A stretch of DNA of 35,785 bases from Bacteroidales bacterium (GTDB taxonomy: Bacteria > Bacteroidota > Bacteroidia > Bacteroidales > WCHB1-69), in NCBI GenBank assembly GCA_024400815.1, contig JAKSMD010000013.1, positions 1 through 35,785 of the forward strand, written 5' to 3'. The notes under the pieces were generated by a model. The model ran no database searches. It saw only the letters and a program-made list of their open reading frames with translations, and was not told the DNA's origin. The position numbers and the translations under genes are program-made. Numbering within the stretch: position 1 is the first letter of the stretch; the number at the start of each line of letters is the position of its first letter. Shown in pieces: positions 1 through 35,785 of the stretch.

Positions 1-1236
1 GAAGATGGAGATGGGGAAGGTGCTGAGGTGGGCGGCGAAGGATACAGACATCAATTCCCAAAAATAGTTGCCGACTTTGGTTTTGCAGTGATAAATTTCC
101 ACGATGATGGGCTGGAATAGAACGATGCCAAAAACGGCCAAATAACTGAGTTGGAATCCCACTTCAAATAGTAGTAAGGGGTTGATTGCCAATAGGATGA
201 AAAGTGATGCCAGCAGGCTATGGAAGATGTTGGTGTTTCGTTGGATGAGCGAACCGATGGTTACAAAAGTGAACATGGTGGCCGAGCGCGTCACAGAGGG
301 CGACAGCCCTGTGATGTTGGCGTAAAGCCAGATGACCAATAGCAGCAGGATGGCCTTGAGGCGGCGCGTGCCTTTCGCTAAGTCCATGGGTTTGAGGATG
401 AAGTCCATGATCATGAAGATGATGCCGACATGCATGCCTGACACACAGAGGATATGACTGACGCCCGCGGCGGCATACGCTGCTTTCAGTTCGGGCTCCA
501 TGGTGTCATCATCGCCCAAAAGGATGGCTTTGATGATGTCGTACTCGCGGCCGTTCATACCCGAAGTGGCAAAAGCGGAGGACAATCGCTGCTGTATGTT
601 GTGCGATTGTGCTTTAAGGAAGTTTGGCGTCTGATGCCCAACTTGCTGCCAGGCCGTGTTGCTGACATAACCTGTCCAGAAAATACCTTTCCGCCGCATG
701 TATGTTTGATTGTCGAATGCATCGAGATTGCTTGGAGCGGTAAAGGCAGTCAACTTTGCGGAGAAGAAGAGCTCATCACCGTATGATAACTTTGCAGTCT
801 CAGGACTTTTCTGCAAGTAGAGTAGCATCTTTTGGGTTTGGTACTTGGGCAATTCTACTCCTTTGGGAGCTCCTAGGGCTTCTACAATAATCTTGATACT
901 CTTTTCTTTGGATACTGGAAAATCTACAATACGGCAGTGCCAATTGCGGTTTTGGGCCATATGCTCTTGCTCGACTTCAGTAGGCAGGGCGAGATAATGG
1001 AAATTAGTGGTGAATATGCCCGCAAAAATGAATCCTATCGCCAAGGTCAAATCTCGAAACCATTGCCAATAATAATTTTTAATCCGTAAAAAACAAGCAC
1101 TTAACAACCAAATTGCAATCGTTGCAAACCATAGGAATAGACCATTATGTTGTAAAAAATGACAATAATAGGTTGCAATTATGCCAATTGCATAAGGAAT
1201 TAGAATTTTGACAATAGGATAATTCGATAAGTTCAT
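1..1236 (-). CDS. comEC: ComEC/Rec2-family competence protein, 5' part only (runs off window start)
   Basis: The frame is open for 412 codons from the ATG at 1236 to base 1, so the C-terminal part lies outside the window. The translation starts with hydrophobic segments (residues about 8-60). A soluble N-terminal DUF4131-like region follows, then the ComEC signature AAYAAAGVSHILCVSGMHVG and further membrane helices. ComEC forms the inner-membrane channel that brings single-stranded DNA into the cytoplasm during transformation. In Bacteroidota it is often annotated as a competence or hydrolase protein without proven transformation. The usual C-terminal metallo-beta-lactamase domain would lie beyond base 1 and cannot be checked. 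The start follows a TATATTTG box by 16 nt. The purine permease gene is upstream on the same strand, 96 nt away. Confidence 0.93.
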   Translation of the reverse strand, partial: MNLSNYPIVKILIPYAIGIIATYYCHFLQHNGLFLWFATIAIWLLSACFLRIKNYYWQWFRDLTLAIGFIFAGIFTTNFHYLALPTEVEQEHMAQNRNWHCRIVDFPVSKEKSIKIIVEALGAPKGVELPKYQTQKMLLYLQKSPETAKLSYGDELFFSAKLTAFTAPSNLDAFDNQTYMRRKGIFWTGYVSNTAWQQVGHQTPNFLKAQSHNIQQRLSSAFATSGMNGREYDIIKAILLGDDDTMEPELKAAYAAAGVSHILCVSGMHVGIIFMIMDFILKPMDLAKGTRRLKAILLLLVIWLYANITGLSPSVTRSATMFTFVTIGSLIQRNTNIFHSLLASLFILLAINPLLLFEVGFQLSYLAVFGIVLFQPIIVEIYHCKTKVGNYFWELMSVSFAAHLSTFPISIF

Positions 1237-1252
1237 CTTATATATTTTTTTA

Positions 1253-1260
1253 CAAATATA
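1253..1260 (-). promoter_or_regulatory. comEC promoter -7 box inside a perfect palindrome
   Basis: On the minus strand this reads TATATTTG, matching the Bacteroidota -7 consensus TAnnTTTG. The predicted transcript would start only about 10 nt before the ATG. No clear -33 TTTG is visible. The box overlaps the right arm of a perfect 11-bp inverted repeat (1237-1247 and 1254-1264, 6-nt loop), which could be an operator or just AT-rich chance. Confidence 0.5.
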
Positions 1261-1290
1261 TAAGATTTAATAATATTTACAGTTCTAAAT

Positions 1291-1316
1291 CATAAAAAGT
1301 TCTAAATCTTTTTATG
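1291..1316 (-). terminator. Weak AT-rich hairpin after the purine permease gene
   Basis: A perfect 9-bp inverted repeat (1291-1299 with 1308-1316, 8-nt loop) lies 16 nt after the permease stop codon. The stem is A/T rich, so it is weak. An 11-nt direct repeat, agttctaaatc, at 1281-1291 and 1298-1308 overlaps it. It may only attenuate read-through into comEC. Confidence 0.35.
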
Positions 1317-1332
1317 AAAAAGGGAAAAGAGT

Positions 1333-2673
1333 TTAGATGAAGATGTATTTTAATACAAACAGCAAGGCGAGCACCCACATGGTCGCATTGATTTTCTTGA
1401 ACTTTCCAGCACATGCGTTGAGGGCAACATAGAAGATGATGCCGAGCAGAATGCCATCAGAGATGCTGTAAGCCAAGGGCATAGCAATGATGGTGATGAA
1501 GGCGGGGACGCCTTCTGTTATGTCGCTGAAGTTGATGTCTTGAATGGTGGTAATCATGAAGAGGCCGACAATGATAAGTGCGGGGGCGATAGCGGCTGCG
1601 GGGATGGCCAAGAATATAGGGGCAAAAAGCAGTGCGATGGCGAAGCATATTGCAATGGTGAAAGCCGTGAGCCCTGTTCGTCCGCCTTGGGCAATGCCGG
1701 ACGCGCTTTCTACGTATGTGGTAGTGGTGTTGGTACCTAAGCAAGCGCCTGCGACAGTGGCAACAGCGTCAGCCATGAAGGCCTGGTTGAGTCGCTTGCG
1801 GTCGTCCTCAATTGCAACTTTTGACGAGACGGCAATTAAAGTGCCCATCGTGTCGAAAACATCAATGAAAAGGAAGGTCAGCACGACAATGAGCATGTCG
1901 AAGGTGAAAATCTCACCCCATTCGAATTGGCAGAATATGGGAGCAATGGAAGGCGGTGTGGAGAGCACGCCGCGCATGACGGTGATGGCTCCACGGCAAA
2001 TCTCACCATCTGGTCCTGTGATTTGGTAAATGGGCAGCAATCCGATGAAGGTAGTTGCCAAGATGCCCCATAAAAGTCCGCCCTTGACTTTGAAATGCAT
2101 CAGCGTGCCTGTGATAATCAGACCTATGCAGGCCAGAAGTGCCGTTCCATGGGTGATGTTTCCCAATGTCACTAAGGTTGCGTCGCTCTTGACGATGATG
2201 CCCGCATTCTGCATCCCGATGAAGGCGATGAAGAGGCCGATGCCCGCCCCAATGGCTTTCTTTAAGGATGAGGGGATGGCTTCTACTATCCAGGTTCGGA
2301 TATTGGTAACGGTAAGGAGAATGAATAGGATTCCTTCTAATAAAATAGCCGTTAAGGCAAACTGCCAGGTGTGCCCCATGGCGAGACAGATGGTATAGAC
2401 AAAGAAGGCATTCAAACCCATGCCAGGCGCTAATCCCAATGGCATTTTAGCATAGAAAGCCATCACCAGGGTGCCGATGAGGGCAGCCAATGCCGTAGCT
2501 GTGAATACAGCGCCAGTGTCCATGCCTTGAGCGGCCAGCGGACTGAAAATGGCTGGGTTGACGGCTAGTATGTATGCCATCGTGATAAAAGTCGTAATGC
2601 CCGCCAGTATTTCGGTTTTAACTTTATGCTGTGTGGAATCGAAACCAAAGCATTTGCTTAATAAGTTGCTCAT
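1333..2673 (-). CDS. NCS2-family purine permease (AzgA/PbuG type)
   Basis: This 446-aa membrane protein has the length and hallmark sequences of the AzgA/PbuG branch of nucleobase:cation symporter-2 transporters. It carries GITTFITMAYILAVNP near residues 25-40, GLAPGMGLNAFF around residues 80-90, and FLFIDVFDTMGTLIAV in the second half. The family imports adenine, guanine or hypoxanthine, usually with protons, across the inner membrane. The gene is divergent from adenine deaminase, and the two start codons are about 157 nt apart. Uptake followed by deamination of adenine is the obvious shared job, so adenine or hypoxanthine is the likeliest substrate; this is inference from context. The start ATG at 2673 fits the family N-terminus. 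Confidence 0.93.
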   Translation of the reverse strand: MSNLLSKCFGFDSTQHKVKTEILAGITTFITMAYILAVNPAIFSPLAAQGMDTGAVFTATALAALIGTLVMAFYAKMPLGLAPGMGLNAFFVYTICLAMGHTWQFALTAILLEGILFILLTVTNIRTWIVEAIPSSLKKAIGAGIGLFIAFIGMQNAGIIVKSDATLVTLGNITHGTALLACIGLIITGTLMHFKVKGGLLWGILATTFIGLLPIYQITGPDGEICRGAITVMRGVLSTPPSIAPIFCQFEWGEIFTFDMLIVVLTFLFIDVFDTMGTLIAVSSKVAIEDDRKRLNQAFMADAVATVAGACLGTNTTTTYVESASGIAQGGRTGLTAFTIAICFAIALLFAPIFLAIPAAAIAPALIIVGLFMITTIQDINFSDITEGVPAFITIIAMPLAYSISDGILLGIIFYVALNACAGKFKKINATMWVLALLFVLKYIFI

Positions 2674-2717
2674 AAACAGTGTATTATTATAATAGTTATT
2701 TCCTTTTTAAGAGGTGG

Positions 2718-2725
2718 CAAAAATA
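2718..2725 (-). promoter_or_regulatory. -7 box of the purine permease promoter
   Basis: TATTTTTG on the minus strand matches TAnnTTTG, 44 nt before the permease ATG. No convincing -33 element is visible. It faces away from the adenine deaminase promoter in the same intergenic region. Confidence 0.5.
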
Positions 2726-2800
2726 TAATTTTTAATGATAGTCTTATTAAATTGGACAATGGATTGTTGTTCGTGGTATAAAAGTTGAGGTAAATAATAC

Positions 2801-2808
2801 TATCTTTG
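2801..2808 (+). promoter_or_regulatory. -7 box of the adenine deaminase promoter
   Basis: TATCTTTG matches TAnnTTTG. Transcription would begin near 2815, which leaves a very short leader. It supports the ATG at 2831 rather than the TTG at 2819 as the start codon. The -33 position is poorly conserved. Confidence 0.55.
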
Positions 2809-2830
2809 CACTCCTATTTTGAATGAGTTT

Positions 2831-4507
2831 ATGAAAAAAGAAATCAGTGGTCATATTGTAGATGTTCGAAATCAAAAGATTTATGATGGCGTCGTAACCA
2901 TAGAAAATCACCATATTGTTAGCATTTCTCTTTCGGATAAAGTCGAAGAGCAGTACCTTATGCCTGGGTTCATAGATGCGCACGTGCATATTGAGAGTTC
3001 TATGCTTTTGCCGGAGAATTTTGCCATTTTGGCTTCCCGCCATGGTACTGTAGGCGTCGTAACGGACCCACACGAAATTGCCAATGTGTTGGGCGTAAAA
3101 GGTGTTGAATTTATGATTGAAAATTCGAAAAAGACGCCATTTCATTTCTGTTTTTGCGCGCCATCCTGTGTGCCGGCAACGCCATTTGAGACGAATGGAT
3201 TTGCCATTTCTTCTGCAGAAATTGAACCGCTTATGAAAAATCCCGATATCTATGGCTTGGCAGAAATGATGAATTTTCCGGGTGTGCTGTCGGGTGATGC
3301 TGAGGTGCTGCGCAAAATCGAGGCGTCTCTCCATGCGGGCAAACCCGTGGACGGCCACGCTCCGGGCTTGTTAGGCGCTGATTTGGAAAAATACGTTGCA
3401 GCGGGCATCTCTACGGATCATGAGTGTACGACCATTGAGGAGGCACAACAAAGAGTGCAGCTGGGAATGAAGGTGCTGATTAGAGAAGGCAGCGCTGCGC
3501 ACGACTTTGATGCGCTGTCGCCGTTGCTCCAGGATTGTCCCGACAAACTGATGTTCTGTTCGGATGACAAGCATCCTGATGAACTGCTCGACGGCCATAT
3601 CAACCAGTTGGTAAAACGAGCTCTGGCATTGGACTACCCATTTTGGAATGTCTTGCGCGCTGCTACGGTGAATCCAGTGGAACATTATCACATTCCTTGC
3701 GGGTTGCTGCAACCTGGCGATGCGGCAGATTTTATAGTGGTAGATAACCTTCGGGATTTGAATGTGCTTCAAACTTATATTTCCGGAGAAGTATTTGAAG
3801 GAAATGTCAACAATGTTGCTTTGCATGAATATTATGAAGGACATATTGCTGCTAAAGAGCAAGAATCAACAAATTCTTGGCCGAACAATTTTCAGGCGCA
3901 GCCTATTGAGTTGAAAGATCTTCGCGTTGAACCGTTAAGTCGCCAAATGCGGGTCATCGTGTCTTCTGATGGTTCTTTGCTTACCGATGTTGAGGTGGTG
4001 GAACCTTTGGTAAAAGAGGGTAATGTGGTTTCCGATTTGGAACACGATGTGTTGAAGATGGTGGTCTATAATCGTTATACGCCTGCCAAACCGCAAGTGG
4101 CTTTTATTAAAGGATTTGGATTAAAAGAAGGGGCTTTGGCTTCAACGATTGCCCATGATAGCCATAATTTGATTGCCATTGGCGCTACCGATGAGGCATT
4201 GCTGGCCGTAGTGAATCATTTGATATCCCTGAAAGGCGGTTTGGCAGTGTGTGAAATGCAGGATGGAAAGCCCGTGTTTAAGAGCATGTCTTTGCCGGTT
4301 GCCGGACTGATAAGCCCATGCAGCGGAGAAGAGGTCGCCTACCAGTTTGATAAAATAGCGGCTGTCTCCTTCCGTTTGGGATGCCAATTTATTGCTCCGT
4401 TTATGACATTGGGATTCATGGCTTTACCGGTGATTCCAAAATTGAAACTTACGGACAAAGGACTGTTTGATAGTGAAAAGTTTGCCTTTACAGAATTGTT
4501 TGTATAA
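2831..4507 (+). CDS. ade: Adenine deaminase
   Basis: The 558-aa product converts adenine to hypoxanthine and ammonia (EC 3.5.4.2) in the cytoplasm. It belongs to the amidohydrolase superfamily. Metal-binding HVH is at residues 51-53 in GFIDAHVHIESS, followed by TDPHEIANV (about 79-87), DGHAPG, the DHE segment and CSDDKHPD, all typical of Ade. The C-terminal adenine deaminase domain follows, with ending motifs such as SLPVAGLIS. An in-frame TTG at 2819 would add four residues, but the promoter position makes the ATG at 2831 the better start. The gene converges with the APH-type kinase gene with a single base between the stop codons. It pairs with the divergent purine permease. Confidence 0.95.
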   Translation: MKKEISGHIVDVRNQKIYDGVVTIENHHIVSISLSDKVEEQYLMPGFIDAHVHIESSMLLPENFAILASRHGTVGVVTDPHEIANVLGVKGVEFMIENSKKTPFHFCFCAPSCVPATPFETNGFAISSAEIEPLMKNPDIYGLAEMMNFPGVLSGDAEVLRKIEASLHAGKPVDGHAPGLLGADLEKYVAAGISTDHECTTIEEAQQRVQLGMKVLIREGSAAHDFDALSPLLQDCPDKLMFCSDDKHPDELLDGHINQLVKRALALDYPFWNVLRAATVNPVEHYHIPCGLLQPGDAADFIVVDNLRDLNVLQTYISGEVFEGNVNNVALHEYYEGHIAAKEQESTNSWPNNFQAQPIELKDLRVEPLSRQMRVIVSSDGSLLTDVEVVEPLVKEGNVVSDLEHDVLKMVVYNRYTPAKPQVAFIKGFGLKEGALASTIAHDSHNLIAIGATDEALLAVVNHLISLKGGLAVCEMQDGKPVFKSMSLPVAGLISPCSGEEVAYQFDKIAAVSFRLGCQFIAPFMTLGFMALPVIPKLKLTDKGLFDSEKFAFTELFV

Positions 4508-4508
4508 A

Positions 4509-5345
4509 CTATAGGATGTCTTTCAATAGAGCGTGAAATTCCGGGAAGTGCATACCCGCATTACGTTCGATAATGAGCACTTTTAATCCGGCGTAAGGGC
4601 GCAGCTTTTTGTCTAAGGCGACGAGATCGACATCTTTGCCGAAGTATTCTTTAGCGAAGTAAACCCAAAATTCTTTGGCAGTGGCTAATTCCATGTGGAA
4701 AACTTCTCTCACAAAATCTTCGCTATCGTAGCAGCAGCATAGCAGCACCATGCCGAGGTCGAAGAGGGGACAGCCGCAAGCAAAGTCGCCCAGGTCGATG
4801 AAAAACTTCTGTCCGTCAGCGGCAATGGCGTTGCTGAATTGCAGGTCTCCGTGAATTGCTGTGTCGCCGTCAGGGGCAGCCTGAATGAAGGCAGCCACTT
4901 TTTCTTTTTCTGCTGAGGTGAAGTATGGATTCTCTTCCAGGAGTTTCAAGTTTACAGCTTTGATATCTGGAAAAGCGCCTGCGGGCAAGTGTGTGTTATG
5001 CAGTTGCAGACACATGCGAGCAAACTCGCGAGCAAACTCTTCTACGCGTTGGGGCTCATTGCCGACTGCGCGGGAGAAGGATATCTTGTTGACAATGCGC
5101 TCAAAACGAATGCCGTAGCGGCCGTTGCCATCGGTGACAAAATCACCCGGCTTTGGGGTGGCAATGCCCAAATTATAGACCTTGTGGGCTAATTCCAACT
5201 CGTTGACAATAATTTCGTATGGTGCCGAGGCATTGTATAGTTTCAGCATGACGGAGGAGTTGGTCTTATGATTGTAGCTGGCGCCATTGGCACCTTCTCC
5301 AGCATATTCGTAATCAGAAAGATTGATGATTTCAGGTGTTTGCAT
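4509..5345 (-). CDS. APH-type phosphotransferase (protein-kinase-like fold), last gene of the stress operon
   Basis: The 278-aa product has the catalytic signature of the aminoglycoside phosphotransferase/choline kinase fold. The loop HGDLQFSN supplies the catalytic Asp and the metal-binding Asn. It is followed by IDLGDF, the equivalent of the DFG Asp. An N-terminal lysine in VMLKLYN is the likely ATP-binding residue. It resembles the TIGR02172-like putative aminoglycoside phosphotransferases of anaerobes, whose natural substrates are unknown, so antibiotic resistance should not be assumed. A cysteine run (LLCCCYD) follows the DFG-like region. The gene starts 48 nt after the alarmone hydrolase gene on the same strand with no promoter box between them, so it is probably co-transcribed. 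Confidence 0.8.
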   Translation of the reverse strand: MQTPEIINLSDYEYAGEGANGASYNHKTNSSVMLKLYNASAPYEIIVNELELAHKVYNLGIATPKPGDFVTDGNGRYGIRFERIVNKISFSRAVGNEPQRVEEFAREFARMCLQLHNTHLPAGAFPDIKAVNLKLLEENPYFTSAEKEKVAAFIQAAPDGDTAIHGDLQFSNAIAADGQKFFIDLGDFACGCPLFDLGMVLLCCCYDSEDFVREVFHMELATAKEFWVYFAKEYFGKDVDLVALDKKLRPYAGLKVLIIERNAGMHFPEFHALLKDIL

Positions 5346-5393
5346 TTTCTTTATTGACTTATCTTTGACTTGGGTTTTTAACCAGATAATCTT

Positions 5394-5975
5394 CTAAAGT
5401 GATCCGAAGGTCTTATCCACCCAGTAGCAGAATTCCCGGTAGGCATTGGTACCTTCTAAATCTGAAAGGGCTTTTATAAGTTCGCGGTAGCGCCATTGGT
5501 GGTCGGCTTTGCCATTGGGGGCATGGAATCGCTCCCACAGTTTGTCACCCATTTTTTCATAATCACGGCCAATGGCTCGCATATTGGATAGTTTGTCGCC
5601 CATAGCCACAACCTTTACATCGTAGGGTGCCTTTTTTAGTTTGTTGAGGGCAGCCAGTTTGCGTTCGCGCCAGCTGGAGTCTTTGGGCAGACCTAGTTTG
5701 TTGTCGCTTTCGGCCATGACGATGCGGGCTATGCGTTCTCCAAATTCCGTTTGGATTTGGTCGATGGTCACTGCAGTGTCCTCCACTGTGTCGTGCAATG
5801 CGGCAGCAGCCAACAATTCTTGGTCATTGGTGATGGAAGCCACAATCTCAACGGCTTCAAAGGGATGAACAATGTAGGGAAATCCTTTGCCACGACGCTC
5901 GGTGTTGGCATGCGCATCAATGGCAAAATGCAGTGCTTTGTCTAGTATGCTACTATCTATATATGCGTTAGGCAT
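5394..5975 (-). CDS. Small HD-domain (p)ppGpp hydrolase (SAH/SpoT-hydrolase-like)
   Basis: This 193-aa protein is a stand-alone version of the hydrolase half of RelA/SpoT. The metal-binding set looks complete: YIVHP (His37), ALHDTVEDT (His61-Asp62, Glu65-Asp66), and GDKLSNMR (Asp127), which corresponds to the final Asp of the canonical ADRLHNMR motif. Such enzymes remove the 3'-pyrophosphate of (p)ppGpp, or of other 3'-pyrophosphorylated products. No synthetase or TGS/ACT regulatory domains are present. Its ATG lies 2 nt after the stop codon of the synthetase-like gene, so the two are almost certainly translated from the same mRNA. The pair may balance each other, or act as toxin and antidote; the sequence alone cannot decide. 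Confidence 0.85.
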   Translation of the reverse strand: MPNAYIDSSILDKALHFAIDAHANTERRGKGFPYIVHPFEAVEIVASITNDQELLAAAALHDTVEDTAVTIDQIQTEFGERIARIVMAESDNKLGLPKDSSWRERKLAALNKLKKAPYDVKVVAMGDKLSNMRAIGRDYEKMGDKLWERFHAPNGKADHQWRYRELIKALSDLEGTNAYREFCYWVDKTFGSL

Positions 5976-5977
5976 GA

Positions 5978-7063
5978 TTATTTAAGGTTGATTTCTTGAA
6001 TTTGTTTGAAGGTGCGTGCGGCGCGTTGCTGGTTGTAGTCGGAAGGGCCATGCACACAGTCGTAAAAATGCTTGAGCTCTTTTTCACCGCCATAGTTTTT
6101 GACGATGTGAATGACGCACAGGTTCTGTATGGCGATGGAAAGTGCCACAATGTCGAGGTCCGTGCCGGCAAGTTGGTGAAGAGCCAGCTGGTAGGCGCCG
6201 TCTTTACACTCTCTGTTCATGCGCACCAAGTCTCCCAAGGTCTTGAATCCCATTTTGAGGAAAATATCCAAGAATCGGAAGATGTTGTCCTCATAGACTT
6301 CGGCTTGGTTGATGTTGGCAATCTTATCAATGAGCTTTTGGTATGGGTTCAAGTCAAGAAAACTGCGGAAGGTGTCGCCATTCAAAGGAATGCTGTCAAA
6401 ATCGCCGTCTGCAACGAGGGATTGGATTTTGCGCCGATAGTCGGTGATTTCCTTTCGGATGCGGCTGAATTGTTCGTCTGCTAATTCCAGCATGCCGGCA
6501 ATGCGGTTCATATTACGCAGGTGCTCGCGTGGAATCTCAATGCCGGATTTGTATCCTGTGTCATGGTACATGGTGGCCCACACATGCTGCAGTGCGGTGC
6601 GCATCTGGATTTCAAAACGATATTGATTGACTTTGGGCATTGCCGGGTCATCATATAGCGATTGCGGAATCCGGCAGATGTAGTGCAGCGACATGTATCC
6701 AAATTGGTCTAATTCCAAAACGGTTCTCTTATCGATGGAATTCTGCCAGTCGATATCGAAAACTTTGTCGATGATTGCCGCGACTTTATCGACTTCATCG
6801 GTATAGAAGGTGATGACGCGTGCGCCCACGATATCGGTGATATCTGCTATGCTGTTGTATTTGTATCCTTTCAGCATCAGTTTTCCCCGAAGACTCTTTT
6901 CTGTCTTGATGCGTGCTTCCACCGCATTGATGGTGATGTTGCTTTGTCGGATGCATTCGTTCAGTTTGTCTATGACAATTTCCTGAATTTTCTGGTAGGT
7001 GTCAAGATTGTCGAGGTATTCATCCAGAATCATCTGACAATGGGCGTCAAGATTATGTTCCAT
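5978..7063 (-). CDS. RelA/SpoT-domain (p)ppGpp synthetase-like protein with long C-terminal extension
   Basis: The 361-aa product carries a RelA/SpoT nucleotidyltransferase (synthetase) domain at about residues 25-175. Visible elements are ARIKTEKSLRGKL (Arg51, Lys53), DIVGARVI (Asp77, Arg82), FGYMSLHYI (Tyr123, His127) and FEIQMRTALQHVWA (Glu151, Gln153, Arg155). The family moves pyrophosphate from ATP to the 3'-OH of GTP/GDP; some toxic members use tRNA or make (pp)pApp. There is no HD or TGS domain, so it is not a long RSH. Residues about 190-361 form a mostly helical extension with no domain I recognise, longer than in typical small alarmone synthetases. It starts 3 nt after the STAS gene and ends 2 nt before the hydrolase gene. 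Confidence 0.85.
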   Translation of the reverse strand: MEHNLDAHCQMILDEYLDNLDTYQKIQEIVIDKLNECIRQSNITINAVEARIKTEKSLRGKLMLKGYKYNSIADITDIVGARVITFYTDEVDKVAAIIDKVFDIDWQNSIDKRTVLELDQFGYMSLHYICRIPQSLYDDPAMPKVNQYRFEIQMRTALQHVWATMYHDTGYKSGIEIPREHLRNMNRIAGMLELADEQFSRIRKEITDYRRKIQSLVADGDFDSIPLNGDTFRSFLDLNPYQKLIDKIANINQAEVYEDNIFRFLDIFLKMGFKTLGDLVRMNRECKDGAYQLALHQLAGTDLDIVALSIAIQNLCVIHIVKNYGGEKELKHFYDCVHGPSDYNQQRAARTFKQIQEINLK

Positions 7064-7066
7064 GTT

Positions 7067-7369
7067 TTATAAGATGTTGATGATGTTGGAGAAGCCAGTG
7101 ATATCAAAAACTTCTTTGACTTGTGGTTTCATATTGGTCAAAATCAAATTGCCTGCCCTTGAGGTCACACTTTTTTGAAGCATGAGGAAGAGGCGGAGTC
7201 CTTGGCTGGAAGTGTACTCCATATTGGTGCAGTCGATTTCAATATCCGGATTATCTCCTTCCATCAGCGGTTCGATGTCTTGTTGGAATTTGCTGGCATT
7301 GGTGGTGTCCAGTCTGCCATTCAAAACCACTATCGTTTTAGATTCTTCTTTGTTAATTGTTACATCCAT
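7067..7369 (-). CDS. STAS-domain anti-anti-sigma factor (RsbV/SpoIIAA-like)
   Basis: The product is a 100-aa single STAS domain. It has the typical strand NGRLDTTNA near residues 17-25 and the loop YTSSQGLRLF. Ser55 in that loop aligns with the serine phosphorylated by the partner kinase in SpoIIAA and RsbV. In known partner-switching systems the unphosphorylated form binds the anti-sigma kinase and releases its target. The matching kinase and phosphatase are encoded directly upstream in the same operon, which makes the pairing secure. The next gene, 3 nt downstream, encodes a (p)ppGpp-synthetase-type protein, an unusual neighbour. Confidence 0.9.
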   Translation of the reverse strand: MDVTINKEESKTIVVLNGRLDTTNASKFQQDIEPLMEGDNPDIEIDCTNMEYTSSQGLRLFLMLQKSVTSRAGNLILTNMKPQVKEVFDITGFSNIINIL

Positions 7370-7381
7370 GATGTTTATGAT

Positions 7382-9274
7382 TTAAACGATTATGCTTAAA
7401 ATAGTGATGTCATCGTTTTGTTCGTTGCCTTCTGTGAAATTCTTAACGGAGGCGTATATTGCGTCCGTCATCTCTTGCGCATTGAATTGTTTGAATTCGG
7501 GTGCGCTGACGAGGGTTAAAAGTCGTTGGTTCCCGTATAATTCCTGATTATGGTTTTCAGCTTCTGTGACGCCGTCGGTGAAAAGTATCAAACGCGTGCC
7601 CGTTGGCGTGAACAGGGTTTCGTCTTGGTATTGGAAATCAGGGAAGATGCCCACGGCCAGATTGGTGTGAGCTTTGAGGAAGTACGGCTTTTCATCGGGC
7701 GGAATGACGATGATAGGATTATGGCCTGCGTTGCAGAATACCATTTCGTGTTTTTCTAAGTCGATGCGGCCGGCGAACATCGTCACGAACATATTGGCTT
7801 CATTGTTTTCTGAGACATTGTTGTTGAGGTGGCCGACTAGTTTTTTCATTGGCAGTTCCATGCTGTTGAAAAAGCGGCAGGCTGCCAAGGTGATGGCCAT
7901 CACCAAAGAGGCGGGCACGCCTTTGCCGGATACGTCGCCGATGGCGAAGTACAGCATGTTGTCTTTGAGCTGGTAGTCGTACAAATCGCCTCCCACCTCT
8001 TTTGCAGGGGTCAGCAAGGCGTGTACACTGCAATTTTTGTTTTTAGGCAGAATTTTGGGCAACATGCCGAATTGTATGCTTCGTGCGATATTCAATTCGC
8101 TCTCCATGCGTTCATTGGCCTTTGTGGTGATTTTCAGTTCGGAGATGTAGGTGGTGAGTGATTGTTGCAGGTACTCGAAGGAGTCGTGTAACTGCATAAT
8201 CTCGTCTTTTGTTTTGATTACGGGCAGTTGGGCTTGGAAATTGCCTTTGGCCATGGCATGGGCGGCTGTGGAGAATTCCGTGAGCGGCTGTGTCATGTGG
8301 CGAATGGTGCGGTGACAGACCAACAGCATAATCAGAATTCCTATAATGCAGATGATGGCCAAGATGATGTCCATCTTGAGGGCTTGTTCCAGCACATCAC
8401 GATAAAGGCAGGTGATGGCCAGCGCCCAGCCGTTGTGAAGCGGTCCGAATACGGCAAATCCGCTTTTTCCATGATGCTCGTAGCGCATCATGCCGGATTC
8501 TCCGTTGATGATTTTCTGCGATAGCTCCATGACGCGCGTGTCTTTTGCCTTCTGAGCCGTGGTCAGCAGGGTCTCGTTGACCAAGTCGTAGTTCTCGCCA
8601 CGGGAGAGGTAGTGCCCTTCCTGACTGGTGAGAGAAGCGTAAGAGTGCTCATAGGGACGGATGGCCGCCACTTTTTCAGTCAGCCACTTCAAGGAAATGT
8701 CTGCGGTGATAATTGCAATCAGCTGGTTGTTATTGTCCAAAATAGGATAACTGAATGTGGACATCATCAGCTCGCCGCCGCCTTTGTCAAAATAGGGTTC
8801 GCTCCAACAAGGCTTGCCGCTGTCAGCCGCTTTGCGATACCATTCCGAAGCAAAATAATCGTAATGTTCTCCCAGCTGCAAACTCTTGATGGCGCCCGTT
8901 TTTTCATCTTTACAACTATAAGGTGCAAAATGAAAACGCCCATTGACATAATTGCTGTCAAAAGCGATGGTACTGCCGACGATAAAGGGATTTTCATCTA
9001 CTACTTTTTGCGTGATATGGTATAGGTATTCTTCATCTTGCTCGTTTTCTTTTACTAACCAAGAGGCGTTTTGGATGGTGGATTCCACTTGCAATAATGT
9101 TTGCTCTATATCTGAAATAGAGGCATTAAGCATATTGGTTGAACTTTTTTGAGCTTCTTTGGAGATGAGGATGTGTGAAAAAATAGCCACAACGCTTAAT
9201 GCCACCACAAATAATATGGAGACAATCAAGAGCACATTTAAACTCAACCGTGTGGAAAAGGATTTTGACTTCAT
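7382..9274 (-). CDS. Membrane-bound PP2C/SpoIIE-type serine phosphatase with sensor and HAMP domains (RsbU-like)
   Basis: The 630-aa product begins with a membrane helix at residues 10-33. An extracytoplasmic Cache-like sensor region follows (about 40-310), then a second helix, a HAMP linker, a short coiled coil, and a C-terminal PP2C phosphatase domain (about 397-630). Metal-binding aspartates are visible in GGDLYDY (430), GDVSGKG (447), FTDGVTEA (567) and QNDDIT (621-622). It should remove the phosphate from the STAS protein encoded 12 nt downstream, in response to an outside signal. An ORF start 48 nt further upstream overlaps the kinase gene. The ATG at 9274 is preferred because it lies 5 nt after the kinase stop codon and leads directly into the positively charged end of the first helix. 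Confidence 0.92.
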   Translation of the reverse strand: MKSKSFSTRLSLNVLLIVSILFVVALSVVAIFSHILISKEAQKSSTNMLNASISDIEQTLLQVESTIQNASWLVKENEQDEEYLYHITQKVVDENPFIVGSTIAFDSNYVNGRFHFAPYSCKDEKTGAIKSLQLGEHYDYFASEWYRKAADSGKPCWSEPYFDKGGGELMMSTFSYPILDNNNQLIAIITADISLKWLTEKVAAIRPYEHSYASLTSQEGHYLSRGENYDLVNETLLTTAQKAKDTRVMELSQKIINGESGMMRYEHHGKSGFAVFGPLHNGWALAITCLYRDVLEQALKMDIILAIICIIGILIMLLVCHRTIRHMTQPLTEFSTAAHAMAKGNFQAQLPVIKTKDEIMQLHDSFEYLQQSLTTYISELKITTKANERMESELNIARSIQFGMLPKILPKNKNCSVHALLTPAKEVGGDLYDYQLKDNMLYFAIGDVSGKGVPASLVMAITLAACRFFNSMELPMKKLVGHLNNNVSENNEANMFVTMFAGRIDLEKHEMVFCNAGHNPIIVIPPDEKPYFLKAHTNLAVGIFPDFQYQDETLFTPTGTRLILFTDGVTEAENHNQELYGNQRLLTLVSAPEFKQFNAQEMTDAIYASVKNFTEGNEQNDDITILSIIV

Positions 9275-9279
9275 AAGGG

Positions 9280-9693
9280 TTATTCTTGGGCTATTTTTTT
9301 CTTCATAGTTAAGATGTTGCAACCATCTTCATAATGATAAATGACATCGTCCATTAGTTTTTTGCATAAATAAATGCCCAAGCCTCCAATTTCACGCTGT
9401 TCTACAGGCAAGGATAAATCGGGATCGGGTTTTGCTAATGGCTTGAAATGAATGCCGGCATCTTTCAGTGTGACGGATAAAATAAGGCCCGTATTTTCAA
9501 GGTCGGTACCCACTTCCATCCAACCCACGCCATCGTTATATGCGTAGTTTACAATGTTTTCAACAGCTTCTTCGATAGATAGTCGAATCTTAAACAGCAA
9601 GTTGTCATCTTTCGGCATGTCGGGGGATGACATCAAAAATTCGATGATTTCACCACTTTTTTGTTGAATCGGGTTGAAATGTTTTTTTATCAT
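9280..9693 (-). CDS. RsbW-like anti-sigma serine kinase (HATPase_c_2)
   Basis: This 137-aa GHKL-type ATPase has the N box IEEAVENIVNYAY (Asn46), the G1 box LKDAG (Asp78) and the G2 box GGLGIYL (103-109). That is the layout of RsbW/SpoIIAB kinases, which phosphorylate a STAS partner and sequester a regulator. A TTG nine bases upstream is in frame, but the ATG at 9693 is a better start. It is the first gene of the six-gene operon and has its own promoter box at 9727-9734. No sigma-factor gene adjoins it, so the protein it restrains is unknown. Bacteroidota generally lack SigB, which suggests the output may not be a sigma factor. Confidence 0.9.
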   Translation of the reverse strand: MIKKHFNPIQQKSGEIIEFLMSSPDMPKDDNLLFKIRLSIEEAVENIVNYAYNDGVGWMEVGTDLENTGLILSVTLKDAGIHFKPLAKPDPDLSLPVEQREIGGLGIYLCKKLMDDVIYHYEDGCNILTMKKKIAQE

Positions 9694-9726
9694 GATAGAC
9701 AAATATCTTTTTTAGAATAAAGGCAG

Positions 9727-9734
9727 CAAAAATA
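9727..9734 (-). promoter_or_regulatory. -7 box driving the partner-switching/alarmone operon
   Basis: TATTTTTG on the minus strand matches TAnnTTTG and sits 33 nt before the kinase ATG, in the gap after recG. A TTTT lies about 20 nt upstream at the -33 position. I see no other promoter box further down the operon. Confidence 0.55.
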
Positions 9735-9758
9735 CGAAAAAAGGCATAAAGATAAAAG

Positions 9759-11873
9759 TTAGCTGATAATGCTCCAATTGGTGTCGCTTTTGAGCATTTC
9801 TGTCACTTTTTTTGCTAAGCGAGAGTGCTCTGGCCGACTTAGGTTCGGATCATTGTCCAATACTTGCAGGGCCAATTTCCGAGTATATGAAACTAATTTT
9901 TCATCTTTTGAAATATCTGCGATTTTGAAATCCAGCATGCCGCTTTGCTGTGTGCCTTGGATGTCGCCCGGTCCGCGCAATTGGAGATCGAAGTTGGCAA
10001 TTTCAAAACCATCATTGGTGCTGACCATGGCGTTGAGGCGTTTGCGTCCATCTGATGAAAGTTCATATTTGGACATGAGAATGCAATAGGATTGGTCGCC
10101 GCCTCTACCGACTCGGCCGCGCAGCTGGTGCAGTTGTGAGAGTCCGAATCGCTCGGCGTTTTCAATGACCATCACGGTGGCGTTGGGCACATCTATGCCC
10201 ACTTCGATGACGGTGGTGGAAAGCAGAATCTGTGATTGGTTTTTGGCAAAACGCTGCATTTCAAAATCTTTTTCTTCCGGCTTCATTTTGCCATGAACTA
10301 CGCCAATGCCGTATTCTGGCTCGGGGAAGGTGTTTCTAATGGCTTCACCACCCGCCATTAAATCCAGCAATCCTGACTTTTCCGATTCTTTGATGAGCGG
10401 ATATACGATGAAGACTTGTCGCCCTGCCGCAATCTGTTTTTTTAGAAATCCATATAGAGAAAGACGCTTGTTTTCGAACAGGTGTTTGGTAATGATGGGT
10501 TTTCTCCCCTTGGGCAGTTCATCGATGACGGAAACATCCAAATCTCCATAAAGTGTCATGGCCAGCGTGCGCGGAATTGGCGTGGCTGTCATGACCAGCA
10601 CATGGGGTGGAATGGCATTTTTACGCCACAACTTGGCACGCTGTTCTACGCCAAAACGATGCTGCTCGTCAATGACGACCAGTCCTAAGTTCTGGAACTG
10701 CACAGGGTCTTCAATCAATGCGTGGGTGCCAATTAGGATATCTACATCTCCGTTTTGCAATCCTTCTAAAATCTGTCTGCGTTTGGTGGCTTTCGTGGAA
10801 CCGGACAAAAATTCAACACGCAGTCCTAAAGGCGCCACTTGCTTGCTGATTTTTTCGTAATGTTGGGTGGCTAAAATTTCCGTCGGGGCCATCATGCAGG
10901 CTTGGAAGCGGTTGTCGATGGCAATCAGCATGACGAATAGGGCAATGATGGTTTTGCCACTGCCCACATCTCCTTGCAAAAGGCGGTTCATTTGATGCCC
11001 GCTGCCTAAGTCTGCCCGAATCTCTTTGATAACCCGCTTTTGGGCGTTCGTGAGTTCGAAGGAGAGATGATTTTTATAAAAATTGTTAAAATTATCTCCA
11101 ATGGTGCTGAAGATGTGTCCTTTGGATTTGGTGGTGTTAATCTGCTTGAGCATCAGCATTTTCAATTGTGTGAAAAAGAGCTCGTCAAATTTGAGCCGAA
11201 GGGCAGCTCTGGAGAGGTGCTGATTGCTTTCGGGATAGTGAATGTTGGAAAGCGCATCCCGTAAAGGGAGCAGATTAAGATTATTTAACATATCATCGGG
11301 GAGCGTCTCCGGGATGATGTTGTGTACGATGGGAAGGAGGTTTGCGACAATTTTGGCGAGCGCTTTGGAGTCCAGTGTCTTGCGCTTGGCAATGTCCGAG
11401 GTGTTGTACAATGGCTGAAAACGCATGGGCACTTGGGAGTCGTTCTGCGCATGTGGGTCTATCATTTCCGGATGGGTGATATTCCAACGGCCGCTGAAAA
11501 GTGTGGGCTTTCCGAAGAGGATGAAATCTCGTTTGGTTTGCAGCAGTTCTTGAACCCATTTGATGCCGTTGAACCATACCAGGTCGATGCTGCCGGTCTC
11601 ATCTGTGAATTGAGCCACAAGTCTTTTGGTGCGTTGTTGTCCTATGACTTGCACATTGGAAATGCGGCCGCGCAGTTGTATATAGCTGCCGTCTTCTACA
11701 ATATCGGACACATGGTAAATTTGGGATTTGTCGATGTGCCGATAGGGATAATAGTGTAGCAGATCATCGAAGGTGTCAATATTGAACTCTTTGCGCAGCA
11801 CCTCAGCGCGTTTGGGTCCGACACCTTTCAGGTATTCAATGGGGGTTTGTAAAATGTCGTGTTGGTCAGTCAT
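9759..11873 (-). CDS. recG: ATP-dependent DNA helicase RecG
   Basis: The 704-aa product has the full RecG architecture: the N-terminal wedge/OB domain (about residues 60-150), Walker A GDVGSGKT (301-308), the DEQH box (402-405), TATPIPRTLAMT, and QLRGRVGRG near the C-terminal helicase lobe. RecG remodels stalled replication forks and Holliday junctions in the cytoplasm. Its length is typical for Bacteroidota. It lies 86 nt downstream of the DUF1846 gene on the same strand with no visible promoter box in between, so it may be part of that transcript. Confidence 0.97.
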   Translation of the reverse strand: MTDQHDILQTPIEYLKGVGPKRAEVLRKEFNIDTFDDLLHYYPYRHIDKSQIYHVSDIVEDGSYIQLRGRISNVQVIGQQRTKRLVAQFTDETGSIDLVWFNGIKWVQELLQTKRDFILFGKPTLFSGRWNITHPEMIDPHAQNDSQVPMRFQPLYNTSDIAKRKTLDSKALAKIVANLLPIVHNIIPETLPDDMLNNLNLLPLRDALSNIHYPESNQHLSRAALRLKFDELFFTQLKMLMLKQINTTKSKGHIFSTIGDNFNNFYKNHLSFELTNAQKRVIKEIRADLGSGHQMNRLLQGDVGSGKTIIALFVMLIAIDNRFQACMMAPTEILATQHYEKISKQVAPLGLRVEFLSGSTKATKRRQILEGLQNGDVDILIGTHALIEDPVQFQNLGLVVIDEQHRFGVEQRAKLWRKNAIPPHVLVMTATPIPRTLAMTLYGDLDVSVIDELPKGRKPIITKHLFENKRLSLYGFLKKQIAAGRQVFIVYPLIKESEKSGLLDLMAGGEAIRNTFPEPEYGIGVVHGKMKPEEKDFEMQRFAKNQSQILLSTTVIEVGIDVPNATVMVIENAERFGLSQLHQLRGRVGRGGDQSYCILMSKYELSSDGRKRLNAMVSTNDGFEIANFDLQLRGPGDIQGTQQSGMLDFKIADISKDEKLVSYTRKLALQVLDNDPNLSRPEHSRLAKKVTEMLKSDTNWSIIS

Positions 11874-11945
11874 CGTTGTTTTCTGTCGGTTATAGTTTTT
11901 TCAGCGCATGGTTAAAAAATGGCCATGAGCCAGCCAACCGTTGGG

Positions 11946-11965
11946 CAATAATCCGAAGATTATTG
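11946..11965 (-). other. UUCG-tetraloop hairpin overlapping the DUF1846 stop codon
   Basis: A perfect 8-bp inverted repeat (11946-11953 with 11958-11965) has a 4-nt loop. In the minus-strand RNA the loop is UUCG closed by a C-G pair, an exceptionally stable tetraloop. The hairpin contains the TAA stop. It is not followed by a U-run on that strand, so it is not a standard terminator. It could protect the 3' end or tune read-through to recG. Confidence 0.5.
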
Positions 11966-13423
11966 TTTTTTAATAGGTTCACAGGAGAGTCCCACGCCGA
12001 GTTTTTTGAAGATTTTGTGGTCCACTTCGCTGAGCATGACGGTGGTGTGTACTTGGCAGCCTTCAAGCTGCGGCAGGCATTCCAGTGCTTTGCGGCAGTT
12101 GTCGTCATGTAAGCTGAGCATGGAGAGGGCCACCAATACTTCGTCTGTGTGAAGGCGCGGATTGTGCCCGTGTAGGAAGGTCACTTTGGTCTTCTGTATA
12201 GGTTCAATCATCTCTTGAGGGATGAGTTTGATGCTGTGGTCAATGCCGGCAAGATGCTTGATTGCATTGAGAATCAGGGCAGCACTCGGTCCTAGCAGGG
12301 AAGAGGTCTTGGCGGTGATGATGGTGCCGTCGGCTAATTCGATGGCGGCAGCTGCTACGCCGGACTCGGTTTTGCGCTGACGGGCGGCCATGATGGTCTT
12401 GCGACTCTCTGTGGTGATGCCAGCGCGTTTGATGAGCAGGGAAATCTTGTTGACTTCATTTTCAGCCGGCTTGCCATCGGCAACGGCACAACGGGCTTGG
12501 AAGTAGCGACGGAGAATCTCATCTTTGGATGCTTCGCAGCATACTTCGTCATCGCAGATGCAGTATCCCGCCATGTTGACGCCCATGTCGGTCGGTGATT
12601 TATATGGATTTTCCCCGTAAATACTTTCGAAAATCGAATTCAGTACAGGAAAGATTTCAATGTCTCGGTTATAGTTGACGGCCATTTTACCGTATGCTTC
12701 CAAGTGGAAGGGGTCAACCATGTTTACATCGTTAAGGTCGGCGGTAGCAGCCTCGTAGGCGATATTCACTGGATGCTTCAATGAGAGATTCCAGATGGGG
12801 AAGGTTTCAAATTTGGCATAACCGGCTTTGATGTTGCGTTTGTTTTCTTGGTAGAGCTGGCTCAAGCAGACGGCCATTTTGCCGCTGCCCGGACCTGGCG
12901 CTGTAACCACAACCAGTGGGCGGGAGGTCTCTACATAATCGTTTTTGCCAAAACCATCATCAGAGCTGATGAGGTCAATGTTGGCCGGGTAGCCGTCAAT
13001 GGTGTAATGATAATATACGGTGATGCCCAATTTTTCCAAACGCTCACGATAAGCGGCAGCGCTGGCTTGACCGTTGTAGTGCGTAATGACTACGGAACCG
13101 ACGAGGAAACCTCTTTCAATGAATATTTCGCGCAGACGAAGTACATCTTCATCATAGGTGATGCCCAAGTCTCCACGTATCTTGTTTTTTTCAATGTCAA
13201 CAGCGCTGATGACGATGATGATTTCCGCATCGTCTTGCAACTGCATTAACATTCTTAATTTACTGTCTGGTTGAAATCCAGGAAGCACACGACTTGCGTG
13301 GAAGTCGTCAAATAATTTTCCGCCAAATTCAAGATACAGTTTGTCATCGAACTTAGCTATGCAGTCCTTGATATGCTCTGATTGTATTTTCAGATACTTA
13401 TCATTATCAAAACCTATTTTCAT
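11960..13423 (-). CDS. DUF1846 family protein
   Basis: The 487-aa product matches DUF1846 over its whole length. It begins MKIGFDNDKYLKIQSEHI, followed by LYLEFGGKLFDDFHASRVLPGF and the glycine-rich APGPGSGKMAV near residue 170, a P-loop-like nucleotide-binding segment. Later comes a cysteine-containing stretch, CICDDEVCCEAS. Structures exist for the family, but the biochemical role is not established to my knowledge. The APGPGSGK segment suggests nucleotide binding. A well-formed promoter precedes the gene, so it is probably well expressed. Confidence 0.88.
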   Translation of the reverse strand: MKIGFDNDKYLKIQSEHIKDCIAKFDDKLYLEFGGKLFDDFHASRVLPGFQPDSKLRMLMQLQDDAEIIIVISAVDIEKNKIRGDLGITYDEDVLRLREIFIERGFLVGSVVITHYNGQASAAAYRERLEKLGITVYYHYTIDGYPANIDLISSDDGFGKNDYVETSRPLVVVTAPGPGSGKMAVCLSQLYQENKRNIKAGYAKFETFPIWNLSLKHPVNIAYEAATADLNDVNMVDPFHLEAYGKMAVNYNRDIEIFPVLNSIFESIYGENPYKSPTDMGVNMAGYCICDDEVCCEASKDEILRRYFQARCAVADGKPAENEVNKISLLIKRAGITTESRKTIMAARQRKTESGVAAAAIELADGTIITAKTSSLLGPSAALILNAIKHLAGIDHSIKLIPQEMIEPIQKTKVTFLHGHNPRLHTDEVLVALSMLSLHDDNCRKALECLPQLEGCQVHTTVMLSEVDHKIFKKLGVGLSCEPIKKQ

Positions 13424-13445
13424 AATCTTTAATTTTAACGGGCTG

Positions 13446-13476
13446 CAAAGATACGAAAAAAATCGGGTTTGTTCAA
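13446..13476 (-). promoter_or_regulatory. DUF1846 promoter with both -33 and -7 elements
   Basis: Reading the minus strand, TTG at 13474-13476 is followed by a 20-nt spacer and then TATCTTTG at 13446-13453. That matches the Bacteroidota consensus TTTG-N19-21-TAnnTTTG. It is the best-formed promoter in the window. The box lies 22 nt before the ATG. Confidence 0.75.
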
Positions 13477-13573
13477 GCCAATTTTACACTTTGAACATAT
13501 GAACCAAGCGGAATGGATTTTGAATTTGAAAATCGGCAGGTGGTACAAAGCGTGTATTCAATGGTGGGCATGT

Positions 13574-14389
13574 TTAAGTGCACAGCACATAGAGGTCGTC
13601 ACGTTGGTTGATGCAAAGAACGGGGAATCCTTGAGCATTGCCGATGACTTTCTTTTCGTGCGGACCGGTGAGCAGGTCGCCGAAGGTAAAGTATTTGGTC
13701 ATAGTGATTACGGTGAGCGTTGCTCCGATGGTAGCTGCAAATTCAATAGAGTGTAAATCTACATTTTGAACGGGCGATATAGGGTGGATTTCGGATTGGA
13801 TTTCGAGATTTTCGTATAATTTTTCAACAAATGCTATATTGTCACCTACTTGTTTGGCAAGGCCTGTATCGGAGTATGTGGGTTGCAAAATGTGGATGGT
13901 AGCATGATAGAATCGACTGAAATAACCCGCCCAAAGGGCTTTTTCTTTGGCTTGCCGCTCAATGTCAATAGGCAATACTACTTGCTCGTAGGCATGGTCT
14001 GTTGGCATTTCGGTGCCGACAGTCATCACAGGCAATCGCGAATCCTTGATGAAGCGAATGGCCTTTCTTTTATTGAAGAGCCCCTTTTTTTCCCTGCTAT
14101 CAACGCCAATAACGAACATGATGGTATTCTTTTTTTCAGCATAAGCATACAGCGTTTCCGGAAAAAAATATTCGTTGAGAATCTCACCTGTTGTTGCTAT
14201 GACGGGCTCGTCAGGCTCTTTTTTTTGTTCCATGGAAAAGCCAAAATGAGGAACTACCGTCAAGGTGGCGCTGAACACTTGGGCCAGTTTTTCGCCATGG
14301 TGCAAAGCCGATTGGCCATAGTCGGAGGGATCTACAATGGCGATAATGTTCAGTTGCTTTTGTCTGTCGATGGGCTCTTGGATGCGCAT
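13574..14389 (-). CDS. Universal stress protein, two tandem Usp domains
   Basis: The 271-aa product looks like two UspA-type domains in tandem. The first begins NIIAIVDPSDYGQSALHHG (about residues 14-140). The second begins AYEQVVLPIDIERQAKEKAL (about 153-271). The classic C-terminal ATP-binding Gly-rich loop (GxxGxxS) is degenerate, with GPHEKKVIGNAQGFPVL in the second domain. Usp proteins are cytoplasmic and induced by stress or starvation. The gene is the last of a four-gene operon and begins 9 nt after the tsaB stop. Confidence 0.85.
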   Translation of the reverse strand: MRIQEPIDRQKQLNIIAIVDPSDYGQSALHHGEKLAQVFSATLTVVPHFGFSMEQKKEPDEPVIATTGEILNEYFFPETLYAYAEKKNTIMFVIGVDSREKKGLFNKRKAIRFIKDSRLPVMTVGTEMPTDHAYEQVVLPIDIERQAKEKALWAGYFSRFYHATIHILQPTYSDTGLAKQVGDNIAFVEKLYENLEIQSEIHPISPVQNVDLHSIEFAATIGATLTVITMTKYFTFGDLLTGPHEKKVIGNAQGFPVLCINQRDDLYVLCT

Positions 14390-14398
14390 AAGGGTGGT

Positions 14399-15109
14399 TT
14401 AGTGCAAACCCTTCACATTGGGTTTTGCAGCGACATATTCTTTTAAGTAAAAAGGTTCAAAATAGGCCACGTCGGCAAAATCTTCTGCCTTCCATTTTTT
14501 CAATGCAGTAGGCAGCATATATTGTGCGGACAAGGTGAAATCTTCAAAATGGGCGTTCGGATAAGCAGACAGTATGGCTTTGCATTTGGGCATGCCGTTG
14601 CCGCAGAATACGATGGATTGTTTGGCCAACAAATCAGCGTAGGTGTTTCCTTCCACAATGATGGGTGCTACTTCATCGATGAGCTGCAGGTCAGCACCAT
14701 AGCGGGCAGCAAAAACTTCCATGCGTCTGGCGTCAATCATAGGAATGATTTGGCACGAGTTGCTGTCGTGGAATTGGGCTTTGCAACCGTTTGCTAAACT
14801 CTCTAAAGTGCTTACGGTGATGACGGGAACTTGCAGAGAATAGGCGATGCCTTTGGCCGTAGATACGCCGATACGCAATCCAGTGTAGGAACCAGGTCCG
14901 ATGCTGACCACAACGCCTTGAATTTCTTTTTTCTCCAATTGAGCGTCATTCAAGACTTTATCAATGTAGGGCAGCAAGTTTTTGGAATGAGAATTTCCAT
15001 CGCTGCTTTCGCAGACACTGAGAATGCTCTCTCCTGCTGTCAATGCCACCGAGCAAACTTCGGTAGCCGTGTCAATATGCAATAAAATAGGGTGCTGAAT
15101 ATCCATCAT
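14399..15109 (-). CDS. tsaB: tRNA threonylcarbamoyladenosine biosynthesis protein TsaB
   Basis: The 236-aa product carries the TsaB hallmarks: an ASKHA-type N-terminus (ILLHIDTATEVCSVAL) and IGPGSYTGLRIGVSTAKG at about residues 70-87. TsaB is the non-catalytic partner of TsaD. With TsaE they transfer the threonylcarbamoyl group from TsaC's product to A37 of ANN-decoding tRNAs. The start may be the first or second Met (15109 or 15106). It sits 10 nt after the GH3-beta-lactamase gene, so translation is probably coupled. The t6A methylase gene trmO lies about 3.5 kb away on the other strand. Confidence 0.94.
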   Translation of the reverse strand: MMDIQHPILLHIDTATEVCSVALTAGESILSVCESSDGNSHSKNLLPYIDKVLNDAQLEKKEIQGVVVSIGPGSYTGLRIGVSTAKGIAYSLQVPVITVSTLESLANGCKAQFHDSNSCQIIPMIDARRMEVFAARYGADLQLIDEVAPIIVEGNTYADLLAKQSIVFCGNGMPKCKAILSAYPNAHFEDFTLSAQYMLPTALKKWKAEDFADVAYFEPFYLKEYVAAKPNVKGLH

Positions 15110-15119
15110 ATCAAAGGTT

Positions 15120-18041
15120 TTATGGAAGGTAATTTTGATATATCAATTCGTGAGCCTTAAGGCGTATTTTACTAGAAGATAATTTGTTCGGATAGCAGTC
15201 GGGGTAAACGCGGTTAGAAAGGAACACATAGATGATTTGGGTGTCCGGGTCGCACCATACGACGGTTCCCGTGAAGCCCTGATGGCCGAAAATGCGATTG
15301 CCGGCCTTATCTGGAACAATAGAAGATGTTCCGGGATGCTTGGGCGTATGGAATCCCAGTCCGCGTATTTTGCATCCGTGAAGTTCGTAGGCGGAGGTGA
15401 ATAGTTTGACTGTCTGTGCTGAGAAAAAGCGCTTACCTTCGTAGGTCCCATCATTGAGCAGCATTTGATAAATTTTGCCCAACTCCTCGGCAGTGGTGAA
15501 AAGTCCGGCATCACCTGCGTTGCCGTTAAAGAGAGCGGCAGTCTGGTCGTGTACATAACCCTGTACCACTTGCTTCCTGAATTTGGTGTCTTTTTCCGTT
15601 GGAGCAATTTCCGCTTTTGTAAATCCATTGGAAAGTGGGTTAAAACAAGTGTGCGTCAACCCCATCGGAGCATAAATGTTATCTTTCAGATAATTTTCTA
15701 TAGGTTGTTGGATTATCTTTTCAACCATTTCTTTGAGCAACAGTAAGTTGAGGTCGCTATAGACATATTTGTGCGGCCCAAGGGTGCAGTGGGCAATTTG
15801 ATAGCGCATGGTATCGGGATAGTCATTGCGCAAATAGAGATTGTCCGCTACTTTAATATTGTAGTTCGGGGTGCAATATGGGCGCAAATATCTCTCGTTG
15901 CCTTGAATCTTAGTGTAAAATGGGATGAAGGCAGGCATGCCAGAAGTGTGTGTTAGCAGTTCTGCAAGGGTGATGTGCGCTTTGTTGGTGCCTTGAAGAT
16001 AAGGAAGATAATTGCCGATATGGTCGTTGAGTTGAATTTTGCCCTCTTCGTAAAGTTTCATCACTGCCAAAGTGGTTGCCGCCGTCTTGGTGATCGATGC
16101 CACATCGTACAGGGTTTGCGGAGTGACTCTATTCTGGTGGTCGTAAGTGTAATAGCCGAATGCCTTATGGTAGATGGTTTTACCGTCTTTTATAGCAAGC
16201 ATCACACAGCCAGGATAGATTTTGTCGCGGATGCCTTTGCTTAGCATCTTGTCAAGGACTTTCGTAAGAGAATCTGAAAGCAGCGAGATGCATTCAGGTT
16301 CGATTTTGCTGGTGATACCAGCGCCGCAGGGATATTCATTAACGGACACGGGTAGGGTTCCTTCGCAAATGTGTTTGCCAAAGCATGCTGCCAGTGCGGT
16401 TTGCATGCTGTTGGGCGTAGATTGGTAAGTGACCAGCAGCGCTTTGTAATCGGTGGTTGTATCAAAATAGTTGAGCACATAGGGATTTCCCAGATGGAGG
16501 AGAACAACTCTTTTTTCTTTAGCAATCTCATTGAGCAGGTTTATGATGTCCTTGTCCACGCCGTACTTTTGTGTCGGCAGCTGGTTAGAGCCGCCATAGG
16601 CCACGATAACACGATGGTATGGCGCTAAGGTGTCCATCAGTTTTTGGCGTACCTTATCTCCGCCTTTGCTGGGAAGGGTTTTGTCTTGATAAAAGTAAAC
16701 CAAACCATATTCATTTACGATTTCAAGATATTGTTTTTGATATTCTGGTCTTCCGATGCAAAGAAATGCGATGCTGTCGGCTTTGAGCGTGTCCCCTGGA
16801 ATGCGCAACAGAGGCAAGATATTGCCTTCGTTTTTCAATAGGGTGACCGCTTTTTGTTCTAAAGCATCGTTTATGGCTTGAGCTTGCGGCGCATTCATCA
16901 GCTTGGGCACTTCGGCAGTGTTGACGGGCCTGTAATCAAATAGTCCTTTGCTTTCTTTGTATTGCAGTACGCGCAAACAACGCTCGTTGATGAGTTCCTC
17001 AGGAATGAGGCCGCTATCGACAGCGTGTTTGATGGCTTGAACCACATTGGCGGTTTTGCCCGGCAATAGTAGAATATCTACCCCAGCCAATAGCGCGCGA
17101 ATCTCTACATCGCCGTCAAATTGATTCTGCTTTTGTACGCCTTGCATCTCCATACCGTCTGTGATAATCATGCCCGTGTAGCCGTAATCGCGCTTGAGCA
17201 ATTCGGAAACGATAGGGAAGGAGAGCGAGGATACGGATTTCTTGGCAGAATCCAAGGCCGGAATGTTGAGGTGGCCGACCATGATCATATCTACATTCTG
17301 TTCAATGAGTTGCCGGTATGGATACAATTCGAGTTCGTCCAGTTCGATGCGTGATTTTTTAATAGAGGGTAAGCCGACATGGGAGTCTGTTTCAGTGTCT
17401 CCATGACCGGGGAAATGTTTGATGCAGCCGATGATACCGCCATCTTGCATGCCTTTGTAGTACATGTATGCCTTGCGCGTCACTTTGTCGCGGCTTTCTC
17501 CGAAGGAGCGACTGTTGATGACGGGGTTTTGCGCATTGTTGTTGATGTCAACACAAGGTGCAAAGTTGAGGTTCACACCGATGGCCTTGCACTGGTTGGC
17601 AACTTCCAATCCCATTTGGTAGATGAGCGTGTCACTCTCTTCGGGAATGGCGCCCAAGGTCATTTGCCGAGGAAATTCCACGCAACTGTCCAAACGCATC
17701 GAAGGTCCCCATTCGCCATCAATAGAGATGAACATGGGCACTTTGCTGACCGCTTGCATGCGGTTGGTGATGCTGGCCTCTCGTACTGGGCCACCCTTGA
17801 AAAAGCAGACACCGCCAGGCTGTGATTTGGCTATGTTTTCCAACATCTGCTGATTTTCTGCGGCAGACCCCGTGGAGGTTACACGTACAATGAGCAACTG
17901 TGCGATTTTCTCCTCCAAGGTCATTTTGGAAAAGACGATTTCCGCCTGACTTTGGGCCAACAATCCACGGACTGGCGACAGCAGCGTCATCAGCAAAAAC
18001 AATACGGCATAACCGTAATGAAACAGTGAGTGTCTTTTCAT
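15120..18041 (-). CDS. Secreted GH3 beta-N-acetylhexosaminidase-like / serine beta-lactamase-like fusion protein
   Basis: The 973-aa protein has an N-terminal signal peptide (MKRHSLF then a hydrophobic core, ending LLAQ near residue 31). A GH3 domain follows (about 35-570), with KHFPGHGDT at 208-216 and ITDGMEM containing the likely nucleophile Asp295. Residues about 595-973 form a beta-lactamase/class-C-PBP-like domain with SITK (649-652) and a YSD triad. GH3 enzymes with the KHFPGHG loop are NagZ-type and act on GlcNAc-containing muropeptides. The second domain suggests a peptide-bond or ester activity. The combination fits periplasmic peptidoglycan turnover. The ATG at 18041 is chosen over one 45 nt upstream because it begins the signal peptide and does not overlap the preceding gene. 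Confidence 0.92.
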   Translation of the reverse strand: MKRHSLFHYGYAVLFLLMTLLSPVRGLLAQSQAEIVFSKMTLEEKIAQLLIVRVTSTGSAAENQQMLENIAKSQPGGVCFFKGGPVREASITNRMQAVSKVPMFISIDGEWGPSMRLDSCVEFPRQMTLGAIPEESDTLIYQMGLEVANQCKAIGVNLNFAPCVDINNNAQNPVINSRSFGESRDKVTRKAYMYYKGMQDGGIIGCIKHFPGHGDTETDSHVGLPSIKKSRIELDELELYPYRQLIEQNVDMIMVGHLNIPALDSAKKSVSSLSFPIVSELLKRDYGYTGMIITDGMEMQGVQKQNQFDGDVEIRALLAGVDILLLPGKTANVVQAIKHAVDSGLIPEELINERCLRVLQYKESKGLFDYRPVNTAEVPKLMNAPQAQAINDALEQKAVTLLKNEGNILPLLRIPGDTLKADSIAFLCIGRPEYQKQYLEIVNEYGLVYFYQDKTLPSKGGDKVRQKLMDTLAPYHRVIVAYGGSNQLPTQKYGVDKDIINLLNEIAKEKRVVLLHLGNPYVLNYFDTTTDYKALLVTYQSTPNSMQTALAACFGKHICEGTLPVSVNEYPCGAGITSKIEPECISLLSDSLTKVLDKMLSKGIRDKIYPGCVMLAIKDGKTIYHKAFGYYTYDHQNRVTPQTLYDVASITKTAATTLAVMKLYEEGKIQLNDHIGNYLPYLQGTNKAHITLAELLTHTSGMPAFIPFYTKIQGNERYLRPYCTPNYNIKVADNLYLRNDYPDTMRYQIAHCTLGPHKYVYSDLNLLLLKEMVEKIIQQPIENYLKDNIYAPMGLTHTCFNPLSNGFTKAEIAPTEKDTKFRKQVVQGYVHDQTAALFNGNAGDAGLFTTAEELGKIYQMLLNDGTYEGKRFFSAQTVKLFTSAYELHGCKIRGLGFHTPKHPGTSSIVPDKAGNRIFGHQGFTGTVVWCDPDTQIIYVFLSNRVYPDCYPNKLSSSKIRLKAHELIYQNYLP

Positions 18042-18051
18042 AAAGGCAAGC

Positions 18052-18306
18052 CTATTCGCCGAAGATGAATTTCTCGTCTGGCTCATATAAACCCTCCTCG
18101 TTGATCATGATAAAATCAGCGATGGAATAGGGTTTGTATTCTGGCGCGAGTTTGTGGGGACTGTCCAAAACAATTTTGCGGGTTTCGTCACAAATGCCCA
18201 CAACTACATCCGTCGGATACTGTGTGTGGTGTTTTAAATACTCGTCAATGGTTTTGACAAGAGTCTCGGCTATATCCTTAAAGTTTTGATAATCGTATTT
18301 TTCCAT
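18052..18306 (-). CDS. Conserved-looking small acidic protein of unknown function
   Basis: The 84-aa soluble protein is acidic, with a helical N-terminus (MEKYDYQNFKDIAETLVKTI) and a C-terminal segment ending DEKFIFGE. No motif I recognise gives a function. It is supported as a real gene by a promoter box 29 nt upstream and by a 10-nt gap to the GH3-beta-lactamase gene. It is the head of the operon with tsaB and the Usp gene. Confidence 0.75.
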   Translation of the reverse strand: MEKYDYQNFKDIAETLVKTIDEYLKHHTQYPTDVVVGICDETRKIVLDSPHKLAPEYKPYSIADFIMINEEGLYEPDEKFIFGE

Positions 18307-18334
18307 AAAATAAAAGAGTTAAATTTTAGATTTG

Positions 18335-18342
18335 CAAAGGTA
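18335..18342 (-). promoter_or_regulatory. -7 box of the 84-aa gene/GH3/tsaB/usp operon
   Basis: TACCTTTG on the minus strand matches TAnnTTTG, 29 nt before the ATG at 18306. A TTG lies 22 nt upstream, slightly longer than the usual 19-21 nt spacing. Confidence 0.6.
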
Positions 18343-18404
18343 CAAAATAATTGAGAATTTTAGGCAACAATATACTTGTCGTCCCGAATATTTTGATTTT
18401 ATAA

Positions 18405-18610
18405 TGATTTGGGTGGCCCGGCACCACCTGCCCGCAATCCAACGCGGTGCCGTCGCGCTTTTTGCCCTAACTTGCTGCCCACCCACCACAGCACCTCGCC
18501 ATTCCTCCCCAGATTGCGCCCTTCGTTACATTCCGGGCTTATCTGGTGTTACAGAGATTCAACCCCTCTGGGGTTGCTCAAGGTACGGCTGCACCGTGAT
18601 ATTTTTATAG
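18405..18610. repeat. GC-rich intergenic element, probably a dispersed non-coding repeat
   Basis: The 368-nt gap between 18307 and 18674 has AT-rich ends and a GC-rich core unlike any other intergenic region here. The core holds a 7-bp inverted repeat (18419-18425 with 18446-18452) and a perfect hairpin, caacccc-tct-ggggttg (18560-18576). A small ACGG-CTGCA-CCGT stem follows. Frames through it are open but overlap trmO and do not look like a protein. From memory it resembles dispersed intergenic repeats of Bacteroidota whose reading frames contain TPLGL; that is recall, not a search. Boundaries are approximate. Confidence 0.5.
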
Positions 18611-18646
18611 GAACAGGTCAAGTAATATATAGTTGCCAAAAAAAAT

Positions 18647-18654
18647 TATTTTTG
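18647..18654 (+). promoter_or_regulatory. -7 box of the trmO promoter
   Basis: TATTTTTG matches TAnnTTTG, 20 nt before the trmO ATG. No -33 TTTG is apparent at the normal spacing. Confidence 0.5.
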
Positions 18655-18674
18655 CGCTCTAAAATTCAAAATGG

Positions 18675-19376
18675 ATGGCAGACTCTACTTTTCACATTAT
18701 CGCGTACATACACAGTGACTTTCCAACGAAGTTCGGCATTCCGCGCCAGAGCGGATTGGTGGAGGAATTGACGGCGACGGTGGTCTTTGAACCCGAATAT
18801 CGCAATGCCGATGCGCTGCGTGGCATTGAGGAGTTCTCCCACATCTGGCTGATATGGGGGTTCTCAGAAGCCGAACGCGACTCGTGGTCACCGACGGTGC
18901 GCCCGCCGCGCTTGGGCGGCAACATCCGCATGGGCGTGTTCGCGACCCGCTCGCCATTTCGACCGAATGCCATCGGCTTGTCTTCTGTAAAACTACTTGC
19001 CGTGGAGCAAGATAGTCGGTATGGCACGGTTCTCCGTGTGGCTGGTGCCGACCTGATGGACGGCACGCCCATTTACGACATCAAGCCCTACTTGCTTACT
19101 ACCGACTGCCACCCAGAGGCCACCAAGGGTTTTACCGCATTGCATACGGATTACACGGTGGAGGTTGAAATCCCCGACAAAGAGGCTGCCAAGATGCCGA
19201 AAGACAAACTCAATGCGCTTCGTTCCGTGCTCGCCCAAGATCCTCGTCCTGCTTACCATCACGACAAAAATCGCGTGTATGGTTTTCCGTTTGCAGGATA
19301 CGAAGTGTCGTTTACGGCAAACGAAAATAAAATTACAGTCTTGGAAATATCCCTCTGTACTTCATGTTTAGATTAA
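18675..19376 (+). CDS. trmO: tRNA (t6A37) N6-methyltransferase TrmO
   Basis: The 233-aa product belongs to the TsaA/TrmO (UPF0066) family, which uses SAM to methylate t6A37 to m6t6A37 in certain tRNAs. Diagnostic segments are FSHIWLIWGF, GVFATRSPFRPNAIGLS, DLMDGTPIYDIKPYL and, near the end, DPRPAYH. Length and two-part layout (a beta-barrel plus a small C-terminal domain) fit the family. An overlapping ATG 4 nt upstream is out of frame, so 18675 is the start. Codon use is richer in GCG, CGC and GGC than the neighbouring minus-strand genes. It lies next to a GC-rich intergenic element and a decayed gene, so recent acquisition is possible but unproven. Confidence 0.94.
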   Translation: MADSTFHIIAYIHSDFPTKFGIPRQSGLVEELTATVVFEPEYRNADALRGIEEFSHIWLIWGFSEAERDSWSPTVRPPRLGGNIRMGVFATRSPFRPNAIGLSSVKLLAVEQDSRYGTVLRVAGADLMDGTPIYDIKPYLLTTDCHPEATKGFTALHTDYTVEVEIPDKEAAKMPKDKLNALRSVLAQDPRPAYHHDKNRVYGFPFAGYEVSFTANENKITVLEISLCTSCLD

Positions 19377-19394
19377 CCATAAAAATCATTTATT

Positions 19395-20134
19395 ATGGCA
19401 ATAGCGAATCAGTGTGAAAATTGTGACAAGTATATTGCAGAATCTGGGGTGTGATATGATACGCGGATTGAACCGAACTATAATGGTGATGATTGCCTTC
19501 GATTTCGAGAAAAAGGCATGTCTGTGCCAGCTCCCGCTATGGTAAAACGTAGTTTTCCCGGGTTGTTGGATTTGTATTTGTGGGTTGTCTTGGGTTTAGG
19601 AAGCGTCTCCAAAAGTATATCGCTTGTTGGAAGCTTGGTTAAAGGGCAAGTGCACAATTGGATGACTTGTTGCGATGCGCTTTTCACGCTTTTTACGATT
19701 GTCTTATCTGTTTACACCTTATTCGCGTTTATCAAGCGCAAATCCAATGCTATAGCGTTGGCAAAAGCCCAGCTCATCATTCAGCTTGCATTGACATTTG
19801 TGACTACAGTTTCAAATCTGGTGGTCGATTTTTCGACAGCTATCTTAGTCCGAAATGTTTTGATTATGGCTTGGAACGCCTTTCTCCTTTGGTACATCTG
19901 CACCTCCGATCGGGTTAGTGCGTGTATCCCTACTGAAAACCGAGGTTTGATGAAGCGCGATGTCATCATTATTGTTGTCGTCTGTGCGACGTATGAGTTA
20001 TGCATCCTCTTGGCAGCAGGCGCTCGTTATTGGGCTAAACCTTCCAAGTTGGCGCAAATACCTATTCCGTGCAGGGTGAAAAGCAGACAACCGATGGCAA
20101 ATTCATACTGGGTGTGGTGCTCGGAATGTCATAA
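19395..20134 (+). pseudogene. Broken membrane-protein gene (in-frame stop plus 3' frameshift)
   Basis: Translation starts at 19395 as a short Cys-containing sequence, CENCDKYIAESGV, then meets TGA at 19452-19454. The same frame continues without interruption through YDTRIEPNYNGDDCLRF and four hydrophobic segments (about 19560-20030). The TGA falls where a third cysteine would suit a C-x2-C...C...C zinc-binding N-terminus. Near 20038-20045 the reading frame appears to shift: the original frame runs on as an unlikely tail to 20144, while another frame gives FQVGANTYSVQGEKQTTDGK and a stop at 20132. Two independent lesions indicate decay, unless sequencing errors are to blame. The family is not recognised; a zinc-ribbon-plus-membrane layout of unknown role is all that can be said. 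Confidence 0.65.
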
Positions 20135-20178
20135 TAATGTATAAATCCTTATTATTTCAGAATAATACACAAAATCCC

Positions 20179-21402
20179 TTACTCAAAACGCACCGCATTT
20201 ACGGGTGTGATTTTCTTGCTCACAATCCACGCGGGGATGGTCAGCACGGCCATGCAAATCAGGAATACACCGAGGTTCAATCCTATGACGGCGGGAATGT
20301 TGAAGTGGATGGGAACGAAATCTACATAATAGGTGTCTGGATTGAGTTTGATGAGGTGCAACTTCTGCTGCAAAATGCCAAAGATGATGGCAATAGCATC
20401 TCCGATGAGCATGCCTTTCAGCAGGATGTTGCCAGCCACGATGATGAAGGATTTCACCAGATCTTTGGTTTTCATGCCCATGGTTTTTAAGATGCCGATG
20501 GTCTGCGTTTGTTCCAAGATGATAATGAAAAAGATAGACATCATGGTAACCAAACAGACACAGGTGGTGATGATGAGCAGCACCGCGACATTGGTGTCAA
20601 ACAGTGCTATCCATTCAAAAATTTCAGGATAAATTTGCTTGATGGTCTCTGCTTTTAACTCGAAATTGATGTTATGGTGAACATAATCGCCAATTTCATC
20701 AATCTTGTTGTAATCTTTGATGAGGATTTCGATGCCGCTGATTTGATTTTGATTCCAATCGTTTAGTTTCTGCACATGACGTAAATCCACTAAGGCAAAC
20801 ATGTTGTCGTATTCAGGCAAACCGGTTTCGTAGATGCCCGATACGACAAAGCTGCGGGAGCGCGGCGGGTCTTGCACAAAATAGGTGCGAACTTTATCTC
20901 CGACATGTAATTGCAACTTGTCGGACATTCGTTTGGATATGACGATGTGGTTGTCGGCTACCGTATCATCTAATTTCAGCGCAGTGCCTTCGATGATGTT
21001 TTTACGGAAGAGTTTCTGGTTGAAAGTTTTATCTACACCTTTGAGCACAATGCCTTCCACTTGATCGCTGGTTTTCACAATGCCCACTTTAGTGGCAAAG
21101 TTCTGCAAACCTACAATCTGGTCATGCTGTTTTAGAGTTTGAATAAAATCTTGATGCTTGTCGAAAGGAACTTGCTCGTAGGAGTAGTTTTGGTCAAAAT
21201 GGGTAACTCGAATATGAGAACCCATGGCAATGACTTTGTTCCGAATTTCCTGTTTGTAACCGGAAGTGATGCCGATGGCTATCATCATGATAAACAGCCC
21301 TAATGACACGCCCAATACCGACAACGTGATAATCGGACGCGAAAACCGATTACCTTTGTCTTTGAGAATACGATCGGCTAACAGGAAATGGAAATTAGGC
21401 AT
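20179..21402 (-). CDS. LolC/LolE-type ABC transporter permease (FtsX/MacB-like)
   Basis: The 407-aa product has the four-helix layout of LolC/E permeases: one N-terminal membrane helix (about 22-46), a long periplasmic MacB_PCD-type domain (about 50-265), then three helices in the FtsX domain. The beginning (FLLADRILKDKGNRFSRPIITLSVLGVSLGLFIM) is typical. With an ATPase (LolD) such permeases extract lipoproteins from the inner membrane. No ATPase gene is adjacent, so it would have to be encoded elsewhere. It starts 6 nt after the barrel-like protein's stop, so the two are probably co-transcribed. Confidence 0.9.
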   Translation of the reverse strand: MPNFHFLLADRILKDKGNRFSRPIITLSVLGVSLGLFIMMIAIGITSGYKQEIRNKVIAMGSHIRVTHFDQNYSYEQVPFDKHQDFIQTLKQHDQIVGLQNFATKVGIVKTSDQVEGIVLKGVDKTFNQKLFRKNIIEGTALKLDDTVADNHIVISKRMSDKLQLHVGDKVRTYFVQDPPRSRSFVVSGIYETGLPEYDNMFALVDLRHVQKLNDWNQNQISGIEILIKDYNKIDEIGDYVHHNINFELKAETIKQIYPEIFEWIALFDTNVAVLLIITTCVCLVTMMSIFFIIILEQTQTIGILKTMGMKTKDLVKSFIIVAGNILLKGMLIGDAIAIIFGILQQKLHLIKLNPDTYYVDFVPIHFNIPAVIGLNLGVFLICMAVLTIPAWIVSKKITPVNAVRFE

Positions 21403-21408
21403 TCTGTA

Positions 21409-22002
21409 TTACAATTTTACCGTGACGCCGATGCGGGCAAACATAGGGATGCGGCTGTAATAGTCGTTTTTTGTGCAGATTGGATAAAGGGAGTACAGAG
21501 CGTACAAATTGACATTTTCAGAAACGCGGGTGTTGAAACCAACGCCTAGTGCCAAAGCGTGAATGCCATTTCTAATTTTGATGTAGTCGCCATATTCATC
21601 TTCTACAGGATAACCATTTTCATCGCACTTCATGGTCGGGTAGTTCAGGTATTCGTATCCAACATGGAGCAAGATGTAGTTGGCGATAATGCCTTCTATA
21701 AAGGCAGAAGCGCCGAAAGCGTGCGAAAGCTCATCATTACCGCGATAGGAGAGCTCGTAACGCGGACCGATGCCGATGCGTAACCAATCTTTTGCATAGA
21801 TGCCTCCCTCCAACATGAGGGCGAAGTTGTAGCCGAAGTTGGAATTGATATTGCCTCCTACGAAAAATGAAGGACGATTTTTCTCGGGGGTGCTGGTCTG
21901 ACTGCCGCTTTTCAATGCTCGTGGCAAGTTGATCGTTGTGTTTTGAGCATTCATAACACAAATAGAGCAGACCAATGCGAGGATAAGGAATAATTTTTTC
22001 AT
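21409..22002 (-). CDS. Secreted small outer-membrane beta-barrel-like protein
   Basis: The 197-aa product has a signal peptide (MKKLFLILALVCSICVMNAQ). After a short linker, alternating aromatic/glycine strands such as FFVGGNINSNFGYNF and LALGVGFNTR run to a final VTVKL. That pattern fits an eight-stranded outer-membrane barrel, though no specific family is recognised. It has no promoter box of its own. It lies 86 nt after pta, beyond a hairpin, and directly before the Lol-type permease gene. Confidence 0.75.
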   Translation of the reverse strand: MKKLFLILALVCSICVMNAQNTTINLPRALKSGSQTSTPEKNRPSFFVGGNINSNFGYNFALMLEGGIYAKDWLRIGIGPRYELSYRGNDELSHAFGASAFIEGIIANYILLHVGYEYLNYPTMKCDENGYPVEDEYGDYIKIRNGIHALALGVGFNTRVSENVNLYALYSLYPICTKNDYYSRIPMFARIGVTVKL

Positions 22003-22016
22003 CTTAAAATTAGAAA

Positions 22017-22066
22017 CAAGTTACAGGTCACATGGCGTGACGGGCGTGCATGAAACCTGTAACTTG
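22017..22066 (-). terminator. Long hairpin between pta and the barrel-protein gene
   Basis: Perfect 12-bp arms (22017-22028 and 22055-22066) flank a 26-nt loop that contains the direct repeat ggcgtg-acg-ggcgtg. On the minus strand the right-hand end is followed by TTTCTAATTTT, so it may act as a weak terminator of pta, with read-through supplying the downstream pair. A mobile or dispersed repeat origin is also possible. Confidence 0.45.
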
Positions 22067-22088
22067 TAGGGTTTATGGATAATTTCGA

Positions 22089-23096
22089 TTAGAATTTGTT
22101 ACCAGCTGCTTGGCAAGCGGTGATAGCAACAAGACTTACGATGTCTTCCACAGAGCAACCGCGGGAGAGGTCGTTGATAGGAGCTGCCATACCTTGCATA
22201 ACCGGTCCGATAGCGTCAGCACCTGCCATACGTTGAACGAGTTTGTAAGCGATGTTGCCCACTTCCAAAGAAGGGAATACGAGCACGTTGGCTTTACCAG
22301 CAACAGGGCTGCCTGGAGCTTTCTTAGCAGCCACTTCCGGAATGATAGCGGCATCAGCTTGGAGGTCACCGTCAATCATCAAGTTCGGATCCATTTCTTT
22401 TGCGATGCGGGTAGCGTTGACCACTTTGTCAACGAGTTCGTGTTTAGCAGAACCCTTGGTGGAGAAGCTCAACATAGCCACTCTCGGTTCGATGCCGGCG
22501 ATGGTGCGAGCCGTTTGTGCGGTAACCACTGCGATTTGAGCGAGTTTGTTCTCGTCTGTGTTCGGATCAGCTGCACAGTCAGCGAATACCATGATACCAT
22601 CATCACCCCATTTCTTGTCAGGGAAGCACATGATGAAGGCGCCAGAGACAACAGAGATGCCTGGTAAAGTTTTGACGATTTGGAATGCAGGACGCAATAC
22701 ATCGCCAGTAGAATGTTGAGCACCCGTAACTTCGCCGTCTGCATCACCGTTCTTGATCAACAAAGTACCAAGGTACAAAGGATCTTCAACAAGTTTACGA
22801 GCTTCTTCGATGGTCATGCCTTTTTTCTTGCGGATTTCGCAAAGCATTTCAGCATAGAATTCCTTTTTAGGATTGTCCATCGGGTCGATGATTTCAGCCT
22901 TGCCGATATTTTTCAAACCCCATTTAGCAGCTTCTGCTTCGATTTTGGCTTTGTTGCCTAACAAGATGATGCCAGCATAACCTTTATCCAAGATGATGTC
23001 AGCAGCTTTCAATGTTCTTTCTTCTTCGCCTTCTGCCAAAACGATTCTTTTGTTGGCTTCAATGGCATTTGCTTTGATTTTGTCGATTAAATTCAT
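22089..23096 (-). CDS. pta: Phosphate acetyltransferase
   Basis: The 335-aa product is the short, catalytic-domain-only form of phosphotransacetylase (EC 2.3.1.8), which exchanges CoA and phosphate between acetyl-CoA and acetyl phosphate. Typical sequences are RIVLAEGEEERTLKAA near the start, DADGEVTGAQHSTGDVLRP at about 117-135, and MLSFSTKGSA. Acetate kinase (ackA), its usual partner, is not in the window. A promoter box precedes it with a leader of about 40 nt. Codon use is biased and regular, fitting strong expression. Confidence 0.97.
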   Translation of the reverse strand: MNLIDKIKANAIEANKRIVLAEGEEERTLKAADIILDKGYAGIILLGNKAKIEAEAAKWGLKNIGKAEIIDPMDNPKKEFYAEMLCEIRKKKGMTIEEARKLVEDPLYLGTLLIKNGDADGEVTGAQHSTGDVLRPAFQIVKTLPGISVVSGAFIMCFPDKKWGDDGIMVFADCAADPNTDENKLAQIAVVTAQTARTIAGIEPRVAMLSFSTKGSAKHELVDKVVNATRIAKEMDPNLMIDGDLQADAAIIPEVAAKKAPGSPVAGKANVLVFPSLEVGNIAYKLVQRMAGADAIGPVMQGMAAPINDLSRGCSVEDIVSLVAITACQAAGNKF

Positions 23097-23142
23097 AATA
23101 ATCAGTAGTTTATGTTAATAATACATTATTTCTAACGAACTG

Positions 23143-23150
23143 CAAAAATA
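23143..23150 (-). promoter_or_regulatory. -7 box of the pta promoter
   Basis: TATTTTTG on the minus strand matches TAnnTTTG, 46 nt before the pta ATG. The -33 region lacks a clear TTTG. Confidence 0.5.
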
Positions 23151-23249
23151 CAAAAAAAGGCGATAATACATCGTCTTATGTTATATCATTTTTTAAAACC
23201 ATTCAGAATGTCCAATTCGTTCGGTTTTCTGGTACCGACAGGTTGTAAA

Positions 23250-24077
23250 TCACATAGTAAATGTTACGGGGATTTGGTAGCGGCAGCGTATGGGCTTGCC
23301 CTTGTAGGTGGCGGGTTGCCAACGCGGCATTTCTCGAACAATCTGTAAGGCATTTTCATCGCAATCCGGAAAAAGTTGAACTTTGATTTCGGGAGAGGAT
23401 ATGCTGCCGTCTTCTTTAACTGTAAATTCTACCAAAACAGTACCTACAACATCCGCCTTGTTGTAAACGGAGTAATCTATACGTTGGAGCACAAATGATA
23501 CTAAGGAATCCATTCCTCCTGGGAAGGAGGGAGGCACATCGTATTTTACATCTTCACTGACATCGGCAAACAAATATATGTTGCGGGCAGCGTGATGCAA
23601 TTTGCGGGTGTCCAAAGTCAGTAAGCGGCTGTCAACGTGCGACACGGAATGTTTTACATTTCTCATTAAAGAATGATGCCCCAGCCGTAATTCCCAAACT
23701 TTTTCTTGCGAGTCCCCATCTTGAACAATTTTTTTTCGTGAATACATTTCGCAATCCGCTTGTAGAATCTCACTGTAGTGTTTGAATTCTTTGCTGGTAG
23801 GGCATCGTTTGAATTTGGCGATGGCATAATGATCTGGCGACCATATCTTTATATAATAATTACGGGTAATCGGTCTGAAACATTCCGGTTCTATTTCAAT
23901 GTCCTTTGAAGAATAGACATATGCCGTATAGATGTTCCCATCTTTGAGAAAATGAAAAATTTGGTAGTCGAATACAGGTGGTTCCCAATTTCCGCCATAT
24001 CCCACATCTCCTTGAGCAAAAGCCGGAACGACTGAGAAGAGCGCAAAGACGAAGATAAGGAGGCGGTGTTTTGGCAT
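23250..24077 (-). CDS. Secreted protein with TonB C-terminal-like domain
   Basis: The 275-aa product has a signal peptide ending near PAFAQ (residue 22). The central region has no recognised domain. A TonB-C-like domain at about residues 180-275 contains YDVPPSFPGGMDSLVSFV, VGTVLVEFTVKEDGSI and MPRWQPATYKGKPIRCRYQIPVTF. Bacteroidota have many proteins of this type with signal peptides in place of the TonB membrane anchor. They are probably periplasmic binding modules rather than true energy transducers. The transcript has a leader that may encode a 19-aa peptide. Confidence 0.85.
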   Translation of the reverse strand: MPKHRLLIFVFALFSVVPAFAQGDVGYGGNWEPPVFDYQIFHFLKDGNIYTAYVYSSKDIEIEPECFRPITRNYYIKIWSPDHYAIAKFKRCPTSKEFKHYSEILQADCEMYSRKKIVQDGDSQEKVWELRLGHHSLMRNVKHSVSHVDSRLLTLDTRKLHHAARNIYLFADVSEDVKYDVPPSFPGGMDSLVSFVLQRIDYSVYNKADVVGTVLVEFTVKEDGSISSPEIKVQLFPDCDENALQIVREMPRWQPATYKGKPIRCRYQIPVTFTM

Positions 24078-24099
24078 AGTGACGTGTTAGATTATTTGA

Positions 24100-24159
24100 T
24101 TAATATCGTGCCACATCTTCCAATTCCGGAAAGTCCCGATATCGGAATTTAAAAGTCAT
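24100..24159 (-). CDS. Possible 19-aa leader peptide upstream of the TonB-C-domain gene
   Basis: An ATG at 24159 lies only 8 nt beyond the -7 box, so the message would be nearly leaderless. It encodes 19 residues, starting MTFKFRYRDF and ending with TAA at 24100, 22 nt before the next ATG. The peptide is out of frame with the main gene. It could be a regulatory upstream ORF or mere chance; there is no Shine-Dalgarno to judge by. Confidence 0.3.
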   Translation of the reverse strand: MTFKFRYRDFPELEDVARY

Positions 24160-24167
24160 TGGCGGTG

Positions 24168-24175
24168 CAAAGATA
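24168..24175 (-). promoter_or_regulatory. -7 box of the TonB-C-domain gene promoter
   Basis: TATCTTTG on the minus strand matches TAnnTTTG, 90 nt before the main ATG. The -33 element is not obvious. Confidence 0.55.
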
Positions 24176-24280
24176 CAATTTTTTTTGACGATGAGTGTTT
24201 TTTCAAAAGCCAGAATGTGAAATGGTCGATTATGAATAGAGGAAAAATGTATTTTTGCCGTAATTTTATATTGCAAAAAT

Positions 24281-24313
24281 GAAGTGCTACTTGTAAATTG
24301 GAAGTAGCACTTC
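24281..24313 (-). terminator. Strong hairpin downstream of guaA
   Basis: A perfect 12-bp inverted repeat (24281-24292 with 24302-24313, 9-nt loop) lies 87 nt after the guaA stop. On the minus strand it is followed by ATTTTTG, on the plus strand by CAAAAATC. It is a plausible guaA terminator, though farther from the stop than usual. Confidence 0.6.
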
Positions 24314-24399
24314 AAAAATCAATTTTTGGTTATTTAAATCTAATAGACATAGTATTTTGTTCTATTCCCAACAAACATCCAATAACTAACGTCTAAAGT

Positions 24400-26007
<1,608 letters not shown>

Positions 26008-26033
26008 AGAGTAGGATTTTCTAAATGAGGGTG

Positions 26034-26041
26034 CAAAAATA
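26034..26041 (-). promoter_or_regulatory. -7 box of the guaA promoter
   Basis: TATTTTTG on the minus strand, 26 nt before the guaA ATG. A TTTC occurs about 19 nt upstream, close to the -33 consensus. Confidence 0.55.
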
Positions 26042-26121
26042 CGAAAAAAGGTTTTGTTGAAAGCAGGTAAACACATAGATTTTATTCAAAAGGAAGATGA
26101 AAATGGTCTTTGTGCTTTTTG

Positions 26122-26129
26122 TACTTTTG
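26122..26129 (+). promoter_or_regulatory. -7 box of the BASS transporter promoter
   Basis: TACTTTTG matches TAnnTTTG, 23 nt before the ATG at 26153. It favours that start over an ORF start at 26054. Confidence 0.5.
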
Positions 26130-26152
26130 CCGCCCGAAAAAAATATTTTTTT

Positions 26153-27061
26153 ATGCAAAAATACCGTAGTTATGTTCTGCCGGCGGCTATATTGTTGGGG
26201 TTGTTGTTGCATAAATGGTGCGCGTTTTTGTCGTTTATTACGCCGTATGCCATTTTTGTAATATTATTGCTGAATTTTGTCGCTGTGGATATTCGCAAGT
26301 TGCGGATGACTAAACTCAGCGTTTGGATTATGCTTTTCCAAGTGGTTGTGAGTATCGGTCTCTATTACTTGGTTGGTTCTTTGACACACAATGAATTGGT
26401 AGCCCAAGGATTACTGATAGGGGTGTTGTGTCCGGTAGCGTCATCTGTGGTAGTTATTTCTTGCATGTTGGGGGCGGATCGCGAAACGGTCACGGAATAT
26501 ACAATCATTGGAAATTTGATGGTTTCTCTTGTAGCACCATTTTATTTTACTTTTATAGGCGTACATCAGGATATGTCGTTTTGGACCTCTTTTATCCTTA
26601 TTTTGAAAAAAATAGGTCCCACGATAGCCCTGCCGTTTTTTGTGGCTTTGGCGTTGCAGCTTTTAAGTAGAAAAGCCAATGATTTTTTGAGCCAATATAA
26701 AAACTATACTTTTTATATATGGGCATTTTTGCTGTTACTGACCTTAGGACAAACTATAGATTTCATTTTCATTCATGGCAAAGGCAATGGTTTGAACATT
26801 CTATTCTTAGGTATAGGTTCCATACTTACCTGTGCGGTGCATTTTGCTTTTGGGAAGTGGCTGGGAGGAAGATATGGCGACCGGATGGCCGGGGGGCAGT
26901 TGTTGGGGCAAAAAAACACAGCGATGGGCATTTGGATGGCAAATACCTATCTCAATCCGTTAGCATCTGTATTTTTGGCTTTTTATTCGGTATGGCAAAA
27001 TATGTTCAACAGCTGGCAGTTGTGGCGCCATGACAAGCAGCAAAGTGCTTCAGGGCGGTAA
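26153..27061 (+). CDS. Bile acid:sodium symporter (BASS/SBF) family transporter
   Basis: The 302-aa product is an integral membrane protein with about nine or ten helices. The early segment LLIGVLCPVASSVVVIS and the later GQKNTAMGIWMANTYLNP match the SBF fold, where such segments form the sodium- and substrate-binding crossover. Bacterial members carry bile acids, pantoate or other organic anions, so the substrate is open. A longer ORF begins at 26054, but those 33 residues are not hydrophobic and precede the promoter box; the ATG at 26153 is preferred. It converges with the Lpt-type permease gene with 5 nt between them. Confidence 0.85.
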   Translation: MQKYRSYVLPAAILLGLLLHKWCAFLSFITPYAIFVILLLNFVAVDIRKLRMTKLSVWIMLFQVVVSIGLYYLVGSLTHNELVAQGLLIGVLCPVASSVVVISCMLGADRETVTEYTIIGNLMVSLVAPFYFTFIGVHQDMSFWTSFILILKKIGPTIALPFFVALALQLLSRKANDFLSQYKNYTFYIWAFLLLLTLGQTIDFIFIHGKGNGLNILFLGIGSILTCAVHFAFGKWLGGRYGDRMAGGQLLGQKNTAMGIWMANTYLNPLASVFLAFYSVWQNMFNSWQLWRHDKQQSASGR

Positions 27062-27066
27062 ACAAT

Positions 27067-28188
27067 CTACTTGCTTACAAATTTCAGCATCCCTATGGTG
27101 ATGACGAGGAAAATGAGGTTCGGAATCCAGGTGCCGAGCACGGGTGGGAGTCCGCCGGATACGGAGAACACAGTAGATACTTGTTGTAGGAAAATGAAGG
27201 TGAATGCCAAGCCCATGCCCATGAAAATGTGAACACCCACGCCGCGCACATTCTTTCGGAACGAGACACTTAATCCTAAAAAGGTCATAATGATAATACC
27301 CAATGGATTGGCTACGCGCTTGTGCGCTTCAATTTGGTAGTGTGCCACCAAACTGGAACCTCTAACTTTTTCTTCGTGGATAAATTGCTGTAATTCTGTA
27401 AAGGACATTGTTTCGCTGACGAATACATCTTGGTCGAAATTACGTGGCAGCACATTGAAGGTGGTGTCAATTTTGTCGCGAATGTCAATGTATTCTTTGT
27501 CCTTTTCAATTCTACGACAGACACAGTCCCGCATGATCCATTTCTGCTCGTTTTCGTCGTAGGAGATAATCTGAGCCGTTATTTTGTAGCGGATAGAGGC
27601 ACCGTCGAATTCTTCGTAGGTGGCATTGTAACCTCTTTCCGAACTGCGGTCCCAACGTTCAATGAAAATGTAACTGTCTCCAGAATTTTTCACATGAAGA
27701 TAGGTGGTGGAGATGGTGGCCTTTCCAAAATTGTTGAATTTGAAGTCATTGAGGCGTTCGTTGGTTTTGGGAACAACGAAGTTCGACATAATTAACGATA
27801 AAATGACGATAATGACGGAGCCAACCAAATAGGGCAGCATAAACCGCTTGAAGCTAACGCCGTTGCCTGTGATGGAGATGATTTCGTTATGGGAAGATAG
27901 CTTGGATGTGAACCAAATCACGCTGATGAAGGTGAAAAGCGGAATGAATAGATTGATGAAATAGGGGATAAAGTTAAAATAATATTTAAAGATGATATCT
28001 TTGACCGGAATGGCTTTATCCATAAAACGTTGGATGTTTTCGGATAAGTCGAACACAATGATGATGGTCATTAGCAGCATGATGGCATATACCACGGAGC
28101 CGAGGAATTTCCTCAGAATGTAGGCATCCAGGATTTTCCATCCTGTTTTGTCGCGGAATTTGTCAATCCATTGCTTGTTTTTCCCCAT
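27067..28188 (-). CDS. LptF/LptG-family lipopolysaccharide export permease
   Basis: The 373-aa product has the YjgP/YjgQ fold: three N-terminal membrane helices (about 28-120), a periplasmic beta-jellyroll (about 150-270), and three C-terminal helices. Typical sequences are ILDAYILRKFLGSVVYAIML near the start and SSHNEIISITGNGVSFKRFMLPYL in the second loop. LptF and LptG with the ATPase LptB extract LPS from the inner membrane. Which of the two this is cannot be decided. It follows the S9 peptidase gene by 57 nt, with a dispersed-type hairpin but no promoter box between them. Confidence 0.92.
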   Translation of the reverse strand: MGKNKQWIDKFRDKTGWKILDAYILRKFLGSVVYAIMLLMTIIIVFDLSENIQRFMDKAIPVKDIIFKYYFNFIPYFINLFIPLFTFISVIWFTSKLSSHNEIISITGNGVSFKRFMLPYLVGSVIIVILSLIMSNFVVPKTNERLNDFKFNNFGKATISTTYLHVKNSGDSYIFIERWDRSSERGYNATYEEFDGASIRYKITAQIISYDENEQKWIMRDCVCRRIEKDKEYIDIRDKIDTTFNVLPRNFDQDVFVSETMSFTELQQFIHEEKVRGSSLVAHYQIEAHKRVANPLGIIIMTFLGLSVSFRKNVRGVGVHIFMGMGLAFTFIFLQQVSTVFSVSGGLPPVLGTWIPNLIFLVITIGMLKFVSK

Positions 28189-28203
28189 AGTTCATCAATT
28201 GTA

Positions 28204-28226
28204 GAGACGGTGCATGGCACCGTCTC
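28204..28226. repeat. Perfect GAGACGGTGC hairpin, probably a dispersed repeat
   Basis: Ten-bp arms (28204-28213 with 28217-28226) flank a 3-nt loop, preceded by GTA on the plus strand. Sequences of the form gtagagac(N)gtctc are, from memory, widespread intergenic hairpins in Bacteroidota and cyanobacteria. No T-run follows on the minus strand, so a normal terminator is unlikely. Confidence 0.6.
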
Positions 28227-28245
28227 ATTTTCTATTTACATAATG

Positions 28246-30345
28246 TTATTTGGAAGCGTTGTTTTTTTCTTTCAGCCATTGATCGAGCCAGCGGAAGAAT
28301 TCGCGTTGCCACAGCATGGCGTTTTGAGGTTTTGTGACAAAGTGGCATTCATCTGGGAAGAAGAGGAATCTGCTTGGAATGCCTCTCATTTGAGCCACAT
28401 CAAATGCTTGCATACCTTCTGTATATGGAATACGGAAATCGTTGCCGCCGTGGATGACCAAAATAGGCGTATCCCAGTTGCCAACGAATTTGTGCGGTGA
28501 GAAGTTGTAACTGTTCGGGGTCGGGTTCTTCCAGTATGCGCCTTCGATATCGTGGTTGGCGAAGAACAACTCTTCTGTGGTGTTGTACCAGCTTTCAAAA
28601 TTGAACATGCCGCAGTGCGCGATGAAGGCTTTGAAACGTTTGTCGTGGTGACCAGCCAGCCAATAAACGGAGAAACCGCCGAAGCTGGCACCTACACAGC
28701 CTAAGTGATTTTCATCAACATAAGGTTCTTTTGCGATGGCATCAATAGCGGAAAGGTAATCTTTCATACATTGCCCGCCATAATCCTTGCTGATGGCATC
28801 ATTCCATTCCTGACCGAAGCCAGGCAAACCTCTACGATTCGGCGCCACAACGATGTAATCGTGTGCGGCCATCATCTGGAAGTTCCAGCGATAGGAGTAG
28901 AATTGGCTAACGGGTGATTGCGGGCCTCCTTCGCAATAAAGCAAAGCAGGATAAGTCTTGGTAGAATCGAAATTCGGCGGGAGGATAACCCATACCAGCA
29001 TCTTCTTGCCATCGGTTGTGGGTACCCATTTCTTAATGGTCTTGCCTAAGGTCACTTTATCTAAAATGTCTTTGTTGATAAAACTCAACTGCTTGACTTC
29101 TTTGTTCTTCAAGTTGACAGCATAAATTTCGGAAGGGTATGCGTGTGTTGTTCGGGTTGTGATAATTTGGTCACCGCAAACTTGCAATGTGTTATAGTCG
29201 TAATCACCATTCGTGAGCTGTTCGAATTTTCTGGTGGCCAAATCGAGGCAATAAATCTGATAGGTAGCTTCTTTCACACTGTTGAAATAGACTTTTTTGC
29301 CATCTTTGCTCCAGGAGAAGTTTGTGGCATCCTGGTCAAAGTCCTTGCTGTAGTCTTCCATCTTCTGTGTTTCAAAATCGTAAATCATCAAACGATGCTT
29401 GTCGGATTCGAATCCATCGGTTTCCATACTCCACCAAACTAATTTTTTGCCATCAAGAGAGAAAACAGGATCCATATCGTATCCTTTATTTTCTTTGGAA
29501 ATGTTAGTATGTGTTTTGCTTTTCACATCATAAATGTATATGTCCGTATTGGTGCTTTCAGCAAATGCTTTGCCCGTAAGTTTTTTACAGCAATATGCCA
29601 ATTTTTGTCCATCAGGGCTCCATGCCAATTCTTCAATGCCCCCGAAAGGAGGATTGGGAGAATGAAATTTTTGACCCTCTAACAAGTCGATGGCATTGTC
29701 GCATTTAGGATAATCCGCAATGAAGACATGGCTGTAGGTGCCATCTGCCCAGTAGTTCCAATGACGATACATGAGATCATCGTAAATCATAGCGTTAGCG
29801 TTAGGCAAATCGCTATAGCGTTGTTCAATAGTCGGATCGAGACGGACATTCATGGAATAGGTGATGTGCTTCATGTCGGGTGCGTAGCTGAAGCAATTGA
29901 TGTCGCCATCCACATGGGTGAGTTGTTTGGCTTTTTTCCCGTTGGGGTTGCATTCCCAGACTTGCGTGCCATTGTCGTCAGAATAAAGGTATGCGATTTT
30001 CTTGCCATCAGGACGCCAGATGGGTTGCATTTCATCGTTTGGAGTTGTCGTGATGCGCTTGGGCTCGCCGCCACCGATAGGCATGGTGTATAATTCAGCG
30101 TTGCCGCTGTTGGTTCTGTAGTCGTAATAGGTGACGCTGTAAAGAATGGTTTTGCCGTTTGGTGATACCTGAACGTCGGATAATCGACCCAGATACCAGA
30201 GGATTTTCTCATCCATGACGCCTTTGGAAAAATCTGGCGTTTCGCGGTTTTCTTTGGAAATGACGACTTGCGTGTCTTTGTTCTGTTTTGCACAACTGCT
30301 AAGCAACATAATGCATGACATTAAGAGGATGAAATTTTTCTTCAT
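28246..30345 (-). CDS. S9 prolyl-oligopeptidase-family lipoprotein (DPP5-like dipeptidyl-peptidase)
   Basis: The 699-aa product has a lipoprotein signal with lipobox LSSC (Cys18). A beta-propeller follows (about 50-430), with several WSPDG/APD-type repeats, and then a C-terminal alpha/beta hydrolase. The catalytic triad is visible: Ser554 in GASFGG, Asp636 in HGGNDFR and His668 in DECHF. The family includes DPP5 of Porphyromonas gingivalis, which removes dipeptides from peptides in the periplasm for amino-acid fermentation. That suggests a proteolytic lifestyle here. It is fired divergently from purN. Confidence 0.93.
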   Translation of the reverse strand: MKKNFILLMSCIMLLSSCAKQNKDTQVVISKENRETPDFSKGVMDEKILWYLGRLSDVQVSPNGKTILYSVTYYDYRTNSGNAELYTMPIGGGEPKRITTTPNDEMQPIWRPDGKKIAYLYSDDNGTQVWECNPNGKKAKQLTHVDGDINCFSYAPDMKHITYSMNVRLDPTIEQRYSDLPNANAMIYDDLMYRHWNYWADGTYSHVFIADYPKCDNAIDLLEGQKFHSPNPPFGGIEELAWSPDGQKLAYCCKKLTGKAFAESTNTDIYIYDVKSKTHTNISKENKGYDMDPVFSLDGKKLVWWSMETDGFESDKHRLMIYDFETQKMEDYSKDFDQDATNFSWSKDGKKVYFNSVKEATYQIYCLDLATRKFEQLTNGDYDYNTLQVCGDQIITTRTTHAYPSEIYAVNLKNKEVKQLSFINKDILDKVTLGKTIKKWVPTTDGKKMLVWVILPPNFDSTKTYPALLYCEGGPQSPVSQFYSYRWNFQMMAAHDYIVVAPNRRGLPGFGQEWNDAISKDYGGQCMKDYLSAIDAIAKEPYVDENHLGCVGASFGGFSVYWLAGHHDKRFKAFIAHCGMFNFESWYNTTEELFFANHDIEGAYWKNPTPNSYNFSPHKFVGNWDTPILVIHGGNDFRIPYTEGMQAFDVAQMRGIPSRFLFFPDECHFVTKPQNAMLWQREFFRWLDQWLKEKNNASK

Positions 30346-30368
30346 AGAAATGTTTTTTAATGAGGCCG

Positions 30369-30376
30369 CAAAGGTA
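30369..30376 (-). promoter_or_regulatory. -7 box of the S9 peptidase promoter
   Basis: TACCTTTG on the minus strand, 23 nt before the ATG at 30345. Only 10 bp separate it from the oppositely directed purN box at 30387-30394. Confidence 0.6.
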
Positions 30377-30386
30377 CGAAAAAAGT

Positions 30387-30394
30387 TATTTTTG
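30387..30394 (+). promoter_or_regulatory. -7 box of the purN promoter
   Basis: TATTTTTG matches TAnnTTTG, 60 nt before the purN ATG. It is back to back with the peptidase promoter, so each would lie within the other's -33 region. Confidence 0.5.
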
Positions 30395-30454
30395 CGCTTT
30401 CAAAAACAACTCCGACGCAAATGTTTCGTTTAGGAGCTCTAAATATCTGTAACA

Positions 30455-31021
30455 ATGAAAAATATAGCAGTTTTTGCCTCAGGTTTCGGTTCTAATTTTC
30501 AAGCCATCATTGAAGCCGTTCAACAAAATAATCTTCGAGCCAACATCGCTTTGCTGGTTTCAGACAAGCCAAATTGCAAAGCCGTGGAACGCGCAAAGGC
30601 AAATAATATTGATGTCTTTGCCTTTTCTTCCAAAGATTATGAAGGAAAAGAAGCTTATGAAACTGCCATTTTAGAAGTTTTGAAAGCGCATCAGGTGGAT
30701 TATATTGTTTTGGCTGGCTATATGCGCTATATTGGAAAGGTGTTGCTGGAAAACTTTCCCATGAAAATCATCAATTTGCACCCCGCACTACTGCCCTCTT
30801 TTCCAGGTGCTCACGGCATTGCGGATGCCTTTAATCACGGGGTAAAGGTGTTTGGCATTACCATCCATTTTGTAGATGAAGGAGTGGATACGGGACGCAT
30901 CATTGACCAGTTTGCTTTCCATGCTGAAGGGGGTGAATCTTTAGATGAAATAGAAACCAAAATACACCAATTGGAACATCGTTATTTTCCTGTAACGATA
31001 GATAAGGTGCTAAACATGTAG
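30455..31021 (+). CDS. purN: Phosphoribosylglycinamide formyltransferase (GAR transformylase)
   Basis: The 188-aa product transfers a formyl group from 10-formyltetrahydrofolate to GAR in purine synthesis. Diagnostic features are the N-terminal ASGFGSNFQAI loop that binds the substrate phosphate, INLHPALLPSFPG with the catalytic Asn-His near residues 105-108, and HFVDEGVDTG with the catalytic Asp. The length is normal for the single-domain enzyme. A clean bidirectional terminator follows. It is the only plus-strand gene between the S9 peptidase and the window end. Confidence 0.97.
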   Translation: MKNIAVFASGFGSNFQAIIEAVQQNNLRANIALLVSDKPNCKAVERAKANNIDVFAFSSKDYEGKEAYETAILEVLKAHQVDYIVLAGYMRYIGKVLLENFPMKIINLHPALLPSFPGAHGIADAFNHGVKVFGITIHFVDEGVDTGRIIDQFAFHAEGGESLDEIETKIHQLEHRYFPVTIDKVLNM

Positions 31022-31053
31022 TATTATATTTTATACATATTATTATTGCAACA

Positions 31054-31085
31054 AAAAAAGACTGAGTGAAAACTCAGTCTTTTTT
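31054..31085. terminator. Bidirectional rho-independent terminator between purN and ftsZ
   Basis: A 14-bp perfect stem (31054-31067 with 31072-31085), with the loop GAAA on the plus strand, has six A on one side and six T on the other. It serves both converging genes: purN ends at 31021 and ftsZ at 31112. Confidence 0.88.
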
Positions 31086-31111
31086 ACAAAGGTTAATGGG
31101 TAAATTTATTC

Positions 31112-32584
31112 TTAGTCAGCGATATCGCTGAAAAAATCTTTAAAGTCGTTTTGTACTTCGTAAATATCGCAGTATTCCATTGTTGTAGCTACTGCTTTAG
31201 AACTTGCTTGCAGTTTTTCTGCGCGAATGATAGCTGGCGTTTCTACGATTTTCTGGTATTCGGCTTCGGAACTGAAAGCATCTTTGCTGTCTTCAATTTT
31301 CATTGGACCATATTGGGCCGGTCCTTGAATGATTGTGGGTTGGTCAAAACTGCTGTTGCGGATATCGTCTAAAGTGGGAACATTTGCGGCGACAACTTGG
31401 TCGTTTTCGAAGGTGAAAACGGGTGATTGCGGTTGTTCAGTGCTTTTTGCTGGTTCTGTGTGAACAGCAACAGGTTCTTCTTCTTTAGAATTGATAATTT
31501 GTTGGATGTCTTCGGCATTGCCATTGATTACTTCGCCAATTTCCTCTTGGGTTTTAAAAACATCTTCGTGCTCTGTAATAACAGTTTCACTCTTAGGCGT
31601 GATGATTTCTTCCGCAGGAGTATTGAATTTGGTAATGATGACGGACAATTTGATGGCGTCGCCGAGGGTTTCGTCAATACCGTTACCCCAAATGATGTGA
31701 GCATCGTCATCTTGCAAATCATAGAATTTGTCGGTAAGTTCTTCCAATTCGGCAGCAGTGAAGTTGGCTTCCGGACCGTAGCTGATGAAGAACAAGAAGT
31801 TTTGGGCGTTTTTGATAACAGCCGTATCCAGAAGCGGGCAGGAGAGAGCTTCTTCGACCACTTTTTCGACGCGGTTTTCGCCGCTTGCTGTTGCAATACC
31901 GAGCATGGCCTTGCCGCTATCCTTCATGACGGTTTGAACGTCGTTGAAGTCCACATTTTGGATATAATCCACGGTGATCAATTCGGCGATACATTTAACG
32001 GCATTTTTGAGGACGTCATCCGCATAACCGTATGCTTTCAAGATGTTTTGGTCTTGATAGCATTTGAGGATATTTTGGTTTTGAACCACGATGAGGGAAT
32101 CCACATGTTTGGCCAATTCTTCGATACCCTTTTCTGCGATGGAAGCTTTTTGCTTGCCTTCGAATTTGAATGGTGTGGTTACAACACCGATGGTAAGGAT
32201 GCCCATGCTTTTTGCAACTTCAGCCACAACAGGAGATGCACCAGTTCCGGTACCTTTACCCATACCGGCCGTGATGAAGAGCATCTTGGTCTCTTTGCCG
32301 ATGAACTCAGCAATTTTCTCTTTGCTTTCGGTTGCAAATTGTCTTGCGATTTCAGGAACAGCGCCTGCGCCAAGTCCGTTGCCCAACAACAATTTGGAAG
32401 GGACAGGGCTTTTTTCCAAGTGACCTCTATCGGTGTTGCATACTAAAAAGTCAACACCTACAATGCCTTCGCTGTACATGTGTCTGACCGCATTGCTGCC
32501 GCCGCCACCGACGCCAATAACTTTAATGATAGAGGCATTTTCTTTTGCACCGTAATCAGCTGTAATATCAAATCTTTCGTCCAT
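31112..32584 (-). CDS. ftsZ: Cell-division GTPase FtsZ, sequence-divergent
   Basis: The 490-aa product has the tubulin/FtsZ GTPase core (about 15-320) and a long, low-complexity linker to the C-terminus. GVGGGGSNAV (T1) and the catalytic T7 loop NVDFND (Asn210, Asp212, Asp215) are intact. The signature normally written GGGTGTG reads GKGTGTG, with Lys110 replacing the central glycine. The region around LGNGLGAGAVP is several residues shorter than usual. The last residues, FKDFFSDIAD, are acidic and lack the basic, proline-containing C-terminal peptide that FtsA commonly binds. The gene is nevertheless in the normal ftsQ-ftsA-ftsZ order, so it is likely the functional division FtsZ. Confidence 0.95.
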   Translation of the reverse strand: MDERFDITADYGAKENASIIKVIGVGGGGSNAVRHMYSEGIVGVDFLVCNTDRGHLEKSPVPSKLLLGNGLGAGAVPEIARQFATESKEKIAEFIGKETKMLFITAGMGKGTGTGASPVVAEVAKSMGILTIGVVTTPFKFEGKQKASIAEKGIEELAKHVDSLIVVQNQNILKCYQDQNILKAYGYADDVLKNAVKCIAELITVDYIQNVDFNDVQTVMKDSGKAMLGIATASGENRVEKVVEEALSCPLLDTAVIKNAQNFLFFISYGPEANFTAAELEELTDKFYDLQDDDAHIIWGNGIDETLGDAIKLSVIITKFNTPAEEIITPKSETVITEHEDVFKTQEEIGEVINGNAEDIQQIINSKEEEPVAVHTEPAKSTEQPQSPVFTFENDQVVAANVPTLDDIRNSSFDQPTIIQGPAQYGPMKIEDSKDAFSSEAEYQKIVETPAIIRAEKLQASSKAVATTMEYCDIYEVQNDFKDFFSDIAD

Positions 32585-32636
32585 ATTTATATTTCTTTAT
32601 TATCTTAATAGGTTCTGTTTATTGGCTTTAATGGGT

Positions 32637-33944
32637 TTATGAGCATTGCTCAGTTGCTTTCTTTATCATATCGCGAACTTTGTCCAAAATGCCAGAATTG
32701 GTCTTGGAGGAGCTGTCGCTGTTGCTCTTTTTTCTTCTTCTGCGACCTTTTTCAGGTTCGTCAGGGGTATTGTCAAAGCTTTCCATTTCAATACCGTATT
32801 TGAGCAATCCGAGAACGGTAGAGAACATTGGGTTTTTGAGTTCGCTGGGATTGGTTTTGGAAAAACCAACATCGGGAATGCCGATGCGGGTAGGCATGCC
32901 CAAAGTGAACTGGCAAAGTTCTTTCAGATGTTTGAGTTGGGAGCCGCCGCCGGTAAGAACGAGGCCGGAATAGAGCATGTCTTTATATCCGGAATGGTCG
33001 ATTTCGCGTTTGACTGCGCCCAGAATGTCACCTTGCACACGGCAGTTGATGATTTGTGCCAAATAGTTTTCGTTGATTTGTACAACGGGCTGGCCGTGTG
33101 GCTTAGGAATGGATATAAGCAAGTTTGCATTGCTTTTGTCCACTACGCAAGTGCCGTGTTCCACTTTCAACTTTTCAGCGGTGTCTTCGGAAATCTTGCA
33201 TACTTGAGCGATATCCTTTGTGATGATGTCGCCGCCGATAGAGATAACCTTGGTGTAAACAGGGCTGCCCTTTACATATATGATGAGGTCGGTGGTGCCG
33301 CCACCAATATCGATGAGGGCAACGCCTTGTTTTTCTTCTTCGCTCAAACAAGCAATAGCGGATGCGAGAGGTTCGAGGATGATCTCTTTCAACTCTAATC
33401 CAGCATCGGTGCCGCAGCGGATAATCTTTTCGATTTCATTGTCTTTGCCAGTGATAATCTGGTAGGTGCCGATGACTTCAGAGCCGATTTCGCCAACCGG
33501 GTCGGTTGTCACGCGGGTCTTGTTAATGAGGTATGATTGAGGAATGACGTCGATGATTTTCTCGCCTGCGTCAACGGAAACTTTTTCGACATCTTCTTTG
33601 AGTTTCTTGATTTCTTCCGCGCTGATAGGATCTTTCGTGTCTAAACGATAGAGTGTGTGGTTGTATTTGCTGGTTTTGATGTGATGGCCAGCAATACCTG
33701 CATAGACGCTCTCGATTTCGACGCCAGCGTGGTTGGCGGCGAGTTCTTTGGAAGTTTGGATGCCTTCAACGGTTCTGGTGATGTTGTGAATTTCACCAAA
33801 TTCGACACCTGAGGATTTGCTTTTGCCCCAGCCGATCACCTCGATTTGGTCGTTTTCATCGCGGTAGCCGACGACGGTTGCTATCTTTGTGGTGCCGATA
33901 TCCAAGCCAACCACGATGTTTTCATCTGAATAAATTTTTTCCAT
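32637..33944 (-). CDS. ftsA: Cell-division protein FtsA
   Basis: The 435-aa actin-like protein has phosphate-binding motifs VGLDIGTTKIA (about 12-22) and ALIDIGGGTTDLIIY, and an adenosine-binding LTGGGSQL. A basic, Ser-rich linker (GRRRRKK) precedes the C-terminal amphipathic helix GILDKVRDMIKKA, which should anchor it to the membrane. FtsA tethers FtsZ filaments to the inner membrane. It begins 12 nt after ftsQ and ends 52 nt before ftsZ. Because this FtsZ has an unusual tail, its FtsA contact surface may have co-evolved. Confidence 0.97.
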   Translation of the reverse strand: MEKIYSDENIVVGLDIGTTKIATVVGYRDENDQIEVIGWGKSKSSGVEFGEIHNITRTVEGIQTSKELAANHAGVEIESVYAGIAGHHIKTSKYNHTLYRLDTKDPISAEEIKKLKEDVEKVSVDAGEKIIDVIPQSYLINKTRVTTDPVGEIGSEVIGTYQIITGKDNEIEKIIRCGTDAGLELKEIILEPLASAIACLSEEEKQGVALIDIGGGTTDLIIYVKGSPVYTKVISIGGDIITKDIAQVCKISEDTAEKLKVEHGTCVVDKSNANLLISIPKPHGQPVVQINENYLAQIINCRVQGDILGAVKREIDHSGYKDMLYSGLVLTGGGSQLKHLKELCQFTLGMPTRIGIPDVGFSKTNPSELKNPMFSTVLGLLKYGIEMESFDNTPDEPEKGRRRRKKSNSDSSSKTNSGILDKVRDMIKKATEQCS

Positions 33945-33956
33945 ATATACCCTTTG

Positions 33957-34709
33957 TTATTTTCTTTTGGCAATTATTTTGTTTTTATAGCGGACATCCA
34001 ATTGCGCATACTGGTCAAAACCCATGCGCGGAAGACCGTTTTTGCAAAGTTCTTTGAGATTGGTCAGTTTTTCTTCTGCATTGTCTTCCTTCCCGAAAAG
34101 AATGATCTGATTGCCAACGGTGGCAACCAACTCCATTTGTTGCTTGTTGTTGAGATATATCTGTCGGAATTGGGAGGTGTAGAAGTCGTCATCGAGAATC
34201 ATTTTGGCCAAGTTCACGACTGGGGTGAGCTCTTTGCCTGCGGAAGCACCTTTTTTGTAGTTCTGATGGATGTTGCCGTTCGCAATGATTAAATAATCTT
34301 TCATTTTGCTGGTATAAGGTGACAATGTCCCATTTTCATCCACAAAATACTGGTCCCCATTTTCCGAATAAACATGCAGGATGATGTGCTTCAGCGTATA
34401 GTCAATTATCAACTTTGAATTGGAAAAATGAACGAAGTTGATTTTTTCGATATACGGATTTTGGGAGAGAACTTCGGTGACAGTTTTCAAATCCACCGTT
34501 TTCATTTTTTCTCCCACGATTTTAATACCGGCTTTATTTAGGATTTTTTCAACGTCATTTTGCGTCAGCAGCACACTTTCATTTTGCGCATGTGCTTTCA
34601 CTTGCATGCTGGTACACTGATGATTAGGGGTGCGTACAATGCCCAATATGACGAACACCACGATGGCGATCACCAATACGATTCTGAATAAAAATTTTAC
34701 AATTTTCAT
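33957..34709 (-). CDS. ftsQ: Cell-division protein FtsQ/DivIB-like
   Basis: The 250-aa product has one N-terminal membrane helix (about 5-25) and a periplasmic remainder. A POTRA-like region (about 45-120) includes LKTVTEVLSQNPYIEKINF, followed by the beta domain. FtsQ bridges early and late division proteins. Position directly before ftsA and general layout identify it, since FtsQ sequences are weakly conserved. It has its own promoter box at 34739-34746. The mur genes that usually precede ftsQ in dcw clusters are absent; nadK is there instead. Confidence 0.88.
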   Translation of the reverse strand: MKIVKFLFRIVLVIAIVVFVILGIVRTPNHQCTSMQVKAHAQNESVLLTQNDVEKILNKAGIKIVGEKMKTVDLKTVTEVLSQNPYIEKINFVHFSNSKLIIDYTLKHIILHVYSENGDQYFVDENGTLSPYTSKMKDYLIIANGNIHQNYKKGASAGKELTPVVNLAKMILDDDFYTSQFRQIYLNNKQQMELVATVGNQIILFGKEDNAEEKLTNLKELCKNGLPRMGFDQYAQLDVRYKNKIIAKRK

Positions 34710-34738
34710 TTGAGCAATGTACTATTTACAGATTGGGA

Positions 34739-34746
34739 CAAAAATA
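34739..34746 (-). promoter_or_regulatory. -7 box of the ftsQAZ promoter
   Basis: TATTTTTG on the minus strand, 29 nt before the ftsQ ATG, in the 124-nt gap after nadK. No clear -33 element. Confidence 0.5.
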
Positions 34747-34833
34747 CAAATAAATGCAATGAAAACTTTCTTGCATTATATGTAAATAATAAACAAAAAT
34801 ATGTTGATAATGTAGGATGTAAATGCTTAAAAA

Positions 34834-35700
34834 TCAAACATTCCTTTTGTCCAGTCCCCAAAGGAGTTTTTCGCGAATTACGTTGTAAAAATGGCTGTTT
34901 TCAAACAATACCGTTTGGATGTAAAATTTCTCCTCCTGGATGTTCAAACGGATGTGGCTGTTTACGATGGTCCGTTGGGAGTCGAGGCATAGGGCGTATT
35001 TGCCATTGCGTACATCCACTTCTATCGTAAGTTCTGTGTTTGAAGGGATGACTAACGGTCTTACATTCAATGAGTGAGGTGCGATTGGCGTAAGTACGAC
35101 CACTTGGGCTTGAGGGTGCAAGATGGGCCCGCCGCAGCTCATGGAGTAAGCCGTGGAACCTGTCGGGGTGGCGACAATCAGACCGTCGGCCCAGTAGGTG
35201 TTGATTTTCTGCCCGTCAGCCCAAACGGTGATGGCGCTGATGTTATCAGAATCCGTGGTTCGAATGGTGACATCATTGATGGCTGAGGCACTTGTCAAGG
35301 ATAGGGGCTCACTGCCCGAAACATGGAGTAATGCTCTCTTTTCCAAGGTGTATCGGCGATTGAGCAGCATCTGGAAGCAATCTTTGAAATTGTCCTTTTT
35401 GATGCCTGATAGGAAACCGATACGTCCGGTATTGATGCCGACTAAAGGGATGTTTAAATTACCGACCAGGTTGGCCGCATCGATGAAGGAACCATCGCCG
35501 CCTATGGAAACCATGAAGTCGATATGGCCTTGTTTAATTAAGTCTGCGTGGTTGTTAAAAAATTCATGGCTGCTGCCTTCGGGTAGGCAGTAGCCATGAA
35601 TAATCATTTCGAATTTCTGTTCTTCCAGATATTCGATTACAGTGTTCACAAACTGCTGTTCCTCTTCACCGCGTTGGCGGCTGTAGAGTGCAATTTTCAT
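34834..35700 (-). CDS. nadK: NAD kinase
   Basis: The 288-aa product phosphorylates NAD to NADP with ATP. It contains the GGDGS motif (about 68-72) that binds phosphate, the NDVTIR region, and the Gly-rich ATPTGSTAYSMSCGGPI. Length is normal. The start ATG overlaps the stop codon of the preceding gene by one base (TAATG), so translation is likely coupled. Only the end of that gene is in the window. Confidence 0.97.
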   Translation of the reverse strand: MKIALYSRQRGEEEQQFVNTVIEYLEEQKFEMIIHGYCLPEGSSHEFFNNHADLIKQGHIDFMVSIGGDGSFIDAANLVGNLNIPLVGINTGRIGFLSGIKKDNFKDCFQMLLNRRYTLEKRALLHVSGSEPLSLTSASAINDVTIRTTDSDNISAITVWADGQKINTYWADGLIVATPTGSTAYSMSCGGPILHPQAQVVVLTPIAPHSLNVRPLVIPSNTELTIEVDVRNGKYALCLDSQRTIVNSHIRLNIQEEKFYIQTVLFENSHFYNVIREKLLWGLDKRNV

Positions 35701-35701
35701 T

Positions 35702-35785
35702 ATTTGTAGTCTTGAACTTCGATTTCTCCGTTGATAATCATATTGGCGTTGAGTGCCATAGCCGCCATTTCATCTTCACCTGGAT
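35702..35785 (-). CDS. C-terminal end of an unidentified gene (26 codons, runs off window end)
   Basis: Only the last 26 residues are visible, ending NGEIEVQDYK, with the TAA overlapping the nadK ATG. The fragment is too short to identify. It continues past the window end; the overlap suggests it is in one operon with nadK. The stop codon's last base is 35700. Confidence 0.6.

What the first reader, a model, noticed from the sequence alone, without database searches (positions are those of the whole stretch)
4509..9693. Operon joining a complete partner-switching module to alarmone synthesis and hydrolysis
Six minus-strand genes in a row encode an RsbW-like kinase, a sensor PP2C phosphatase, a STAS protein with a phosphorylatable serine, a RelA/SpoT-type synthetase, an HD hydrolase and an APH-type kinase. 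The first five are separated by only 2-12 nt and share one visible promoter. Partner switching classically controls a sigma factor, but no sigma gene is here and Bacteroidota generally lack SigB. The inference is that the switch controls the synthetase or hydrolase directly, for example the kinase or STAS protein binding the synthetase's C-terminal extension. I know of no described system with this wiring.
Basis: partly seen in the sequence, partly recalled or inferred. Interest (0 to 1): 0.82.

Follow-up and report, generated by a model that had tools for sequence, protein, structure and literature searches.

The report
Protein-phosphorylation switch tied to alarmone enzymes
Many uncultured gut-type Bacteroidales carry, often in one operon, a protein switch of the kind that usually controls gene-reading factors next to enzymes that look able to make and destroy a starvation alarm molecule, which suggests that an outside signal may turn the alarm on directly.

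Summary
Six minus-strand genes at 4509-9693 are confirmed: RsbW-like kinase (HATP), dCache-HAMP-PP2C phosphatase, STAS protein, RelA/SpoT-type synthetase (SYN), HD hydrolase, TIGR02172 kinase; gaps 5, 12, 3, 2, 48 nt. The set is conserved: 47 of 68 non-redundant Bacteroidales loci hold HATP, PP2C, STAS and HD within 8 kb of SYN, in shuffled orders; HD is fused to the TIGR02172 kinase in 14. In the GTDB family all 36 SYN-positive genomes have a STAS match (26 of 68 SYN-negative do); close HD is in 33 of 36 against 1 of 68. For the nine loci with no switch gene near SYN, each genome has one elsewhere or across a contig break. The SYN tree splits by switch type with one change. SYN's C-terminal extension is conserved in this clade, not in orphan relatives. 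A sigma profile found nothing in 220 loci, and four near-complete genomes with the linked module have one Sigma70_r3 protein. Most likely the switch gates the synthetase post-translationally, as SiaABCD, HsbA/HsbD and BgrV/BgrR gate c-di-GMP synthesis. Binding and product are untested (structure prediction was off). My searches found no partner switch described as acting on an alarmone synthetase.

The parts
9280..9693 (-). RsbW/SpoIIAB-like serine kinase (HATPase_c_2), 137 aa (P0001)
   Evidence: Pfam PF13581 6.4e-20; family profile finds RsbW 6m36 at 1.3e-12; ATP-site residues invariant in 22 aligned rows
7382..9274 (-). membrane sensor phosphatase: dCache_1 + HAMP + SpoIIE-type PP2C, 630 aa (P0002)
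   Evidence: Pfam; best NCBIfam match SiaA NF038263 1.3e-19, 70.2 bits against a cut-off of 700
7067..7369 (-). STAS-only anti-anti-sigma-type protein, 100 aa (P0003)
   Evidence: PF01740 2e-17, TIGR00377 74.6 bits over cut-off 53.45
7205..7207 (-). codon of Ser55, predicted phosphorylation site of the STAS protein (SS-x-GLR)
   Evidence: read; invariant in 21 aligned rows; SS.GLR in 55 of 57 loci
5978..7063 (-). RelA/SpoT-type synthetase (SAS), 361 aa (P0004)
   Evidence: PF04607 6.5e-16; RelP/RelQ-type structures by sequence; D77, Y123, E151 invariant in 18 rows
5981..6418 (-). C-terminal extension of the synthetase (residues 216-361), no Pfam family
   Evidence: conserved in the 68 Bacteroidales rows and not in 32 orphan relatives; 28 of 44 clade-specific positions lie here
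5394..5975 (-). HD-type small alarmone hydrolase (SAH), 193 aa (P0005)
   Evidence: PF13328 2.2e-20; best solved chains 7qoe, 7qoc, 4yf1; HD..ED in 58 of 58 loci
4509..5345 (-). TIGR02172 / APH-fold phosphotransferase, 278 aa (P0006)
   Evidence: TIGR02172 231.3 bits over cut-off 228.2; fused to the HD protein in 14 of 68 relative loci
9727..9734 (-). TATTTTTG, possible Bacteroidota -7 element 33 nt before the first start codon
   Evidence: only minus-strand TANNTTTG between 4509 and 9760; consensus match only

Best explanation
This is a signal-gated alarmone switch. Inferred steps: (1) the dCache sensor of the membrane phosphatase detects a periplasmic signal; (2) its PP2C domain dephosphorylates Ser55 of the STAS protein; (3) dephosphorylated STAS captures the RsbW-like kinase; (4) this releases, or lets STAS activate, the RelA/SpoT-type synthetase by way of its clade-specific C-terminal extension, so that (p)ppGpp (or a related pyrophosphorylated product) rises; (5) the HD hydrolase from the same module removes the product and resets the system, with the TIGR02172 kinase as a coupled accessory enzyme. 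When the signal goes, the kinase rephosphorylates STAS and rebinds the synthetase. Shown: the genes, their residues, their conserved association and co-occurrence. Not shown: binding, phosphorylation, direction of control, product. Between kinase-binds-synthetase and STAS-binds-synthetase I lean slightly to the kinase, because in one lineage (G060, G061) the kinase stays next to the synthetase while STAS has moved away. Precedent with c-di-GMP synthases favours STAS.
For: Conserved module: 47 of 68 loci hold HATP+PP2C+STAS+HD within 8 kb of SYN, 28 of these with APH; STAS is the immediate upstream gene in 30 of 68; downstream comes HD in 45, a fused HD in 1, APH in 14. Co-occurrence in the GTDB family (104 genomes; sets tallied by hand): STAS in 36/36 SYN+ against 26/68 SYN-; close HD in 33/36 against 1/68 (Fisher 2e-11 and 2e-22, not corrected for kinship). 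Where SYN stands alone the partners persist in trans. SYN tree divides type A from type B switch loci with one change among 54. Fusions: HD~APH in 14 of 68, SYN~HD in 1, PP2C~HATP in 18. CTD constraint specific to the clade. A long RSH lies elsewhere in the same genome, so this is an added pathway. No sigma-70-profile match in 220 loci; G016, G575, G735 and G827, each with the linked module, have a single Sigma70_r3 hit. Precedents: SiaC-SiaD, HsbA-HsbD, BgrV-BgrR (introduction); SiaABC partner switch (abstract).
Against: No interaction evidence of any kind. The switch also exists without SYN: 4 of 28 genomes with a type A STAS are SYN-negative, two with and two without a lipid kinase next door, and type B STAS relatives are common in SYN-negative genomes. 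So SYN is not its only possible target. Other enzymes (YegS-like lipid kinase, Y_phosphatase3, Na+/H+ exchanger, amino-acid ABC transporter) recur in the same operons and could be outputs. SYN in lineages with the switch in trans keeps the same extension. No close HD was found in 3 of 36 SYN+ genomes, one of them 79% complete. The window's own genome has four Sigma70_r3 hits elsewhere, and in G043 one lies about 11 kb from the separate switch. CTD conservation could reflect self-inhibition, as in Tde-SAS, and the orphans are more diverse in the catalytic core too (0.53-0.63 against 0.74-0.80). Several of the 68 loci are close relatives, so counts are not independent.
Confidence: 0.5

Rival explanations
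1. Multi-output stress switch: the kinase/STAS pair controls one of the other recurrent enzymes (YegS-like lipid kinase, tyrosine phosphatase family protein, TIGR02172 kinase, antiporter), while SYN and HD are merely co-expressed members of the same growth-arrest programme.
For: STAS overlaps or abuts the DAGK or Y_phosphatase3 gene in several loci; HATP-PP2C-STAS-DAGK stands apart from SYN in L145-L148 and L158-L162.
Against: DAGK is near SYN in only 16 and Y_phosphatase3 in 13 of 68 loci, against HD 60 (one of these, L060, is a long-RSH match) and STAS 57. L156, L157 and L163 have the switch with no DAGK. The 36 SYN-positive genomes of the family all have a STAS match; the reverse does not hold.
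Confidence: 0.2
2. Ordinary sigma control: the kinase is an anti-sigma factor for a sigma factor encoded elsewhere, and the operon's enzymes are regulon-like passengers.
For: Kinase, phosphatase and STAS have the canonical RsbW/U/V domains; G000 has four Sigma70_r3 hits elsewhere, and 8 of 15 genomes have two; in G043 one is about 11 kb from the separate switch.
Against: No sigma-70-profile match in any of 220 loci. Four near-complete genomes with the linked module have only one Sigma70_r3 protein. ECF sigmas, which lack region 3 (recalled), were not counted.
Confidence: 0.15
3. Gated toxin or defence device: SYN is a toxSAS-like effector that pyrophosphorylates tRNA or makes (p)ppApp, HD is its antidote (as ATfaRel for FaRel), and the switch is the trigger control.
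For: SYN-HD side by side resembles faRel-aTfaRel (PMC11782079 passages). The wider family lies in 22 viral contigs; the window's SYN and six of six others tested, three of them viral, match PADLOC candidate PDC-S33.
Against: By profile the best solved chains are RelP/RelQ/YwaC-type at 1e-15 to 1e-17; the two 'RelA/SpoT family' chains 7ztb and 9erv (7ztb recalled as CapRel) reach only 0.003. The orphan viral relatives show no HD or switch in the flanks fetched. SYN without a close HD in 3 genomes does not look like an obligate toxin-antitoxin pair.
Confidence: 0.15

Closest known systems
SiaABCD of Pseudomonas aeruginosa (and HsbA-HsbD, BgrV-BgrR)
   Same: Phosphatase/kinase/STAS-type protein partner switch that acts on a nucleotide second-messenger synthase; seen in PMC8457831 abstract and introduction and PMC7647112 abstract
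   Different: Synthase is a diguanylate cyclase there, a RelA/SpoT-type enzyme here with a dedicated hydrolase; SiaC is a DUF1987 protein, here a PF01740 STAS-only protein; different phylum
RsbU/RsbV/RsbW and SpoIIE/SpoIIAA/SpoIIAB sigma switches
   Same: Same three protein families and predicted phosphorylation logic
   Different: No sigma gene found at the loci; output enzymes instead
Tde-SAS and Tde-SAH of Treponema denticola (PMC10434055, passages)
   Same: Small synthetase with a ~180-aa C-terminal regulatory domain plus a separate small hydrolase
   Different: C-terminal domain is TPR there; this one matches no Pfam family; in that paper's text 'operon', 'upstream' and 'STAS' do not occur
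faRel-aTfaRel toxSAS module (PMC11782079, passages)
   Same: RelA/SpoT-type synthetase adjacent to a small alarmone hydrolase
   Different: Described as toxin flanked by two antitoxin genes, with no partner switch mentioned in the passages seen

Membership tests
Partner-switching system (RsbUVW type) | HATPase_c_2 serine kinase | tested here: met
   PF13581 6.4e-20; RsbW 6m36 1.3e-12 by profile
Partner-switching system (RsbUVW type) | PP2C phosphatase with sensor domain | tested here: met
   SpoIIE + dCache + HAMP
Partner-switching system (RsbUVW type) | STAS protein with phosphorylatable serine | tested here: met
   PF01740, TIGR00377; Ser55 conserved. Phosphorylation itself not testable
Partner-switching system (RsbUVW type) | cognate sigma factor as target | tested here: inconclusive
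   No sigma-70-profile match in 220 loci; only 1 Sigma70_r3 hit in G016, G575, G735, G827, but 4 in G000 and one 11 kb from the switch of G043; ECF sigmas not counted
Small alarmone synthetase (RSH family) | RelA_SpoT domain with catalytic D and E and G-loop Y | tested here: met
   motifs in 65, 63 and 65 of 67 loci
Small alarmone synthetase (RSH family) | makes (p)ppGpp | not testable with these tools
   needs enzyme assay
Small alarmone hydrolase | HD_4 fold with HDxxED and DKLxN | tested here: met
   HD..ED 58 of 58, DKLSN 57 of 58
SiaABCD | SiaA equivalog (NF038263) | tested here: not met
   70.2 bits against cut-off 700
SiaABCD | GGDEF output enzyme | tested here: not met
   no GGDEF match in any of the six proteins
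toxSAS toxin-antitoxin module | synthetase closest to toxSAS | tested here: inconclusive
   profile best matches RelP/RelQ-type chains; 7ztb (recalled as CapRel) only E 0.003; sequence closeness does not settle the product
toxSAS toxin-antitoxin module | toxicity neutralised by neighbour | not testable with these tools
   needs expression assay
Partner switch acting directly on a second-messenger synthase | binding of kinase or STAS to SYN | not testable with these tools
   structure prediction not available; no complex modelling offered

The most novel reading that the evidence does not exclude
A further way into the stringent response, besides the ribosome and transcription of SAS genes: a periplasmic signal is carried by reversible serine phosphorylation of a STAS protein to a RelA/SpoT-type synthetase whose C-terminal domain has evolved as the docking platform. 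A dedicated hydrolase belongs to the same module, and a set of exchangeable outputs (lipid kinase, phosphatase, TIGR02172 kinase) is wired to the same switch in Bacteroidales.
Probability: 0.45. Interest if true: 0.85.

Novelty: new variant of a known kind. Interest (0 to 1): 0.72.

Why it matters
Here a specific, testable output, alarmone turnover, is suggested by gene content kept across several genera and families. If true, it would add direct protein-phosphorylation control to the known inputs of (p)ppGpp signalling and link a periplasmic sensor to growth control in rumen and gut bacteria. It would also extend the partner-switch-to-second-messenger principle from c-di-GMP to alarmones.

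Tried and rejected
Considered and rejected: (a) chance or assembly-local clustering: rejected by recurrence in the 68 loci. (b) Linkage absent in relatives: true of nine loci labelled 'none', but L060 is a broken contig whose continuation carries HD~APH-HATP-PP2C-STAS (L214). The other eight genomes have a switch elsewhere: L145, L146, L147, L148, L149, L160, L215, L216. L149 is a type B switch, which could be a paralogue with another job; L114 (G037) also starts at a contig end. L037, dropped as a near-duplicate, is a tenth case, with its switch in L218. (c) A sigma gene nearby: a profile built from 11 Bacteroidales sigma proteins (12 fetched, one longer reading left out) matched nothing in 220 loci; it may miss ECF sigmas. 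(d) Phage or mobile module: the viral relatives (22 loci) show no module gene in the flanks fetched. (e) Mirror-tree correlations are significant for many pairs and weak for some (type A: PP2C-SENS 234 of 500 permutations as high, SYN-APH 47 of 500, HATP-HD 40 of 500). They show co-inheritance at best and I do not use them as interaction evidence. (f) Positions that separate type A and B SYN are few (10), too few to map an interface.

Papers: searches that listed no paper joining a partner switch to an alarmone synthetase: no paper at all; listings judged by title and start of abstract only, apart from the papers named. TIGR02172: (no paper). toxSAS search: (listing). The library lacks most subscription papers, so this is not proof of absence.

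Limits: gene calls are crude (longest ORF first), replaced by profile searches. The profiles were built from these same loci, one query each, so weak matches are generous, and HD matches in L049, L060 and L120 include long RSH-size proteins. The SYN~HD fusion rests on one metagenome assembly (L066) and could be a lost stop or an assembly error. Rows dropped: duplicates and loci with SYN shorter than 250 aa before the 68-locus counts; L178 and L197 (broken or truncated viral SYN). 'SYN+ 36' takes hits at E 1e-100 or better, so G055 (1.3e-12) counts as negative; these sets were tallied by hand. Most genomes are draft assemblies of varying completeness.

Full report
What is there. On the minus strand of the window, six ORFs follow one another from 9693 down to 4509: a 137-aa HATPase_c_2 kinase, a 630-aa dCache-HAMP-PP2C phosphatase, a 100-aa STAS protein, a 361-aa RelA/SpoT-domain protein (SYN), a 193-aa HD_4 protein and a 278-aa TIGR02172/APH protein (families). 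The gaps are 5, 12, 3, 2 and 48 nt. Upstream on the same strand lies an ORF that I take for recG (by eye). Between them is one TANNTTTG octamer (9727-9734), the only one on that strand down to 4509. The paired promoter pattern does not match there. The genome is a draft of 2.39 Mb in 180 contigs, about 85% complete. Its relatives with the gene are mostly uncultured Bacteroidales, many from rumen or horse faeces by their titles.

The proteins look active. SYN keeps D77, Y123 and E151 in all 18 aligned rows; over 67 loci the three motifs are found in 65, 63 and 65. Solved relatives are 3l9d, 2be3, 5dec and others. HD keeps HD..ED in 58 of 58 and DKLSN in 57 of 58 loci and is nearest to 7qoe, 7qoc and 4yf1. 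STAS keeps SS.GLR in 55 of 57. The kinase's two glycine motifs are in 54 of 54, its N-box pattern in 53 of 54. PP2C motifs are in 51, 51 and 52 of 52, the last metal motif as written in 37 of 52. The APH motifs are in 34 of 36.

Conservation of the association. SYN relatives were gathered from the window's GTDB family (37 of 104 genomes with any match, 36 strong), from order and phylum draws (9 of 393 at 1e-60; 20 of 394 at 1e-3, mostly weak), from a second family (12 of 31 at 1e-60, one of them borderline) and from a contig scan (33 loci). After removing duplicates, 68 loci remained; the genomes are not among them except those already held. Profile annotation and counts: HATP, PP2C, STAS and HD are all within 8 kb of SYN in 47 of 68, 28 of these with APH. 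The immediate upstream gene is STAS in 30, a YegS-like lipid kinase (DAGK) in 10, Y_phosphatase3 in 3, ABC ATPase in 2, cytidylate-kinase-like in 2, HATP, PP2C and an unnamed family (c4) in 1 each, none within 250 nt in 18. The downstream gene is HD in 45 plus one fused, APH in 14, c4 in 1, none in 7. Gene order is shuffled between lineages while the members stay the same, and fusions occur between them: HD~APH in 14 of 68, PP2C~HATP in 18 (these define type B), SYN~HD in one, L066. Eight of the 14 HD~APH loci are close relatives of one another.

Two switch types. Type A has separate kinase and phosphatase and mostly YTSSQGLR in STAS; type B has phosphatase and kinase fused and mostly YISSSGLR. 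On the SYN tree the 36 type A and 18 type B loci separate with one change, which fits SYN and its switch staying together since that split. The tree is a quick one and the branches at the split have 89 SH-aLRT.

Exceptions examined. Nine of the 68 loci had no switch gene near SYN. L060 is a contig end, and its continuation L214 carries SYN remnants, HD~APH, HATP, PP2C, STAS and Y_phosphatase3. In G076, G085, G066, G043 and G037 a type A switch followed by DAGK is elsewhere (L145-L148; L160). In G595 a type B switch is elsewhere (L149). In G908 (L063) HD-HATP-NMT1-PP2C-STAS-Y_phosphatase3 is elsewhere; in G906 (L059) an ABC transporter-DAGK-NMT1-PP2C-HATP-STAS cluster, with HD on a third contig. 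In G060 and G061 the kinase stays next to SYN (in G061 with the phosphatase) while STAS sits behind a Na+/H+ exchanger and a gene that looks like serine dehydratase (by eye) (L080, L070, L164, L165). The five loci with a partial switch were not all followed up.

Co-occurrence. In the 104 genomes, a STAS match (E 1e-8) is present in 36 of 36 SYN-positive and 26 of 68 SYN-negative genomes. A close HD (E 1e-40) is in 33 of 36 and 1 of 68 (Fisher 2e-11 and 2e-22, not corrected for relatedness). The three SYN-positive genomes without it (G004, G062, G078) have only weaker matches, the best of them in 704-780-aa frames of RSH size. The relation to the switch is one-sided: SYN implies a switch, a switch does not imply SYN. 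Of 28 genomes with a type A STAS (62% identity or more), 4 lack SYN.

The C-terminal extension. Compared with 32 orphan relatives (12 bacterial, 20 from viral contigs, with no module genes in the flanks fetched), residues 216-361 are conserved only in the module clade: mean top-residue frequency by segment 0.58-0.72 against 0.26-0.29. For the core (41-215) the figures are 0.74-0.80 against 0.53-0.63. Of 44 clade-specific positions 28 lie in the extension. This fits a docking or regulatory domain. It does not say for what.

Sigma factors and other alarmone enzymes. A profile of Bacteroidales sigma-70 proteins found nothing in the window or in the other 219 loci. Of 15 genomes searched for Sigma70_r3, six have one match (G016, G085, G735, G575, G827, G198, the last with only an orphan SYN), eight have two and G000, the window's own, has four. 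In G043 one match lies about 11 kb from the separate switch. So a sigma target elsewhere is not excluded. A long RSH over the family cut-off is present in 8 of 10 genomes, including the window's. The module therefore adds to housekeeping alarmone control in these.

How it most likely works. The anatomy is that of a partner switch whose output is an alarmone synthetase. The nearest tested systems control diguanylate cyclases: SiaC binds and activates SiaD unless phosphorylated; HsbA-HsbD and BgrV-BgrR are similar (PMC8457831 abstract and introduction; PMC7647112 abstract). A small synthetase with an inhibitory C-terminal domain is known in Treponema denticola (PMC10434055 passages). I therefore propose: signal, phosphatase, STAS dephosphorylation, partner exchange on the kinase, release or activation of SYN through its extension, and reset by HD. 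Every arrow after the gene content is inference. Rivals are a switch aimed mainly at the recurrent lipid kinase or phosphatase, a sigma encoded elsewhere, and a gated toxSAS-like effector.

Comparison with print. Searches listed no paper that, by title or start of abstract, joins a partner switch to an alarmone synthetase. The STAS review PMC8256260 has no occurrence of ppGpp in its main text (passages). The kind (partner switch acting on a second-messenger enzyme) is known; the alarmone version with its own hydrolase in Bacteroidales appears to be a new variant.

Noticed in passing
L151, L152, L153 (SYN-negative G029, G020 and SYN-positive G056): A type B PP2C~HATP + STAS switch sits with a ~450-aa gene and a large ORF whose start looks like a non-ribosomal peptide synthetase condensation domain (by eye), a second recurrent partner-switch setting.
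   Followed up: no
L145-L148, L158-L162, L072-L079, L081: A YegS/diacylglycerol-kinase-like gene follows the STAS gene closely, with or without the synthetase nearby.
   Followed up: partly
L048, L049, L052, L053, L055, L056, L061, L062, L130, L166, L214, L215: A Y_phosphatase3 gene recurs near the end of the operon, in several loci abutting or overlapping STAS; in L166 it stands with the HD gene alone.
   Followed up: partly
L048, L049, L053, L149, L215, L216: An NMT1/THI5-like periplasmic binding protein gene directly precedes the dCache phosphatase gene and may hand it a ligand.
   Followed up: no
L071-L079, L081, L129, L143, L032: Polar amino-acid ABC transporter genes, with a solute-binding protein fused to the permease, flank SYN-HD or SYN alone.
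   Followed up: partly
L177-L198: Orphan, mostly ~360-aa RelA/SpoT-type synthetases in 22 viral contigs; the three tested match PADLOC candidate PDC-S33. The one in L178 is split by a stop codon.
   Followed up: partly
L169 (window's genome, contig C118): A second STAS + sensor-PP2C pair exists in the window's own genome, 32% identical STAS, no synthetase in the 10 kb fetched.
   Followed up: no
L066:5268-6980: Synthetase and hydrolase read as one 565-aa frame in one assembly: a fusion with the two domains in the reverse order of a long RSH, or an assembly error.
   Followed up: partly
G043 contig C74: A Sigma70_r3 protein at 16323-16523 lies about 11 kb from the separate kinase-phosphatase-STAS-lipid kinase operon.
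   Followed up: no
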